From Trichocoleus sp. (lineage in GTDB: Bacteria > Cyanobacteriota > Cyanobacteriia > Elainellales > Elainellaceae), in NCBI GenBank assembly GCA_036702865.1, contig DATNQD010000067.1, positions 62,001-126,000 of the forward strand: a stretch of 64,000 nucleotides of DNA, given 5' to 3'. The notes below the pieces were generated by a model, which did no database searches, was not told the origin of the DNA, and worked only from the letters and a program-made list of their open reading frames with translations. Below, piece by piece: positions 1-64,000 of the stretch (position 1 is the stretch's first letter; each line of letters starts with the position of its first letter). The translations under genes were made by a program, and so were the position numbers.

Positions 1-232
1 GCACCTCTGGAAACTGCTGCACCAGACTCGCAACATAAATTTCGCGGCGAATGCTGCCCCCCAACACCAAAAACGCTTCTACAGGCTGACGGGCTGCCGA
101 TCGCAACTGCAACCCCATCAACAACAGCCACATGGCTAAGAACAGCCCAATACCGATCCTAATTCGGCGAAAAAAGCTGAAGCGCGATCGATGCAATAAA
201 TGATGCAATAAATATTGTTGCCCTCGCAGCAT
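1..232 (-). CDS. YdcF/DUF218-family protein, N-terminal part
   Basis: The reading frame runs off the left edge of the window, so only about the first 77 residues are visible. A basic N-terminus rich in His, Arg and Phe leads into one membrane segment (around residues 27-44, ending LLLMGLQL). The motif VLGGSIRRE follows, which is typical of the start of the DUF218 (YdcF/SanA/ElyC) domain. Members of this family are membrane-anchored proteins linked to envelope metabolism, with poorly defined biochemistry. The start is the ATG at 232; no strong ribosome binding site is seen. It is divergent from the sulfate transport genes. The family call rests on the membrane anchor plus the VLGG motif only. 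Confidence 0.6.
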   Translation of the reverse strand, partial: MLRGQQYLLHHLLHRSRFSFFRRIRIGIGLFLAMWLLLMGLQLRSAARQPVEAFLVLGGSIRREIYVASLVQQFPEV

Positions 233-398
233 TGCCTGCTTCCCTAGTCTGAGTAATAATTAAAGTCCGGTTTCCTGACCAAGTAACTGTACTTTATGGC
301 TTAGGATAGAGAATGTCTTGATAAAAGGGTTTCAGGAATTTGATTCAGCAGGCTCTAGGAACCTGGGGAAGTATGGGCGCATGGGGAACGGAAGGGGC

Positions 399-806
399 AT
401 GAGTTGGGGTCGATCGCTCAAGAAACTAATCTCTCTTTTTTTAACAGGAATCATCGTGTCAGTGGGAATTGCTGCCCGTAATTGTCTGGGCAATTCCAAT
501 CTTGTTGAATTCACCCTGGTTTTCTATGCTGTAACTCGGAGTGCCTACGAACAAATTGTTCCCAAGTTTGCTGCTAAGTGGAAAGCCGAGCATCAGCAGG
601 ATGTGTTTTTCACTCAGAGCGATGGTGGGTCAGGGGCACAAGCGCGTGCCAAAGCCAGATTTCGTCCAGTTGAGCAGCAAGTCGCGCCAGAATTCGTGGC
701 TCAATTCCCCAAGGTCGATCGACTCTTCACAGTGCAAGAACTCGAGGGCTGGAAGACGGCGAAAAGCAAGTTTTTTGATACAGGAGCAGTGTTTGACCAA
801 ATCTAG
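399..806 (+). pseudogene. sbpA: sulfate-binding protein remnant with internal in-frame deletion
   Basis: This 135-residue frame begins with a signal-peptide-like segment (MSWGRSLKKLISLFLTGI) and the conserved N-terminus of sulfate-binding proteins (VEFTLVFYAVTRSAYEQI, then GGSGAQARA). It then jumps directly to the family's conserved C-terminus (FRPVEQQVAPEF ... [12 protein letters not shown]). Sulfate-binding proteins are about 340-350 residues, so roughly 200 central residues, including most of both lobes, are missing without a frameshift. The junction is near position 650. An upstream TTG at 318 would extend the frame, but the ATG at 399 has a purine-rich GGAAGGGG just before it and starts the signal peptide. 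The protein cannot form a normal sulfate pocket. It lies directly upstream of cysT and cysW, the usual place for sbpA. An assembly collapse is an alternative explanation. Confidence 0.8.
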
Positions 807-868
807 GCACCGATCAGCAGCTAAGCTTGCCTTTCTCAATTCGCAGTTTTGTTTGGAGTATTAATGAC

Positions 869-1717
869 ATGACTTCTGTTTCCGAATCCCCAACTCGACC
901 AGGACGATCGCGCAAATTTGCTCTGCCTTCCTTGCCCTGGGGCGTGACGATCGTTTATTTAACGTTGATGCTGCTGGTGCCGATCGCAGCCCTGACTTTG
1001 AAATCTAGCACGCTTGATCTAGGGCAAATTTGGAAAATTGCGACTGACCCGGTTGCCATTTCCACCTATAACGTTACTTTCTTGACCTCTTTTGCTGCGG
1101 CTTTGGTCAATGGGGTGGCTGGACTGATTATTGCCTGGGTACTGGTGCGCTATGACTTTCCGCTGAAGCGGTTAGTGGATGCGGCGATCGACCTGCCTTT
1201 TGCGCTGCCTACAGCGGTTGCAGGTTTGACTCTGGCAACTGTTTATAGCGACAACGGTTGGCTTGGATCTTTGCTGGCTCCCTTTGGCATCAAAATTGCA
1301 TTTACGCGCCTGGGCGTATTTGTCGCGATGCTATTTATCTCGCTGCCCTTTGTTGTCAGAACGGTTCAGCCTGTTTTACAAGAAACAGAGATTGATGTGG
1401 AAGAAGCTGCCTGGTCGTTGGGTGCGTCGCAGTGGCAAACATTTTGGCGCGTTGTTTTGCCGCCGCTGATGCCTGCGGTATTAACCGGGATCGCCCTGGG
1501 GTTTGCGCGTGCCGTTGGAGAATATGGTTCAGTTGTCATTGTCTCCTCCAACATTCCCTTCAAGGATTTGATTGTGCCTGTTTTGATCTTTCAGCGGCTA
1601 GAACAGTACGACTATGCGGGCGCAACCGTAATCGGAATGGTCATGCTGCTTATTTCGCTGGTTATGTTAATTGCAATTAACCTATTACAAGCTTGGGGAC
1701 GACGCTATGACGCTTAA
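869..1717 (+). CDS. cysT: sulfate ABC transporter permease CysT (CysU)
   Basis: Inner-membrane permease of the sulfate/thiosulfate importer, 282 residues with about six membrane segments. The EAA loop that contacts the ATPase is seen as [20 protein letters not shown]. The tail [11 protein letters not shown]-like segment ([18 protein letters not shown]) is characteristic of CysT. I chose the ATG at 869 because GGAG lies 11 bases before it; a TTG at 827 would add 14 unlikely residues. Its 3' end overlaps the start of cysW by 11 bases, so the two are translationally coupled. The upstream binding-protein gene is internally deleted and no cysA follows cysW, so activity would need a binding protein and ATPase encoded elsewhere. 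Confidence 0.93.
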
Positions 1718-2594
1718 TCCTGCTTCGATCGATTCGCACGTTCAGCCTGATAGCCCCAAGCCAAATAGCCCTGCCAAAACAGGGACAGCCTCCTGGGTCA
1801 AGGGTGCTCTGATTGGGTTTGTTATTCTTTATCTCGGCTTAGTTTTGTTTATTCCGGCGCTCAATGTCTTCGTTCAGGCATTTACCGGGGGCATGGGCGG
1901 ATTTTTCAACACCTTCAGCGATCGAGCCTTTCTAAATGCAGTCAAGCTCACCTTGCTTATGGCATTCATTGCTGTTCCGGTGAATACTGTCTTTGGGCTT
2001 TGTGCTGCCTGGGTGATCGCGCGTCATCGTTTCCGCGGACGTACCTTGCTGCTAAGCATTCTCGACCTGCCATTTGCGATTTCGCCAGTTGTAGCGGGAC
2101 TGATGCTCGTCCTGCTTTATGGACGAAACGGCTGGTTTGGTCCCCTGCTTGGATCTGCCGATATCAAAATTATTTTTGCTGCTCCTGGCATGATCCTGGC
2201 AACTGCCTTTGTCTCATTACCTTTTGTGGCAAGAGAGGTCATCCCCGTTCTAGAAGAGGTGGGACCAGAGCAAGAAGAAGCAGCCAAAACCCTTGGTGCA
2301 AAAGATTGGCAAATTTTCTGGCGAGTCACTCTGCCAAATATCCGTTGGGGGTTGTTGTACGGTGTTCTGCTGACCAATGCAAGGGCGATGGGTGAGTTTG
2401 GAGCGGTTTCCGTTGTTTCTGGCAATATTGCAGGCAGAACACAAACCCTACCGCTTTATGTAGAAGAAGCCTATAAGCAATACCATACGCAGGCTGCCTA
2501 CACTGCTGCAACCCTGTTGGCATGCTTGGCGGTTGTCACGCTCATTCTCAAGGAAATTCTGGAGCGCAGAACAGGAAGGCGAGGAGCCGCTTAG
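1707..2594 (+). CDS. cysW: sulfate ABC transporter permease CysW
   Basis: Second permease of the sulfate importer, 295 residues, partner of CysT in the heterodimeric membrane channel. Visible signatures are the EAA loop ([20 protein letters not shown]), the segment [19 protein letters not shown] and the C-terminal [12 protein letters not shown], all typical of CysW. The ATG at 1707 overlaps the end of cysT and was preferred over the ATG at 1671, which would put 12 extra residues inside the cysT frame. The next gene is on the opposite strand, so cysA, commonly found nearby, is absent here. Confidence 0.93.
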
Positions 2595-2691
2595 GTTGCT
2601 AATTTCGTTGCTAGTTTCGTTTCAGGACAGGTAATAAGGACAGGAATGAGGGGTGCTCGCTTTCTGCGTCTCCCTTTGTTCCTCTGCACCA

Positions 2692-3861
2692 TTACTCCTG
2701 ATCCATCGCAATTTTTCCAATGCCTGTGCCTGGATAGTAGTGGCTCAAAATTTGCTCGTAGCTATAGCCCTGCTCTGCGAGATTCAAGGCTCCTAACTGG
2801 CTCATCCCTCTGCCCTGGAAGGCTTCCATCACGATATCGTCTGAGGCTGCATAAAGCGATTCAACGATGCCGCCCCGAGCACTGACAAACTCGCCGCTGG
2901 TTGCATCAACTGCTTGACTGGTGGACTCTGCTTCTCGATCGATGCCGCTGTAAACCTGGTAGTATTCGTCTGCGCCCATCTGGAACAGCGAACTCACAGG
3001 CTTGAAATAGTAAGTCAGGGCGTACGATCGGGCTGCGACTGCTTGCGCTTTGAGGGCTGCCATATCCCAGCTAGGAGAGACTTCACTGGCGACAACGCTG
3101 TGCAAATACTGTCTCAGGTTGACATAGTTCACTGCCCATAGCCTGCCTGAATCTGCAACGAGCAACAACTGTCCGTGATAGGTTCGATCGCCCAACCGAA
3201 ACAACCCATTTGGAGGCAAGCTGACCCAAACAATCGACGGAAATGATTCGCCGTTGAGGATAATGCCATCGCCACTGGGCTGCACCTGATAAACAGTATT
3301 GGTCGCGATCGATCGAAGCAATTGCCCTTTTTGATCCGTTAACTGAGCTGCAGTGGTGGTGCTGAGACTGAGTGCCGGAACTCCCTGAGCAATGGCAATT
3401 TTCATTTCAATCACTGAATCTACCAGCGCCGAAGTTGCCAGCAAATCCTGTTTTACTTTCTCGTTGATAGCGCGTTCTTCTGGCGTAAAGTTATGGGGTT
3501 GAACGGGCTTTGGTGATGCAGATTTGGGCGTGGCGGCGGGGGTGGGCGTAGGCGTGGGAGAAGGAGATGGGGCAGGCGCAGGCGCAGGCGCGATCGATTT
3601 GAGAATGAGCTGCGAAAGAGCGGGAATTTGATTCAACCGAGCTACAGCTTGTAACGGTGAACTGGCATGACGGGCAGCGATCGCAATCAGGGCAACCAGC
3701 GGTAGACTTCCGACCAGCAAAAAAGGCAGCGGACGCTGTTTCAGGAAAACTGGGAGGTGAAGTTTGACCATTGGGTGCTGAAGGAGTGAACGATCAATTC
3801 TGGAAAGTAGACTCCAAAATGTCTTAATTAGATGCAAATGGATTAAATCCGCTCCGTTCAT
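2692..3861 (-). CDS. SpoIID/LytB-domain protein
   Basis: 389 residues: a membrane segment near residues 45-63, a Pro/Ser/Ala-rich linker (alternating PSPTPTPTP around residues 97-120), then a SpoIID/LytB domain in the C-terminal half. Domain marks are LRQYLHSVVASEVSPSW, ALKAQAVAARSYAL, the DEYYQVYSG segment and the terminal GRGMSQLGA ... ILSHYYPGT. In spore formers SpoIID is a peptidoglycan glycan-strand lytic enzyme. In cyanobacteria SpoIID-like proteins are widespread and presumably remodel septal or envelope peptidoglycan, which is inference. It is convergent with cysW and upstream of nothing obvious, so probably a single-gene unit. Confidence 0.88.
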   Translation of the reverse strand: MNGADLIHLHLIKTFWSLLSRIDRSLLQHPMVKLHLPVFLKQRPLPFLLVGSLPLVALIAIAARHASSPLQAVARLNQIPALSQLILKSIAPAPAPAPSPSPTPTPTPAATPKSASPKPVQPHNFTPEERAINEKVKQDLLATSALVDSVIEMKIAIAQGVPALSLSTTTAAQLTDQKGQLLRSIATNTVYQVQPSGDGIILNGESFPSIVWVSLPPNGLFRLGDRTYHGQLLLVADSGRLWAVNYVNLRQYLHSVVASEVSPSWDMAALKAQAVAARSYALTYYFKPVSSLFQMGADEYYQVYSGIDREAESTSQAVDATSGEFVSARGGIVESLYAASDDIVMEAFQGRGMSQLGALNLAEQGYSYEQILSHYYPGTGIGKIAMDQE

Positions 3862-4011
3862 CCCTCATTGTAAAAGTGAACAGGCTTCTCGGATAATCTT
3901 TGGCGAATGTAATACTAATACAGCCTAATACAGCCTTCAGATCCCCAAAACTGGGGAATTTTAAGCTGTTACCAAGAAATTAGCCGCAAAAACAGCTCTA
4001 ACGATGACGGA

Positions 4012-5487
4012 CTATCGATGACGGATATGCTCGTAGATTGCCATGTAGTCTTCGCCTGGATGATTCCACGAATAGTCGTACTGCATTCCCTGAATCTGCA
4101 ACTGCTCGAACTCTTCTGGATAGTATCGCCATAGCCCGATCGCCCGATCCACGGCTGACTCAAGTGCTTGATAATCAGTTTGCTGGAACACATAGCCATT
4201 GCGCTCTTGGGGGAGATGAGTCTCGTCGTAGTCTCGATCGAACACGGTATTGACCAAACCACCCACACCTCGGACGATCGGCACTGTGCCATATCTCAAG
4301 CCAATCATTTGTGTCAGTCCACAGGGTTCAAAGTTGCTCGGTACAACAATCATGTCTGCCCCGGCATAGATCAGGTGTGAGAGTTCTTCGTTGAATCCCA
4401 GCTCAAGATGGACATCTGGATTGTTATTTAAGAATTGCTTTTCGTGCCAGAAGTGGGCGTTGATTCCAGGTTCGGTGGCGGAGCCAAGCAAGACAAACTG
4501 CGCGTCTCGGAGGAGGGCATAGTAGATTGCATGATGCACCAGATGCACCCCTTTTTGATCATCCAAACGACCAATATAGGCAATCAGCGGTTTATCTTCC
4601 TGACGCAGCCAGAGCCGTTCCCGCAGCGCTTTTTTGTTTTTGTCTTTGCCGCGCAGATCGTTGGCATTGAAATAATAAGGAATGTACTGATCAGACTCCG
4701 GGTTCCAGACATCATAATCAATCCCGTTTAGCACGCCGCCAAACTTATGTTGATACAGGTGTAGCGTATGTCCCAGACCATAGCCAAACTCGCCATGATG
4801 CGCTTCCCAGGCATGATGCGGGGAAACGGTCGTGACAAAGTTGGAATAGACAATGCCCCCTTTCATGAAGTTGAGCACAAAGGGATTGAAATTATCCTGG
4901 AGGCGATCGTAGCTGAAGTAATATTCGGGTCGGTTTAGCCCGGTTGCAGTCAAGACTTCATTGCCGCCAATGCCCTGGTGCTTAAAGTTGTGGATGGTGT
5001 AGCAGACTCGCTGATATTCCATCCCGTGATATTTGTAGATTTCATAGAGCATGACGGGAATTAGCCCAGTTTGCCAATCGTGGCAATGGATCACATCCGG
5101 TCTTTTATTGGTGATGAGCAAAAATTCCAGGGCTGCCTTACTGAAAAAGGCAAATCGCATATTGTCATCATCACAGCCGTAGTAGCAGCGACGATTGAAG
5201 AAAAAGTCTTCTGAGTGGGGGTCGATGAAAAAGCAGAGTCGCCCATGCACCCAGCCGCAGAACACGGTACAGCGAATGCTTGCCCCAAACCAGGGAACCA
5301 TCAGATCTCGGTAAGCTTCATGTAGCCCCCAGACGTGGTCATATCGCATACAGTCGTATTTAGGCAGGATGATTTCGACGGTGTTTCCACGAATCTCTAG
5401 TTCTCGACTGAGACCATACACTACGTCACCCAAGCCGCCTGCCTTAATCACTGGGGCACATTCCGAGGCAATCTGCACGATGTACAT
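4012..5487 (-). CDS. glgA: glycogen synthase GlgA
   Basis: ADP-glucose-dependent alpha-1,4-glucan synthase of family GT5, 491 residues, a normal length. The N-terminal motif IKAGGLGDVVYGLSREL contains the KxGGL substrate-binding sequence. CHDWQTGLIPV, the IGRLDDQKGVHL segment and the C-terminal GTVPIVRGVGGLVNTV are standard GT5 signatures. The unusual PYYFNANDLRGKDKNKKALR segment and the DFFFNRRCYYGCDDDNMR segment point to the GlgA2-type branch of cyanobacterial synthases; this sub-assignment is from memory. It sits downstream of a sugar ABC permease gene on the same strand, with a 145-base gap, so co-transcription is possible but not shown. Confidence 0.95.
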   Translation of the reverse strand: MYIVQIASECAPVIKAGGLGDVVYGLSRELEIRGNTVEIILPKYDCMRYDHVWGLHEAYRDLMVPWFGASIRCTVFCGWVHGRLCFFIDPHSEDFFFNRRCYYGCDDDNMRFAFFSKAALEFLLITNKRPDVIHCHDWQTGLIPVMLYEIYKYHGMEYQRVCYTIHNFKHQGIGGNEVLTATGLNRPEYYFSYDRLQDNFNPFVLNFMKGGIVYSNFVTTVSPHHAWEAHHGEFGYGLGHTLHLYQHKFGGVLNGIDYDVWNPESDQYIPYYFNANDLRGKDKNKKALRERLWLRQEDKPLIAYIGRLDDQKGVHLVHHAIYYALLRDAQFVLLGSATEPGINAHFWHEKQFLNNNPDVHLELGFNEELSHLIYAGADMIVVPSNFEPCGLTQMIGLRYGTVPIVRGVGGLVNTVFDRDYDETHLPQERNGYVFQQTDYQALESAVDRAIGLWRYYPEEFEQLQIQGMQYDYSWNHPGEDYMAIYEHIRHR

Positions 5488-5632
5488 CCCTTTCCCCCAT
5501 CAAGTAAACGTCTCTCTATAACTTCACAAAAGTATACTTATATCTTTGAGCAAAAAAGCAACAGCATTTAGGTAGGGATTGGCAGAGGATGCAGGGAGGC
5601 ATCTAAAATCATGGGACTTGAGGTGAGAGGGA

Positions 5633-6544
5633 CTAACTATCGCTTTGGGTGACTTTAAGCTGCAGGTAGACCAGTCCGATCGTCACAATTAGTAAGCCGA
5701 TCGTGAGGGCAGCAGCATAGCCAAAGTCGAATTGGGCAAACGCCTGTTCGTAGACATAGTAGACGAGCAGATTGGTTGAGTTGAGAGGACCGCCGCCTGT
5801 CATCACATAAGGTTGCTCGAAGCTGCGAAAGGTGAAAATGACGGTGGTGATGGTGGCGAAAATGAGGGTGGGGCGGAGTCCGGGCAGCGTGATGTACCAG
5901 AACTTTTGCCAGTCGGTTGCGCCATCCAGTTCGGCGGCTTCATAGCGACTTGTGGGGATGGTTTGCAGTCCGGCGAGAAAAACGACTAGATTAAAGCCAA
6001 TTTGCTTCCAAATGCTGAGCAATATCAGGACGGGCATTGCCCAAAGCGTGCTGCTGAACCAGGGAATGGGATGCACTCCCCAAACCTGAAGCGCGTGATT
6101 AATCCAGCCATCGGTTTGAAACAGCCAGCGGAACCCTAAACCGACTGCCACCAGAGACGTGATTGATGGCAGGAAAAAGGCGGTTCGCAGCAAGTCGCGC
6201 AGCAGGATCGCCCGATCGAGCAACACTGCCAGAGCCAGCGGCACCACCAAACTGGGAATTACGGTTGCCACTGTGAAATAAACGGTATTGCCTAAAACTT
6301 GCCAGAAGTCTGAATCACTCAGAAGCCGGGCATAATTCCTCAGCCCAACCCAATGCACCCCGGCACGAGTAAAACTGCCAGTCGTCAAGCTTAAATAAAC
6401 CAGATAGCCGATCGGATAGACCACAAAAACGCCTAGCAAGATCAGAGCCGGAGCCAAAAATAGCCAGGCAGCGATCGTCTCTGATAAGGCTTCCCCTTTC
6501 GTTAGAGGAGTGGCAACGCCAGAAAAATCAGAACGTTCAACCAT
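5633..6544 (-). CDS. carbohydrate ABC transporter permease (MalF/UgpA type)
   Basis: 303 residues with about six membrane helices. The EAA loop is EAAELDGATDWQKFWYITLP, and the segment SFEQPYVMTGGGPLNSTNLL is characteristic of the MalF-type permeases of sugar importers. No second permease, ATPase or binding protein is adjacent; a sugar-binding lipoprotein is encoded at 37888-39153, but linkage is unproven. It is divergent from polA and upstream of glgA. The substrate cannot be read from sequence; maltose-like, trehalose or glucosylglycerol transport are all possible. Confidence 0.9.
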   Translation of the reverse strand: MVERSDFSGVATPLTKGEALSETIAAWLFLAPALILLGVFVVYPIGYLVYLSLTTGSFTRAGVHWVGLRNYARLLSDSDFWQVLGNTVYFTVATVIPSLVVPLALAVLLDRAILLRDLLRTAFFLPSITSLVAVGLGFRWLFQTDGWINHALQVWGVHPIPWFSSTLWAMPVLILLSIWKQIGFNLVVFLAGLQTIPTSRYEAAELDGATDWQKFWYITLPGLRPTLIFATITTVIFTFRSFEQPYVMTGGGPLNSTNLLVYYVYEQAFAQFDFGYAAALTIGLLIVTIGLVYLQLKVTQSDS

Positions 6545-6788
6545 AAATTTCCTGTTTGCCTCACTTTCACTAGAACCTCTCTCCTCTCCCCCTGCCCCTG
6601 TTGTTTTTTTTCAATCTCGCTACCCTATGAAAGTAAGGCGACCTTCAACAGCCTAGTGAACCACTGAAGGAAAGATTTGTACAAGGGGAATCTTGAACCT
6701 CAGCCTGTTCGAGTTTATCGCCATCGTGTAAAATCCAACTTCTGGAATGGGTAGCCTTTTTCTTTCCGTCCCATTGCTGCAAGCACCT

Positions 6789-9700
6789 ATGTCCCCTGTC
6801 GAAACTCATCCCAAGCTCATTCTGATTGACGGGCACTCTCTCGCCTTCCGGTCATACTTTGCCTATGCCAAGGGACGGGATGGGGGACTGCGAACTTCAA
6901 CCGGAATTCCCACCAGTGTCGTTTATGGTTTCCTCAAGGCATTGACCGAAACCCTGGAGGCAGAAAAGCCCGATTACCTGGGCATTGCCTTTGACGTGAA
7001 AGAGCCTACTTTTCGCCACGAAGCAGACGAAACCTACAAAGCAGGTAGACCCGACGCGCCAGAAGACTTTGTGCCGGATATGAAAAATCTGCAGGCGTTG
7101 CTGACGGCAATGAAGCTGCCTGTGCTGAAGGCTCCAGGCTATGAAGCAGACGATATTGTCGGGACGGTGGCTCATCGGGCGCGGGCAGAAGGCTGGCGGG
7201 TCAAAATTTTGTCGGGCGATCGAGATCTGTTTCAACTGGTTGATCCGCAGCAGTCTGTGACGGTTCTCTATCTCAGCACTACATTTGGTAAAGGCACGCC
7301 GCCACCCAAAGAGTTTGGTGTTGAGCAGATCAAAGATAAGATGGGCATCTTGCCCTCTCAGATTGTAGATTTCAAAGCCCTCTGTGGTGACGCCTCTGAT
7401 AACATTCCCGGTGTGCGAGGGATTGGCGAAAAGACAGCGGTTAATCTGTTGAGCACCTATGGCTCGCTCGATCGGGTCTATGCTGCCCTGGACGAAATGA
7501 AAGGAGCAGTCAAGAAGAAGCTGGAAGAAGGCAAAGATGCGGCGCTGCATTCTCAGTACATGGCACAAATTCACCTTGATGTGCCGCTGCAAGTGACGCT
7601 AGAAGATCTGAAGCTCCAGGGATTCGACACAGAAGCAACCATTCCACTGCTCGAAAAGCTGGAACTCAAGCAGTTTCTCAACAACCTGACTCGAATGCAG
7701 CAGGTGATGGGTGGCAAGGTTAGAGATGGAGCGATCGACAATCAAGCAGGCGCGGAAACCAATCTTCCTGACACCGACGGCAATGCAGCAGAGGATTTTG
7801 GCAGCGATGATCTCTGGTTCTTTAGCCCCGAAGAAACTGACTCCAATCAGCAACTTGAATCTGCCGCTGTTCAACCAGACATTATCAACAGCCCTGAGAA
7901 ACTACAAGCTTTAGTCGATCGCCTTAAAACCTTCACTGATCCAGATGCTCCGGTTGCCTGGGATACCGAAACCACTGCGATCGATCCGCTCGATGCCGAA
8001 CTGGTTGGCATTGGCTGCTGTTGGGGTAATCATCCCGCTGATGTTGCCTATATCCCGATCGGACATCACACTGGCAATAATCTGGACAAAACGCTGGCTC
8101 TAGAGGCGCTGCGCCCGATTCTGGAAAGCACAGACTATCCCAAAACGCTCCAAAATGCGAAGTACGATCGCCTCATTTTCCGCAAGCATGGCGTGACTTT
8201 ACGCGGAGTTGTGTTTGACTCAATGCTGGCAAGCTATGTGCTGAATCCCGAAAAGCCAAACAACCTGAGTGAGATGGGCTTGCGCTACCTGAACCTGACT
8301 TCGCTCAGCTATACCGATCTGGTTCCCAAGGGCAAAAATATTGCGGATCTGGGGATTGAACCCGTCGCTCACTATTGCGGCACAGATGCTTATGTTACCT
8401 ATGGACTGGTTGCAAAGCTGCGATCGGAACTGCAAGATTATCCAGATTTAAACCAGCTCTTCACTGAGATTGAACTGCCGCTAGAACCCGTTTTGGCAGA
8501 GATGGAAGCGCAGGGAATTCGGATTGATTCTGATTATTTAAAAGATTTTTCTAAGAGGCTTGAAAAAGACCTGGAGGGCATTGAAAAACGTGCTTATGAA
8601 GCAGCAGGCGAGAAGTTTAGCCTGGGTTCTCCAAAACAGTTGAGTGAATTGCTGTTTGAAAAATTAGGGCTCGATCGCAAGCTCTCCCGCAAGATCAAAA
8701 CAGGGTATTCAACTGATGCCGCGACATTAGAGAAAATGCAGACCAAGCTGGAGTCTGACATTGAGCTGGCTGAGAAAGCCAAAGGGGAGGATGCCGCCGC
8801 TCGTCTGGAAATTCTAAAGCGTAATTATGCCGTCGTCAGTTCCATCATTGAACACCGTACCTTAACCAAGCTCAAAACGACCTACGTTGATTCGCTGCCC
8901 ACGCTGGTTCATCCAGATACGGGTAGGGTTCATACTGACTTCAACCAGGCAGTCACAACGACGGGTCGCCTCTCTTCCTCGAATCCGAACCTGCAAAATA
9001 TCCCAATTCGGACTGCTTTTAGCCGTCAAATCCGCGCTGCTTTCGTGCCGGAGCCAAACTGGCTGATGATATCAGCAGACTATTCCCAAATCGAGCTTCG
9101 CATTCTGGCGCACCTGAGCCAGGAACCCGTCTTGCTGGAAACCTACCAGAACAATCGAGATGTCCATCGGCTCACGGCACAGCTTTTGTTTGAAAAAGAA
9201 GAGATCACCTCAGAAGAACGCCGCCTGGGGAAAATCATCAACTTTGGCGTGATCTACGGTATGGGTGCGCAGCGGTTTGCACGGGAGTCTGGCGTTTCAA
9301 CCGCAGATGCCAGGGTCTTTATTGATCGATTTAACCAGCGCTATTCGAATGTTTTCACCTATCTTCAGCAGATGCAGAAAGAGGCGATCGGGCAGGGTTA
9401 TGTCACCACAATTAAAGGCAGAAGACGCTATTTTAATTTTGGCAGCGATAATCTAAAACGACTGAGAGGTACTGATCCAGAGGCGATCGATTTGGATAAA
9501 ATCCGGCTGCGCGACCAGTACGATGCTCAGCTTCTTCGAGCCGCCGCTAATGCCCCTATCCAGGGTTCCAGTGCCGACATCATCAAAATTGCAATGGTGC
9601 AGTTACATCACCTTCTCCAAAACCATCAAGCGCATCTGCTGCTCCAGGTGCACGATGAACTGGTGTTTGAAATCCATCCCGACGAGTGGGAAGCCCTCCA

Positions 9701-9797
9701 GCTCAAAATCAGATCCACAATGGAATCCGCCGTTCAACTCAGCGTTCCGCTCATGGTCGAAGTCCATTCAGGCAAGAACTGGATGGATGCAAAGTAG
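6789..9797 (+). CDS. polA: DNA polymerase I
   Basis: 1002 residues with the three classical modules. The 5'-3' flap nuclease spans about residues 1-290 (LILIDGHSLAFRSYFAY, GYEADDIVGT, CGDASDNIPGVRGIGEKTA). The proofreading exonuclease is about 360-560 and keeps its acidic residues (WDTETT, NAKYDRL, YCGTDAYVTY), so proofreading is likely functional, unlike Taq polymerase. The polymerase domain follows with motif A DYSQIELR, motif B RRLGKIINFGVIYG and motif C QVHDELVFEI. Phe in the O helix predicts normal discrimination against dideoxynucleotides. I chose the ATG at 6789 because the family begins just before LILIDGHS; an upstream ATG at 6747 adds 14 residues. Role: Okazaki-fragment maturation and repair. 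Confidence 0.97.
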   Translation: MSPVETHPKLILIDGHSLAFRSYFAYAKGRDGGLRTSTGIPTSVVYGFLKALTETLEAEKPDYLGIAFDVKEPTFRHEADETYKAGRPDAPEDFVPDMKNLQALLTAMKLPVLKAPGYEADDIVGTVAHRARAEGWRVKILSGDRDLFQLVDPQQSVTVLYLSTTFGKGTPPPKEFGVEQIKDKMGILPSQIVDFKALCGDASDNIPGVRGIGEKTAVNLLSTYGSLDRVYAALDEMKGAVKKKLEEGKDAALHSQYMAQIHLDVPLQVTLEDLKLQGFDTEATIPLLEKLELKQFLNNLTRMQQVMGGKVRDGAIDNQAGAETNLPDTDGNAAEDFGSDDLWFFSPEETDSNQQLESAAVQPDIINSPEKLQALVDRLKTFTDPDAPVAWDTETTAIDPLDAELVGIGCCWGNHPADVAYIPIGHHTGNNLDKTLALEALRPILESTDYPKTLQNAKYDRLIFRKHGVTLRGVVFDSMLASYVLNPEKPNNLSEMGLRYLNLTSLSYTDLVPKGKNIADLGIEPVAHYCGTDAYVTYGLVAKLRSELQDYPDLNQLFTEIELPLEPVLAEMEAQGIRIDSDYLKDFSKRLEKDLEGIEKRAYEAAGEKFSLGSPKQLSELLFEKLGLDRKLSRKIKTGYSTDAATLEKMQTKLESDIELAEKAKGEDAAARLEILKRNYAVVSSIIEHRTLTKLKTTYVDSLPTLVHPDTGRVHTDFNQAVTTTGRLSSSNPNLQNIPIRTAFSRQIRAAFVPEPNWLMISADYSQIELRILAHLSQEPVLLETYQNNRDVHRLTAQLLFEKEEITSEERRLGKIINFGVIYGMGAQRFARESGVSTADARVFIDRFNQRYSNVFTYLQQMQKEAIGQGYVTTIKGRRRYFNFGSDNLKRLRGTDPEAIDLDKIRLRDQYDAQLLRAAANAPIQGSSADIIKIAMVQLHHLLQNHQAHLLLQVHDELVFEIHPDEWEALQLKIRSTMESAVQLSVPLMVEVHSGKNWMDAK

Positions 9798-9827
9798 AGC
9801 CAATATTCCTGATTTACACCTGATTCA

Positions 9828-11093
9828 CTAGAAGGGGGTGGTGCTTAGGAAGTCACTCTCGCTCAGACCATACTTTTGCTGTGCGTCAGAAATCGCAGAT
9901 TGAGTGGTTTGAGTCAGCACACCATTCACATCTCCCGGATTGTAGCCCTGAGCCTGCAACTGTCTTTGCAGTTCCGCAACGCTGTAGCGACCTTCCTGAA
10001 GGTTCTGTAAGTAAATCAGCCGCGCTTGCTCTGCCTCCAGGCGGGCTTGTTCTGCTTCCCTGCGAGCTTGCTCTGCCTGCAACTGAGCTTGCTGGGCTTG
10101 CTGAATCATCTGAAACTGCTGCATTTGTGGCTGTACCTGACCCACTCCCTGCCCCAAAGCTGGATTTCCTAAAGCAGCGTTCACCTGTGGACCCACAACT
10201 CCATCCGCAACGAGTCCTCTCGACTGTTGGAATGCAATTACGCTTGCCTGAGTCTGTGCATCAAAGCTGCCTGTAATCGCGCCTGTGTAAAACCCGAGTG
10301 CCTGAAGCTGTGTTTGTAGCGTGCTAACAGCCGGACCTGTTGAGCCAAACCGCAGGAGGTTGAGATTTGTGACCGGATAGGGAGTGCTGGGGGCAGTTGC
10401 AGTCGGAGAAGTCTGAGCGGGGCGACGCAGGGCTGCTTCTGTTGAAGCTCCGACAATGCCATCTGCGGTTAAGCCATTCGCTTGCTGAAATCCAATGACA
10501 GCAGCCTGAGTGACGCCATCAAAGACCCCAGAAATCCCGCCACTGTAGTAGCCTAACTCGGTTAAACGGCGTTGCAGTTCTGTGACTTGAGCACCTGTGT
10601 CATTGAGGCGCAAAATCGCTTGGGGAGTGCCACTACTTGAAGTTGCTGTTGAAGTCGCCGTTTTCTGTGAAAGCGCAGTCTGTGTTGCGGCTCCAACGAC
10701 ACCATCTGCCGTTAATCCATTGGCTTCCTGAAACTGAATTACAGCCGCTTGAGTGGTTGTCCCAAAAAAGCCTGTAACCTCTCCATTGAAGTATCCTAAA
10801 GCAGCGAGCTGTTGCTGAAGCTCTGATACAGCATCCCCAGTGCTATTAAGCTTTAATGCACCAGAGGATGGAGAAGCCACCTGTGCCAGATAAACGGGTT
10901 CTGTTTGAGCGATCGCCCCTCCTGCCATCAACCCTCCCACCAGCGGCACCAACCCCACAGATGACAGCAGCAGCCAAACCATGAGATGCCCAGACGATCG
11001 AGACGATCGCGCAGCAATCTGGCATTGAAGGGAGTGAGCGGCAGTGGCTTGAAACCGTAGGGAACGAGAACAGGCGAAGCTTGTAGAAACCAT
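9828..11093 (-). CDS. secreted protein with four peptidoglycan-binding (PG_binding_1) repeats
   Basis: 421 residues. An N-terminal hydrophobic segment (VWLLLSSVGLVPLVGGLMAG) ends at a likely signal cleavage site after AIAQ. Three full PG_binding_1 repeats follow, each ending GLTADG(I/V)VG or GLVADGVVG. A Gln/Ala/Glu-rich coiled coil (repeating EQARLEA) leads to a fourth, divergent repeat (VAELQRQLQAQGY). No catalytic domain is visible, so the protein probably anchors to or organises peptidoglycan. The ATG at 11093 was chosen because AGGAG lies 10 bases upstream; the open frame extends further to 11282 but that part has no plausible signal. It is convergent with polA. Confidence 0.85.
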   Translation of the reverse strand: MVSTSFACSRSLRFQATAAHSLQCQIAARSSRSSGHLMVWLLLSSVGLVPLVGGLMAGGAIAQTEPVYLAQVASPSSGALKLNSTGDAVSELQQQLAALGYFNGEVTGFFGTTTQAAVIQFQEANGLTADGVVGAATQTALSQKTATSTATSSSGTPQAILRLNDTGAQVTELQRRLTELGYYSGGISGVFDGVTQAAVIGFQQANGLTADGIVGASTEAALRRPAQTSPTATAPSTPYPVTNLNLLRFGSTGPAVSTLQTQLQALGFYTGAITGSFDAQTQASVIAFQQSRGLVADGVVGPQVNAALGNPALGQGVGQVQPQMQQFQMIQQAQQAQLQAEQARREAEQARLEAEQARLIYLQNLQEGRYSVAELQRQLQAQGYNPGDVNGVLTQTTQSAISDAQQKYGLSESDFLSTTPF

Positions 11094-11100
11094 GCGGCAA

Positions 11101-11153
11101 AGTCTCCTAAGGTCTGATCTGAGGGGATATGAGCTATCGGAATAGATATTATA
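11101..11153 (-). promoter_or_regulatory. candidate promoter -10 and ribosome binding site of the PG-binding gene
   Basis: On the minus strand a perfect TATAAT (11148-11153) lies about 55 bases before the chosen ATG, and AGGAG lies 10 bases before it. No convincing -35 box is seen at 17 bases. The promoter call is weak. The ribosome binding site decides the start codon. Confidence 0.4.
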
Positions 11154-11387
11154 GATGTAGAGTAAGTTAACGTATAGAAGACCCAATCGTACGTTATATG
11201 TAGCGTAGCCCGTTCTTAAATAAGAGTACTGCGCTTTCAGGCAATTTATTTTATGCGATCTCTCAGGTTTTAGCGCTGCCACTTAGTAAAAAATTTGCCT
11301 CCCTTTCACTTTGTCTCCAGCTACCTTGAACTTTCCTTAACTAATAGGGAGTAGCCCCTCTCCACAGTTCGTAACCTCACGACACAT

Positions 11388-11418
11388 AAAAATGCCAGCC
11401 TCATTGAAGAAACTGGCA
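11388..11418 (-). terminator. rho-independent terminator of the 56-residue gene
   Basis: The arms TGCCAG and CTGGCA (11393-11398 and 11413-11418) form a perfect 6-bp stem with a 14-base loop. On the minus strand a TTTTTA run follows. It lies 80 bases beyond the stop codon of the small gene at 11499-11669 and points the right way to end its transcript. Confidence 0.6.
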
Positions 11419-11498
11419 CGATCGGATGCGGTGTTTGCAGCGATTCATTTGTCTATTTACAGAATTAGAAATTTTAGTGACTGAACCAACTTTCTTAT

Positions 11499-11669
11499 TT
11501 AGCTGTAGTGATCAATCGCCAGTGCTGTAACAATAGCTAATCCAGTAATAACCAGTGCGATTAAGGGATGCTGTCCTTGGCTAACCGCAAATGTTGCGGG
11601 AATTCCAGCCCCAATTCCTGCTGTCACTGCCGCAGCGACCCAATCTTTTTGCGAGTTGTGATTGTACAT
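11499..11669 (-). CDS. small two-helix membrane protein (56 residues)
   Basis: A short gene of 57 codons including stop. The protein starts MYNHNSQKDW and has two hydrophobic segments, about residues 11-29 (Ala/Gly/Val/Ile-rich) and 35-52, separated by the short polar turn SQGQHP, and ends IDHYS. A hairpin arrangement in a membrane is likely. No ribosome binding site is obvious before the ATG at 11669. A terminator follows in the same orientation, supporting a real monocistronic transcript. I do not recognise the family and assign no function. Confidence 0.6.
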   Translation of the reverse strand: MYNHNSQKDWVAAAVTAGIGAGIPATFAVSQGQHPLIALVITGLAIVTALAIDHYS

Positions 11670-11968
11670 AGGGTGCGATCGTTCAGATGGTCTATCTAAA
11701 GTCTGATGCAGACAAACCTATCATCTACCGATTCGCATATTCTTTCTCAGTCCTCATGTTGTAATCAACTGTGAGGTTACGACAAGTTTCTTCATTAAGA
11801 AGACTAAACTCAGAATTAAGCAGCAGTCATCATGGTGGTTTAAAGCACCCTAAATAAAACCTTGAATAGAGAAGAATAGAGACTTGCCTCCGTCAGGCGA
11901 AGCGGTTATCCGCCATCACTTCTCCCTTGTTCTCTGTCCCGGTTCCCCGTAACACCTATCATCTGCTA
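11670..11968. other. intergenic stretch without recognisable gene
   Basis: About 300 bases between the small membrane protein gene and the SH3 protein gene, both on the minus strand. GTGAGGTTAC at 11771-11780 is the exact reverse complement of GTAACCTCAC at 11371-11380, so the pair brackets the small gene. No open frame, RNA gene or strong promoter is seen. Confidence 0.5.
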
Positions 11969-12436
11969 TCAATTCACTCGTTCAGTATTTCCGCCTTTCA
12001 CCCAGCCTTCACTCCCGCTTTCCAGTCTCACTTTTTGCCAAGCACCATCCGGGCTGTCTTCTAAAACAGTCAGCTGTTGGTTATAGTCAATTCCGCCCAC
12101 TTGGGGTGCCTCTGCATTAGGCTCTTGACGCATAATCAAGCCGATCGGTTGACTCACCTTTGCAGCATAGCTTCCTGCGGCAGAAGGGCTGGCGGCAGCA
12201 GCAGGAGTAGCTCCAGGGTTAGGGCTTACAGCAGCCGTTGCTGGACTGGGCGCTGGACTAGCTGCTGGACTGACTGCAACAGGAGAGGGGTCATTCGCAA
12301 AGACCGGTTTTGGGGGTGGAGTGGCAACCCTGGTCAAGATATAGCGCATTGTGCCGACTCCGGCCGCAAACAAAAGTGCAATTGCTAACGCAAACCCCAG
12401 CAGAAACTTAGAAATTCCTGAGACGCTAATCGACAT
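11969..12436 (-). CDS. membrane-anchored SH3b-domain protein
   Basis: 155 residues. An N-terminal membrane helix (about residues 11-33) is followed by a low-complexity Ala/Pro/Ser linker (residues 38-88, many SPAASPAPSP-like units). The C-terminal bacterial SH3 domain has the signatures IGLIMRQEPNAEAPQVGGI and WQKVRLESGSEGWVKGG. SH3b domains often bind peptidoglycan stem peptides or act as adaptor folds. It lies 27 bases downstream of the ycf46 gene on the same strand, so the two probably share a transcript, but a functional link is not established. Confidence 0.8.
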   Translation of the reverse strand: MSISVSGISKFLLGFALAIALLFAAGVGTMRYILTRVATPPPKPVFANDPSPVAVSPAASPAPSPATAAVSPNPGATPAAAASPSAAGSYAAKVSQPIGLIMRQEPNAEAPQVGGIDYNQQLTVLEDSPDGAWQKVRLESGSEGWVKGGNTERVN

Positions 12437-12463
12437 AGTTCCGTCGTGAATTCAAAGGACACC

Positions 12464-13981
12464 CTATTGTATGGACTGCGGCTGAATTCTGCTACCTAAA
12501 CCACTTTGTCGAGAAGCAAGGCGAACCCGTCCATCAGCTGCCCAGTTTTGCAGCATCCGAATTTGGTCTTGTGCGGTGCGAGCCAGGGGAATAATTTGGC
12601 TGGCAGCTTCCAAAATATCTTCAGTGGTAAAGTCTCGATTCTGACTAAATCCAAGATGCATCGCTTCAGTCAGCATTTGCTCAATCTCTGCTCCAGAAAA
12701 ATCTGGTGTTTCATAAGCCAGTCGATCGAGGTCGTAGCTCTGGAGATTATGGGGACGCAACCGCGACAAATGAACTGCAAAAATGGCGCGTCGCTCTTCC
12801 TGGCTAGGCAGCCCAACAAAGAAAATTTCGTCGAATCGTCCTCGACGCAGCATTTCGGGTGGTAGAGCTTGGATATTATTAGCAGTGGCAACCACAAAGA
12901 CAGGCGAAGTTTTTTCAGCTAACCAGGTGATAAACGTCCCAAAAACGCGGCTGGTCGTTCCAGAATCGCCTCGTCCGTCCAAACCTGCGAATGCCTTATC
13001 AATTTCATCAATCCATAGCACGCAAGGTGCCAGTGCTTCAGCAACCTGAATCATCTGCCGGGTTCGCGATTCTGACTCTCCCACCAAGCCACCAAAGAGC
13101 CGTCCGACATCCAAGCGCAGCAGCGGTAAATGCCAGTGATGAGCGATCGCCTTTGCCGTGAGCGATTTACCCGTTCCCTGAATGCCGACCAACAACAAGC
13201 CTCTGGGATGAGGTAGCCCATATTGTCGCGCTCTTTCTGTGAAGGCTCCTCCCCGACGCAGCAGCCAGTCTTTCAGGTTGTCTAAACCTCCGATATCAGA
13301 AATTTTTTCGGCAGCAGGGTAAAAGTCAAGAATCTGAGTCTGGCGAATAGTCTGCCGCTTTTCTTCCAGAATGAGTTCAACGTCGTCTGGTTGGATTGAA
13401 CCGTGAGTGGCGATCGCTTTTGCTAAGACGCGCCGAATTCGCTCCATCGACAAACCCTGACAAGAGCGGACAATTTCATCTAGCGTCCGAGCTTCTAAAT
13501 TTTGTCCTGTTGCGCCGAGCAGCCGTTCTAGTTCTGTCTGAATTTCAGCAGTGCTGGGCAATGGAAACTCCTGAATCGTCAGAACTTCGCCTAGATCCTC
13601 TGGAATGGCAATCTGCGGAGAAAGAATGACAATATTTTTGGGCTGAGACTTTAGCAGCCGTGCCAGATTGCGAAGCTTTCGCGCGACAGAAACATCATCT
13701 AAAAAACGATGAAAATCTCGCAGCACAAAGATTGCAGCCACCGTCGCAGACAGCTTTTCCACAAATTCAAGCGCTTGCAATGGGTTTCGTTTGCCAAAGC
13801 CTGAATCGTTTGGGTTACCTTGATAACCATCCACGAAATCCCAGATGTAGACGCTGCGGTTTCCCTGCTGTTTTGCAGATTGAACGATCGCTGCTTCAAC
13901 CCGCTCTTCTTCACGGGTGGGAACATAAATAATGGGATACCGCGCACGCAGCAGGAGTTCAAACTCGTTGTTGAAAGCCAT
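12464..13981 (-). CDS. ycf46: AAA family ATPase Ycf46
   Basis: 505 residues, the usual Ycf46 length. The N-terminal half begins [23 protein letters not shown] in the Ycf46 style. The AAA module has Walker [19 protein letters not shown], Walker [12 protein letters not shown], sensor FVVATANN and the arginine-finger region [16 protein letters not shown]. The family is found in cyanobacteria and red-algal plastids; its Synechocystis member has been linked to CO2-responsive regulation of photosynthesis, but its substrate is not known. It is followed by the SH3 protein gene on the same strand. Confidence 0.9.
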
Positions 13982-14378
13982 CGGCAGTAGGATAATGAAG
14001 GGTTTGATCGAAACGATCGGGCTTGACCTTCAATCATGATAAGCCTTCACTTTACTCTACCAATTGAATCCTCAAATTTTGGATCCTTAGGACTGAGCTT
14101 ACGCAGTAATCGCTACTAATGCGGGAATAGCGCAATTGGGTGAAACCTGGAGCAGGCTGACTGTCAGCAAATCTAATTTCCTTGGCACAATTGGCAACGG
14201 GCTTGCCGCCGCGCTAAGCCAGGAGAAAGAGCGAGAGCCTGCTTTAGATCACATTTCTAGTCACGGCTTCTGGTGTGACATTATTGGTATCGGCGCAGAT
14301 CTTGGGAGCTGGGTGCTAGAGCTTTGTCTCTTGTCATCTTGCAGGCAAGTCTCGCCCAATTGGGCAAAGTGTAATGCG
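13982..14378. other. intergenic stretch, nothing supported
   Basis: About 400 bases between the YceD gene and ycf46. It contains a CCCAATTGGG palindrome near 14356 and a plus-strand open frame from 14136 that runs antisense into the YceD gene with no domain or ribosome binding site. I see no supported gene. It should carry the ycf46 promoter. Confidence 0.5.
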
Positions 14379-14885
14379 TTATTTCAGACTGTCTTTCAAA
14401 GACTCCAGCGATGCCCAACGCCGATCGACCGGAGCTGCTTTTTCAGATGACGGCTCCTGAACCTGGATGCCCTGACACTGCTGATCGCATAATTGACGCT
14501 GCGGCACAGCCAAACAGAACTGCTCATAAAGCCATTCATCAGGACGGAAATACCCGTTTGGCGGCAACGACTCAACCAGATCCTCAAGCGCGACTTCTTG
14601 CTCAACGCCTTCTTCAGCAAAATCTTCGATCGGCTCTTGTAGCCAGATGACTTCAGAGGTATCAACAACCAAACGGTGATTGTACTGCTGTAGGCATCGA
14701 TCGCAAGCCAGCGTCACAATTGCCACTGCGTTTGCCTTGACTTCCAGATAGTTGCCGCGATGGGTAACTTTGATCACACCCTGAACTGGAGTAAGCGTTT
14801 CCAAACCAGGGAGATGCTCTTGCACAGGAATTTTGTCAGTTTGCTCTGGTGCTTTAGCCAGTTGCGGAATAAAAATTGCTTCCAT
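14379..14885 (-). CDS. YceD/DUF177-family protein
   Basis: 168 residues from the ATG at 14885, which has AGGGG six bases upstream; a further upstream ATG at 14903 is less likely. DUF177 signatures are VTLACDRCLQQY (the first Cys pair) and the C-terminal LCDQQCQGI Cys pair with a final RWASLESLKD. In many bacteria the family is co-expressed with rpmF and affects 23S rRNA maturation; in plants a homologue acts in plastid 23S rRNA processing. Here it ends the rpmH-rnpA-yidC-khpB series, in keeping with a ribosome or RNA role. Confidence 0.85.
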   Translation of the reverse strand: MEAIFIPQLAKAPEQTDKIPVQEHLPGLETLTPVQGVIKVTHRGNYLEVKANAVAIVTLACDRCLQQYNHRLVVDTSEVIWLQEPIEDFAEEGVEQEVALEDLVESLPPNGYFRPDEWLYEQFCLAVPQRQLCDQQCQGIQVQEPSSEKAAPVDRRWASLESLKDSLK

Positions 14886-15029
14886 TGTCAGCCCCTTTGA
14901 CACAAAGTTAGTGTCATCTTTGATCGCAAAAAAATACTGCTCATCCTCCCTTCATCAGTTTAACAACGTCATTCCAGCAAAATTGCGGGATAAGGGGTTG
15001 AGCAGGAAATCGCTTAGTTTTAGGAACAG

Positions 15030-15569
15030 TTAACTATCTGTTTCAGCTACATCTGAGCCTGTTTCAGCTACGTGTGAGCCAGATTGAAGCAGCCGAATTA
15101 CCAGGCGACGATCGGGCTCTTTCCCCCGGCTGTAGGTTTCCAGATCATCAAAGGCTTTGAGATAAGTGTGAACCTGTCGCCGCTCTGCTGCTGAGAGCGA
15201 AGCCATCTCATATTCTGCTCCAGTGGCTCGAACCTGCTGCACTGCTTGTTCTGCAAGGTTCTGGAGTTCTGCCTGTCTACGAACTCGATAGCCTGCTAGT
15301 TCGATCGTGTAGGCAGTTTGTAAGGTATCAGGCTGCCCCAGATTCAGCGTTGTATTCGCAAGATACTGAATTGCATCCAATACAGCGCCATTTGCACCAA
15401 TTAACCCCTCAACCTGCTGAGGAGAGAGATGGCGATCGTCAATAATCAGCCAATTACTCCCCTCAGATTCAAGCCGACTGCCGTCTACTGTAACTTGGGC
15501 AGGAGAATTTGCGAGTTTCAGTAACTCCTCCACCCACTGGCGACCCTGTAGCTCTGGCTGATCATCCAT
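15030..15569 (-). CDS. khpB: RNA-binding protein KhpB (Jag), KH plus R3H domains
   Basis: 179 residues. The central KH-like region contains HLSPQQVEGLIGANGAVLDAIQ (GxxG-type loop IGANGA), and the R3H domain has AERRQVHTYLKAFDDLETYS followed by GKEPDRRLVI. The N-terminal Jag domain of Firmicutes is absent. The last 15 residues contain a small duplicated tail (HVAETGSDVAETDS). KhpB binds many RNAs and is linked to cell envelope control in other phyla. It starts 8 bases after the yidC stop codon, so the genes are in one operon. Confidence 0.9.
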   Translation of the reverse strand: MDDQPELQGRQWVEELLKLANSPAQVTVDGSRLESEGSNWLIIDDRHLSPQQVEGLIGANGAVLDAIQYLANTTLNLGQPDTLQTAYTIELAGYRVRRQAELQNLAEQAVQQVRATGAEYEMASLSAAERRQVHTYLKAFDDLETYSRGKEPDRRLVIRLLQSGSHVAETGSDVAETDS

Positions 15570-15577
15570 GACTCACA

Positions 15578-16828
15578 CTAGCCTTTCTTTTTGGTCTGCC
15601 CTGGATCTTTCTTTGCTGTTTTGTTAGCAGCGTTTTTAGGCTGATTTTTTGCAGGCGTTTCCTTCCGGTTCGCTGCTGCATCTTTCTTCGGCTCTTCAGC
15701 CTCTTTCTTCGTCCGTACAGGCTCAAAAGGCAATACCTCTCGCCCATTACCACCCTGCTTCTCCTCTGCCTCAACCAATTTTTGCAAATTCTCTGGTAGA
15801 GGTTCCTTGGACAGGATATAAGTTTGAGCCGTCTGGAAGACGTTGGCGATTACCATATACATCAGCACTCCGGCAGGAAGCGGGAAGAAGAGGAACATCC
15901 CGGAGAAAATAATCGGCGTGATGCGGTTTACGGTTTGCTGCTGTGGATTTCCGCTCGGACCCTGCCCCGAAATCATCTGGTTGAGGTAGAGACTAACGCC
16001 AAAGAACAGCACCATGCCGAGAATGTCCCAGTTGATGTTGCCTTCTGTATCAGTGACGCCGACTTGACCCAACGCTTTGATAAACAAAAAGCCTTTGCTT
16101 GCTGCGAGTCCAGGAATTGTGCCTTGAAGGGTTGCTTCACCAGGCTGTAGCGCTTGTAAATTGCCGTTTTCGTCAAACCGAACCAGCTCTTCTCCTTTAG
16201 TAATCTTCCAGGTCGGCTGCAAATTGACATCTGGATACTCTTCCAGGACTTGCTTCAGCGGCTCACCGCTTGCTGTTTGAAAAGCGATCGGGGTTTTTTC
16301 ACCGACTACAAGCTGATTGCCACCGGGGAGCAGTGCCGAAACGGGAACATGCACTCCATCAGCAACATAAATATTTTGCGGATTGGTTGTAAATGCTTGA
16401 GGCTGAACTTGCTCAATCTGCTCACGCGGCAGGATTTGAACATTGACTGAATAATTGATATCAGAGAACGGTGAACCCCGCAGAGTTGCAAAGAGCGCGA
16501 ACAAGACGGGCATCTGGATCAATACAGGGAAGCAACCTGCAAGAGGATTGCCAAACTCCTTGTAGACCTTGCTCATCTCCTCCTGCTGCTTCGTCGGATC
16601 GTCTTTATACCGCTCTTGAATCTCTTTGACCCGCTTTTGCATCACTGGCTGCGTGACTTTCATCCGTCTCATGCTGCGGATGGAGCCTGCACTCAAAGGA
16701 TAGAGCGCAAAGCGAATGACCAGGGTCAAAGCGACGATCGCCAGACCATAACTTGGCACGATCCCGTAGAAAAAATCTAGGATCGGCAGCATCACGTTGT
16801 TAGATAAAAATCCGACACCAAAGTCCAT
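15578..16828 (-). CDS. yidC: membrane protein insertase YidC/Oxa1/Alb3
   Basis: 416 residues. The insertase core has a first helix near residues 14-35, the positively charged coiled-coil loop ([20 protein letters not shown]), and the helix [19 protein letters not shown]. The C-terminal helices around 270-350 end in a Lys/Ala/Pro-rich tail. A periplasmic insert (about residues 130-265, containing a Big2-like ATWKITKG... segment) separates the first two helix groups, as in many cyanobacterial homologues. Function: insertion of membrane proteins, including thylakoid proteins, alone or with SecYEG. It belongs to the rpmH cluster. Confidence 0.95.
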
Positions 16829-16966
16829 GCGCTTTGTTTACCTGAGTCCTTTGAGTTAATTCAAATCTAGCCTACCGAAAATCCTGGTAATCGGATGGTA
16901 AATTGACAGCTACCACGATTAGGGATATCCCCCCTTGCCAGAGAAGGGGTTAGTTTGCCGATCCTG

Positions 16967-17371
16967 TTAGTTTTCTTTCTTTTTTCCTAGCTGTCCGCTG
17001 TTCTTTTGAGCCTTCGCTGACAGCTTCTGGTTCATATAGTCGTAGACTTCGCGAAACTTTGGAACGCCTCGCAGTTCTAGACGACTGCCGTCTTTTAGCG
17101 TGATAACCATATCGCCCCAGAGCCCGAGCCCACGGGGAACTGTGACAATTTTGGCAATCTCAGAGTAGATAATATCTGAGCGGTCGCGCCCCATCCAGCC
17201 ACTTGTGATTGAAATCCGGCGACTGGTAATGCGGTATCGCAACCAAAGCGCCCGAACCACTGCACCAACCGTTAACGGCAAACAAATGACTGTAAACCCT
17301 AACAGGACGTTAAGAATTAACTCCCCGATATGGGGACCGCCCTCATAATAAACTTCTTCCTGAATGCCCAT
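16967..17371 (-). CDS. PH-domain (bPH2/DUF304-like) membrane protein
   Basis: 134 residues. Two membrane segments occupy about residues 14-45, followed by a bacterial PH-like fold (TSRRISITSGWMGRDRSDIIY ... VPRGLGLWGDMVITLKDG) and a short basic tail. It sits between rnpA and yidC. Its ATG at 17371 has GAGG six bases upstream and lies inside the last 29 bases of rnpA, indicating translational coupling. This position is common in cyanobacteria. Function is unknown; a helper role in membrane insertion is suggested only by context. Confidence 0.85.
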   Translation of the reverse strand: MGIQEEVYYEGGPHIGELILNVLLGFTVICLPLTVGAVVRALWLRYRITSRRISITSGWMGRDRSDIIYSEIAKIVTVPRGLGLWGDMVITLKDGSRLELRGVPKFREVYDYMNQKLSAKAQKNSGQLGKKKEN

Positions 17372-17744
17372 GGATTACCTCGGCGCTGACCAATAGCTGC
17401 TTTAATTCTTGCAGAAATTGTTTGTAATCGCACTCTACTGCGCTGGGTTTAACCACAACTACTAGATGCCAACCATCTGCAACTTCAGGCAGCATTTGCT
17501 GCAGAGCAGCCCGAATCTGTCGCTTAATGCGGTTTCGGACAACAGCCCGCTTGCTCACCTTCAAGCCAATAGAAACCCCGATTAGAGTGGGCTGAGCTTC
17601 AATTGCCTGAGCCGGATCGCTCTTTTTCGCTGGAAGCCGTAGCGCTCTCAGGATTAAGTGAGGGCTTGTCCGACGTAAGCCAGACTTGTAAACCCGACTA
17701 AAGTCTGCTCGACGCCTCAGTCGATAAGCTTGGGGCAGAGCCAC
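17343..17744 (-). CDS. rnpA: ribonuclease P protein component
   Basis: 133 residues. The family signature is complete: ADFSRVYKSGLRR near the N-terminus and the RNR motif in SKRAVVRNRIKRQIRAALQ. The protein binds the RNase P RNA and helps in 5' maturation of tRNAs. It follows rpmH in the conserved order, with a 157-base gap, and overlaps the next gene by 29 bases. Confidence 0.95.
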   Translation of the reverse strand: MALPQAYRLRRRADFSRVYKSGLRRTSPHLILRALRLPAKKSDPAQAIEAQPTLIGVSIGLKVSKRAVVRNRIKRQIRAALQQMLPEVADGWHLVVVVKPSAVECDYKQFLQELKQLLVSAEVIHGHSGRSLL

Positions 17745-17901
17745 ATCTCGCGTTCACCTAATTTCCTTCGATAAGAATGGGGACTTTAGACAAAAAAGTG
17801 ATATAGACGGCACAAAACAGTTTTCCTCAGATGAAAGAAGAGTGATTTGTGCTGGTCTAAAGTCCAGAACCAAGACAGCCGATCGCATTCAAAACAGCAA
17901 G

Positions 17902-18042
17902 TTAGGTTGCCGAAAGTCTAACCCGTCCTTTGTTGCGCCGCGCCTTGATCACCCGTCTACCCGTGTAAGTTCGCATCCGAGTGCGAAAGCCAGAAACCCT
18001 TCTCCGCTTACGACGAGTTCCGCCCAGAGTCCGCTTAGTCAT
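17902..18042 (-). CDS. rpmH: ribosomal protein bL34
   Basis: A 46-residue gene. The translation begins [19 protein letters not shown] and ends KGRVRLSAT, with the universally conserved FRTRM and GRRVIKARR segments. It is the first gene of the rpmH-rnpA-PH-yidC-khpB-YceD series on the minus strand. No typical ribosome binding site is directly before the ATG at 18042. Confidence 0.97.
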
Positions 18043-18203
18043 GAGTCTTTGCTCCGAATACCAAGTCTGAAAAAGTCACGATTTTTAATCATACCATTTC
18101 AACAAGAGATTAACGATAGAGCCTCCGATATTCGGGTACTTTGTCAGATTTCCCTGAAGCGAGGCTCGAAGGCTCAAACGTTTCGTTGCTGCAATTGGGA
18201 TTC

Positions 18204-18758
18204 TTACAGACTGTTGTTGTGGTATGGGCTGATTGAGACCTGCCAGGTGCCAACATAGCGCAGCATTGGCAAGTCCCCTGGGGAGCGCACCAGTGCATTG
18301 AAGTAATGGGTACCGACGTATCTGGGGTTGCGGACGTTGGAGAGAACGATTTCAACGCGGGTATCGGCTGGAACGGGCTCAACTGGATAGATTTCGATCA
18401 CTCGGTTGTCTTTGTCCCAGACAGCCTTATCCAGAGCAATAGATTTATTGTTGACTTTCACCTCAATGTCTTGATCGTCGAACGTGCCGCGATAGCTCTC
18501 TGGATAGGTGATGGCAAATTGAGAAACTGCCAGATCCATTTTCGTTGCCGGAATCCGCAGGTGATAGCGATCGGTCGCACCGGGTCTACCAAAGTTATCG
18601 AGCCGGAAGTTTAGCTGATTTACCCGCTCAATGCCACTAAAAATCGACAGACCGGGTAGCCCTTGAGCCAGACCAGTTGTCGCAAGACCTGTGACTAAAC
18701 AACCGGCAGCTGCCAGAGCCGAAAAGAGGCGAACCATAGGGGAAGGTTGACGTGTCAT
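18204..18758 (-). CDS. DUF2808-family secreted protein
   Basis: 184 residues from the ATG at 18758. The open frame extends to 18824, but the signal peptide (LFSALAAAGCLVTGLATTGLA) follows the later starts; the ATG at 18737 is also possible. The mature part has the DUF2808 pattern: YHLRIPATKMDLAVSQF, FDDQDIEVKVNNKSI and the closing VRSPGDLPMLRYVGTWQVSI. The family is common in cyanobacteria, predicted exported, and of unknown function. It is downstream of the long intergenic region that precedes pntA. Confidence 0.85.
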   Translation of the reverse strand: MTRQPSPMVRLFSALAAAGCLVTGLATTGLAQGLPGLSIFSGIERVNQLNFRLDNFGRPGATDRYHLRIPATKMDLAVSQFAITYPESYRGTFDDQDIEVKVNNKSIALDKAVWDKDNRVIEIYPVEPVPADTRVEIVLSNVRNPRYVGTHYFNALVRSPGDLPMLRYVGTWQVSISPYHNNSL

Positions 18759-19377
18759 AAGCTGGATTACTGTAACAAAACTTGAGGTTGGGTGAAAAAA
18801 TTTTACATCTATCGACTCTACCAAACTTAAGGATGCCCGACTGGGCTGTCCTAATGCAGGGGACGCAGGATAGTTGAAAAAGTGCCACAGGCAACGGGCG
18901 GAAGGTGAACGGGCAATTTTATCCCTTGAATTCCTTAAACCTGATTGAGTTTAGCAAGGGTTAGTTGGAATTGAGCAAATGCTCTTGGTGATATGGATTT
19001 GATCAGTGTTTGGTAACAGGCAGCGATTGAGATTAAAGAAATATTGCGAAAGTCTACGAAAAACGATTCTGGATTTGATTGAAATTGTAATTGATAAGAC
19101 AAGTTAAAAAAAAGCGTTTTGCTTGAGAGTTCAATTTAGCATCTGAGGTAGTTGATTGTTGATCAACGGGAAAAAATGCTGTGGCTAAATATTCGCTGCT
19201 GCAACGATAGAGCTTCTATTACCAGCCTGATTGGAGTATCCGAAATTGAGATAAAACTGTGCTCTAATTCAAACTTAGAGTAAGCCAGAACTTTATAAGT
19301 GAATCGTTTTTGGCTTTGGAGCAAAAGAGCCGCGATCGAGAATCGTTCACCAAAATTCTAAATATCCAGGAGTGTTT
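18759..19377. other. divergent intergenic region before pntA and DUF2808 gene
   Basis: About 620 bases, AT-rich in its right half, between the DUF2808 gene (minus) and pntA (plus). It must hold both promoters. CAGGAG at 19367-19372 is the pntA ribosome binding site. I see no RNA gene, riboswitch or open frame that can be supported. Confidence 0.5.
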
Positions 19378-21006
19378 ATGACCGCAGCGATTAAGCAAGA
19401 GCCTCAGATCAATGAATTAACTGAAGGACTGGAGAAAATTAGCTTAAAAGTCGGCATTCCTAAAGAAATTTATCCAGGTGAACAGCGGGTTGCTGCAACC
19501 CCAGAAACCGCAAAAGTTTTGCAAAAAATGGGTTTTGAAGTGCTGATTGAAACGGGAGCAGGTACGGCAGCAAACTTTCCTGATTCAGCCTATCAGCAAG
19601 CTGGGTGTACGGTCATTCAAGATCCACTAGCGCTCTGGCAAGCCGCAGATATTATTCTGAAAGTTCGATCGCCTGGGTTCCACCCAACTTTGAATCAACA
19701 TGAGTCGGACTGGTTAACTGAAACGAAGACCCTCATTAGCTTTGTCTTCCCGGCTCAAAATCCAGAACTCCTGACTAAACTCGCAGAGCGGCAGGCAACT
19801 GTCTTGGCAATGGATGCGGTACCACGCATTAGTCGTGCCCAAAAGCTAGATGCCCTCAGTTCCATGGCAAACATTGCAGGATATCGAGCTGTGATTGAGG
19901 CAGCGAATCAGTTTGGTCGCTTTTTTACGGGGCAGATCACCGCAGCAGGAAAAGTGCCGCCTGCCAAAGTGCTGATTATTGGGGCGGGGGTTGCCGGATT
20001 AGCCGCGATCGGAGCAGCAAGGGGACTGGGGGCGATCGTGCGGGCGTTTGATACCCGTCCAGTTGTGAAAGAGCAGGTGCAAAGCCTGGGTGCAGAATTT
20101 CTAGAGCTGACCTTTGCTGAAGATGGAACAGGCGAAGGGGGTTATGCCAAGGTGATGAGCGAGGAGTTCATCAAAGCGGAGATGGCGCTGTTTGCGGCAC
20201 AGGCGAAAGAAGTAGACATTATTATTACAACTGCCCTGATTCCTGGTAAGAGAGCACCCATCCTGATTACACAGGAAATGGTAGAGAGCATGAAGCCAGG
20301 CTCAGTGATTATTGATATGGCAGCCGAGCAGGGCGGCAACTGCGCTGTAACCAAGCCAGGAGAAATTTACGTCTATCAAGGTATAACGATCGTCGGCTTG
20401 ACCGATTTTCCTAGCCGCATGGCACACCAATCGAGCCAGCTTTATGGGACAAACCTCTGTCATTTATTAAGTGATATGGGCGGCTCATCAGACTTTAAGG
20501 TTGACCTGGAAGATGAAGTGATTCGCGGAGCATTGGTGCTGCACCAGGGAAAAGTGACCTATCCGCCGCCAAAGCGAGAAGAGCGCCCAGTTCAAGCTGT
20601 ACCTCAGCCAGCAGTTTCAGCAACACCCACGACTGCAGAAGCGATCGTCCAGAAGCCCAAATTTCGCTTGCCTGCCCCACTGCTCCCCATGTTCCTGGCA
20701 GCCACACTAATCGGAATTGGCTGGACTGCTCCTCCTTCCTTCCTGTCTCACTTCACCGTTTTTGTACTGGCTTGCTTTGTGGGGTGGCAGGTTATTTGGA
20801 ACGTGAAACCTGCGCTCCATACACCTTTGATGAGTGTAACCAATGCAATTAGCGGCATCATTATCATCGGCGGAATGCTGCAACTGACTGATTCTCTCAC
20901 TGCGCCAACCACGATCCTGGGAGCGATCGCGATTCTCATTGGCACGATCAACATTTCCGGCGGGTTCCTGGTGACACAGCGGATGTTGAAGATGTTTCAG
21001 CGGTAG
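19378..21006 (+). CDS. pntA: proton-translocating NAD(P) transhydrogenase subunit alpha
   Basis: 542 residues from the ATG at 19378, preceded by CAGGAG with a six-base gap; a GTG at 19372 is inside that site. The N-terminal domain I (about 1-380) binds NAD(H): [38 protein letters not shown] and [14 protein letters not shown] linker is followed by four membrane helices (about 430-535). Both parts are fused in one polypeptide as in E. coli, not split into PntAA and PntAB. The enzyme couples hydride transfer from NADH to NADP+ with proton flow. pntB follows after 113 bases. Confidence 0.95.
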
Positions 21007-21119
21007 AGGAATGAAGGGCAGGAATTAGGGGGCGGGATGCAAACCTAATCGAACAGGACAGTTGCGAGAACAACGAAGACGTTCCTAGACGATCGATAAA
21101 CGTAATCACCATTTGAGCA

Positions 21120-22556
21120 ATGACAAATAATTTATTGACGGTTGCTTATATTGCAGCGAGTGTGCTGTTTATTTTGAGCTTGGGTGGCTTAGCTGACCAG
21201 GAAACAGCACGGAAGGGAAATTTGTACGGAATTGCGGGGATGCTGATTGCGATCGGAGCGACGGCGCTGAGTCCGATGGTGAGGGGGCAAGGGGTGTTGG
21301 TAGCGGCAATTGTGCCGGGAGTGGTGATTGGGGCGATCGTGGCATCCCGGGTGGCAATGACTGCGATGCCAGAATTGGTGGCAATCCTGCATAGCTTTGT
21401 GGGGATGGCAGCGGTGCTTGTGGGAATTGCCAATTACTTACAGGTGGAACAGGCTCTGGTAGGGAGTGAGGCGACCATTCACAAGATCGAGATTTTTGTG
21501 GGCGTCTTTATTGGGGCAGTCACCTTTACAGGGTCATTAATTGCCTTTGGCAAGCTGCGAACCTTGATTGGGAGTAAGCCACTCTTGCTGCCAGGAAGAC
21601 ATCTGCTGAACTTATCGCTGCTCGTTGCTTCGGTCTGGTTGGGTGTTCAGTTTATGGGGCTGGAAAGCCCAGCAGGATTGCAGCTATTGGTGATCATGGC
21701 GGTGCTGGCATCATTACTAGGGGTGCATCTAGTCATGGGGATCGGTGGAGCAGATATGCCCGTTGTGATTTCGATGCTCAACAGCTATTCCGGTTGGGCG
21801 GCAGCAGCGGCAGGCTTTATGCTCTCAAATGATTTGCTCATCATCACAGGTGCATTAGTGGGCAGCAGCGGAGCAATTCTGAGCTACATCATGTGTCGGG
21901 CAATGAATCGATCGTTCGTCAGCGTCATTTTGGGCGGCTTTGGAGCCGGGACGAATGCGGCAAAATCGACAAGCCAGGTGACAGGTGAAGCACAAACAAC
22001 AACGGTTGATGATACGGTCGAGCAGTTGACCCGCGCCAGGCGAGTGATTATTACGCCAGGGTATGGCATGGCTGTTGCTCAGGCTCAGCATTCGGTGTCT
22101 CAGATTACCAGAGTATTGCGCGATCGAGGCATTCAGGTTCAGTTTGGGATTCATCCGGTCGCGGGTCGATTACCGGGACACATGAACGTGCTATTGGCTG
22201 AAGCAAATGTGCCCTATGACATTGTGCTTGAAATGGAGGAAATCAACGCTGACTTTGCAGAAACCGATGTGGTGCTGGTGATTGGCGCAAATGATACTGT
22301 AAACCCCAGTGCAGAAGAAGATCCAAACAGCCCGATCGCCGGAATGCCCGTGTTGCAGGTCTGGAATGCTGAAACAGTCATTGTGATGAAGCGCAGTATG
22401 GCAAGCGGTTATGCTGGCGTTGAGAATCCCCTGTTCTACAAAGACAATACGCGAATGCTGTTCGGCGATGCGCGGAAAAATGTGGACGCAATTCTGGCAC
22501 GATTGGTCGAGCTGAGTGAAAGTAGTAAGTCTTTGGCAGCTCCCTTGACTAGGTAA
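21120..22556 (+). CDS. pntB: proton-translocating NAD(P) transhydrogenase subunit beta
   Basis: 478 residues. About eight to nine membrane helices in the first 270 residues ([21 protein letters not shown] at the start, [20 protein letters not shown] in the middle) lead to the NADP(H)-binding domain III ([68 protein letters not shown]). It completes the transhydrogenase with PntA. It starts at the ATG at 21120. Confidence 0.96.
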
Positions 22557-22687
22557 ATGCAGTAGCAGGTATCTTGTTTGAGAGAGGGCAGGCAAGATAC
22601 CTCGTTTACCGATTACATTTACCAACTACCTGCTTTAGAGAATCGATCGAGGTGAATTGGAATATGACTGGTTATAGCATCGCTTCG

Positions 22688-23755
22688 CTATTTTGCCTGC
22701 ATTTCCTCAATCTCCAGCAGGCTAACAATGACACCTGCAATTGGTACAGATAATAGAACGCCCAGCAGCCCAGCTATTTGTGTACCGACTAGTAAGGCAA
22801 AAAACACGACGATCGGATTGAGATGAACCGTGCTCTGCATAACGCGAGGTGCAAGTAAATTATCTTGTAACTGTTGCAGCAAAATACAAACAGCTAACAC
22901 TTTCAGGGCAGCAAACCAGCCGCTTTGCACCAGAATAATCAGGCAGGCAAGACTCACTCCTAATGATGCACCAATGCCCGGAATCAAATCGAACGCTCCG
23001 ACAATCACGGCTAAAACGAGGGCGAACGGAATTTGAAACAGCCCAAAGACCAGGAAACTCGCAGTACTCAGTAATGCTGAAATGATTAGTTGACCTCTAA
23101 TAAAGCCGAGAAAATTGGTTTGAATGGCTTTAGAGACTCGCTTGCGATTGTCGAGGGGCAATAATTTGAGCAACCACTTCCAAAGCTTTGCACCATCATT
23201 TAGCATGAAAAAAGCAACCACTAAAATAATGATAAAGGTGATGTAGTTGCTAAGAATTGCCGGAATTGAATTAACGGTGAAACTTAGTGCAGAGGCTAAA
23301 AGAGTTTGAACCTGCTGTTCGATCGGCGCGAGATCGAGAGGAATATCACGGGCAACTAAAAAATTTTCTAAGCGAGTCAATGGGTTTTGATCAGAAGTGA
23401 GAGTTGTTGTAACTGTATTAATAAGTTGCTGTAACTGACTAGCAAGTGCAAGCCCCATACTGACTAGAGCAAGGACGATCGCTAACAAACTAACAACAAT
23501 TACAGTACCAAGAGCAACACTGCGACCTAAAAAACGTTCTAAATAGCGAACGGGATAATTCAGCAAGAGTGCCAGAATTGCAGCAAAGGTAAATGTAAAA
23601 ATAACATACTCAAAGAAGTGTAGAAGCTGTACAAAAGCCCATCCTGACGCAAAAAGGAGCAGAAACCGGATGAGTGAATTTGTACTGATTCGCTCCCATA
23701 GAGGAGGATGAGTTGGTCGATTTTGGGATTCATTCATTCCCGATTCTCTGTCCAT
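22688..23755 (-). CDS. AI-2E family transporter (UPF0118/PerM)
   Basis: 355 residues with about eight membrane helices. The family signature is seen in the region FDLIPGIGASLGVSLACLIIL and the following LQQLQDNLLAPRVMQSTVHLNP. Members include autoinducer-2 exporters and Na+/H+ antiporters; which substrate applies here cannot be decided. The ATG at 23755 has AGGA about 12 bases upstream; an ATG at 23737 is an alternative start. It is convergent with pntB and divergent from the PTS operon. Confidence 0.88.
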   Translation of the reverse strand: MDRESGMNESQNRPTHPPLWERISTNSLIRFLLLFASGWAFVQLLHFFEYVIFTFTFAAILALLLNYPVRYLERFLGRSVALGTVIVVSLLAIVLALVSMGLALASQLQQLINTVTTTLTSDQNPLTRLENFLVARDIPLDLAPIEQQVQTLLASALSFTVNSIPAILSNYITFIIILVVAFFMLNDGAKLWKWLLKLLPLDNRKRVSKAIQTNFLGFIRGQLIISALLSTASFLVFGLFQIPFALVLAVIVGAFDLIPGIGASLGVSLACLIILVQSGWFAALKVLAVCILLQQLQDNLLAPRVMQSTVHLNPIVVFFALLVGTQIAGLLGVLLSVPIAGVIVSLLEIEEMQAK

Positions 23756-24435
23756 GATTTAATACTATCCTTTCATGTTCAGAGGCTGGGTTGTCATCAA
23801 TCGAGAGGGAGTTAACTTGCCCTATCTTTCGGTAGAGATAGATAAATCAGAATTTTGAAACATTAGAATCTAACTCGCGAAGAATAGCAGTTTCCTGATA
23901 AGAACAATACAATAATCTATTATTTTGGTGAAGGCTTTAGGTCTTATCTAAACGTTCATGATGACTTCCTAAAGTTTGGATCACATAACTCGATCAAACA
24001 GCCTTAAGATGAAAGGCTGAATTCTGTAATGGCTGCGGCAAAACCCTTTCAAAAGACGATCGTTACAATAATTGAAGTGTCGTTCTATGAACTTCGCTGG
24101 ATCACGATAGAGCATCAGGCTAGAATTTCTCATCTGCAAATTTTTCGATCGGTTGTTTAATACTAGGCTTACTTTAAATCAATATATCGCCGATCCAAAA
24201 ACTCTCTCTTAAGGTAGATGTTCAAGAATTAATCTGGTTTCAAAGACTGCGATATTTTTTCCTTAAAACATCTTTTGAATAACTAGGAGTTACTGTTCAA
24301 AGTATTAGAACGAGCGTTAAGAACTTAAATTTAGGGAGCTATATAGTAAAGCTCATTTGTCCATTTATCCAAAGTGTCTAATTTCAAAAGAATTTTGCCC
24401 TCTCAATTAAACTCATTCAGGTCAAGGAGATAACA
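23756..24435. other. 680-base AT-rich region upstream of the PTS genes
   Basis: Separates the AI-2E family gene (minus) from the EIIA-HPr-EI gene (plus) and should contain both promoters. AAGGAG just before 24436 is the ribosome binding site of the PTS gene. A 43-codon open frame at 24029-24160 has no ribosome binding site and no recognisable product. No operator or RNA structure could be supported by eye. Confidence 0.5.
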
Positions 24436-27033
24436 ATGAGTTATAGCCCGGCGCAGATGCGAGCGATTACAAGTGTGAGGCTGATAGCACCCCTTTCAGG
24501 CTACTTAATGCCGATCGAACAAGTTCCCGATCCGGTGTTTGCTGAAAAAATGGTTGGGGATGGGATTTCGATCGACCCTCTCAGCCAATCGCTGCTTGCC
24601 CCCTGTGACGGCGAGGTCTTGCAACTCCATCCGGCTCATCATGCCATTACCCTAAAGACTGCTGAAGGGCTAGAAGTCTTGATGCATATCGGACTAGACA
24701 CCGTGGGCTTACGCGGAAAAGGGTTTTCTCCCAAAGTCAAGGTTGGCGATCGTGTTAATGCGGGCGATCCGTTAATTGATTTTGATGCAGACTATATTGC
24801 GCTCCATGCCAAAAGCTTGTTAACCCAGCTCGTCATCACGAATAGCGATCAGGTGACTCAGTTTAGCCCTGGTTCTGGTGCTGTGACAGCAAGACGAGAT
24901 ATTGTGCTGGAACTCTCTTTAGTCGGGAACGGTGCCGCGAATCCCTCAGCCAGCCCAACTGAATCCGCCGCTCCAGCCGAGCATCGCAGCATTGTTTCTG
25001 AGCCGATCGCCATTCCCAACCCAACCGGGCTACATGCCCGTCCTGCGGCAGTTCTAGCCAACCTCGCAAAAAAATATCAGTCTGATATTCGCCTCAAAAA
25101 AGGAGAGGTGCGGGCGAATGTCCGTAGTGTGGTGGGTTTAATGGGATTAGAGATTGAACATGGAGATGCTGTGCAACTGGTGGCAACCGGAGCGGATGCA
25201 GAAACGGCGATTGCTGAGTTAAGCGAAGCCCTGCGATCGGGGTTGGGGGAAGAAGGCTCGAAACCGATTGCTGCGCCTGCCAGTGTTGCGACATCTGCTC
25301 CCCCGTCTGAACTGAATGCAGTTGCGCCCCGGCCGCGATCGGATGATCCAAATCTGATTCTAGGGGTTGCGGCTTCTCCAGGGGTGGCAGTTGGCAAGAC
25401 CTATCGGATTCAGCATCAAGAGATCAACGTTGCGGAAACGGCTGGAAATCCGAGTGAGGAACGCCATAAGTTTGACCAGGCAACCGCGCAGGCAAAGCTG
25501 GAAATTGATGCACTGCGATCTAAAGTAGATAGACAAGCAGATGCCGGGAAAGCAGCGATTTTTGCGGCGCATCAAGAATTACTAGAAGACCCAGAATTGA
25601 TTGACTTGACCCATGAGTTAATTGATCAGGGTCAGAGTGCTGCTTTTGCCTGGAAACAAACCTACAGTGCCCAAGCACAGCAACTGGCTCAACTCAAAAA
25701 TGCACTGCTGGCAGCCCGTGCGAATGATTTGAGAGATGTTGGCGACCGAGTGTTGCGAATCTTGACAGGCTCAACTATCGAGGCAGTTAGCTATCCTGAC
25801 AACTGCATTTTGCTGGCAGAAGAGTTGGCTCCTTCTGATACCGCAATGATGGATCGATCGAAAGTGCTGGGCTTTTGTACGGTAGGCGGCGGTGCGACTT
25901 CTCATGTGGCAATTCTGGCACGATCGATGGACATCCCTGCTATTGCTGGAACCGAGGCACAAATTCTCGATTTGCCTGATGGGACACCTGTAATTCTCGA
26001 TGGCAGTCGGGGTACTTTGCGCCTCAATCCTTCTCCAGACGAAATGGAGCGAGTGAGACGGCTGCAAGTTCGCCTCAAGGAAAAACGCCAGACTGACCTG
26101 GAAACGGCGCATCAGCCTGCGATTACCAAAGACGGACATCCGATCGAGGTTGTCGCTAACATTGGCAAGAAAGCAGAAGCCGAAAAAGCGATCGAACTGG
26201 GCGGCGAAGGCGTGGGGCTGCTGCGATCGGAATTTGTGTTTATGGATCGAGCCTCGGCTCCGACTGAGGAGGAGCAAACCCAGATCTACTCAGAAATCGC
26301 GCAGGTGTTGGGCGATCGTTCTCTCATCATCCGTACCCTGGATGTAGGTGGCGATAAACCACTGCCCTATCTGCCGATGCCGCATGAAGAAAACCCATTC
26401 CTGGGCGAACGGGGAATTCGGATTGGCTTCGATCGACCTGAGATTCTCAGAACTCAACTGCGTGCCATCCTGCGAGCCTCACGAGTTGGCAAGGTGCTTG
26501 TCATGTTCCCTATGATTGCTCGGCTAGAAGAGTTTCGGCTGGCAAAAACCATGCTAGAAGAAGAGCGGCAGAAGCTCGGTGTTGACCCCATTCCAGTTGG
26601 CATCATGATCGAAGTGCCAGCGGCAGCAGTGATCGCAGATCAGTTTGCTCAAGAAGCAGATTTCTTCTCAGTTGGGACAAACGACCTGACGCAATACACA
26701 TTGGCGATGGATCGTGGACATCCTAAACTCGCACCCTACTGCGATGGGCTTGATCCGGCTGTCTTGTCCTTGATTGGCATGGCAGCAAAAGCAGCAAACC
26801 AGCAAGGCAAGTGGTGTGGCATTTGTGGTGGCATTGGCAGCGATCCGCAAGCTGTCCCTCTGCTGATTGGGCTAGGCATCAAAGAACTCAGCGTTAGCGT
26901 TCCCTCGATTCCCAGCGTCAAAGCCCAGATCCGCGAACTCAACCTTGCTGACTGCCAACGCCTTGCAGAACAAGCAATCCACCTCAATACGGCTGCTGAA
27001 GTGCGATCGCTCTGTCCGTTGCCAGAAGAATAG
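24436..27033 (+). CDS. ptsP: PTS phosphotransferase fusion: EIIA(Glc)-HPr-Enzyme I
   Basis: 865 residues joining three PTS components. EIIA of the glucose type occupies about 10-160, with His84 as phospho-acceptor (LMHIGLDTV) and the partner His69. HPr is about 188-270 with His200 (GLHARPA). Enzyme I is about 305-860, with His490 (GGGATSHVAILARS) and the PEP-binding barrel (EVPAAAVIADQF, FSVGTNDLTQYTLAMDR, CGICGGIGSD). All three phospho-histidines are present, so one chain should carry phosphate from PEP to EIIB. AAGGAG precedes the ATG. The ptsG-like gene follows after 161 bases on the same strand. Multi-domain fusions of this type are known for NagF/FruB-like proteins in proteobacteria; sugar PTS are rare in cyanobacteria. 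Confidence 0.94.
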   Translation: MSYSPAQMRAITSVRLIAPLSGYLMPIEQVPDPVFAEKMVGDGISIDPLSQSLLAPCDGEVLQLHPAHHAITLKTAEGLEVLMHIGLDTVGLRGKGFSPKVKVGDRVNAGDPLIDFDADYIALHAKSLLTQLVITNSDQVTQFSPGSGAVTARRDIVLELSLVGNGAANPSASPTESAAPAEHRSIVSEPIAIPNPTGLHARPAAVLANLAKKYQSDIRLKKGEVRANVRSVVGLMGLEIEHGDAVQLVATGADAETAIAELSEALRSGLGEEGSKPIAAPASVATSAPPSELNAVAPRPRSDDPNLILGVAASPGVAVGKTYRIQHQEINVAETAGNPSEERHKFDQATAQAKLEIDALRSKVDRQADAGKAAIFAAHQELLEDPELIDLTHELIDQGQSAAFAWKQTYSAQAQQLAQLKNALLAARANDLRDVGDRVLRILTGSTIEAVSYPDNCILLAEELAPSDTAMMDRSKVLGFCTVGGGATSHVAILARSMDIPAIAGTEAQILDLPDGTPVILDGSRGTLRLNPSPDEMERVRRLQVRLKEKRQTDLETAHQPAITKDGHPIEVVANIGKKAEAEKAIELGGEGVGLLRSEFVFMDRASAPTEEEQTQIYSEIAQVLGDRSLIIRTLDVGGDKPLPYLPMPHEENPFLGERGIRIGFDRPEILRTQLRAILRASRVGKVLVMFPMIARLEEFRLAKTMLEEERQKLGVDPIPVGIMIEVPAAAVIADQFAQEADFFSVGTNDLTQYTLAMDRGHPKLAPYCDGLDPAVLSLIGMAAKAANQQGKWCGICGGIGSDPQAVPLLIGLGIKELSVSVPSIPSVKAQIRELNLADCQRLAEQAIHLNTAAEVRSLCPLPEE

Positions 27034-27194
27034 GAGCAATTTGTCCCCTTTCAACCCGAAGCAACTACTTTAAAGTCCCCAGAATTGGGAGATTTAGGGG
27101 GCGAAACAATGTCTCACTTCAAACCGCTAGACCCAGATCGCTCCCTATCCTTCTGACCCCTGCTCTCTGACCCCTACTCCCCAACCTTCAACCT

Positions 27195-29066
27195 ATGTGG
27201 AAAAAAGCATTTGCATTACTCCAGCAAATGGGGAAGTCGTTAATGCTCCCTGTATCGGTGCTACCGATCGCTGGATTGCTCTTAGGAATCGGTTCTGCCA
27301 AGTTTAGTAAGCCGGAAGTCTTCTGGTGGATGCCCGACTGGTTGGCAACCATCATGAAAAACTCTGGAGATTCAATTTTTGCGAACTTGCCCTTAATTTT
27401 TGCCATCTCAGTAGCGATCGGCTTTACGGCAAATGACGGAGTATCAGCTCTCGCAGCAACTGTTGGCTTTGCCGTCTTTATTGCGGCTCTCGGTGCAGCA
27501 GCTCAGACTTTCTTTGGCTATCTCACGCCCCAGGAAGTCGCAGCCCAGGGTTTAGATCCTAACCAGGTGAATGTGCTGAAAAACGTGATGGGCATCCCAA
27601 CGCTCGATACAGGCGTATTTGGTGGGCTGCTGATTGGTTGCATTGCGGCTTACCTGTTCAATCGGTTCTTTCGGATTCAACTGCCGCAGTACCTTGGCTT
27701 CTTTGCTGGCAAGCGATTCGTGCCGATTATTACGGGTTTAGTCGCGATCGCTGTTGCCATTGCCATGAGCGTTATTTGGCCTCCGATTGGGAGTGCGATC
27801 AAAGCCGCAGCAAACGCCGCCGCCGAAGGTAGTAATGTGCCGCTTACCGCTGCCATTTATGGAGTTGTGGAACGATCGCTTTTACCCTTTGGGCTACATC
27901 ATATCTGGAACGTCCCGTTCTTTTTCGAGATTGGATCTTTCACCGATCCCACAACTGGGACTGTGGTGCATGGGGATATTAACCGCTTTTTTGCTGGGGA
28001 CAAAACGGCAGGCATTTTGGGTGGAGCCTACTGGTTCAAAATGTTTGGCTTGCCTGCGGCAGCAATTGCCATGTGGCACTCTGCCTATCCTCAAAATCGA
28101 GGTCGGGTCAGTGGTTTGATGATCTCAGCGGCATTTACTTCGTTCTTAACCGGGATTACCGAGCCGATCGAGTTTTCCTTCCTATTCGTTGCGCCTGCAC
28201 TCTATGCAGTTCACGCCCTGATGGCAGGTTTCTGCGACTTGCTGTTTCAGATCATGGGCGGCAAGATGGGCTTTACCTTCTCGCATGGCTTCATCGACTT
28301 CTTTTTGTTCAACAGCCTCGGCACGAAAGCCTGGCTCATTCTGGCGTTTGGTCCGCTCTTTGCGGCGCTGTACTATGTGGTCTTTCGCTTTGCCATCAAG
28401 CGGTTCGACCTCAAAACGCCTGGACGCGAGCTAGAGGACGAGCAGCCCGCAGCAGTTACGGTCCCTGGAACCGCTTCGAGTATGCCAGCCCAATTGGTTC
28501 GCGCTTTTGGTGGACGGAGTAATATTGCGAACTTAGATGCCTGCATTACCCGTCTACGGATTACCGTCAACGATATGGGCAAGGTGAACAAAGCTCAGCT
28601 CAAAGCCCTTGGCGCATCCGGGGTGCTGGAAGTGGGCAATAGCGCGCAAGCAATTTTTGGTCCGCGATCGGAAAATCTGAAAACGGACATGATGGAGTAC
28701 CTCAGTACCGCAGGTGCAGAAGCGGATCAGGTAGACCTGCCTGCTCAACCGATCGCCAGTGGTAACGGTGCCGCAACAAACGGTTCAACCGCACCAGTCA
28801 TTGCTCCTGATCCAGATGCCACCCGTCACATTGAAGACATCATCATTGCGTTTGGCGGACGGCAGAATATTCGCAAAGCCGAAGCAGTTGCAATGACCCG
28901 CCTGCGAGTTGAAGTGGTGAATGATGCAGGCATTAACGAAGATGCGCTGCTGGCTGCGGGAACAAAGGGAATAATGCGCCTTCCCGATGGCACGTTTCAT
29001 GTCATTGTCGGACTGAACGCAGATCAATATGCCGCAGAAATGAACAAACAACTCGTTGCCCGATAG
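27195..29066 (+). CDS. ptsG: PTS glucose-type permease EIICB with extra EIIB-like domain
   Basis: 623 residues. The EIIC membrane domain (about 1-400) begins [20 protein letters not shown] and carries [29 protein letters not shown] and the [15 protein letters not shown] signature, very like E. coli PtsG. EIIB (about 430-505) has the phospho-acceptor Cys450 in [12 protein letters not shown] second EIIB-like domain (about 543-620) aligns with the first ([15 protein letters not shown]) but has Ala566 where the cysteine should be, so it cannot take phosphate there. E. coli PtsG is 477 residues and lacks it. Function: glucose uptake with phosphorylation, using the upstream EIIA-HPr-EI protein. N-acetylglucosamine remains an alternative substrate. 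Confidence 0.92.
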
Positions 29067-29154
29067 CGATCGTGCTTTAGCCCTTTTTGGGGTGGAACAA
29101 ACAACCGGAGATCAGCCGCTATAGTGGAAAGTGGCTCAAATTTAAGGTCAGGTA

Positions 29155-30387
29155 ATGCCGAATTTTTCACGAATTATTTTGCGTCGCAATAAGGCAGATG
29201 CAGTCAAGCGATTTCACCCCTGGATATTTTCAGGAGCAATTAAGCAAGTTGACCCAGACTTGCCCGATGGGGAGATTGTTGATGTCCATAGCGAAACCGG
29301 CGAATATCTGGCAACTGGAATTTACAGCCCTAACAATATTGCCGTCAAAGTGCTTTCCTTTAAACCTGTGGCTGATCTTGATCGCCTCTTTCAATCGCGA
29401 TTCCAGAGTGCTTATCAGGTTCGATCGCAGTTAGGTTTAACCGATAGTGAAACAACCAATTGCTATCGCTTAATTAATGCAGAAGGCGATGGTCTACCCG
29501 GGCTGATTGTGGATTGGTACAACGGCACAGCGGTGCTACAGGCTTATTCGATCGGCATGTATGAACAGCGGCAGCGGATTGTGGCAAGTCTGCAAGCAGT
29601 TTACGGCGAAAAACTCCAGGCGGTCTATGACAAAAGTGCGGCAGTGCTACCGCGATCGGCTATTCAAGCCATTCATGCGGCTGGTCATCATCAAGACAGC
29701 GACCAAGATAGCCACCAAGACAATCACTATCTCGTTGGCGAACCTGCAACTGGAAATGTGTTGGAGTATGGCAATCAATTTCAGGTCGATTGGGAAACCG
29801 GACAGAAAACAGGATTGTTTTTAGATCAGCGCGAGCATCGCCGCTTACTCGGGCAATATGCAGCAGGCAAACGAGTTCTAAACACATTCTGCTATTCTGG
29901 CGGTTTTTCGGTATATGCCCTCCAGGCAGGGGCATCCCTAGTTCATTCTGTCGATAGTTCGGCGAAAGCGATCGATTGGACAAAACAAAATGTGGCGCTC
30001 AATTATCCTGAGGCAACTCAGCACGAAGCTTTTACGGATGATATATTCGACTTTCTCAAAACTTGCGATGCTGACTATGATCTGATCGTGCTAGACCCAC
30101 CTGCCTTTGCGAAAAATATCTCTGCCCGACATCAGGCAGTCATGGCATATAAGCGGCTCAACAAACAGGCGCTGACAAAGCTCCGATCGGGTGGATTCTT
30201 GTTCACCTTTTCTTGCTCTCAGGTGGTAGGGCGTGAGCATTTTGAGGGAGCAGTGATGGCAGCGGCGATCGAGTCCGGGCGACAGATCCGCGTTCTGCAT
30301 CATTTGACCCAGCCAGCCGATCACCCGGTCAGCATTTTTCACCCAGAAGGCATTTACCTCAAGGGTTTAGTGCTGTGGGTCGAGTAG
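29155..30387 (+). CDS. class I SAM-dependent rRNA methyltransferase (RlmI-like)
   Basis: 410 residues. An N-terminal PUA-type domain (RRNKADAVKRFHPWIFSGAI) is followed by a Rossmann methyltransferase domain with VLNTFCYSGGFSVYALQAGA, the catalytic-loop DPPAFAKN and FTFSCSQVV with the likely nucleophilic Cys. The layout matches E. coli RlmI, which makes 5-methylcytidine in 23S rRNA. A His/Gln/Asp-rich insertion (around residues 180-195) sits between the two domains and is not part of the conserved fold. It follows ptsG after 88 bases on the same strand; co-transcription is possible but a functional link is not expected. Confidence 0.88.
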   Translation: MPNFSRIILRRNKADAVKRFHPWIFSGAIKQVDPDLPDGEIVDVHSETGEYLATGIYSPNNIAVKVLSFKPVADLDRLFQSRFQSAYQVRSQLGLTDSETTNCYRLINAEGDGLPGLIVDWYNGTAVLQAYSIGMYEQRQRIVASLQAVYGEKLQAVYDKSAAVLPRSAIQAIHAAGHHQDSDQDSHQDNHYLVGEPATGNVLEYGNQFQVDWETGQKTGLFLDQREHRRLLGQYAAGKRVLNTFCYSGGFSVYALQAGASLVHSVDSSAKAIDWTKQNVALNYPEATQHEAFTDDIFDFLKTCDADYDLIVLDPPAFAKNISARHQAVMAYKRLNKQALTKLRSGGFLFTFSCSQVVGREHFEGAVMAAAIESGRQIRVLHHLTQPADHPVSIFHPEGIYLKGLVLWVE

Positions 30388-30400
30388 CACATTCACCTGG

Positions 30401-31027
30401 CTAATGGGTGGCAGTTTCAGGGGGAAGCACGCCATTCAGGAAAATATCTGCCATCCCTTCTGCCATCTCTAACATGGCTTGGGGGGAAGAATTTTCAGGC
30501 ATGATAGTATCCTGGCTAAATCCGGCAACGGTAAACATGCCAAGAAATACTTGAGCAACGGTGCGGGGGTTCATGCGACGATAGATGCCCTGATCCATTG
30601 CAGTCTGAAAGAAAGCTTCTGCCACATCCGTCATCTTGACGATGACATCATTCTGGATGCGATCGCGTAGATCGGGGTGAAACTGAGCTTCCATGAAGCA
30701 GACTCGCATCATATCCGCATTTTGATGCAGGTTCATCATCCGCCGCCGCATCACTTGAGCGATCGCTTTGTAGCTGCCCATTTCGCTTAACTCAGTCAGC
30801 AGATCGGTCAAAATCTCGACCCAGCCTTGGGTTGCCACTTCGACCAAGATGGCTTTTTTGTTTTCAAAGTGGCGAAACAGCGTACCTTCAGCAACTCCGG
30901 CTTCATGTGCCAGATCTCGGGTCGTTGTGCCATCATAGCCGCGCCGCGCAAAGAGCTTTTTGGCTGCTTTAAGAATACGAGCTTGTGTTTCTGTTTCAGA
31001 AGGAGCAGGCTGACGAGAGAACCGCAT
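30401..31027 (-). CDS. TetR/AcrR-family transcriptional regulator
   Basis: 208 residues. The N-terminal DNA-binding domain is classical: RILKAAKKLFARRGYDGTTT, then DLAHEAGVAEGTLFRHFENK. The C-terminal ligand domain (about 75-205) is unassigned. It is convergent with the rRNA methyltransferase gene (14 bases apart) and has no obvious divergent target, so its regulon cannot be inferred here. Confidence 0.92.
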   Translation of the reverse strand: MRFSRQPAPSETETQARILKAAKKLFARRGYDGTTTRDLAHEAGVAEGTLFRHFENKKAILVEVATQGWVEILTDLLTELSEMGSYKAIAQVMRRRMMNLHQNADMMRVCFMEAQFHPDLRDRIQNDVIVKMTDVAEAFFQTAMDQGIYRRMNPRTVAQVFLGMFTVAGFSQDTIMPENSSPQAMLEMAEGMADIFLNGVLPPETATH

Positions 31028-31140
31028 ATCAAATCATCGGCGACCGACGAACTGAAGGGATGTATGCGACGATATTAGCGAGATTGCTGACTGAAGTGAT
31101 TGATCAATCCGCAAAAATTTACAGAAGAACATCATAAAAC

Positions 31141-31590
31141 TTACTCTCGTGGCAGTTCTACGATTTCAAACCAGTATCGACCAAGGGCTTTCATCACTGA
31201 CACCAAAGAGTCAAATGTAACGGGTTTTGAAATATATGAGTTTGCTCCCAGATCATAGCTGCGATAAATATCTTCTTCTGCCTGAGAGGTTGTGAGAATG
31301 ACAATTGGGATATGGCGTAAATCCTGATGGGCTTTAATTTCGCGCAGTGCTTCTCGACCGTCTTTTTTAGGCATGTTCAAATCCAGCAGAATCAGCCCTG
31401 GGCGTGGCGCATCGGAGAGTTTTTGGTAGCTGCCGCGACGGCAAAGATAATCCATTAATTCCTCGCCATCTGTGACGAAGTGTAAATCATTAGCAAGACG
31501 ACATTCTTCCAGCGCTGCTTTTGCCAAAATTCGATCGTCTTCATCATCATCTGCCATCAAGATTGTGATCGGTTTACTGGAAAGGGACAT
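31141..31590 (-). CDS. single-domain response regulator (Rcp1-like)
   Basis: 149 residues forming one receiver domain with no output domain. The acidic pocket is ADDDEDD, the phospho-acceptor Asp lies in LILLDLNMPKKDG, and the Lys is in YISKPV. The spacing and the segment RRGSYQKLSDAPRPGLILLD are typical of Rcp1-type regulators that pair with phytochrome-like kinases. It lies 34 bases downstream of the histidine kinase gene on the same strand, making that kinase its likely partner. Confidence 0.92.
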   Translation of the reverse strand: MSLSSKPITILMADDDEDDRILAKAALEECRLANDLHFVTDGEELMDYLCRRGSYQKLSDAPRPGLILLDLNMPKKDGREALREIKAHQDLRHIPIVILTTSQAEEDIYRSYDLGANSYISKPVTFDSLVSVMKALGRYWFEIVELPRE

Positions 31591-31624
31591 CCTGTTTACC
31601 CTGAGTTAAAGTAGGGGACTGAGA

Positions 31625-33184
31625 TCAAAATTTCATCATACCGAGCTGTTTCAGCGGTAAAGCGACCATGAAAGTTGTGCCTGCACCGGGTTCGCTGTTA
31701 GCACTAATTGCGCCGCCATGCCGTTCAGCAATCTTCCGACAAATTGCCAACCCTACCCCTGTGCCTTCATATTCACCGCGTCCATGTAGGCGCTGAAACA
31801 CGGTGAAAATGCGATCGAGATATTTCTCATCAAAGCCAATCCCATTATCGGTGACTTCAATGAGACAAACAGAACCGATAAACGGTCGATCGGTCGCTTG
31901 CAGCGTTGACGGAATTTGAGACGGCTTGAGCACCTTGCCTCGGATTTGAATCAGCGGTAAGACATCAGCTCGATGAAACTTGAGGGCGTTGCTCAGCAGG
32001 TTTTGAAAGAGTTGCCGCATCTGAAGCGGATCAGCATCGATCGAGGGCAGATCCTGAACCTCAACTTGTGCCTTGACCTGTTGGATACCAACTTCCAAAT
32101 CAGAAATGACTTCGCTCATAATCTGCATTAAGTCAACCTTGACAAACGGCTGTGCTTTGGTGGTAATGCGAGAAAATGCTAGCAAGTCATTAATCAAGGT
32201 TTGCATTCGCTTTGCAGCCCCTTGCATTCGCTCTAAATAATCTCGCCCTTCGTCTGCCAGAGCGTCAGCATAACGAGCCTTGAGCCGATCGCCAAATGCC
32301 TGAATCTTTCGCAGGGGTTCTTGCAAATCGTGTGATGCAACAAAGGCAAAGTCTTGCAGCTCTCGGTTGCTTTGGGTGAGCCGAGCGTTAAATTCTGCCA
32401 GGGCTTGTTCTGCTGTTTTGCGATCGGTAATGTCTGACACAAGCGAGGTGACGGCAATAATATCACCAAATTCATTAATTAAAGGTGTGCTATGCCATTC
32501 ACAAATCATTGTTTTATGGTCTGCATGAACATTCTCAATAATTGTGCTGATACTTTTCTTTTTAACTAGTATTTCTTGAAAAATATCATTAAAGTCATCT
32601 TTCGTGTCTGCTGGAGTGATTAAATCAACTGCACGTTTGCCAATCGCTTCTTCCTTGGTGTAGCCAAATATTTTTTCAGCCGCAGTATTCCATTCCACAA
32701 CCGTAAAATCTGTGTTCCATTCAATTACGCCAAGTGGGGTTTGCTGAACGTGAAAATGCAGCTTGCGTTCGTAGAGCCGGAGAGATTCTTCTGCCAATTT
32801 ACGTTCTGTTGCGTCTTCAAAGATCATACAGATCTGCTGATCTTCTAGCGGAAATGCTTTCACTAAAAAGATTCTTTCTGGTTCATTTGCTTCCCGATAA
32901 TGGACTTCACCCAGATCTTTGGATTGATGAGAACGAATGATATCTGCATACATCTCCAGCGATTCCAGTTTGAGAAATCCAGGAAACGGATCATCAATTT
33001 TTTGAAATAGATCGGTTTCGTTAAAGCTAATTTTGGGTGGCAGCTTCAAGATTTGTCTTGCCATCAAATTTACAGCAGTTAGCTTAAAGCTATTCACATT
33101 TTTAAGATCAGGAAGATGCCATATGATTAATCCGATGGGCAAATGCTCGATGAAATTGCTGTAAACTTGAGTATCTTTAAACAT
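31625..33184 (-). CDS. PAS-PAS sensor histidine kinase
   Basis: 519 residues, no membrane segment, so cytoplasmic. Two PAS-type regions cover about 5-130 and 135-260. HisKA follows with the phospho-acceptor in FVASHDLQEPLRKI, then an intact HATPase_c with the N box (LLSNALKFH), G1 (VTDNGIGFDEK) and G2 (GTGVGLAICRKI). The HisKA style is that of cyanobacterial phytochrome-type kinases, but no GAF/PHY bilin-binding domain is present. Signal unknown. The response regulator gene follows directly. Confidence 0.92.
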   Translation of the reverse strand: MFKDTQVYSNFIEHLPIGLIIWHLPDLKNVNSFKLTAVNLMARQILKLPPKISFNETDLFQKIDDPFPGFLKLESLEMYADIIRSHQSKDLGEVHYREANEPERIFLVKAFPLEDQQICMIFEDATERKLAEESLRLYERKLHFHVQQTPLGVIEWNTDFTVVEWNTAAEKIFGYTKEEAIGKRAVDLITPADTKDDFNDIFQEILVKKKSISTIIENVHADHKTMICEWHSTPLINEFGDIIAVTSLVSDITDRKTAEQALAEFNARLTQSNRELQDFAFVASHDLQEPLRKIQAFGDRLKARYADALADEGRDYLERMQGAAKRMQTLINDLLAFSRITTKAQPFVKVDLMQIMSEVISDLEVGIQQVKAQVEVQDLPSIDADPLQMRQLFQNLLSNALKFHRADVLPLIQIRGKVLKPSQIPSTLQATDRPFIGSVCLIEVTDNGIGFDEKYLDRIFTVFQRLHGRGEYEGTGVGLAICRKIAERHGGAISANSEPGAGTTFMVALPLKQLGMMKF

Positions 33185-33334
33185 AGAACAATCGGTATAG
33201 GAAAAATGGCTGATTTGAAATTGAAAATTTTAGAGTGTGAGAAATGTTGATAGACAATAAGCTAAATAGAAAAAACTAAACAAGAAAACATAAAATAGTG
33301 AAGCAGATAAATTCAGTTTTTGCCAAACTTTTTA

Positions 33335-35836
33335 CTAAACTAAATAATTTTGCCAGGAAACGGGTTTAGCATAAATTAACTGCTCAACTGAAGACTCTGC
33401 TAAAGGCTTTGCAAAAAGATAACCTTGAGCATATTCACAGTGGAGTGAACGAAGCTGCGATAGTTGTTTTGTCGTTTCGACACCTTCTGCAACCACCTCC
33501 ATGCCCAGATTCCAGGCAAGTGTAATAATTGTGCGAACGATCGCTAACTGTTCGCCATCAACGTCTATCTTGTTGATAAAAGATCGATCGATCTTTAACG
33601 TATCAATCGGAAAACGGTGCAAATAGCTGAGCGATGAATAGCCTGTGCCAAAATCATCAATGGCAAGCTGGATGCCCAATTCTCGCAGTTCACTCAATGT
33701 ATCGATCGCAGATTCAGCATTCTCCATCAGCAGGCTTTCGGTAATTTCCAGTTTCAAGCGCTGGGGGGCTAGTCCAGTTTCCTTAAGAATCTGCTGCACC
33801 TGAACCGTGATTTGGGGTGTAAATTGCTTGCTGGATAGATTGACACTAACCGTCAGGGGTTGTGAGAACTTTGTTTCCCAAGCTTTCATTTGGTGGCAGG
33901 CTTCGCGCAAACACCACTCACTCATTGGCATGATCAATCCGGTTTCTTCTGCCAAACTAATAAATTCATTCGGATAAATGATGCCTCGCTGCGGGTGTTG
34001 CCATCGGATCAGAGCTTCAAACCCAATGACTTGCAAGGTTCTCAACGCAATGATCGGCTGATAGTGGAGGCGTAACTCCTGACGCTCGATCGCCCGGCGC
34101 AAGTCTGTTTCGAGTTGCAGCAGTGCTAGCGCGTTGATGTGCATTCCGGGATGAAAAATTTCATAGCGAGCCCGTCCTTGAGCCTTAGCCCGATACATCG
34201 CGGTGTCTGCATCTCGCAGCAGATCTTCTGGATTTTCATAATTCAAGGTACTGAACGCAATCCCAATACTTGCCGCTGTGTAAACTTCATTGTCTTCCAG
34301 GTTGAAAGGCAAAGCCAGCTCATGTTTAATTCGCTCTGCCACGATCGCCACTGCTGCTGTGTCTTTAATGTCTTCTAATAGAATGACAAATTCATCTCCT
34401 CCTAAACGGGCAACCGTGTCACTGGGGCGTAAACAGTGAGCCAACCGACGAGCAATGGCAATGAGCAGCTGATCTCCAACCATGTGCCCCAAACTGTCAT
34501 TGATGACCTTAAAGCGATCGAGGTCAATAAACAGGACGGCAAACAAAAACTCAGGGCTACGTTGAGCCAGCTGAACGGCATGACGCAGACGCTCCATCAG
34601 CAGGATGCGATTGGGCAATCCGGTTAGCATGTCATGTAAGGCATCATGGACGAGCTTTTCTTCTGCTTGTTTCCAGATCGTCATATCGGTCTGAGAGCCT
34701 GCAATACGAGTGGCTTGCCCTTCTGCATTGCGAACGGCTAAACCTCGACTTAGCATCCATCGATAAGAGCCATCCTGGTGCAACATGCGATATTCACTCT
34801 CAAAGTGAGGAGTGAGGTTGTCCAGATGGGCAGAAACCTGGCGTTTTACCCAATAGAGATCTTCCGAGTGGATTCGCTCAAACCATTCATCCAAACTGTT
34901 GCTGAGGTCATATTCTTCATAGCCCAACATCGTTTTCCAGCGAGGCGAAAAATAAACTTCGTTGGTGCGGAGATTCCAGTCCCAAATGCCATCATTCGCA
35001 CCACGAACTGCCAGCGCATAGCGTTCTTCGCTCTCTCGGAGTGCTTCTTCCGCCAGCTTACGAGCCGTAACATCCGTTTGGAAACCGATAAAATGAGTCA
35101 AATTCCCCCGAACATCAAAGACTGGATTCAAGATCAGCTCATTCCAGAAAGGCGTACCATCTTTGCGGTAGTTAATTAGCGTGCGCGTAATCGATTTTCT
35201 TTGTCGTACCGCTTCGCTCAACTGCCGGACTGCAACTGGATCGGTCTCTGCTCCTTGCAGGCAACGACAATTTTTGCCAAGGATCTCACTGCTGGTATAA
35301 CCTGTTAACGTTGTGAAAGCCGGATTGATAAAAATGACTGGGTTGTTCGGCAAATTTGGATCGGTGATGACAACGCCGACTGTGACATTGGCGATCGCCT
35401 GTGCGAGTTGGTTTTTCTCATGCAGTGCCTGCCGCAGCTTTGCCAGGGTTTGGCTATGTTCTATTGCATGACGGATTGCCCGCTCCAGAATGGCAGCATT
35501 AAGTTCGCTTTTCACCAAATAATCAGCGGCTCCCGTGCGGATTGCTGCCACATCAACTTCGTGATCACCCTGCCCGGTCAGCAAGATCATGGGAGCATAG
35601 CACCCTTTGAGGATGGCTTCCCGGAGCAGATCTAAGCCGTTTTCTTTTCCTAACCGATAATCAACGAGATAAATGTCGTGTCGATGCTGAGCAATGATGG
35701 CTAGAGCAGTCTCATAAGCGTTGACCCATTCCACCTGAAATTGAGTATCTTTGATTTCAGATAACAAGCTTTGGGTAATGATGTAATCATCTTCATCGTC
35801 CTCTACTAGAAGTACGCTTGTTACAGAGTCATACAT
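33335..35836 (-). CDS. REC-LOV-PAS-GGDEF-EAL cyclic-di-GMP protein
   Basis: 833 residues. The receiver domain is 5-125 (Asp59, Lys109). The next PAS-fold domain (about 145-260) carries the LOV photochemical motif GKNCRCLQGAETDP with Cys190, plus NYRKDGTPFWNELILNP and FIGFQTDVT, so it is probably a flavin-binding blue-light sensor. A second PAS (about 270-390, with the PAC motif SEYRMLHQDGSYRWML) follows. The GGDEF domain (about 400-555) has an intact RLGGDEF; the EAL domain (about 570-815) has EALIRW and DDFGTGYSSL. Both synthesis and breakdown of c-di-GMP are possible. It lies upstream of the kinase gene on the same strand, with a 150-base gap. Confidence 0.93.
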   Translation of the reverse strand: MYDSVTSVLLVEDDEDDYIITQSLLSEIKDTQFQVEWVNAYETALAIIAQHRHDIYLVDYRLGKENGLDLLREAILKGCYAPMILLTGQGDHEVDVAAIRTGAADYLVKSELNAAILERAIRHAIEHSQTLAKLRQALHEKNQLAQAIANVTVGVVITDPNLPNNPVIFINPAFTTLTGYTSSEILGKNCRCLQGAETDPVAVRQLSEAVRQRKSITRTLINYRKDGTPFWNELILNPVFDVRGNLTHFIGFQTDVTARKLAEEALRESEERYALAVRGANDGIWDWNLRTNEVYFSPRWKTMLGYEEYDLSNSLDEWFERIHSEDLYWVKRQVSAHLDNLTPHFESEYRMLHQDGSYRWMLSRGLAVRNAEGQATRIAGSQTDMTIWKQAEEKLVHDALHDMLTGLPNRILLMERLRHAVQLAQRSPEFLFAVLFIDLDRFKVINDSLGHMVGDQLLIAIARRLAHCLRPSDTVARLGGDEFVILLEDIKDTAAVAIVAERIKHELALPFNLEDNEVYTAASIGIAFSTLNYENPEDLLRDADTAMYRAKAQGRARYEIFHPGMHINALALLQLETDLRRAIERQELRLHYQPIIALRTLQVIGFEALIRWQHPQRGIIYPNEFISLAEETGLIMPMSEWCLREACHQMKAWETKFSQPLTVSVNLSSKQFTPQITVQVQQILKETGLAPQRLKLEITESLLMENAESAIDTLSELRELGIQLAIDDFGTGYSSLSYLHRFPIDTLKIDRSFINKIDVDGEQLAIVRTIITLAWNLGMEVVAEGVETTKQLSQLRSLHCEYAQGYLFAKPLAESSVEQLIYAKPVSWQNYLV

Positions 35837-35961
35837 AGGGGCTGGGTTAAAAGATTTTCATATGGTTATTTAATGATGATCCTGATCCTGAGCCATCACT
35901 ACACCTAGAGTTCCCCTTTATGAAGCAGGATCATCAAAGCTTTATCGATGAGTCTGTGCTG

Positions 35962-36657
35962 TTACGGTTCTCCGATCGCCTGCTGATAGGCTTGCACCAA
36001 AAGGTCGATTCCGGTAATTGCTGTTCCTACAACAACGGCATAAGCCCCTCGATCGATCGCTTGACGCGCCATTTGGGGGGAAGCAATCCCTCCCTCACAG
36101 ATCACCGGAATGCCGAGTTTCTCAACCATCTGTGTCAGGAGATCAAACCCTGGAGGCGTAAGGTGATGGGTGGCAGCAGTATAGCCGTAGAGCGTCGTCC
36201 CCACTAAATCGGCTCCGGCAGCAGCAGCTTCGATCGCAGCTTCCAACGTATCCACATCTGCCATGACGAGTTTGCCCAGGTCTTGATGAATGCGCTCAAT
36301 TAGATGGGCAACCGTTTCATGGTTAGGACGATCGCGCAATGTGGCATCGATTGCAATGATATCGGCTCCAGCGGCTGCAATGGCTCGTGCTTGTTCAAAT
36401 TGAGGCGTAATGTAAACGTCATAGCCGGGGATCTGCCGCTTCCAGAGTCCAATAATGGGCACAGAGACTTGCTGTCGCACTGCTTCTACATGAGCTGGGG
36501 TGTCAATCCGAACGCCAACTGCACCCTGGTTTACGGCTGCCTCCGCAATTGCTGCAATAACGATCGGGTCGTGGAGTGGTGAATTGGCTGGCGCTTGACA
36601 GGAAACGACTAAACCCTTGTAGAGTGTCTGAATTGCAGAAAAAGAAGTTGAAGTCAT
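35962..36657 (-). CDS. nanE: N-acetylmannosamine-6-phosphate 2-epimerase
   Basis: 231 residues from the ATG at 36657. The frame continues to 36699, but the family begins near GLVVSCQAPANSPLHD. Conserved parts are VGVRIDTPAHVEAVR, VPIIGLWKR, DIIAIDATLRDRP, VMADVDTLEAA, GTTLYGYT and VICEGGIASPQMA. The enzyme interconverts ManNAc-6-P and GlcNAc-6-P. No sialic-acid lyase or kinase is nearby, so its substrate may come from cell-wall amino-sugar recycling. It is divergent from glk, with the start codons about 130 bases apart. Confidence 0.92.
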   Translation of the reverse strand: MTSTSFSAIQTLYKGLVVSCQAPANSPLHDPIVIAAIAEAAVNQGAVGVRIDTPAHVEAVRQQVSVPIIGLWKRQIPGYDVYITPQFEQARAIAAAGADIIAIDATLRDRPNHETVAHLIERIHQDLGKLVMADVDTLEAAIEAAAAGADLVGTTLYGYTAATHHLTPPGFDLLTQMVEKLGIPVICEGGIASPQMARQAIDRGAYAVVVGTAITGIDLLVQAYQQAIGEP

Positions 36658-36784
36658 GCCAAAAATCATCAAAAAGAAGATGCTGCTGAAGCTATCCAAA
36701 TTCTAGACTTTAGACTAGAACCGTGGGCGATAATTTCTATTCATCACGTCCACCTGCTAACTGTAAAGTAAATTTTTAGAAGTT

Positions 36785-37837
36785 ATGACGCAATTACTAG
36801 CAGGCGATACAGGCGGCACAAAAACCATTCTGCGTTTAGTTGAAGCTCAGCAAACCGAGAGTGGCAGTGGTCTGTCGCTTAAAACCCTATACGAGAGTCG
36901 ATATATCAGTGCCGAATTCCCTGATCTGGCTCCAATCGCGCGGAAGTTTTTGGCAGCCGCAGCCGCTGAAACGGGAATCGCTGTCGCTCCTGAAGCTGCT
37001 TGCTTCTCGATCGCTGGACCCGTTGTCAATAATACCTGTGTACTCACAAATCTCTCCTGGACACTGGATGCAAAACGCTTGGAGCGAGATCTATCGCTGG
37101 CTCATGTCAGCCTCATTAACGATTTTGTTGCTGTGGGTCGCGGCATTGAGGGGCTACAGCCCGAAGATCTAATTACCCTTCAGGCAGGTGAACCTCAGGC
37201 AGATGCACCGATCGCAGTTATTGGGGCAGGCACAGGGCTAGGGCAAGGCTTTCTGCTGCGGCAGGGCGATCGATATCAGGTCTTTCCCACAGAAGGGGGG
37301 CATTCTGACTTTGCGCCACGATCGGAACTCGAATTTCACCTGCTGAAATATCTCCGCGATAAACATGGGCTTTCACGGATTTCAGTGGAGCGAGTCGTTT
37401 CGGGAATGGGTATTGTCGCTATCTATCAATTTTTGCGCGATCGGCAGACCTACCCTGAGTCACCTGAAATTGCCCAGGCAATTCGCACCTGGGAGCAGGA
37501 AGCAGGTCGATCTAAGTCCGTTGATCCGGGAGCCGTGATTGCCCAAGCCGCTGCCGCAGGTAAAGACACTCTCTGTCAGGAAACCATGCAGCTTTTTGTA
37601 GAAGCCTATGGTGCTGAAGCAGGCAACCTGGCACTCAAGCTTCTGCCCTTTGGTGGGCTTTATGTTGCAGGCGGAGTTGCTGCCAAAAATGTGCCACTGC
37701 TGCAATCTGGAGCTTTTCTACAAGCGATGCGAGACAAAGGACGGATGCGCCCCTTGATGGAGCGAGTTCCTGTTCACATTGTTGTCAATCAGCGGATTGG
37801 TTTAATTGGTGCAGCGTTGACCGCAGGGAGGCTGTAA
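36785..37837 (+). CDS. glk: glucokinase
   Basis: 350 residues. The ATP-binding motif LAGDTGGTKTILRLVE opens the protein. FSIAGPVVNNTCVLTNLSW, SLINDFVAVGRG, VIGAGTGLGQGF, FPTEGGHSDFAPRSELE and the C-terminal LFGG-type segment LLPFGGLYVAGGVAAKN are those of the bacterial Glk family. It phosphorylates free glucose with ATP. Together with the glucose PTS it gives two routes from glucose to glucose-6-phosphate. It is divergent from nanE and convergent with the sugar-binding lipoprotein gene. Confidence 0.95.
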   Translation: MTQLLAGDTGGTKTILRLVEAQQTESGSGLSLKTLYESRYISAEFPDLAPIARKFLAAAAAETGIAVAPEAACFSIAGPVVNNTCVLTNLSWTLDAKRLERDLSLAHVSLINDFVAVGRGIEGLQPEDLITLQAGEPQADAPIAVIGAGTGLGQGFLLRQGDRYQVFPTEGGHSDFAPRSELEFHLLKYLRDKHGLSRISVERVVSGMGIVAIYQFLRDRQTYPESPEIAQAIRTWEQEAGRSKSVDPGAVIAQAAAAGKDTLCQETMQLFVEAYGAEAGNLALKLLPFGGLYVAGGVAAKNVPLLQSGAFLQAMRDKGRMRPLMERVPVHIVVNQRIGLIGAALTAGRL

Positions 37838-37887
37838 TTAGAGATGAGTAACCAGAGATGAGTAACCGGGAATGGGTAACTAAACTC

Positions 37888-39153
37888 CTATCCCCTAAAC
37901 CTCCTCTGAGCAGTCTGCAACGCCGTTTCTGCTGTTTGTTGATGCAGCAGGACAGATTCGATCGCTCGTCCTAAACTGTCTGATAGACGGCTGTAGCCCG
38001 GAAAAATGGGGCGCGATCGTCCGTCTTTTGCCTGGTTGAGGAAGACTTGAATGGCAGGCTGTTCAGAAACAAATTGCTGATAGATTTGACTTTGACGCGA
38101 TTTGAGATTGACAGGGAGGTAGCCTGTAGCAGTCGCCCATTCTGTTTGGAATGCTTCGCTAAGCACGTATTCGAGAAAGGTCAGGGCTGCTTGTTCTGCT
38201 GCTGGAGTCGCTTTGAACAAAAAGAGATTTTCGCCGCCGATGCTGGTTGCGGGTTTTCGCTGCGTGGGAATCGGCATCACTGCAAAGTCGATCCCGGTTT
38301 GCCGAAGCTGCCCTAATGTCCAGGGTCCGGTTAACTGCATGGCAACCTTTCCCGACAGAAAGTCATCTAACTCATAGCCTCGCTCTGGCTGCGACAAAAT
38401 GGCTGAACCATCCGCAATCAAGCTTTGCCAAAATTCTAGAGCCTCGATCGCCCTATCGTTCACCAGTTGAATATTAGGGCTGCTAGAGTTGCTTTCTCTG
38501 GGTGGATTTAGCGTAAACTCTCCACCTGCACTCCACATAAACGGCAACCACATAAACACTGTCCATTCCCCCTTGCCCAGCGGCAGCAGCATCCCAAATT
38601 TTTCCTGTTCCGGTTGAGTCAATTGGGCGGCGATCGATCGCAGTTCTGCCCAAGTTTGCGGTAGTTCTGTAATTCCGGCAGCAGTAAACCGACTGGGACG
38701 ATAAAAAATGCCAACGTTATTGGTGCTAAAGGGAACAGACCAGATGTGGTCTTCCCAAGTCATGGATTCGAGCAAAGTCGGATCAAGCTCTGCTTTTTGA
38801 GGGAATGTCTGCCACCACTGATCCAGCGGCTCGATCGCTTCTAGTTCAATCAGCTGTCCGGTGATGGTTGGGGCATACCATAAAAGATTTGGAGAGGCAT
38901 TACCAACAACGGCAGCCAGAATCTTGGGAATTTGCTGGTCGCCTTGCCCCACATAAAGCGATTCAACTTGAATTTGAGGATGCGTTTGATTGAATCGATC
39001 GACCAATCCTTGCAGCACATCTCGATTGGCAGGTGGATTGACTCCATGCCAGAGCGTCAGATGTACCGTATTCGAGTTCTGAGGCATCGCCTGACACCCC
39101 CCAATCAGGAAGAGGCTGAGGACGATCGCCAAAAGTCGAATGAGTGTCAACAT
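37888..39153 (-). CDS. sugar ABC transporter substrate-binding lipoprotein
   Basis: 421 residues. The lipobox LFLIGGC places the lipidated cysteine near residue 20. The mature protein has the family-1 solute-binding pattern (LTLWHGVNPPANRDVLQGLV, WSVPFSTNNVGIFYRP, SGKVAMQLTGPWTLGQL, IGGENLFLFK). The substrate is probably a sugar or glycerol-phosphate type compound. No permease or ATPase gene is adjacent; the MalF-type permease at 5633-6544 could be a partner, which is only a guess. It lies 11 bases downstream of the DUF952 gene. Confidence 0.9.
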   Translation of the reverse strand: MLTLIRLLAIVLSLFLIGGCQAMPQNSNTVHLTLWHGVNPPANRDVLQGLVDRFNQTHPQIQVESLYVGQGDQQIPKILAAVVGNASPNLLWYAPTITGQLIELEAIEPLDQWWQTFPQKAELDPTLLESMTWEDHIWSVPFSTNNVGIFYRPSRFTAAGITELPQTWAELRSIAAQLTQPEQEKFGMLLPLGKGEWTVFMWLPFMWSAGGEFTLNPPRESNSSSPNIQLVNDRAIEALEFWQSLIADGSAILSQPERGYELDDFLSGKVAMQLTGPWTLGQLRQTGIDFAVMPIPTQRKPATSIGGENLFLFKATPAAEQAALTFLEYVLSEAFQTEWATATGYLPVNLKSRQSQIYQQFVSEQPAIQVFLNQAKDGRSRPIFPGYSRLSDSLGRAIESVLLHQQTAETALQTAQRRFRG

Positions 39154-39164
39154 GGATGATGCGT

Positions 39165-39536
39165 TTAATGATTCGCTGATGCGTCTGATGGGTGAGCAGT
39201 CAAGGCTGAGGGTAGGGTAAACCGTCCCTGTTCGTCTGGCTCAAAGTCAAAGACCTGCACGATCGCATCTCGATTAATCGCCCCATAAACATGAGGAAAT
39301 GATTCACCTGTCTCAATCCTGTCATAGCGCAATTCGGCAGTGAGACGATCGGCATCGATCCAGAGCAGAACGAGATTCGATTGATCTTTGAAAAACAAAT
39401 GCGCAACTGGAATGATCTGCGAGTGAGTTGAACAATGAATAAATCCTTCAGTTTCTAGAGACTCACAGTCGTAGGCTTCTGAGCCCTGCGTAACTTCCCA
39501 TTGGGGACGCGAAGCAATGTGAAAGATGGAATGCAT
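39165..39536 (-). CDS. DUF952-family protein
   Basis: 123 residues from the ATG at 39536, where the family normally begins (HSIFHIASRPQWE). The open frame extends to 39641 without a plausible start. Key family segments are SLETEGFIHCSTHSQI, LVLLWIDADRL and GESFPHVYGAIN. DUF952 proteins are small cytoplasmic proteins with a glutathione S-transferase C-terminal-like annotation and no firm function. It is 11 bases upstream of the lipoprotein gene, probably co-transcribed. Confidence 0.85.
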   Translation of the reverse strand: MHSIFHIASRPQWEVTQGSEAYDCESLETEGFIHCSTHSQIIPVAHLFFKDQSNLVLLWIDADRLTAELRYDRIETGESFPHVYGAINRDAIVQVFDFEPDEQGRFTLPSALTAHPSDASANH

Positions 39537-40059
39537 GGAGTAATGGCGGACGATCGATCGGTTGTTCGGTGAGTATACAGCGATTTCAATGCCCACAATC
39601 ACGAGTTTCTGTTCTCTCCTGCTCGCCCTGTAGGGTATCACCCCCCTTGTGATTCTCGTTACCTCTTGTCATGATGGGGTCCAGTGACGATTTTCAGGAA
39701 CTCCAGCCCTCAGACCATTTGTTTGAGGGTTTTTATTACAGAAATTGAGCCTGTACTTTACTCTTTCAATCTTTGATTCGTAGTGAACAAAAAGACACTT
39801 TCAAGAAAAGTCTTTGCTACAAAGATGCCAATCCTGAATGTTGATTCAATTGTGAAAGATTGAGAAGTTTGTTCATCTCAAACAGGCTAATCTGCTATCA
39901 ACCTGAGATGATAACTCGCTTAAAGGAAGTGGAGTAGTCGATTGAGGACTACCCCCAATGTTTTCCCGAAATTCATTCTGTATCTAAAATATCATTTTTG
40001 TCCGCAAAAAATTGATGTGAGATTTTTTTTAACAAAAAGTTTTACGCTCCTGTTTGCTT
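39537..40059. other. intergenic region with two plus-strand hairpins
   Basis: About 520 bases between the DUF952 gene and the polyferredoxin gene, both on the minus strand. It holds a terminator-like hairpin at 39707-39734 and a second perfect stem GTAGTC/GACTAC at 39934-39952 without a T run. No plus-strand gene is seen that would need them. No protein gene is supported. Confidence 0.45.
39707..39734 (+). terminator. terminator-like hairpin with no obvious gene
   Basis: Arms CCCTCA (39707-39712) and TGAGGG (39724-39729) with an 11-base loop, followed by TTTTT on the plus strand. The nearest plus-strand gene upstream is glk, about 1.9 kb away. It may end a small RNA. Confidence 0.45.
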
Positions 40060-43000
40060 TCATCCCGTCTTCAAGCGGCTGGTCATGGTTTGTAAACGAG
40101 TACTCAACACGACCAGGAGATTGCGCGCCACCTCTGGATCCTGGCGTAAGACGGTATCAAACTTATCCGCTTGAATTACCAGGACTCGGCAGTTTTCAGA
40201 AGCAGCAACCACCGTTGCCGATCGTTTTTGTCGCGTTAAAACGCCCATTTCACCGATCGTTTCCCCTGGACTCAGGCTTGCTACTACCTGTTTTGTCTTG
40301 CCACGCATTACAACAACATCTGCCGTACCATCAATCAACAGCAAAATTGAATTAGAGGGAGCACCTGCCTGACAGATCTGCGCCCCCTGCGGATAGATTT
40401 TAATCGTGGCATGTCGTCCTAATTCCACCAGTGCATCCGGCTTAAGTGACTTGAAAAAGCGGCTCTCAAAGAGCAAGAGTACTTTGTCGATCGTGCTAAT
40501 GCTTTCACTAAATGTCTGGGTTCGGAGTGGCTGCTTTTCCCAATTCACAGTGAGCGTTGTACTGACTGAACGGCTGGATGAATGACCAAACTGAATCATC
40601 TGCCCCTGGCTGAGCCGAGCCCGCTCGTTCTGAATTGGCTGCTGATCAAGAAGCAAACCGCTGCCCAAATCTAAAAGACTAAAATCTGCACCATCCTGAT
40701 AAAAAACAGCATGATAGGGTGCAACTTGGGCATCTGATAAAACTAAATCATTGGATGAATGACTGCCAACTCGCACCACAGGCTGCTGAAAGATGTATTT
40801 TTCCACTTTCTCCAGCATGGCTAAGCGAACAATCAGGGTGTCAACGTCATGATCAGCTTGGGTTTTGTCGCGATCGATCAGCGTCTGTGCTGTTTCTTGA
40901 ACGAGCCAATGTCCAGGATGATCAAGCATCTGCTTTGCCTGTTCTAGGGCTTTAAGGGGAACTAGCAAATCCAAGCCATACAGCGCCAGTGTTTGATTGA
41001 GCGGATCGAGTTCATGCAGCAATTCATCTAACACATCGATCAGAGAGGTAACTTCGATTTGAGTGGAATTGGGCTTGAGCCTGATAAAGCGCGAGGTTGA
41101 ATCCTGGTTTTTCCCAAAGTTTTGCTCAACTTGCTCAACTTGCTCAACCACACCGACCCCGATCGATTGGGGTGAAGCCTGAGATGGAGATGTCTTGGAG
41201 AAGCCTGGCTGAGTTCTTGCTGGCGACATTAGCCCAGCTAATATGGCTGTTGGCAGATCATGTTGCTGGAGGAGTAACCTTTCGGGTGGTTGTGGGTGAG
41301 CGGGAAAAACGTTTGCCGTTATTAAATCGATTTTTCCACCTGGCTGATGCATCGCCAAACTTTCAACAGGAGAGCAACTTTCCAGTATCGACAAGACTTC
41401 CGGCTTCAGCCGATTTTGCCATCCTTGGGAGCCATCTGAACTCAAAATTTCTGGCAAGATATGAGCAGCAAGCTCGCGGATTGCCCAGGCAAGATCGATC
41501 GCTTCTGGAATATCTCCCAACACTTCCAGCAGTCCCAGAATTTGCTTTGTTAGAATCTGCTGTTTGTGCTGCACTGCGGTTAACCGGAGCAACTGAAAGA
41601 CAGGCGTTTGGCTATCTAGCACCTGATCACTAAACACCTGATAGCGCATCTCCAGCTGCTGCATCTGCTCGATCAAGGTTTCTGCCTTTCGCAAAACAGT
41701 TGATTTTTCGCCTTCGAGGAGTTGAGCCAGCACATTGTCTTCTTCCTCAGCCGTCATCCCATATTCCAGTTTGAGGAACTGAATTTGTTTCCGCTGACGC
41801 TGCATTGCATCCTGAAGTGATATACCACTGTCAACCAGATCTAGCAGCATGGAAGCCAGTGCCTGCCGATAGCTCTCAAGCCGCAATTGGCTCTCACGGG
41901 TGCGACGCTTTTTCGGATCAAGCAAGTCTGGTTCTGCCGACCCTAACTCAGTTAAAACTGTAAAATGATCCTCGTCCTTGATGTTGAGTTCCTGGCGCAA
42001 CTGCCGCAGTGCTTCCAGACTTGAAGCAGAATCGGTATTTCCTTGCTCTAGCGCTTCTCGCAGTACACCTTTATAAACCTGTAACCCTTGCTCCTGGTTG
42101 AATCCGGGCAGCACTTTCGCTAACACATAAATCTCTTCAGGCTGCAAATCTTCCATCGATCGCCCTTCCAAAAACCGTGAAAAATCGATCGTTAGTTTGC
42201 TAAGTTGACGACGCAGACTTCCGGCGAGACTTTCACGCGAATAGCGTTCTGCACTACGATCGAGCGTTCTGGAAAGCCAGAGTGTACTGAATAAAACAAT
42301 TAATCCGTTGAAAAAGAGATGAACGGAAAACGGTAAAGGAGCGAGCAGCGATCGACCTGTGAAAAAGAAGAAAAGATTGAAACAAAGAAACGTACAAACT
42401 GAAAATCCGAAATGAACAGATTGGCGCTGTGAGATCGGTTTTCTGGATGAAATAGAATAGCTGCGATAGGCTTTCTCTAACCTGAAAAAGATAAAGTTAC
42501 TGATGACAATCGATAGGCTAAGTGTGAGTAACACAGCAATCCACTTCGGAATGGCGATCGGTTGTCCGGCAATATAAAATCCTGGGTTCCATATCGCTTT
42601 GAGTGAATTAGCTTCACGTAGCCAGGCACCAGAAAAGAGATAGTCAAAATTCCCGGCGTACAGCAGCGTATAAAAGAAAAATCCGATGAGCAGTCCAGCA
42701 TAGCCATAGTGCACAAATCGTCGTCCGGGTTTTGCTGCGGTTTCCCAGTAGTTGCGTTCAGCGTCGATGTCAATACAGGGAGACTGGCAACCCACACAGG
42801 CACTTTTTTCCTGTCCGTCTTTATCAATAATGCGGCACATGGATTGAGTGACCGTTTGGCGCTGTCCCTGATGCGCGTCCTTGCCTAGCAATCCTCTCGG
42901 ACCTGTAAAAACCATTTGTACCGGAGCCATTGGACAAAAATACTGGCACCAGCTTTTTCCTTCATACCAATAGCCCACCCCGATCGCTGCCAAAATCGTC

Positions 43001-43539
43001 AGGAGCAAAAATATTCCTAGCGCAAACCGATCAGCGTTGAGCAACAGCAGCCGAGCTGCCAATCCGAGCGTCAGTAGCCCAAACTGTACATATAAATGGT
43101 TGCGCCCTAGCCAGGAATCTTTTTTGATTTTGACCAGTTCATACCGCACTGCTCCCCCAGAAGATTTTGCACTTTTTTGTTTTCGCTGAATTCCCAAAGC
43201 GCGAGGGAGCTGTGAAACAAACGCTAATGGGCAAACACGTCGCCAAGTGTCATGCCCCAGCACCAGCAAAATCAGAATTGAGGCAGGAACAACGATCGTC
43301 CAAAAAAGGAGCAGCCCGATCGAAGGGGGAGCTTGAACCAGGCAGGTTCCTTGAACAGGAATACATTGATTGGGATCAAAACGAAACAAATAAAACGAAT
43401 TGGGGGAGTTGGTGAAATGCGATGAAATCGGGTTCCAAAACAGAGAGAGGATCATGACCATCCACCCGGTTGTTAGCACCCATCGAACAAAATGCATTTG
43501 CTGCTCAGAAACTTGGGGCAGCTTGTTCATGTCTGGCAT
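40060..43539 (-). CDS. polyferredoxin membrane protein fused to FHA and cyclic-nucleotide-binding domains
   Basis: 1159 residues. The N-terminal 450 residues have about eight to nine membrane helices, with NosR/NapH-type cysteine motifs: a RRVCPLAF segment, WCQYFCPMAPVQ (CxxxCP) and a cluster SACVGCQSPCIDID. This suggests Fe-S centres and electron transfer at the membrane. A long helical cytoplasmic region (about 460-900) follows, then an FHA domain (about 930-1010; VRVGSHSSNDLVLSD, APYHAVF) and a cNMP-binding domain (about 1025-1150; PGETIGEMGVLTRQKRSATV, keeping the phosphate-binding Arg). It is divergent from an adenylate cyclase gene 400 bases away. I know no named protein with this domain order. 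The electron partner and output are unknown. Confidence 0.85.
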   Translation of the reverse strand: MPDMNKLPQVSEQQMHFVRWVLTTGWMVMILSLFWNPISSHFTNSPNSFYLFRFDPNQCIPVQGTCLVQAPPSIGLLLFWTIVVPASILILLVLGHDTWRRVCPLAFVSQLPRALGIQRKQKSAKSSGGAVRYELVKIKKDSWLGRNHLYVQFGLLTLGLAARLLLLNADRFALGIFLLLTILAAIGVGYWYEGKSWCQYFCPMAPVQMVFTGPRGLLGKDAHQGQRQTVTQSMCRIIDKDGQEKSACVGCQSPCIDIDAERNYWETAAKPGRRFVHYGYAGLLIGFFFYTLLYAGNFDYLFSGAWLREANSLKAIWNPGFYIAGQPIAIPKWIAVLLTLSLSIVISNFIFFRLEKAYRSYSISSRKPISQRQSVHFGFSVCTFLCFNLFFFFTGRSLLAPLPFSVHLFFNGLIVLFSTLWLSRTLDRSAERYSRESLAGSLRRQLSKLTIDFSRFLEGRSMEDLQPEEIYVLAKVLPGFNQEQGLQVYKGVLREALEQGNTDSASSLEALRQLRQELNIKDEDHFTVLTELGSAEPDLLDPKKRRTRESQLRLESYRQALASMLLDLVDSGISLQDAMQRQRKQIQFLKLEYGMTAEEEDNVLAQLLEGEKSTVLRKAETLIEQMQQLEMRYQVFSDQVLDSQTPVFQLLRLTAVQHKQQILTKQILGLLEVLGDIPEAIDLAWAIRELAAHILPEILSSDGSQGWQNRLKPEVLSILESCSPVESLAMHQPGGKIDLITANVFPAHPQPPERLLLQQHDLPTAILAGLMSPARTQPGFSKTSPSQASPQSIGVGVVEQVEQVEQNFGKNQDSTSRFIRLKPNSTQIEVTSLIDVLDELLHELDPLNQTLALYGLDLLVPLKALEQAKQMLDHPGHWLVQETAQTLIDRDKTQADHDVDTLIVRLAMLEKVEKYIFQQPVVRVGSHSSNDLVLSDAQVAPYHAVFYQDGADFSLLDLGSGLLLDQQPIQNERARLSQGQMIQFGHSSSRSVSTTLTVNWEKQPLRTQTFSESISTIDKVLLLFESRFFKSLKPDALVELGRHATIKIYPQGAQICQAGAPSNSILLLIDGTADVVVMRGKTKQVVASLSPGETIGEMGVLTRQKRSATVVAASENCRVLVIQADKFDTVLRQDPEVARNLLVVLSTRLQTMTSRLKTG

Positions 43540-43939
43540 TCAGCAATCTCCTCACTTCACAATGATCAAACGGATGATCAAACCATCGAGAATTAACTTT
43601 GTTGGGCGATCGGGTTAATCCAGCCCTGACGATCGCTTTGATCCAGATCAGCAAACTGAAGCCGAGTGATTGAAGCCAACTTTAAGGAAGCATCCCCTCT
43701 GATTCCAGCAAAAAAGCAGATGAACCAGAGCAAGCGCAACAAATCCGATTCAACAAGGGCAAACACAACTGCGTTCAACCCTTCGCAAAAGGTTTCCAAG
43801 AACCGGATAAAATTTACAACTCTTAACAAGCAACAGGTAAGATGGTTGAACAAATTTAAGCCATGAAGAATTTCTTTAAAACTTTCCGGGTGTCCAAGTC
43901 GAGCGACCGAATACTTTACAGTCAGTTTGGTGCAAACCC
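43540..43939. promoter_or_regulatory. divergent regulatory region of the polyferredoxin and cyclase genes
   Basis: Four hundred bases between two divergent genes. ATGATCAAAC occurs twice in direct repeat (43562-43571 and 43574-43583, a 12-base period), just upstream of the polyferredoxin start, and could be an operator. Short open frames on both strands (for example 43666-43866) have no ribosome binding site or known domain. No CRP-type TGTGA-N6-TCACA site was found. Confidence 0.4.
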
Positions 43940-45463
43940 GTGAGAGCTTCAAAGAAACCAGTGAAATCCGGCTTCAATGAGCCTGCAACTCGTCCTCTCG
44001 CTTACAAAATCTTTAATTTTGTCATTCAACTGCTGAATCGACGCACAATTGCGCTGCTTGCTGTTCTGTTTGTGGCAGGGTTGGCGGGAGCGATGCTAAA
44101 TATGTCGCGTCTGTCTTCAGACTTAATTCACTCTCAAGCCGTTCAAAGTTCTGCCCTCTATGCTCAAGCAATTAAAGAAGCGAGGACGCTCTACAGCAAC
44201 AATGCGGTTAGTCGCATCAAACATCTTCCTAATGCTCAAGTCACGCCCGATTACGCTACTATCCCCGGAGCGATTCCACTCCCTGCCACTTTCCTAATTG
44301 AATTGAGCAAATCAATTAGCCAACAAAACCCTGGGATGTCAGTCCGGCTCTACAGTGACTATCCCTTTCGCTGGCGCAAACAAGAAGGTGGACCGAAAGA
44401 CGACTTTGAGCGATCGGCACTGCAATATTTGAGACAGCACCCCCAGGAAACTTTTGTCCGGTTTGAGAACTTTCAAGGGCGACCTGCTCTCCGCTATGCT
44501 GAAGCAGACCTCATGAAGCCTAGCTGCGTTGCCTGCCACAATACGCATCCTGACAGTCCAAAGCGCGATTGGAAAGTGGGTGAGGTGCGAGGTATTCTCG
44601 AAATTACTCGACCACTCGATAGTTTTATTGCTCAAACGCAGGAAGGACTGCGCGGCACATTCACCATGTTGGCAGGGTTGCTGTTGCTGGCACTGATGGG
44701 TATTGCTCTGGTCATGAGCCGTTTACGCCAAACCTCGAAAGAACTGGAGTTGCGCGTTGTCGAACGAACGTCTCAACTGCGGGAGTCTAATCAGCAATTG
44801 TTAGTTGAACAAGAAAAATCAGAAAAGCTATTGCTCAACATTCTGCCCGAACCGATCGCCAATCAACTGAAGGAAGGAGAAAGCAGCATCGCGAATGGCT
44901 TTGCAGAAGCAACGATTCTCTTTGCCGATCTGGTAAATTTCACCAAGCTCTCCGAAAAAATGCATCCGACACAACTTGTTTCGATGCTCAATGAAATCTT
45001 TTCCCAATTCGATAGCCTCACGGAGAAGCATGGCTTAGAAAAGATTAAAACGATCGGAGATGCCTATATGGTGGTTGGAGGTTTACCCATTCCCCGAACT
45101 GACCATGCTGAAGCGATCGCAGAAATGGCGCTTGATATGCAATCTGAAATTCTGCGCTTTAACCAGAAGCGGGGACAAGATTGCGATATCCGCATTGGCA
45201 TTAATACAGGGCCTGTTGTTGCTGGCGTGATCGGCACAAAGAAATTTATCTATGATCTCTGGGGCGATACGGTGAATGTGGCAAGCCGGATGGAGTCCCA
45301 TGGCATTGTCGGTGAAATCCAGGTAACTGTGCCAACTTATGAGCGGCTTCAGCACCGTTATACCTTTCAACCTCGTGGCTCTATTCATGTGAAGGGCAAA
45401 GGCGAAATGACAACTTACTTACTCACCGGACGCAAGACATTACATACTTTTTCAGTCGCATAA
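43940..45463 (+). CDS. adenylate cyclase with heme-type DUF3365 sensor domain
   Basis: 507 residues. A membrane helix (about 36-54) precedes an external DUF3365 (Tll0287-like) sensor domain with one CxxCH heme motif, CVACH at 196-200. A second helix (about 236-260) and a coiled coil (LELRVVERTSQLRESNQQL) lead to a class III cyclase domain (about 310-495). Metal-binding Asp residues are in LFADLVNFTKLSEKM and TIGDAY. Lys in LEKIKTIGDAY and Asp in YDLWGDTVNVASRM are the adenine-selecting pair, so cAMP is the expected product. The start is the GTG at 43940; it is uncertain because no good ribosome binding site is present. It is divergent from a protein with a cAMP-type receptor domain. Confidence 0.9.
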   Translation: MRASKKPVKSGFNEPATRPLAYKIFNFVIQLLNRRTIALLAVLFVAGLAGAMLNMSRLSSDLIHSQAVQSSALYAQAIKEARTLYSNNAVSRIKHLPNAQVTPDYATIPGAIPLPATFLIELSKSISQQNPGMSVRLYSDYPFRWRKQEGGPKDDFERSALQYLRQHPQETFVRFENFQGRPALRYAEADLMKPSCVACHNTHPDSPKRDWKVGEVRGILEITRPLDSFIAQTQEGLRGTFTMLAGLLLLALMGIALVMSRLRQTSKELELRVVERTSQLRESNQQLLVEQEKSEKLLLNILPEPIANQLKEGESSIANGFAEATILFADLVNFTKLSEKMHPTQLVSMLNEIFSQFDSLTEKHGLEKIKTIGDAYMVVGGLPIPRTDHAEAIAEMALDMQSEILRFNQKRGQDCDIRIGINTGPVVAGVIGTKKFIYDLWGDTVNVASRMESHGIVGEIQVTVPTYERLQHRYTFQPRGSIHVKGKGEMTTYLLTGRKTLHTFSVA

Positions 45464-45596
45464 GCAGAAATTGGGATTCAGATTTATATCGTCTCTGGTT
45501 GAGGCATCTGAAGGGCAATCCGCTTAGTTCTAACTCGTCTTAGGCATACACTAAGCATTGTGACCTTTTACATCAACTTCTGTCTTAATCGAGCGA

Positions 45597-45920
45597 ATGA
45601 TCCACTCCTTGATCAGGTTTTTGTTTGCTGGTTTTTGTGAAATTGGGGGAGGCTATCTAATTTGGCTTTGGCTAAAAGAAGGAAAAAGCATTTGGTTTGC
45701 AATGGGTGGAGCAATCCTTCTCATGCTGTATGGCATTGTGGCAACGCTACAACCGACGACGTTTGGACGAGCTTATGCTGCTTATGGTGGCATTTTTATT
45801 GCTTTGTCTTTGCTCTGGGGTTGGGCAATTGATGGGGTAAAGCCAGATTCGCTTGACTGGGTTGGATTTAGCCTGACCTTGCTCGGTGTTGGAGTAATGA
45901 TGTATTTTCCCAGAGGCTAA
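45597..45920 (+). CDS. ynfA: YnfA/UPF0060 family small membrane protein
   Basis: 107 residues and four membrane helices, the normal size for this small-multidrug-resistance-like family. Key segments are [42 protein letters not shown] and [17 protein letters not shown]. Some members export quaternary compounds; the role here is not known. It is followed by the tRNA-Thr gene. Confidence 0.93.
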
Positions 45921-45980
45921 AATAGTACGATCGATCCCTTGAGGATTCCTGTATTCTTAAGATATAATTGATTGTTGTTT

Positions 45981-46053
45981 GCTGGTGTAGCTCAGTTGGT
46001 AGAGCAGCTGATTTGTAATCAGCCGGTCGCAGGTTCGAGTCCCGTCACCAGCT
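45981..46053 (+). tRNA. trnT-UGU: tRNA-Thr (UGU)
   Basis: 73 bases with acceptor arms GCTGGTG and CACCAGC pairing fully. The D arm is GCTC/GAGC. The anticodon stem GCTGA/TCAGC encloses the loop TTTGTAA, giving anticodon TGT. The T arm contains GGTTCGAGTCC. No CCA is encoded. The gene is intact although a transposon end begins six bases beyond it, and the middle of this gene is the target of the element's own guide RNA. Confidence 0.97.
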
Positions 46054-46058
46054 TTTTT

Positions 46059-46190
46059 TGTACATTCGCACATTAAATGTCGCTATTCGCACATTAGTGT
46101 CGTTTAAGTTCTATTTCCTTGTAAGGTTAGCCTGTTTCGCACATTAATGTCGTTATAAATGGAATTCCTTATATTCGCACATTAATGTCG
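46059..46190 (+). repeat. transposon end with four TnsB-type repeats
   Basis: After the terminal TGTACA, the core TTCGCACATTA followed by ATGTCG or GTGTCG occurs four times: 46064-46082, 46085-46102, 46135-46152 and 46173-46190. Repeats of about 18 bases in this arrangement are typical TnsB binding sites of Tn7-like elements. The first copy has one extra A. Confidence 0.9.
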
Positions 46191-46222
46191 TTTTAGATGC
46201 TCAAATCGAGTCTTTGCAGCCA

Positions 46223-46257
46223 ATTACAAATCAGCTGCTCCTTTCAGTCCTCCATCT
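46223..46257 (-). CRISPR. delocalised homing crRNA unit targeting tRNA-Thr
   Basis: On the minus strand a shortened repeat (AGATGGAGGACTGAAAG, 46241-46257) is followed by a guide that starts GAGCAGCTGATTTGTAAT (46223-46240). These 18 bases are identical to 46002-46019 inside the tRNA-Thr gene, after which the match stops. The bases before the target are GTA (45999-46001), fitting the GTN PAM of V-K systems. From the first target base to the transposon end is 57 bases, close to the insertion distances reported for V-K elements. Truncated repeat-spacer units that direct homing to tRNA genes are known for this class. Confidence 0.92.
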
Positions 46258-46273
46258 ACAAGCAATCGTACTT

Positions 46274-46290
46274 GCTTATAGACTATAAGC
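46274..46290. repeat. perfect palindrome between array and homing crRNA
   Basis: GCTTATAG and CTATAAGC flank one central A. A second overlapping pair, TTGCTTA (46272-46278) and TAAGCAA (46293-46299), allows an alternative hairpin. It lies between the last degenerate repeat and the homing unit. It may be a processing, terminator or protein-binding element. Confidence 0.5.
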
Positions 46291-46317
46291 TTTAAGCAAA
46301 TCTAGGTTGTAGGGCAG

Positions 46318-46504
46318 CTTCAGCGCGCCAATTCTGGGAAGATTGATTGCGACTGCTACATACAATAATTCGATCTCGCTTCCAGAAGATTTGTCTTTCA
46401 GTCCGCCCATCTCTGGGAGGCTGATTGCGACGATAGTAGCGAACTTCAGTGATGCTCATGTATGTCTCTTTCAGTCCGCCCATCTCTGGGAGGCTGATGG
46501 CGAC
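46318..46504 (-). CRISPR. type V-K CRISPR array, two full repeats plus a degenerate one
   Basis: Read on the minus strand, 37-base repeats occur at 46468-46504 and 46395-46431. They differ at one position near the 5' end (GTCGCC or GTCGCA) and end GGCGGACTGAAAG. A degenerate terminal copy is at 46318-46353. Spacers are 36 bases (46432-46467) and about 41 bases (46354-46394). The GAAAG repeat end and the position downstream of cas12k and tracrRNA are those of V-K systems. The spacer targets cannot be identified here. Confidence 0.93.
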
Positions 46505-46704
46505 TCCCAGCGCCAGAATCCTTGTATCATCTACTTCTCTAGAACGGAATTTCCAAAGCTCGATCGCTTTTTGCAATAAGTCATGTCTAGTTGCAATAAC
46601 AACTGTTGCTCTAAGGCAATAAAAACTTTGAAATGTAGATGTTAAAAGAATTCCAAGGGTTTTGGCGAACCTCCTAGGATTTTTGCCCTTGCTTTGGTTT
46701 GCCA

Positions 46705-47020
46705 AAAATATTGGAGGACTCCTCCTTGCTCGGAGGCAGTTCATAGCCACCACTACAGAACTAGGCTGTACCTTCATCACTGAAGGCTAGGATCACTTCT
46801 GCTGGGCGCGCACCTGCGTTACATTGAAAGAGCAACTCTTATCAACGCAACTTCCCATCCCCATCAGTTGTTCACGAGCGAACAACGACCAAGATGGCAG
46901 TCAGTGACCGGGCAGCTATGCAGGGGCGGAAAGCACGATCGTGAACAACGATCAAACTGACCCCTCATTTTTCACAATTCAGCGGTTTAGAGAACATGAA
47001 CTGCGGCGCTGTTGTTCCAC
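46705..47020 (-). ncRNA. type V-K tracrRNA
   Basis: Lies between the cas12k stop and the array, on the same strand. It begins near AACAGCGCCGCAGTTCATG and contains AAAATGAGGGGTCAGTTTGA and TCTGTAGTGGTGGCTA. It ends with CTGCCTCCGAGCAAGGAGGA followed by the anti-repeat AGTCCTCCA (46712-46720). These blocks and their order match the V-K tracrRNA as I remember it from the Scytonema element. The anti-repeat pairs with the 3' part of the repeats. The exact ends are estimates. Confidence 0.85.
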
Positions 47021-47060
47021 ATATTAACTTGTCTAGGTTCAGTCGTACTACCTCGATCGC

Positions 47061-48986
47061 TTAATTCGAGGAAACTTGTCGAAAATGATAGGCAGCGATC
47101 GCTACATCTCTCGCCTTCTCCTGTGGGGTTCCTTGGCGGGATTGAGCAATTGTTTCAATCGCCAGTCCTAACTTGTTTGCCTGAGAACTAATCGTGGAGA
47201 GAAGCCGATCGTAGCTCCAGCGGTGAATGCTGATGCGAACCTGCTTGGCGTACTTATCCTGTACCTCTTTAGAATCTGATTTCCGTTCAGCCTTAGCATT
47301 AATCTCAGCCGCTAGATGCTCCCGCAAATTCTGGGTATGAGGCAGGACAATACTACCTGCCTGAAATTGTTTCGCTAGTTCGATAACAGATTTTGCTAGC
47401 AAGCGATCGACATACTGCCCCAGTTCAGATTCTGAGGGTTGGCGAGTGTAGCCTTTCGTTTGGTTTTTATACCGTTTCAATGTGTTGTTTTGCTGTTGCT
47501 GTCGCTGACGATTCAACAATCGATAATTGTCACCTAACAATTGACGAGTGCTACGATAAGCGAGAACTTGACCTGTTCTAACGTTAACAACAGCAGCCGT
47601 TATTGGCTGAACCAATCCAATACTGACTCCTATCAAAACATCTAATTGTCCCTGGTAACAGGGCTTACCCTGACGTTCAGAAAGAGCTTGTAAGCGTATC
47701 AGGCTGGACTGCTGGCGCTTGATGTACGCCTGTTGATCTTTAGTGAGTTCTTCTGATGCTTTAGTGTCTGCTAACTGATTGCTCAAACGGTTGATTCCTT
47801 CCTGCCGGAGCCGTTCCGTTCCTTCAGCCGTTAATAAACAAGTATCTATCGTGCAATGTAAGGTGAGATGATTGGCTTGCCAGGGTTCCCTCTCTTTTTG
47901 GTTCCCCTGCCAGCCCAACATCCCTGTCTTGAATAGAAATAGCCCAGTAGGGTAGGTATTTTTATTGGCTTGATAAGTTTGCCAATCTGCTAAAAATCGT
48001 TGAAAAAAAGGAAGTTGGCGTTGGTCACAGTAAACCTGCAGGGGATTCTGTTTCAGGTCGGGAATTGCTTTATCAAGTCCGTTAAAGGCGACACAAATCC
48101 GTCCCTTATTGTTTGTTGACCAGCGTAGATCAGTTTGGCTACCAAAAATAATTGGGTAGGGTAAAGTTGCGGGTTTTGCTAGTAATTTTGCCTGCCAGAG
48201 CATCTGCTCAATTTCATCATCTGGAACTTTGCCAGTAGCGATCGACAAGGTTTCTAAAAATTCTTCACCTGTGAGATCGCGTCCTTTAGGCAATCGACTG
48301 ACTAATTGCGCTTCGAGGCGCTCAATTTCTTTTTGCTTGCGCTGAATCCGTTGAACGAATGCATCTGAGTCTTCCTCCTGTTCGCACACTTGACATTCAT
48401 TTTTGAGTAAGTGAGCGATCGCACAACGATTCAAGACATCTTCTGTCGCATCATACGCTTGAAACAGTAATTTCATCAGATTGCCGTTGGCTTCCGACTT
48501 CTGTTTCTTCTTACGTTTCTGTTTAGGTGGGTTTTGTTCGGTAGCAATCTGAGCATTGAGTTGTTCTAAAATTTCTCTGGCTCTGTCTCGAATTGCCTGA
48601 ATGTTACAACCACTAATTTGGACTAATTCAGCATCGCTTTTGACAGTATTAAGCCAGCGTTGCTTTCCATCTAGACGCTGACGACGTTTGCGCTGCAATG
48701 CTAACCAGGATTTATAGGTGTACGTCACCATTAAACTGGCTGAGGTATAGAAACGTCCTGGCTGCCCTTCAAATTCAGGCTGCGTTTTGAATGGTTCACA
48801 TAGTTCGCGGACTGGTTTGTCTGGCACTGTACCAATTCGCTGCCAAGTCTCAAAGTCTCTATGTTGGCTGACGCGCTTTAGGAGTTCGTTCACAAGAGGA
48901 GTATTTCTATCTGCCATCAGATCCCAAAGCTGTCGTCGAATCTTTTCACTGGCAACAAGACGGCATTGAATGGTGATGAAACTCAT
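47061..48986 (-). CDS. cas12k: Cas12k, RNA-guided targeting subunit of a V-K CAST
   Basis: 641 residues, the normal Cas12k size. The N-terminus ITIQCRLVASEKIRRQLWDL and the segments LMADRNTPLVNELL, SRLPKGRDLT, FNGLDKAIPD, KQLLGDNY-like RQLLGDNYRLLNRQRQQQQ, ELGQYVDRLLAK and RISIHRWSYDRL are characteristic. The RuvC-I position reads LIGVSIGL, with Ser where active nucleases have Asp, so it binds but does not cut DNA. With tracrRNA and crRNA it directs TnsC and TnsB to the target. It is transcribed toward the tracrRNA and array and is divergent from an HTH gene. The frame is intact. Confidence 0.96.
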   Translation of the reverse strand: MSFITIQCRLVASEKIRRQLWDLMADRNTPLVNELLKRVSQHRDFETWQRIGTVPDKPVRELCEPFKTQPEFEGQPGRFYTSASLMVTYTYKSWLALQRKRRQRLDGKQRWLNTVKSDAELVQISGCNIQAIRDRAREILEQLNAQIATEQNPPKQKRKKKQKSEANGNLMKLLFQAYDATEDVLNRCAIAHLLKNECQVCEQEEDSDAFVQRIQRKQKEIERLEAQLVSRLPKGRDLTGEEFLETLSIATGKVPDDEIEQMLWQAKLLAKPATLPYPIIFGSQTDLRWSTNNKGRICVAFNGLDKAIPDLKQNPLQVYCDQRQLPFFQRFLADWQTYQANKNTYPTGLFLFKTGMLGWQGNQKEREPWQANHLTLHCTIDTCLLTAEGTERLRQEGINRLSNQLADTKASEELTKDQQAYIKRQQSSLIRLQALSERQGKPCYQGQLDVLIGVSIGLVQPITAAVVNVRTGQVLAYRSTRQLLGDNYRLLNRQRQQQQNNTLKRYKNQTKGYTRQPSESELGQYVDRLLAKSVIELAKQFQAGSIVLPHTQNLREHLAAEINAKAERKSDSKEVQDKYAKQVRISIHRWSYDRLLSTISSQANKLGLAIETIAQSRQGTPQEKARDVAIAAYHFRQVSSN

Positions 48987-49126
48987 AAAGAAGCACCTAG
49001 AGGTTTGCAGGAGGAGCTAGGGTAGGAGGTTAAAAAATGCAGTTGTTGAAGTTTTCATAGAGGAAATAGTACACAAGTTCTAAAAACGTAGAACTATGAT
49101 AATCTAAAAACTTGTCAAAATGACAA
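48987..49126. promoter_or_regulatory. divergent cas12k/regulator promoter region with inverted repeats
   Basis: About 135 bases separate the two start codons. AGTTCT/AGAACT (49076-49081 and 49090-49095) form a perfect inverted repeat with an 8-base spacer. TTGTCA-AAA-TGACAA (49112-49126) is another, lying across the regulator's ATG. Both are candidate operators for the adjacent HTH protein. Confidence 0.55.
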
Positions 49127-49461
49127 ACAACTTGACTATGACTCTTGCCCTTCGATCGCCCACTCGTAGACACTGGAAGGCGTTAGAAGCGTACCTTCAG
49201 CCTGTGCAGGGTAAACGAATGAAAGTTGAGGAGTTTCTAGAGATCTGGAATGTGTCACGGGAGGAACTGGCATTCATCTGTGATTGTTCGGTCACAACAG
49301 TAAATCACTGGTTCTCGCAAGGAGACCATCGTCGAGTACCGACCGAGAAGCATAAGCAGCGGTTGGCACTAGCTCATCATATTTGGATAACAGTAGAGAC
49401 AGAACCAGAGCATTTGCGGGTGCTGCGGGAACTGTATAACAAGAAGCGACGGAAGCAGTAG
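49120..49461 (+). CDS. small HTH protein, candidate CAST regulator
   Basis: 113 residues. A helix-turn-helix is readable at about residues 36-68 (VEEFLEIWNVSREELAFICD, then CSVTTVNHWFSQGDHRRVPT), with a recognition helix of the TVNHWF type. The rest is helical and ends in a basic RRKQ tail. It is divergent from cas12k, the position used in V-K elements by regulators such as the MerR-type repressor CvkR. This protein does not read as MerR; it looks more like an Xre-like or FIS-like HTH. A second in-frame ATG at 49138 is possible. Repression of cas12k and of itself is inference. Confidence 0.75.
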   Translation: MTNNLTMTLALRSPTRRHWKALEAYLQPVQGKRMKVEEFLEIWNVSREELAFICDCSVTTVNHWFSQGDHRRVPTEKHKQRLALAHHIWITVETEPEHLRVLRELYNKKRRKQ

Positions 49462-49638
49462 AGGAAGAAAGATATTGTCAGATGGCAAGTCTTTCTTGTC
49501 AAGCTGAATAGTGCGATCGTACTGTAGTCGAATCCGATTTCCCTCGCTTACTATGGCACCTTATGAGCCAAAGCAATTTCCTTCTGTTTGGTGACTTGGC
49601 TGGCGAAGCTGATTACCGATGAGATCCAGTGTCCCTGG

Positions 49639-49830
49639 TCAGTCTGGCTTCGCACCCGTTACAGGTATGAGAAGTTGAGCCGCGATTTTGATTCTGCCCA
49701 ATGGAGTGCCAAGTATCGGTATTATTGGACGATCGGCTGTTGCAGCCCACAGGGTTTGCTCAAACTTCAGGTTTGCCCCGTTGCCGTTATTTCCATTCGT
49801 ACCGTTGGTCTCTTTTTTCGTTCGTGCCAT
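49639..49830 (-). pseudogene. N-terminal fragment of a type I restriction methylase (hsdM)
   Basis: From the ATG at 49830 the frame reads MARTKKETNGTNGNNGNG and then ANLKFEQTLWAATADRP. This resembles the first helices of HsdM subunits (family pattern ANLGFEQxLWxAADKLR). Homology stops after about 35 residues, near 49730, and the rest of the 63-residue frame is unrelated. HsdM is normally about 500 residues and no S or R subunit follows. It is most likely the remnant of an older cargo gene. A small unrelated protein is an alternative. Confidence 0.5.
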
Positions 49831-49942
49831 GCTTGCCGATCGCGGTTCTAATTCCTGAGTTTGCAAACCTTTGCCATTGTAGAAAAATCTGGCAAACCTC
49901 GTTTATAGTTGACGCATAGCGTAACTAACTCTTCACTACAGA

Positions 49943-50125
49943 ATGTCCAGAATCGGCAAGCGCTACATCGAACACTTAAACGTCAGGGTTCCGGCTTCTG
50001 AGATGGAACTTCTGAGACAGTACTGCGAGGAAACCCAGCGCACCCAGTCTGATGTCATCCGAGAGTTTATTCGCAGCCTTAAAACAGCAGTTCCATCCAC
50101 CAATGCCAATGCTCAACAGCGTTAA
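49943..50125 (+). CDS. small ribbon-helix-helix protein
   Basis: 60 residues. The pattern RIGKRYIEHLNVRVPASEME followed by LLRQYCEETQRTQSDVIREF fits a ribbon-helix-helix (CopG/Arc-like) DNA-binding fold, with strand residues near 10-15 and two helices after. Such proteins are often antitoxins or transposon regulators. No toxin-like partner is adjacent. No ribosome binding site is obvious before the ATG. Confidence 0.6.
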   Translation: MSRIGKRYIEHLNVRVPASEMELLRQYCEETQRTQSDVIREFIRSLKTAVPSTNANAQQR

Positions 50126-50153
50126 GAGGCGATCGTCCTCTCCACCAGCCTGT

Positions 50154-50393
50154 TCAACTATCGTGGTCGCTTCTCCCTTTGCTGCGTTTGCCGTTGCCGC
50201 TTTTGAGAGATGCGATCGCTTGAATCAGTTGAGTAATGGCATTGATCACCTCATCGGCGTTACCAAGGAGCGCGGTAATCAACAGAATCCAGACCAAAGG
50301 ATTTGTGGGGTCGGGCGGGAATTGAGGCGATTCGGGTTTGGCAAGTGGAGGAGCGATCGTGGTGATGGGTTGGGTTTCGATTGAATTCATCAT
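50154..50393 (-). CDS. small single-pass membrane protein of unknown function
   Basis: 79 residues from the first of two adjacent ATG codons, chosen because GAGG lies 10 bases upstream; the frame itself extends to 50456. A Pro-rich N-terminus (PPLAKPESPQFPPDPTN) leads into a hydrophobic helix (PLVWILLITALLG). An amphipathic stretch (EVINAITQLIQAIASL) and a basic tail follow. It is divergent from the NB-ARC gene 185 bases away. I do not recognise the family. Confidence 0.55.
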   Translation of the reverse strand: MMNSIETQPITTIAPPLAKPESPQFPPDPTNPLVWILLITALLGNADEVINAITQLIQAIASLKSGNGKRSKGRSDHDS

Positions 50394-50577
50394 GGTTGAG
50401 TTGCCTCGTATTGGTTGATGAATCCAGTAAAAGATTTGGGGGATCTGAGAAATCAAGGACAGTGAAAACTCTATGAAATGCGTTGATCTTTAAGGGATAG
50501 GACGATTTTGGGGAGTGCGTTCAGTTTATTCCACCGAAACTTGCCCCGAAACTTTTTGCTCATCTGCCGATTACTCT

Positions 50578-53500
50578 ATGCCTAGTCTATCGAAAAAATC
50601 CTATGGTTCTGAAGTTCAAGCGCGGGTTAAGTACCTGTTGCAAGTGCTGCTAGAGGGAGTAGCAGAGGAACGAGAACTGAAACGGGACGTGGATTTGAAG
50701 TGGAGCTGGTCAGAGGATGACAAAACGCTGACTCTCGAAACTACTTTGCGATCGCTGGTGCTGTTGGCTTACCCTGATCTAGCGACGAACACAGATGAAT
50801 TTAAGTCGGCAAAATCAAAGGCGAGGGAGTCGTTAATTGATTTGCGAGATTATGTCGGGATTCTAAACGATCATCGAATCCAAAAACGGGGTTCGGAAAA
50901 GTGGCATTTTTCGCTGCGGCTCTGGGGGCAGGATATCCAGCGGAACCTAGCTGAGTTTGACAAATTGTGGGAAAGCAAGCGATCGCCTGCTTCTAAGCCA
51001 AAGCTAGTACCAGAGACACAAACCAAGTTTCCCCTCAAACCCGGTGCACCTTTTCCTAAAGTGCGATTGCCGGACAACTTTGTGCCCCGACCGAATGCCT
51101 TGAAGGCGGTGAAAGAGAAACTATTGGCAGAAGACGATCGAACGCTGGTAGTGAGTGCGATCGCGGGTCTAGGAGGATTGGGGAAATCAGTGCTGGCAAC
51201 AGCATTAGTGCTCGATCCAGAAGTGCAGGCGCGATTTGCAGATGGGATGTTATGGGTGACGGTGGGGCAAAAGCCCGATTTGCAGACGCTCTTGGGAGAC
51301 TGGATTCGGGAGCTAGATAAGTCGCGAGAGAGCTTTTCGGCAACGACACTAGAGTCAGCTTCAAGCTATTTGCATAATCTGCTGGTAGAGCGACAGATGC
51401 TGTTGGTTGTAGATGATGTCTGGAATGCTGCTCATGCCGAGTGGTTCCGAGTTGGTGGTGCAGGCTGCCGGGTGTTGGTGACGACAAGGGAGGCGCAAAT
51501 TGAGGGCGCAGACTATCACCAACTGGATTTGATGTCAGAAGCAGAGGCGATCGATCTCGTACAGAAGAAGTTAGGACGACAATGGCGATCGGAACAAGAA
51601 GCGGAGGTCAAAGCGTTTGCAAAAGTGCTGGGGTATTTGCCCCTAGCGTTGGATTTAGCAGCAAACCAGGTGAGGGATGGGTTGAGTTGGGAGGAACTGC
51701 GATCGGAGTTTGAGGCAGAGCGAAGATCGGTGGCATTGGGGACAGGAAGGCGATCGAGCGCATTAAAGCTGTTGGATTCCTGTGAGAAATGGGATGACCT
51801 GGATGAGAATCAGCAGCGCAAGTACAGTTTGCAGGCTTGTTTTAATTTGAGCTTGAAGCGGCTCAACCCAGAGCAATTACAGCAATTTGCTTGGTTGGGA
51901 GTGTTGCCAGAAGATGTGAACCTGAACAAGCAGATAGCCTCGGTGTTGTGGGATGTTTCTTTAGTGATAGCAAAGCGAGCCTTGGTGCTATTGCGGAATC
52001 GATCGTTTCTTATTGAGGGGGGAGCAACCATTGAAGACGAACCAACTTATCGCGTTCACGACCTAATGCACGATATGGCGCGTAGCCTAGTTGAAGAAGG
52101 CATTCTCCAATCTGTAACCCAAATTGCAGACCGCAAATTACAAAACTTGGCTTTGGCACATCAACAATTTCTGGAACGCTATCGAACCTGTGCTGTCGAT
52201 GCTCGCTGGGATAGGTTGCCGAACGATAGCTATATTTATCGCCATTTAACTTGGCACATGGAGCAAGCGGACTGGGTAGATGAAGTTCATGCACTAATGG
52301 CAATGAGTGATGCTCAGGGACGCAATGCCTGGTTTGAAGCATGTGACCGAATTGGGCAACCTGCCATTTTTATAGAGGATGTGGCACGGGGATGGAGACT
52401 GGCAGAGCAAGGGTATGAGCAAGACCGAACTGGAGCAATCGTGCTGCAATGTCGCTATGCACTGATTACGGCAACGCTGAATAGTTTGCTTGAGAATTTG
52501 CCGACCGACATGATGGCAGAGTTTGTGAAGCGTGAGTTTTGGACGGTAGACCAGGCTTGGGCGTATGTGGAACAGATGCAGAATGAAACCAAGATTGCTG
52601 AAGCAATTCAAGTGTTGGCACTAAATTTGTCAAAGGCATTGTTTCAAGTTGCAGTCGGTAAAGCTCGGGTAATTCAATCGGAGTCCAGTCGGGCCTGGGT
52701 GTTGCGTGAGTTGGCGAAGCTGGATGCAGCTTACTTCTCTGAGGCGTTGGATGCAGCTCGGGCAATTCAATCGGAGTCCAGCCGGGCAGAAGTGTTGAGT
52801 GAGTTGGCGAAGCTGGATGCAGCTGATTTCTTTGCCTTGTTGGATGCAGCTCGGGCAATTCAATCGGAGTCCAGCCGGGCAAAAGTGTTGCGTGAGTTGG
52901 CGAAGCTGGATACAGCTTACTTCTCTGAGGCGTTGGATGCAGCTCGGGCAATTCAAAATGAGTCTAGTCGGGCAAGGGTGTTGAGTGAGTTGGCGAAGCT
53001 GGATGCAGCTTACTTCTCTGAGGCGTTGGATGCAGCTCGGGCAATTCAAAATGAGTCTAGTCGGGCAAGGGTGTTGAGTGAGTTGGCGAAGCTGGATGCA
53101 GCTGATTTCTCTGCCTTGTTGGATGCAGCTCGGGCAATTCAAGATGAGTCCAGCCGGGCAAGGGTGTTGAGTGAGTTGGCGAAGCTGGATGCAGCTTACT
53201 TCTCTGAGGCGTTGGATGCAGCTCGGGTAATTCAGGATGAGTCCAGCCGGGCAGAGGTGTTGAGTGAGTTGGCGAAGTTGGATGCAGCTTACTTCTCTGA
53301 GGCGTTGGATGCAGCTCGGGTAATTCAGGATGAGTCCAGTCGGGCAGAAGTGTTGAGTGAGTTGGCGAAGCTGGATACAGCTGATTTCTCTGCCTTGTTG
53401 GATGCAGCTCGGGCAATTCAAGATGAGTACAGTCGGGCCTGGGTGTTGCGTGAGTTGGCGAAGCTGGATGCAGCTTACTTCTCTGAGGCGTTGGATGCAG

Positions 53501-54585
53501 CTCGGGCAATTCAAAATGAGTCTAGTCGGGCAAGGGTGTTGAGTGAGTTGGCGAAGCTGGATGCAGCTGACTTCTCTGCCTTGTTGGATGCAGCTCGGGC
53601 AATTCAAGATGAGTCCAGCCGGGCAAGGGTGTTGAGTGAGTTGGCGAAGCTGGATGCAGCTGACTTCTCTGCGTTGTTGGATGCAGCTCGGGCAATTCAA
53701 GATGAGTCCAGCCGGGCAAGGGTGTTGAGTGAGTTGGCGAAGCTGGATACAGCTGATTTCTCTGCCTTGTTGGATGCAGCTCGGGTAATTCAAGATGAGT
53801 CCAGTCGGGCAAAAGTGTTGAGTGAGTTGGCGAAGCTGGATGCAGCTTACTTCTCTGAGGCGTTGGATGCAGCTTGGGTAATTCAAGATGAGTCCAGCCG
53901 GGCAGAAGTGTTGAGTGAGTTGGCGAAGCTGGATGCAGCTTACTTCTCTGAGGCGTTGGATGCAGCTCGGGCAATTCAAGATGAGTCCAACCGGGCAGAG
54001 GTGTTGCGTGAGTTGGCGAAGTTGGATGCAGCTGATTTCTCTGCCTTATTGGATGCAGCTCGGGCAATTCAAGATGAGTCCAGCCGGGCAGAGGTATTGC
54101 GTGAGTTGGCGAAGCTGGATGCAGTTGATTTCTCTGCCTTGTTGGATGCAGCTCGGGCAATTCAAGATGAGTACAGTCGGGCAGAGGTGTTGAGTGAGTT
54201 GGCGAAGCTGGATGCAGCTTACTTCTCTGAGGCGTTGGATGCAGCTCGGGTAATTCAAGATGAGTCCAGCCGGGCAGGGGTGTTGAGTGAGCTCGCGAAA
54301 CTAACTTCACAAGATTCTCTACCGCGCATTTGGGAGGCGATGTTATGCCTTAGCCATAAACCTACTCGCGCTCGATCTCTCAGCAGCTCCCTCTCACATT
54401 TCTCCCTCTCCACACTGCCACTCTCCAACTGGCAAGCTTATTTGCATCTCCTTGCCACCCGTCGGCGTCCAGACCTAATGCAAGACCTCTCTACCCTTCA
54501 TCCTGCTATTGTCCATCTTGGTGGTGAAGCCGCAATGCCTGGTGTTGTCCGTGCCATGCGTGAGGTTTGTGAGCAGTGGAAGTAG
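50578..54585 (+). CDS. NB-ARC STAND ATPase with 31-residue repeat sensor
   Basis: 1335 residues from the ATG at 50578; a GTG at 50515 is an alternative start. Residues 10-120 form an unassigned N-terminal domain (KRDVDLKWSWSEDDKTLTLE, ending KWHFSLRLW). The NB-ARC module has P-loop GLGGLGKS (197-204), Walker B MLLVVDDVWN, the TTRE sensor, LPLALDLAANQ and an MHD-like VHDLMHDMA. Residues from about 700 contain 17 tandem units of the form LDAA(D/Y)FS(A/E)(L/A)LDAAR ... LSELAK. A short unique C-terminus follows. STAND proteins of this build act as sensors that assemble on binding a ligand; in bacteria several are antiviral. The effector is not recognised. Confidence 0.9.
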   Translation: MPSLSKKSYGSEVQARVKYLLQVLLEGVAEERELKRDVDLKWSWSEDDKTLTLETTLRSLVLLAYPDLATNTDEFKSAKSKARESLIDLRDYVGILNDHRIQKRGSEKWHFSLRLWGQDIQRNLAEFDKLWESKRSPASKPKLVPETQTKFPLKPGAPFPKVRLPDNFVPRPNALKAVKEKLLAEDDRTLVVSAIAGLGGLGKSVLATALVLDPEVQARFADGMLWVTVGQKPDLQTLLGDWIRELDKSRESFSATTLESASSYLHNLLVERQMLLVVDDVWNAAHAEWFRVGGAGCRVLVTTREAQIEGADYHQLDLMSEAEAIDLVQKKLGRQWRSEQEAEVKAFAKVLGYLPLALDLAANQVRDGLSWEELRSEFEAERRSVALGTGRRSSALKLLDSCEKWDDLDENQQRKYSLQACFNLSLKRLNPEQLQQFAWLGVLPEDVNLNKQIASVLWDVSLVIAKRALVLLRNRSFLIEGGATIEDEPTYRVHDLMHDMARSLVEEGILQSVTQIADRKLQNLALAHQQFLERYRTCAVDARWDRLPNDSYIYRHLTWHMEQADWVDEVHALMAMSDAQGRNAWFEACDRIGQPAIFIEDVARGWRLAEQGYEQDRTGAIVLQCRYALITATLNSLLENLPTDMMAEFVKREFWTVDQAWAYVEQMQNETKIAEAIQVLALNLSKALFQVAVGKARVIQSESSRAWVLRELAKLDAAYFSEALDAARAIQSESSRAEVLSELAKLDAADFFALLDAARAIQSESSRAKVLRELAKLDTAYFSEALDAARAIQNESSRARVLSELAKLDAAYFSEALDAARAIQNESSRARVLSELAKLDAADFSALLDAARAIQDESSRARVLSELAKLDAAYFSEALDAARVIQDESSRAEVLSELAKLDAAYFSEALDAARVIQDESSRAEVLSELAKLDTADFSALLDAARAIQDEYSRAWVLRELAKLDAAYFSEALDAARAIQNESSRARVLSELAKLDAADFSALLDAARAIQDESSRARVLSELAKLDAADFSALLDAARAIQDESSRARVLSELAKLDTADFSALLDAARVIQDESSRAKVLSELAKLDAAYFSEALDAAWVIQDESSRAEVLSELAKLDAAYFSEALDAARAIQDESNRAEVLRELAKLDAADFSALLDAARAIQDESSRAEVLRELAKLDAVDFSALLDAARAIQDEYSRAEVLSELAKLDAAYFSEALDAARVIQDESSRAGVLSELAKLTSQDSLPRIWEAMLCLSHKPTRARSLSSSLSHFSLSTLPLSNWQAYLHLLATRRRPDLMQDLSTLHPAIVHLGGEAAMPGVVRAMREVCEQWK
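52720..54300 (+). repeat. 17 tandem 93-bp units within the NB-ARC gene
   Basis: Exactly 17 in-frame units of 93 bp (31 codons), with a partial unit just before. Two versions alternate irregularly: one with AYFSEALDAA, one with ADFSALLDAA. Most neighbouring units differ at only a few bases, which points to recent amplification or gene conversion. The antisense frames stay open through the array because of the repetition and are not genes. Confidence 0.95.
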
Positions 54586-54667
54586 AGTAAGGGCGAAGGG
54601 ATAGGGCAATCGCTTCATTCAAAATCCCATTCTTGAAACCAACTGATACCCAAACAACCGCTACAAT

Positions 54668-54865
54668 CTACCCTTCGTCCTCTAAAAGCTTCCCAAGATT
54701 GTGAGTGTCCATTAAGTCCCTGTAGCGATTAGGCAGACTTTCTCTCAGTGTGTCCTCAACAATACTGCTTACCGTTTGATCGCTAAGACCAGATAGCGTC
54801 TTCAGTAGCCTATCCAAGTTGGGCGAGATATACAGGCGCAGTTCTGCTTTCTTTTTCCTAGCCAT
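54668..54865 (-). CDS. small ribbon-helix-helix antitoxin-like protein
   Basis: 65 residues: a basic start MARKKKAELRLYISPNLDRL followed by helices LLKTLSGLSDQTVSSIVEDT. The strand-helix-helix pattern fits ribbon-helix-helix DNA-binding proteins. No toxin gene lies next to it on the same strand. It is convergent with the NB-ARC gene. Confidence 0.6.
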   Translation of the reverse strand: MARKKKAELRLYISPNLDRLLKTLSGLSDQTVSSIVEDTLRESLPNRYRDLMDTHNLGKLLEDEG

Positions 54866-55048
54866 CTAAGGTTCTTAATACACACCAAACCTCGCAACTT
54901 AACGATCGTAGCGGGGTTTAGGGATTCTTCTTTATTTTTGGCATTTCTAGTTTGTACGAATTGCCGAAAATACTCTATAGTGAAGTTACATCGAGGAACG
55001 TATGAAACCCTTGTCCGTTCTGGATTAGCTTTTCACGGAGTCTTAAGC

Positions 55049-55201
55049 ATGATTACCCTTTCTGATGATGAAGTTGCTCTGATTCGATCGCTCTTGACTG
55101 CCCTCAGAACCATCAAAGTTCGAGATATCGATAAAGCCCTCGTCCTGCTCAGCAAAGCCAATCGCGATTCCAAGGAGACAGACCATGCTCGTGTTGAATG
55201 A
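55049..55201 (+). CDS. small acidic-helical protein, unknown
   Basis: 50 residues from the ATG at 55049, which has GGAG eight bases upstream; the frame is open from 54938. The protein begins MITLSDDEVALIRSLLTAL and is predicted helical. Its N-terminal pattern resembles that of the next gene (L-S/N-D-x-x-x-L-I-x-x-L-L). The end overlaps the next start by 17 bases, indicating coupling. No known domain is recognised. Confidence 0.55.
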   Translation: MITLSDDEVALIRSLLTALRTIKVRDIDKALVLLSKANRDSKETDHARVE

Positions 55202-55391
55202 TGCTCAAGCTCTAATCGTCGAAAACCTGCTGGTCAAAATGCTGGTTAATGACACCTACTCCGTCAGCCAACTCGAAGAAGCGATCGGTTGGTTTGGACA
55301 AGAGGGCGATCGGGTTTCTTGTCCATTTGAACAGGTGTGGAGCAAAAACTTAGCCCAAGAAATTGTCCGAGAGTTACGCAATCAAGCTTAA
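55185..55391 (+). CDS. small helical protein, unknown, related to its upstream neighbour
   Basis: 68 residues. AAGGAG precedes the ATG at 55185. It begins MLVLNDAQALIVENLLVKML, matching the start pattern of the preceding 50-residue protein, and continues with WFGQEGDRVSCPFEQVW. The genes overlap by 17 bases. The function is not recognised. Confidence 0.6.
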   Translation: MLVLNDAQALIVENLLVKMLVNDTYSVSQLEEAIGWFGQEGDRVSCPFEQVWSKNLAQEIVRELRNQA

Positions 55392-55499
55392 TTGTTCTCT
55401 GCCAGATTCACTGTTTCGATTACCCCAACGAGAGAACTGCTTCGCATCGGCATTGGGTCTGGCACTAACACTCGCTTACATGGGAGGCAGTGCGATCGT

Positions 55500-55832
55500 A
55501 TGTCTGATCCGTCACTTTCACAAATCGAATCTCTCATCCATTCATACCTGCAATCACCTGCACTGGAGCTGCCTGCTCACTTCCCAGATGTAGAAATGCC
55601 CCGATTTCTGTATGGTGATCGCCTCTACTGGATATCGGATGGAGAGGTAACGGATTGGGGCATTGTTATCGGCAGATTCTATAGCTTTGCGCCTCATTAC
55701 GGTCGCTGGCGTTGGTGTTATTTGCTCTGGCTTGATTCCAACTCTCCCAGTTCAGCATGGCTCTCTACTGATATTGCCTGGGAAGATGACCTCGAACCGA
55801 TGGAAGGGAAAGCCTTTCATTCCCATAGCTAA
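55500..55832 (+). CDS. hypothetical protein, possible SH3-like fold
   Basis: 110 residues from the ATG at 55500, preceded by GGAGG at 12 bases; the open frame starts at a TTG at 55392. After a helical start (SLSQIESLIHSYLQ) the sequence is rich in Trp and Tyr: GDRLYWISDGEVTDWGIVIG, RWRWCYLLWLD and the ending WEDDLEPMEGK. The pattern suggests a small beta-barrel. It is in line with the two small genes before it. No family is assigned. Confidence 0.6.
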   Translation: MSDPSLSQIESLIHSYLQSPALELPAHFPDVEMPRFLYGDRLYWISDGEVTDWGIVIGRFYSFAPHYGRWRWCYLLWLDSNSPSSAWLSTDIAWEDDLEPMEGKAFHSHS

Positions 55833-55951
55833 TTTAATCGAGAATTACGCAATGAGTTTTGAGTGAGGTTGGGATGGGCGATCGGTTGATGTTCCGTTAT
55901 TGCACTTCAATGAGGGAAAGGAATGAAGGGGTAAAACTGTGGCTTCAATAG

Positions 55952-58900
55952 CTACTCCTTTTCCCACACATACTTTCGGCACACCTCACAAGCTGCTCGT
56001 GCCTCTTCTGACTGCGGTTCTAGGAAGTAAGGATGATAGCGGATACGGTTACAGCAAATTACTAACCAGTCCTCCCAAGTGTTCCATTCCCATAAGCGAA
56101 TTGTCCGATCTTGACTGCCACTAGCGATTAGCTTACCGTCTGGGCTAAAAGCTACTGATGTAACCCAATCACCATGCTTTTGAAGGGGCTGCCAAACTAG
56201 ATTACCCTCAAGATCCCATAAGCGAATGGTGCAATCAGCACTACCACTGACGATCAACTTGCTATCAGGACTAAATGCCACTGATGTGACAAAGCTCTCA
56301 TGCCCCTGAAAAGGTTCTCCAAGCTGCTTGCTGCTTAAGTCCCACAAACGAATCGTCCGGTCATCGCTACCACTGACAATCATTTCGCCATTAGGGCTAA
56401 GTGCTACCGAATTGATCGCTAATTCATGCCCCTCCAAGGGTTGCCCGATCGAGTTGCCTTCAAGATCCCATAAGCGAATGGTTCGGTCTTGACTGCCACT
56501 GACAATCATCTTGCTATCTGGGCTAAACCCTACCGACAAAATAGGGTCTGTGTGTCCCTCAAAAGGTTGTCCAATCTGATGACCCTCGAGATTCCACAAC
56601 CTAATTGTTTGATCGTAACTACCACTGGCGATCGTCCTGCCATCTGGACTAAACGCCACTGACCAGAGAGGATTTTGATGTCCTGCAAAGGGTTGTGCAA
56701 TCAAATTATCCTGAATGTCCCATAACCAGATTAGTGTGCCGCGACCAGCACGAATAATCCTTCTGCCATCTGGACTCAAGGCAATCGAGCGGGACTCACC
56801 GTCAGGTCCCATTTGGGCTTGTCCAATTAAATTTCCCTGCAAATCCCAAAGCCGAACTATTCCATCCTCACTGTTACTTGCAATCGTTTTGCTATCGGGA
56901 GAAAAAGCAACTGAGAAAATTGCACTTTCATGTTTAATCCTAAGTTGGTCGATCTCGCTGCCTTTTGCATTCCACAAGCGAACTGTATTGTCTGTACCAC
57001 CGCTAACGAGCATTTGGCTGTCGGGGCTGAATGCTACAGAAGTGACAGACGCTTCGTTCCCCAGAAATGGTTGTCCAATTTGGTTGCCTTCCAGATCCCA
57101 CAACCGAATAGTTCGATCTTCACTGCCACTAGCAACTCGCCTGCCGTCAGGACTAATTATTACAGAATAAACATAGCCTTCATGCCCTCGAAACGGTTGT
57201 CCGATTCGATTACCCTTTAAATCCCAGAGGCAAATTGTTTTATCATCACTGCCACTGATAATCGTCTGTCCATCGGGGCTGAATGTTACAGAAGTGAAAG
57301 GGGCTTCGCCCTCCTGAAACAGATTTCCAGTTGAACTATCCTGCAAATCCCACAAACGAATTGTTTTATCATTGCTACCACTAACAATCGTCTTGCCATC
57401 AGGACTAAACGCTACTGCTCTCACAGAATCTTCATGCCCCTGAAACGGTTCTCTAATCGGATTGCCCTGCAAATCCCACAAACGAACTGTATTGTCATTT
57501 CCGCCACTGACAATCGTCTTGCCATCAGGACTAAACGCTACTGATCGAACATAACCTTCATGTCCCTGAAAGGGCTGTCCAATCGCATTACCCTGCAAAT
57601 CCCACAAGCGAACTGTATTGTCATTTCCGCCACTGACAATCATCCTACCGTTAGGGCTAAATGCTACCGATCGAACATAGCCTTCATGTCCCTGAAACGG
57701 TTGTCCGATTAAATTGCTCCACAAGTCCCATAAACAAATTGTTTTATCCTGACTGCCACTAACAATCATCTTGCCATCGGGGCTAAATGCCACCGAAGTT
57801 ACAGGGTTTTTATGCCTTTTGAAGCAATTACACTCTCGTGCATTGTTCATCACTTGATGCAAACTCTGCTGAACAGTTTCTAAAAGGCATTTGTCTGTCT
57901 TCTCCAGGTTTAACTTAACTAGATGAAGAGAAATGGCTAAAGCCTCGATAGGCTGGCGCTGTAAAAGTTTGATTACTTCGTTTGCTCGTGCATTTAGGGC
58001 TCCCTCTGTCTTAGCCCAAATAATGGCAGATTCCCGTTCCCGCTCTCTTATTTCACTAAGCTGGTAAAACTCCTGTAATGCAGGGGTAAGGTAACGTTGT
58101 AAATTTTCACTCTGGACTTCGAGCTGGATTAACAACCCTTTGGGTAATAGGAAGTTAACATTCCGCTGATGCTGCTTCCATTCCCGCCGGGCATCTTCCA
58201 TTCGATCGACCAATCGTCGCACCTCTCGATCGGTTTTGCGCCACTCGGCAAATCTTTTCCATCCGTCTAGTAATGCCTCGTGAGCTAAGTCGATCCAAGG
58301 CTCTGAGTTAGCTTGTTCCTGTCCTGTCACTAGCAATCGTCCTTGCACCAAGCCGCCGTCATCATCGATCAGATCTCGCACAATGTCTTCGTTGAGATTA
58401 TTGACACTTGCTGGCAATAACTCTGTTTTGGGTCGCCGTTGTCGGGTATCCTTTTCTGCCTCTCCGGTTCGCACCAGTCGTAAAAAGATTCGTTTGATCC
58501 ATTCCTGTTCTGATTCACTTCGTTGTTGCGTTGGCAATTCTCGTTCAAAGTCTCGATAGTGATAGACTTTCTCAACGTGGAAATTTAACGCTCCTGTCAA
58601 TTCTCCCAACTTTTCATACTGCTCCAGGGTCAGCCGCTTCTGTTCAGTGTCTCGCTGCTGCCAAAGTTTAGTAAGAGCAAATTCTAATAAGGGTAGAAAT
58701 CCTGGTTCTTTCCCCACGTCTTCTTGAATCTTGAAGAGCAATTTGTCTTCAATGCCATATCCTTGGCGTTTAGCAGGCTCAACGATCGCATCTCGTAAAT
58801 CAATCCCGCTTAAAGGTGGCATGAACACTGCTTGCGACTGAATCAGTTGATGTAAAGCTGGATAGCGCAAACAAGGCTCCAGAAAATCAGCTCGCATTGT

Positions 58901-60193
58901 TGTCACGACCGTGAAACGCGCATCAGCAAGTTCTACCACTCCAGTAAGCAAGTCAATGAATCGCTGCCGATCGCCCTCATCAGGACAGAGTGTAAACACT
59001 TCCTCAAACTGATCGACCACTAATAGAAAACGATCGGCTTGTTCCAGATCAGAATTAGCTGTTGCATTGGAGAGTCGATCGACTAAAGCAGGTAACGGAT
59101 TTGGCTCACTTTTAATCAGCTGATGGAGTTTCTGAATCTCTTTAGAACGTTTGAAGTATGGCTCAAAGATGGTTCTAAGGGCTGTTAGTGGATCAAATCC
59201 TGGTTTGATGGCTGGAAGAATCTGCCATCCTGTCTCGGCTAACCAGGGCATCAGCCCAGCTCGTACCACAGATGATTTGCCACTCCCTGATGCGCCAATT
59301 ACCGGAACAAAAGGCTGTTGCTCTAATCGCTGCCGGATATCCTCAACTATGCGCTGTCTTCCAAAGAAGAACGCTTGCTGCACTGCGGTGAATGCCTGCA
59401 GTCCCTGATATGGGCAGATTGGCTCACCTGTTTCATCCACGATCGCCTCAACTGTTTTCTGCTGAGGTTGATAGCTTAGCAGTGTAATCAAGCCGCCATA
59501 ACCCATGCGGATTGGCTCTTGTCCGCTGCCCTTCAACTCTCTGGCAATGCACTCGAAGAGGCGATCGCCTGTCACCTGTCCATCGTCATTCGCGTTTGTC
59601 TGCGACAAGCCTGTTAATAGCGCTCCTGTGAAGATGCTGTGCTGCTCTCGTTTGATCGCATATGCCTGCTCGAATCCTCGACAAGCCGTGATCAGGTAAT
59701 AGTCTTTGTGAGTGCTGAAAGCGGTGAAGGTTTTCTCGACCAAGCTGCGTTCTAGAAAATCGCCGCTATGGCAGGAATCAAACAGTATTACTAGACTACT
59801 TAGCTGTGACTCTTGAATCAGGGCATTCAGGCTATCGAGGGGAACTGCCCGTCGTGCCTCAATCACTTGCTTGCCTTCCAGAGTGACGATCGTATCAGAG
59901 GTGGCGAGATATGCCTTGGGTTTCCCGACTACTGGATCAACAACCGGAATGCCATGACCTGTGAAGTAAATCAGAACATCGTTGTTCTCTGCTCGCTCCA
60001 ACAGCAAGGTTCGCAATGCCTCAATTAGCTTTGTGTTGGTGACTGATCCCTTCAACAGTGTTACGTCTTGAAAGTCACCGAATTGTTTCAGAACAGCCGC
60101 AACCGCTTCTGCATCATTGGCAGGTTTACTCAACGACTTAAGGGGAGCTTGATATTCTGAAATACCGACGACCAGAGCATAGCAACGAGCCAT
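55952..60193 (-). CDS. caspase-like peptidase fused to STAND NTPase and WD40 propellers
   Basis: 1413 residues from the ATG at 60193, where the caspase fold starts (ARCYALVVGISEYQ); the frame extends to 60253. The peptidase C14 domain (about 1-240) has catalytic His80 (YFTGHG) and Cys141 (LFDSCHSGDF). The NTPase (about 262-600) has P-loop GASGSGKSS at 300-308 and Walker B LLVVDQFEEVF. A helical region leads to 14 WD40 repeats in the C-terminal 600 residues (FQGHEGYVRSVAFSPDG style), enough for two seven-bladed propellers; the ninth is divergent. Such metacaspase-STAND-WD40 proteins are proposed to act in regulated death or immunity: the propellers sense, the NTPase switches, the protease acts. 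It is divergent from a trypsin-co-occurring-domain gene. Confidence 0.93.
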   Translation of the reverse strand: MARCYALVVGISEYQAPLKSLSKPANDAEAVAAVLKQFGDFQDVTLLKGSVTNTKLIEALRTLLLERAENNDVLIYFTGHGIPVVDPVVGKPKAYLATSDTIVTLEGKQVIEARRAVPLDSLNALIQESQLSSLVILFDSCHSGDFLERSLVEKTFTAFSTHKDYYLITACRGFEQAYAIKREQHSIFTGALLTGLSQTNANDDGQVTGDRLFECIARELKGSGQEPIRMGYGGLITLLSYQPQQKTVEAIVDETGEPICPYQGLQAFTAVQQAFFFGRQRIVEDIRQRLEQQPFVPVIGASGSGKSSVVRAGLMPWLAETGWQILPAIKPGFDPLTALRTIFEPYFKRSKEIQKLHQLIKSEPNPLPALVDRLSNATANSDLEQADRFLLVVDQFEEVFTLCPDEGDRQRFIDLLTGVVELADARFTVVTTMRADFLEPCLRYPALHQLIQSQAVFMPPLSGIDLRDAIVEPAKRQGYGIEDKLLFKIQEDVGKEPGFLPLLEFALTKLWQQRDTEQKRLTLEQYEKLGELTGALNFHVEKVYHYRDFERELPTQQRSESEQEWIKRIFLRLVRTGEAEKDTRQRRPKTELLPASVNNLNEDIVRDLIDDDGGLVQGRLLVTGQEQANSEPWIDLAHEALLDGWKRFAEWRKTDREVRRLVDRMEDARREWKQHQRNVNFLLPKGLLIQLEVQSENLQRYLTPALQEFYQLSEIRERERESAIIWAKTEGALNARANEVIKLLQRQPIEALAISLHLVKLNLEKTDKCLLETVQQSLHQVMNNARECNCFKRHKNPVTSVAFSPDGKMIVSGSQDKTICLWDLWSNLIGQPFQGHEGYVRSVAFSPNGRMIVSGGNDNTVRLWDLQGNAIGQPFQGHEGYVRSVAFSPDGKTIVSGGNDNTVRLWDLQGNPIREPFQGHEDSVRAVAFSPDGKTIVSGSNDKTIRLWDLQDSSTGNLFQEGEAPFTSVTFSPDGQTIISGSDDKTICLWDLKGNRIGQPFRGHEGYVYSVIISPDGRRVASGSEDRTIRLWDLEGNQIGQPFLGNEASVTSVAFSPDSQMLVSGGTDNTVRLWNAKGSEIDQLRIKHESAIFSVAFSPDSKTIASNSEDGIVRLWDLQGNLIGQAQMGPDGESRSIALSPDGRRIIRAGRGTLIWLWDIQDNLIAQPFAGHQNPLWSVAFSPDGRTIASGSYDQTIRLWNLEGHQIGQPFEGHTDPILSVGFSPDSKMIVSGSQDRTIRLWDLEGNSIGQPLEGHELAINSVALSPNGEMIVSGSDDRTIRLWDLSSKQLGEPFQGHESFVTSVAFSPDSKLIVSGSADCTIRLWDLEGNLVWQPLQKHGDWVTSVAFSPDGKLIASGSQDRTIRLWEWNTWEDWLVICCNRIRYHPYFLEPQSEEARAACEVCRKYVWEKE

Positions 60194-60271
60194 GAGATTA
60201 AATGTGATGGACCTTGGCGCAAATAGGCAAGTTAAGCAATACAATAGCCTCAAATTCCTCTGAGGTCATTC

Positions 60272-60670
60272 ATGTCTGACGTGCAATCCCTTTTTCTTCA
60301 GGATGAAGACGGTACTACCTACACTATGTACATTGAGTCCAAAGTTCCTGAAGTGCTGCCGCCCGATCTGCCGCCACCGGGAGAAGTGGATGATGATGAG
60401 CGGGAATCAATGGGGATTACTGAAGATACCGTTGCCAAACTCAAAGAGATTCACGGCACGATTCGTGCCTATGCCTGGTATGCGATCGGCGCATTCAAGA
60501 ATTTTGGCGGTGCTGAAATTGAAGAGATGAACCTGAAGTTTGGATTGAAGATTGGCGGCAAAACGGGAGTGCCGATCGTCACTGAAGGCTCTGCTGAGGC
60601 AAACTTTGAAATCTCAGTTAAATGCAAATTCCCAGTGAAATTAGAACCTCAGCGACCACCACAGAGTTAA
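60272..60670 (+). CDS. trypsin-co-occurring domain 1 (CU044_2847-like) protein
   Basis: 132 residues. An N-terminal strand region (DGTTYTMYIESK), a Pro-rich loop, then a helix (AKLKEIHGTIRAYAWYAIGA) and the conserved closing strands EIEEMNLKFGLKIGGKTG and EANFEISVKCKF. This is the pattern of the trypco1 family, described in NTP-dependent conflict systems beside proteases and STAND NTPases. It lies 78 bases from the caspase gene start, divergent, and ends 8 bases from the stop of the second WD40 gene. It is probably an adaptor that links an effector to its activator. Confidence 0.8.
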   Translation: MSDVQSLFLQDEDGTTYTMYIESKVPEVLPPDLPPPGEVDDDERESMGITEDTVAKLKEIHGTIRAYAWYAIGAFKNFGGAEIEEMNLKFGLKIGGKTGVPIVTEGSAEANFEISVKCKFPVKLEPQRPPQS

Positions 60671-60678
60671 TAACTATT

Positions 60679-63600
60679 TCATTCCTTAGCTCTCACAATC
60701 CCGCTACATAAATGGCGGTCTACTTCCTCTATATTGGGATTCGTTCGCAAATAATCTTGTACCCAACTACACCCTTGGTCAATCAAACCCTCAAAATCCA
60801 ATGTTGTAGCATTCCAAAGTTTAATGAGGTTGTCTGTACTAGCAGAAGCAAGAACTCTTCCATCGGGACTAAAGCTCACGCTATTGACTTCCGAGCTATG
60901 TCCTTCAAGAGTTTTTAACTCTTGTCCCTTCAAATTCCACAATTTGATTGTCTTATCACCACTACCAGACGCGATCGTTTGGCCATCAGGACTGAAGCTT
61001 ACACAATATACTGAACCCGTATGTCCCTCTACAGTTTTGAGTTCCTGACCCCTTAAGTCCCACAACTTAATAGTTTTGTCCATACTAGCGGAAGCAATCA
61101 TTTTCCCATCAGGACTGAAGGTAACCATATTTACTCTTCCAGAATGTCCTACTAGAGTCTTCAACTCTCGTCCATCTATACTCCACAACTTGATAGTTCT
61201 ATCTACGCTGGCAGAAGCAAACACTTCTCCACTAGAACTAAAGCTAACTCCAAGTACACCTTCATGATGTCCTTTCAGTACATGTAGCTCTTGGCCCTGT
61301 AAGTTCCAAACTCTCAAGGTTTTATCCCAACTAGCAGAGACGATAATATCTCCAACAGGGCTAAAGCTAACACTTCTGCCCCACTCATTATGCCCAGTAA
61401 AAGTTTTGAGTTCCTGCCCTTTTAAGCTCCAAAGTTTAATTGTTGTGTCATTACTAATAGAAGCAATGACTTTCCCATCTGGGCTAAAGCTAATGTCTCT
61501 AACCCACCCATCATGACCTACAAGAGTTTCTATTTCCTTTCCCTCTCGTGTCCAGAGCTTGATGGTATTGTCATGTCCAGCAGACGCAATAGTTTTGCCA
61601 TCTGGGCTAAACCTCACAGAGATGACATCATTAGTGTGCCCTTTGAGAGTATTGAGCTCCTGACTAACTGTACTCCATAGCCTGATAGTTCCATCACCAC
61701 TTGCAGAAACAAGCGTTTTGTCATCAGGACTGAAATTAACACTACTGACCCAATCACTGTGTCCCTTGAAAGTTTTAATTTCTTGACCATTTAAGTTCCA
61801 AACTTTAATCATCGTGTCACCACTTGAAGAGGCAACCATTGTTCCATCAGGACTGAAGCTAACATCCATGATCCAGCCAGTATGTCCTTTAAGTAATTGC
61901 AGTTCTTCACCTTCCATACTGAAGATTTTTACCGTTCTGTTATTTCCTCCAGAAGCAATATGTTTTCCATTGGGGCTAAATTTGACACTCTTAACACAAT
62001 CCTTGTGTGCTAGTGTGTTCAATTGCCGACCATTCAGATCCCACAATTTGACCGTTTTATCTTCACTTGCAGAGGCAAGAATTTTTCCTCCAGGGTGAAA
62101 GGCTATGCGGTTAATCCAAGAGTCATGTCCTTTGAAGCTCTTTAGTCTCTGACCCTCTAGATTCCAAAGTTTAATCGATCCATCCCAGCTAGCGGAGACA
62201 AGCATTGTACCTTTCGGGTTAAAACAAATGCTTACAACTACACTTTCATCACTGAAAAACGTAATTTCTTGTCCAGTTAAATCCCAAAGTCGGATAGTAC
62301 TGTCACTACCTGCGGAGGCAAGCATCTTTCCGTCTGGGCTAAAACAAATGCTATTGATTACAGCATTATGTCCTCTAAACGTCTTAATATCACACCCATC
62401 TATCTTCCAGAGCTTGATCATGCCTGAATATCCAGCAGAAGCAATCATTGTTCCATCTGGATTAAAACAAACGCTTCTAACCGTATCGTTATGCCCTTCT
62501 AAACGGTTGTATTCGCTTACGCTATAGATTGCGCGTTGCAGTGTTAATCTTACTTGTTCCTTAATCTTGCTATTTACCCAAGTTGCTTTGCTCAATCGGT
62601 TTACAGCTTTAAGAGAATCCAATAGGGCATCGAACTCCTTACTTATAGCAAGTAGGGATTCTGAGGATTTACAAAGGGAGCGGATTTCAAGCTGCTCAAC
62701 TTCAACTTGACGCTGTTCAGCTTTAGTGAGTGCTTGTTGAAGTTGAGCAATCCGATCTTTTTCGTGGGCATCACTGCGCTGCCAGAAGGGTTCATCCTTG
62801 CCAAAGTCTTGCAAGTAAGGAACCAACGCTTCCCATTGCTCACGCACTTCCGCCAGCAAGCCACCCATCATCAGGTTGCGGTCCTTCTCCGCTGGTGTCA
62901 GGCTGGGATTCTGCTGGTCTTTCTCCCACTCCAATCGTGCCGCTTCTAACCGTTGGCTCAACCGCCGCAGTTCCCGGCTTTCCTGACACCAGTCATCTAA
63001 CCGTTTCCAACCTTTGATCAACGCCTCATGCGCCAAATCGACCGTCTCCCGCTCCGAAACTAACAACCGTCCTTTAATCAAGCTTTCCAGCACCAGCCCA
63101 ATTTGCTGATGCGCCTCCAGTGTCTCCCCTGCCACTGCGATCAGGGTTGATCGCAGTTGGCGTTGTCGCGTATCTTTCTCTGCCTCACTCGTCCTCACTA
63201 GTCGCAGCAGGATTGCCCGTATCCAGTCTTGCTCAGATTGCGAGCGATTCTGCTGAGCAGACAGATTTATCTCGCCTGTATCAGGGTCAATGTAATCACA
63301 GCAGGTGTAAATTTGCTCGGCATGGGAATTGAGCGCACCCACCAGTTTGCCGATCGCCCAATAGCTATCTAACGTCAACTGGTGCGTCTGTTCATCTCGC
63401 GGCTCCCAAAGCTTTGTCAGCGCAAATTGCAACAACGGCAGAAATCCTGGCTCCTCGCGGGTATCTTTGACGATCTCGGCCAGCAGATCGGAAGTTAGAG
63501 AATAGCCCTGTTTAGCAGCAGGTTTGGCGATCGCATCCGTTAGGTCTGCCCCTGTTAATTGCGATAGATAAAGACCTTGATCTTGAATCAAGGTCTTTAA

Positions 63601-64000
63601 TGACTCGTAGCACAGGCAACTCTCGACAAAATCTGCCCGCATTGTGATCACCACTGTTAACTGCGAGTTAGGAATAGCGTTGACTTGAGTGATGAGGTGA
63701 ATGAAACGCGATCGTTCCTCCTCATCTAGACAGACCGTAAACACCTCCTCAAATTGATCCACCACCAGCAGAAACCTCATCCCTTCTGGTATTTGCTCAA
63801 TCAATGATTTCACCCCCTCTGGTGCCTTCCGGATGAGCGTACCGAGTTGCACTTTGCCTGGAATCTGCCGCACCAGTTCCTCTAGCGGTTGTCGCAATTG
63901 AGCCAATGGCTCCTCTCCTGGTTTTATCGGCTCCAGTACAGTCCAATTCGTGCCGCTTTGCTTCAAAGCTGGAATTAACCCTGCCCGTACGAGCGACGAC
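60679..64000 (-). CDS. STAND NTPase with 14 WD40 repeats, N-terminus outside window
   Basis: At least 1100 residues; the frame remains open to the window edge, so the true start lies beyond 64000. The first visible residues, SSLVRAGLIPAL, are the end of a P-loop helix, showing that the effector domain and Walker A motif are cut off. Walker B is FLLVVDQFEEVFTV. The NTPase C-terminal helices are followed by 14 WD40 repeats (FKGHSDWVSSVNFSPDD style), again two propellers. The layout parallels the caspase gene at 55952-60193, but the propeller sequences are clearly different. The missing N-terminus could be a caspase, a trypsin or another effector. Confidence 0.92.
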   Translation of the reverse strand, partial: SSLVRAGLIPALKQSGTNWTVLEPIKPGEEPLAQLRQPLEELVRQIPGKVQLGTLIRKAPEGVKSLIEQIPEGMRFLLVVDQFEEVFTVCLDEEERSRFIHLITQVNAIPNSQLTVVITMRADFVESCLCYESLKTLIQDQGLYLSQLTGADLTDAIAKPAAKQGYSLTSDLLAEIVKDTREEPGFLPLLQFALTKLWEPRDEQTHQLTLDSYWAIGKLVGALNSHAEQIYTCCDYIDPDTGEINLSAQQNRSQSEQDWIRAILLRLVRTSEAEKDTRQRQLRSTLIAVAGETLEAHQQIGLVLESLIKGRLLVSERETVDLAHEALIKGWKRLDDWCQESRELRRLSQRLEAARLEWEKDQQNPSLTPAEKDRNLMMGGLLAEVREQWEALVPYLQDFGKDEPFWQRSDAHEKDRIAQLQQALTKAEQRQVEVEQLEIRSLCKSSESLLAISKEFDALLDSLKAVNRLSKATWVNSKIKEQVRLTLQRAIYSVSEYNRLEGHNDTVRSVCFNPDGTMIASAGYSGMIKLWKIDGCDIKTFRGHNAVINSICFSPDGKMLASAGSDSTIRLWDLTGQEITFFSDESVVVSICFNPKGTMLVSASWDGSIKLWNLEGQRLKSFKGHDSWINRIAFHPGGKILASASEDKTVKLWDLNGRQLNTLAHKDCVKSVKFSPNGKHIASGGNNRTVKIFSMEGEELQLLKGHTGWIMDVSFSPDGTMVASSSGDTMIKVWNLNGQEIKTFKGHSDWVSSVNFSPDDKTLVSASGDGTIRLWSTVSQELNTLKGHTNDVISVRFSPDGKTIASAGHDNTIKLWTREGKEIETLVGHDGWVRDISFSPDGKVIASISNDTTIKLWSLKGQELKTFTGHNEWGRSVSFSPVGDIIVSASWDKTLRVWNLQGQELHVLKGHHEGVLGVSFSSSGEVFASASVDRTIKLWSIDGRELKTLVGHSGRVNMVTFSPDGKMIASASMDKTIKLWDLRGQELKTVEGHTGSVYCVSFSPDGQTIASGSGDKTIKLWNLKGQELKTLEGHSSEVNSVSFSPDGRVLASASTDNLIKLWNATTLDFEGLIDQGCSWVQDYLRTNPNIEEVDRHLCSGIVRAKE

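Follow-up and report, generated by a model that had tools for sequence, protein, structure and literature searches.

A type V-K CAST with a short homing guide at tRNA-Thr(UGU), and the fit of truncated repeats to the tracrRNA anti-repeat

Organisation of the locus

The window, i.e. the whole stretch of 64,000 nucleotides that was analysed, comes from a 5.93-Mb draft genome of Trichocoleus sp. in 90 contigs. It carries a tRNA-Thr(UGU) gene followed directly by one end of a type V-K CAST, whose parts on this side are as follows.

45981..46053, plus strand: tRNA-Thr(UGU), anticodon TGT, the attachment gene (ARAGORN; Rfam tRNA, 68.7 bits)
45999..46001, plus strand: PAM GTA, read from the sequence
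46002..46019, plus strand: protospacer within tRNA-Thr, by identity to the homing guide
46059..46199, plus strand: transposon end adjoining the tRNA, TGTACA and four TTCGCACATTA repeats (sequence reading, repeat analysis)
46223..46240, minus strand: homing guide, 18-nt match to tRNA-Thr, by identity to 46002-46019
46241..46254, minus strand: truncated repeat R* (TGGAGGACTGAAAG), 14 nt (repeat analysis; 9/9 Watson-Crick pairs with the tracrRNA anti-repeat)
46317..46353, minus strand: degenerate array repeat, 60% identity over the 43-nt family
46354..46394, minus strand: array spacer
46395..46431, minus strand: array repeat, 37 nt
46432..46467, minus strand: array spacer
46468..46504, minus strand: array repeat, 37 nt
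46686..47026, minus strand: predicted tracrRNA gene with inferred limits, conserved in the 7-sequence alignment A2
46712..46720, minus strand: tracrRNA anti-repeat AGTCCTCCA
47061..48986, minus strand: cas12k (NF038191, 850.9 bits, cut-off 150; solved Cas12k chains, E 3e-187)
49120..49461, plus strand: small helix-turn-helix-like protein of 113 aa, candidate regulator, divergent from cas12k (relatives beside cas12k)

The initial annotation had described an 18-nt guide identical to positions 46002-46019 of the tRNA gene, a GTA PAM before this target and a transposon end 57 bases on, and all three statements were confirmed. The 18-mer has a single second copy in the window, the reverse complement at 46223-46240, and no further copy was found there with up to 3 mismatches allowed. 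In 2000 dinucleotide shuffles of 46200-46520 the longest match to the tRNA was 13 nt, i.e. none of the shuffles reached even 14 nt, as against the 18 observed. The GTA occupies 45999-46001 and the first base of the end is the T of TGTACA at 46059, which makes a PAM-to-end spacing of 57 bases and falls within the 46-82 nt, with one exception, given in section 6 of PMC9938897. The four terminal TTCGCACATTA repeats all lie inside 46061-46185. The order of the internal parts had been given as tracrRNA, array and cas12k and has to be corrected: read inward from the end, the guide unit is followed by the array, the tracrRNA and cas12k.

In the 3' flanks of tRNA-Thr read from other genomes the gene is followed by varied sequence; since none of the 59 other genomes scanned is of the same genus, this does not amount to a true empty-site comparison.

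The tracrRNA region downstream of cas12k is conserved in alignment A2, which has seven sequences and in which L130 and L139 are unaligned over the 3' part of the tracrRNA, and the anti-repeats of both were seen in separate readings. The tracrRNA start was set 35 nt beyond the cas12k stop, by analogy with the description in the passages of PMC9938897 used here, and no Rfam family matched the region. Neither array spacer had a blastn match in plasmids and phages, and the first 20 nt of each had no exact match among viral contigs.

Transposition genes, cargo and the far end

When searched against the chains of solved structures, the Cas12k matched ShCas12k with 627 bits, in agreement with the class named in the initial annotation. 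The genes tniQ, tnsC and tnsB lie on the same contig past the window (L024:3025-6291, minus strand), at the far side of the element, and the cargo sits between them and the cas12k side.

50515..54585, plus strand: EAD4-NB-ARC protein with a long repeat region (Pfam)
55952..60253, minus strand: caspase-like protein with WD40-type repeats, the latter by eye (ORF; PADLOC caspase model)
60272..60670, plus strand: Trypco1-domain protein (Pfam)
60679..63966, minus strand: second caspase-like/WD40-type protein, whose start lies past the window at L024:2897 (ORF; PADLOC caspase model)

Among solved structures the ShCAST chains were the best matches for the tniQ, tnsC and tnsB products (TnsB 404 bits, TnsC 107 bits, TniQ 194 bits). 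TnsB aligns to ShTnsB from residue 18, and the Pfam score of TniQ, 23.9 bits, is under the cut-off of 27.

The contig stops inside an insertion sequence, which begins 137 bp beyond the start of tnsB. The size of the element can therefore be given only as a minimum: as far as this insertion sequence it measures at least 22 kb. The guide, target and end had been described as a complete trio at an end that appeared intact; this stands for the tRNA side, but the annotated interval covers one end only and the element runs past the window. Two pattern searches for the far end returned the known end and, apart from it, counts not far from those of the reversed-pattern controls. For other copies of the insertion sequence, the contig pairs C54-C32, C6-C48 and C71-C64 show target duplications of 9 bp; the 9-bp flank of the copy on this contig (C67) had no partner among the insertion-sequence ends found. 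C4 was considered as the carrier of the far end and rejected, since the orientation in which its TGTACA junction meets a tRNA-Thr 3' fragment does not suit a duplication. No target-site duplication of the element itself was seen with the tRNA-side end, the only one available in the assembly.

It is a real possibility, if somewhat short of an even chance, that the element is a fossil, with its anatomy intact at this end and its mobility lost. The insertion sequence upstream of tnsB together with the far end that was not found, the degeneration of the third array repeat and the presence in the same genome of a second V-K element with a truncated cas12k all fit such a view. Against it, cas12k, tnsB, tnsC and tniQ have open reading frames of 641, 620, 283 and 174 aa, respectively, which is close to what the ShCAST chains measure.

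Homing units in other type V-K loci

Cas12k was found in 98 of the 388 genomes of the class sample, in 90 of them above the curated cut-off. The comparison covered 65 loci: the window, 4 loci from a genome scan and 60 picked by hand among the highest-ranking Cas12k matches. The latter are mostly near full length; weaker matches were left out, and contig ends, partial genes and one pair with identical coordinates were passed over. Some redundancy is contained in the set, as L057 and L140, both with a length of 12982, appear to be a single contig and the Cas12k sequences of L132 and L133 are identical.

A homing unit, that is a short unit after GAAA(G) with a guide matching a target further out, was present in 49 of the 65 loci. 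Thirty-nine units have a GTN PAM and a guide that matches without mismatch over 13 nt or more, and 10 were recognised by a match with 1-2 mismatches in 15 nt. All 49 have a GTN PAM, which is partly a matter of selection, because GT was required in one search for units and GT or a tRNA match in the other. Forty-three targets lie in, or a few bases from, tRNA genes of many kinds predicted by ARAGORN, and five of these are tRNA-Thr(UGU). At one of the five (L138) the first 17 bases of the guide are identical to those of the window, and the Cas12k proteins are 54.5% identical. The TGTACA end was found for 25 of the 49 units, at 43-66 nt from the PAM. Sixteen loci gave no unit: five of them have less than 1.3 kb on that side (L057, L076, L090, L135 and L140), L145 has a repeat and a guide whose target was not found, and the remaining 10 gave nothing.

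Of the 39 units with an exact match, 25 have one of exactly 17 nt; the passages of the review PMC10761935 considered here likewise mention a 17-bp guide-target duplex in the assembled complex. The guide length of 18 nt in the initial annotation thus holds as far as identity is concerned, but the 18th matching base may be due to chance.

Pairing of R* and of array repeats with the tracrRNA

The anti-repeat was located by means of the hairpin that precedes it and not by complementarity, and the nine bases after this hairpin were set against a nine-base segment of R* and one of the array repeats. The sample consisted of 50 loci, the 49 with a unit and L145. Forty-eight could be read (L143 and L148 had no anchor), of which L106, L120, L130 and L152 have no array passing the test. 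An earlier anchor had read 33 of the 50 loci, and an earlier R*-tracrRNA test on 34 of the 50, in which L145 was one base off, had found R* stronger in 26, equal in 2 and weaker in 6.

R* formed on average 7.81 of 9 Watson-Crick pairs with the anti-repeat of its own locus, as compared with 5.54 with shuffled partners (31 distinct pairs; 0/5000 shuffles as high). For the commonest array repeat the values were 6.33 and 5.60 (33 distinct pairs; again 0/5000 as high), and therefore the arrays track the anti-repeat too, but less than R* does. Among 39 distinct triples R* paired better in 32, tied in 4 and was surpassed by the array repeat in 3; when G-U pairs were counted, the respective numbers were 27, 8 and 4. 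The register is strict, since sliding R* by one base lowered the mean number of pairs from 8.0 to 3.2 over the 48 loci. With Cas12k clusters taken as units, in a test that took in 47 of the 48 loci (L119 was too short), R* won in 26 of the 30 clusters formed at 80% identity, in 12 of the 14 formed at 60% and in 5 of the 6 formed at 50%. Calculated on the anti-repeat alone, the pairing energy of R* was stronger in 36 of 44 loci, equal in 2 and weaker in 6. In the window R* makes all 9 pairs with the anti-repeat and the array repeat 7. The covariation of the tracrRNA anti-repeat with R* is a result at the level of sequence, as is its closer fit to R* than to the array repeat in most cases. Given 9 of 9 pairs as against 7, the homing guide may take precedence over the array guides.

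The covariation could also be explained with no preference at all, if only R*, being so short, displays the bare core, and the arrays make up for the difference by longer pairing. Paired with 90 nt of tracrRNA, the complete array repeat of 37 nt indeed reached a mean of -20.6 kcal/mol, like the 37-nt stretch ending in R* (-20.0), and was stronger than the 14-nt R* core with the anti-repeat in 44 of 44 cases; for the array repeats of the window other pairings of -15.3 were found in the whole tracrRNA. We lean somewhat against this explanation, which nevertheless has to be taken seriously. It is opposed by anti-repeat position 6, at which R* is paired in 25 of the 31 distinct cases, with four kinds of pair in use (A-T, T-A, G-C and C-G), and the array repeats in 9 of 33, and by the self-folding of the array repeats, with a mean of -12.3 kcal/mol as against -4.2 for the R* context (array stronger in 41 of 44).

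The matching of R* to the tracrRNA is not stated in the passages of PMC11656645, PMC9938897, PMC11406308, PMC12719977, PMC11127173 and PMC10761935 that were considered; the main homing papers lie outside this set, and the matching cannot be called unreported. The comparison offers a testable reason for the retention of a truncated repeat in V-K elements, which may decide which guide wins the tracrRNA. The fit would then bear on the choice between safe chromosomal sites and mobile targets, as well as on the design of guides for V-K tools.

Class assignment and proposed mode of insertion

The element shares with the type V-K CASTs that carry an anchor spacer or delocalized crRNA, as they are described in the consulted parts of PMC9938897, PMC11406308, PMC11656645 and PMC12719977, the Cas12k, the tracrRNA, the array, the GTN PAM and the tRNA target. 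According to the same passages R* is about 12 nt long, the guide usually 17 nt and the distance to the end 46-82 nt; the locus has a 14-nt remnant and 18 matching bases. The published layout, with a small divergent DNA-binding gene and with tnsB-tnsC-tniQ at the other side, is found here as well. Since the rule that links unit and target recurs in most of the surveyed loci and the features of type V-K homing looked for at this end are present, the element belongs to a known class, as the initial annotation, which included truncated homing units at tRNA genes in that class, had already recognised. The parts, their spacing and the recurrence of the same rule in relatives are observed directly, and the locus is a clean textbook case of type V-K homing.

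We consider it very probable that this type V-K CAST was inserted 57 bp past the PAM of the tRNA-Thr(UGU) protospacer under its own short guide. That the 18-nt match is due to chance, or is a tRNA fragment derived by recombination, and that the element is here for some other reason, such as a TnsD-like protein, is very improbable: stray 3' fragments of tRNA-Thr do exist in these genomes (e.g. L036 and C4), but no shuffle came near the observed match, the unit immediately follows a repeat remnant, PAM and spacing are as they should be, and the rule returns in the 49 loci, mostly at tRNA genes.

For insertion under the element's own guide we infer the following course from the arrangement of the parts. 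The short unit 46223-46254 would be transcribed and its truncated repeat R* would pair with the tracrRNA anti-repeat. Cas12k loaded in this way would bind the tRNA gene at GTA and the following 17-18 nt, after which insertion of the element downstream, by TniQ, TnsC and TnsB, would leave the tRNA gene intact. The helix-turn-helix-like protein encoded divergently may be a repressor of cas12k, the part that CvkR plays in Anabaena.

The protein divergent from cas12k

The passages of PMC9938897 used here report the regulators CvkR, Arc_1 and Arc_2 in 86 of 118 V-K systems. CvkR is MerR-like, with 139-185 aa, and Arc_1 and Arc_2 are ribbon-helix-helix proteins of 53-72 aa. Like them, the 113-aa protein is encoded divergently and directly upstream of cas12k, but judged by length and domain it is none of the three. 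No Pfam model was above cut-off and no MerR model appeared up to E 1; a MerR-like PHROG match came only at E 0.31. The predicted structure, of low confidence (mean pLDDT 59.8), has six helices and no strand of 3 residues or more. Foldseek with this model gave nothing at E 0.001 or below (the best was a HigBA structure, E 0.53), and a profile search of PDB sequences gave nothing better than E 0.75. The protein may be called helix-turn-helix-like, and nothing more specific is claimed. The CvkR motif had no match within 2 mismatches in 48901-49200, and from the intergenic regions no operator in common with the region upstream of tnsB could be established.

Relatives occupy the corresponding position in 12 of the 64 other loci, or in 11 of 63 should L057 and L140 represent a single contig. 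Eleven proteins of this kind, chosen for their position beside cas12k and including that of the window, were combined in a profile, which on a search of the 388 genomes gave 27 matches of at least 130 bits; 24 of these have cas12k, complete or in part, no more than about 1 kb away. Sixteen of these matches are outside the profile, and 13 of the 16 adjoin cas12k (12 of 15 without L125, which was itself found through cas12k). The remaining three strong matches, away from cas12k, are all from one genus. The wider family comprises eight matches of 93-103 bits and many below 62 bits; two of the eight were inspected and had no cas12k nearby, and none of the eight is on a contig with a Cas12k match, among the matches listed. 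Judged by titles, the literature searched contained no closer work on a regulator of this kind.

The observations on pairing and on the divergent gene can be joined in one tentative reading, to which we give nearly, though not quite, an even chance. The anti-repeat would be selected to pair with R*, and the arrays would tend towards a central mismatch, with the same bases buried in a hairpin within the array repeat. Guides would thus be ranked at the pairing with the tracrRNA, homing first and mobile target second, and a fourth, helix-turn-helix type of regulator would serve this and other elements in more than one branch of Cas12k. If true, a further regulator type would add to the ways in which V-K elements stay quiet.

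The Cas12k tree was built by a quick method with SH-aLRT only, on 55 of the 65 rows (eight rows too short and the second copies L118 and L144 were left out), and the regulator labels were assigned by hand. On these 55 rows the helix-turn-helix label needs 3 changes, a number as low as which was reached in 0/500 shuffles, and therefore the label occurs in more than one branch.

Within the first 15 positions, a single mismatch between the homing guide (the short guide that follows the truncated repeat) and its target was found in nine of the compared loci (L106, L107, L108, L111, L129, L130, L147, L148 and L155), and two mismatches were found in the L122 guide. Among the matches listed, the cas12k nearest to that of the window over its full length was that of locus L140 (G030:C54), with 74% identity; this gene carries a single internal stop codon.

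The genome of the window contains a further V-K element on another contig (L025, G000:C40, 75-4155). Its cas12k is shortened to 209 aa and is immediately adjoined by tniQ, tnsC and tnsB, no cargo being present between them.

Fragments of tRNA-Thr were also observed away from the gene. On a third contig of the same assembly (L026, G000:C4, 141-230) a 3' fragment adjoins TGTACATTGACTAATTAG, which looks like a V-K end, and an inverted repeat duplicates the anticodon arm of the fragment. In a different genome (L036, about 1500-2250) the 3' part of tRNA-Thr and its flank are present again 610 bp after the gene, a pattern such as would be left by an element integrating in the anticodon loop.

In the cargo of the window element, the C-terminal half of the EAD4-NB-ARC protein (50515-54585) consists of many near-identical repeats of the ELAKLDAADFSALLDAARAIQDESSRARVL type. 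A relative of the divergent protein, the candidate regulator encoded opposite cas12k in the window, occurs in L203 (2597-3662) with no cas12k in the vicinity; the gene facing this relative resembles, by eye, the gene facing cas12k in L128, L132 and L133.
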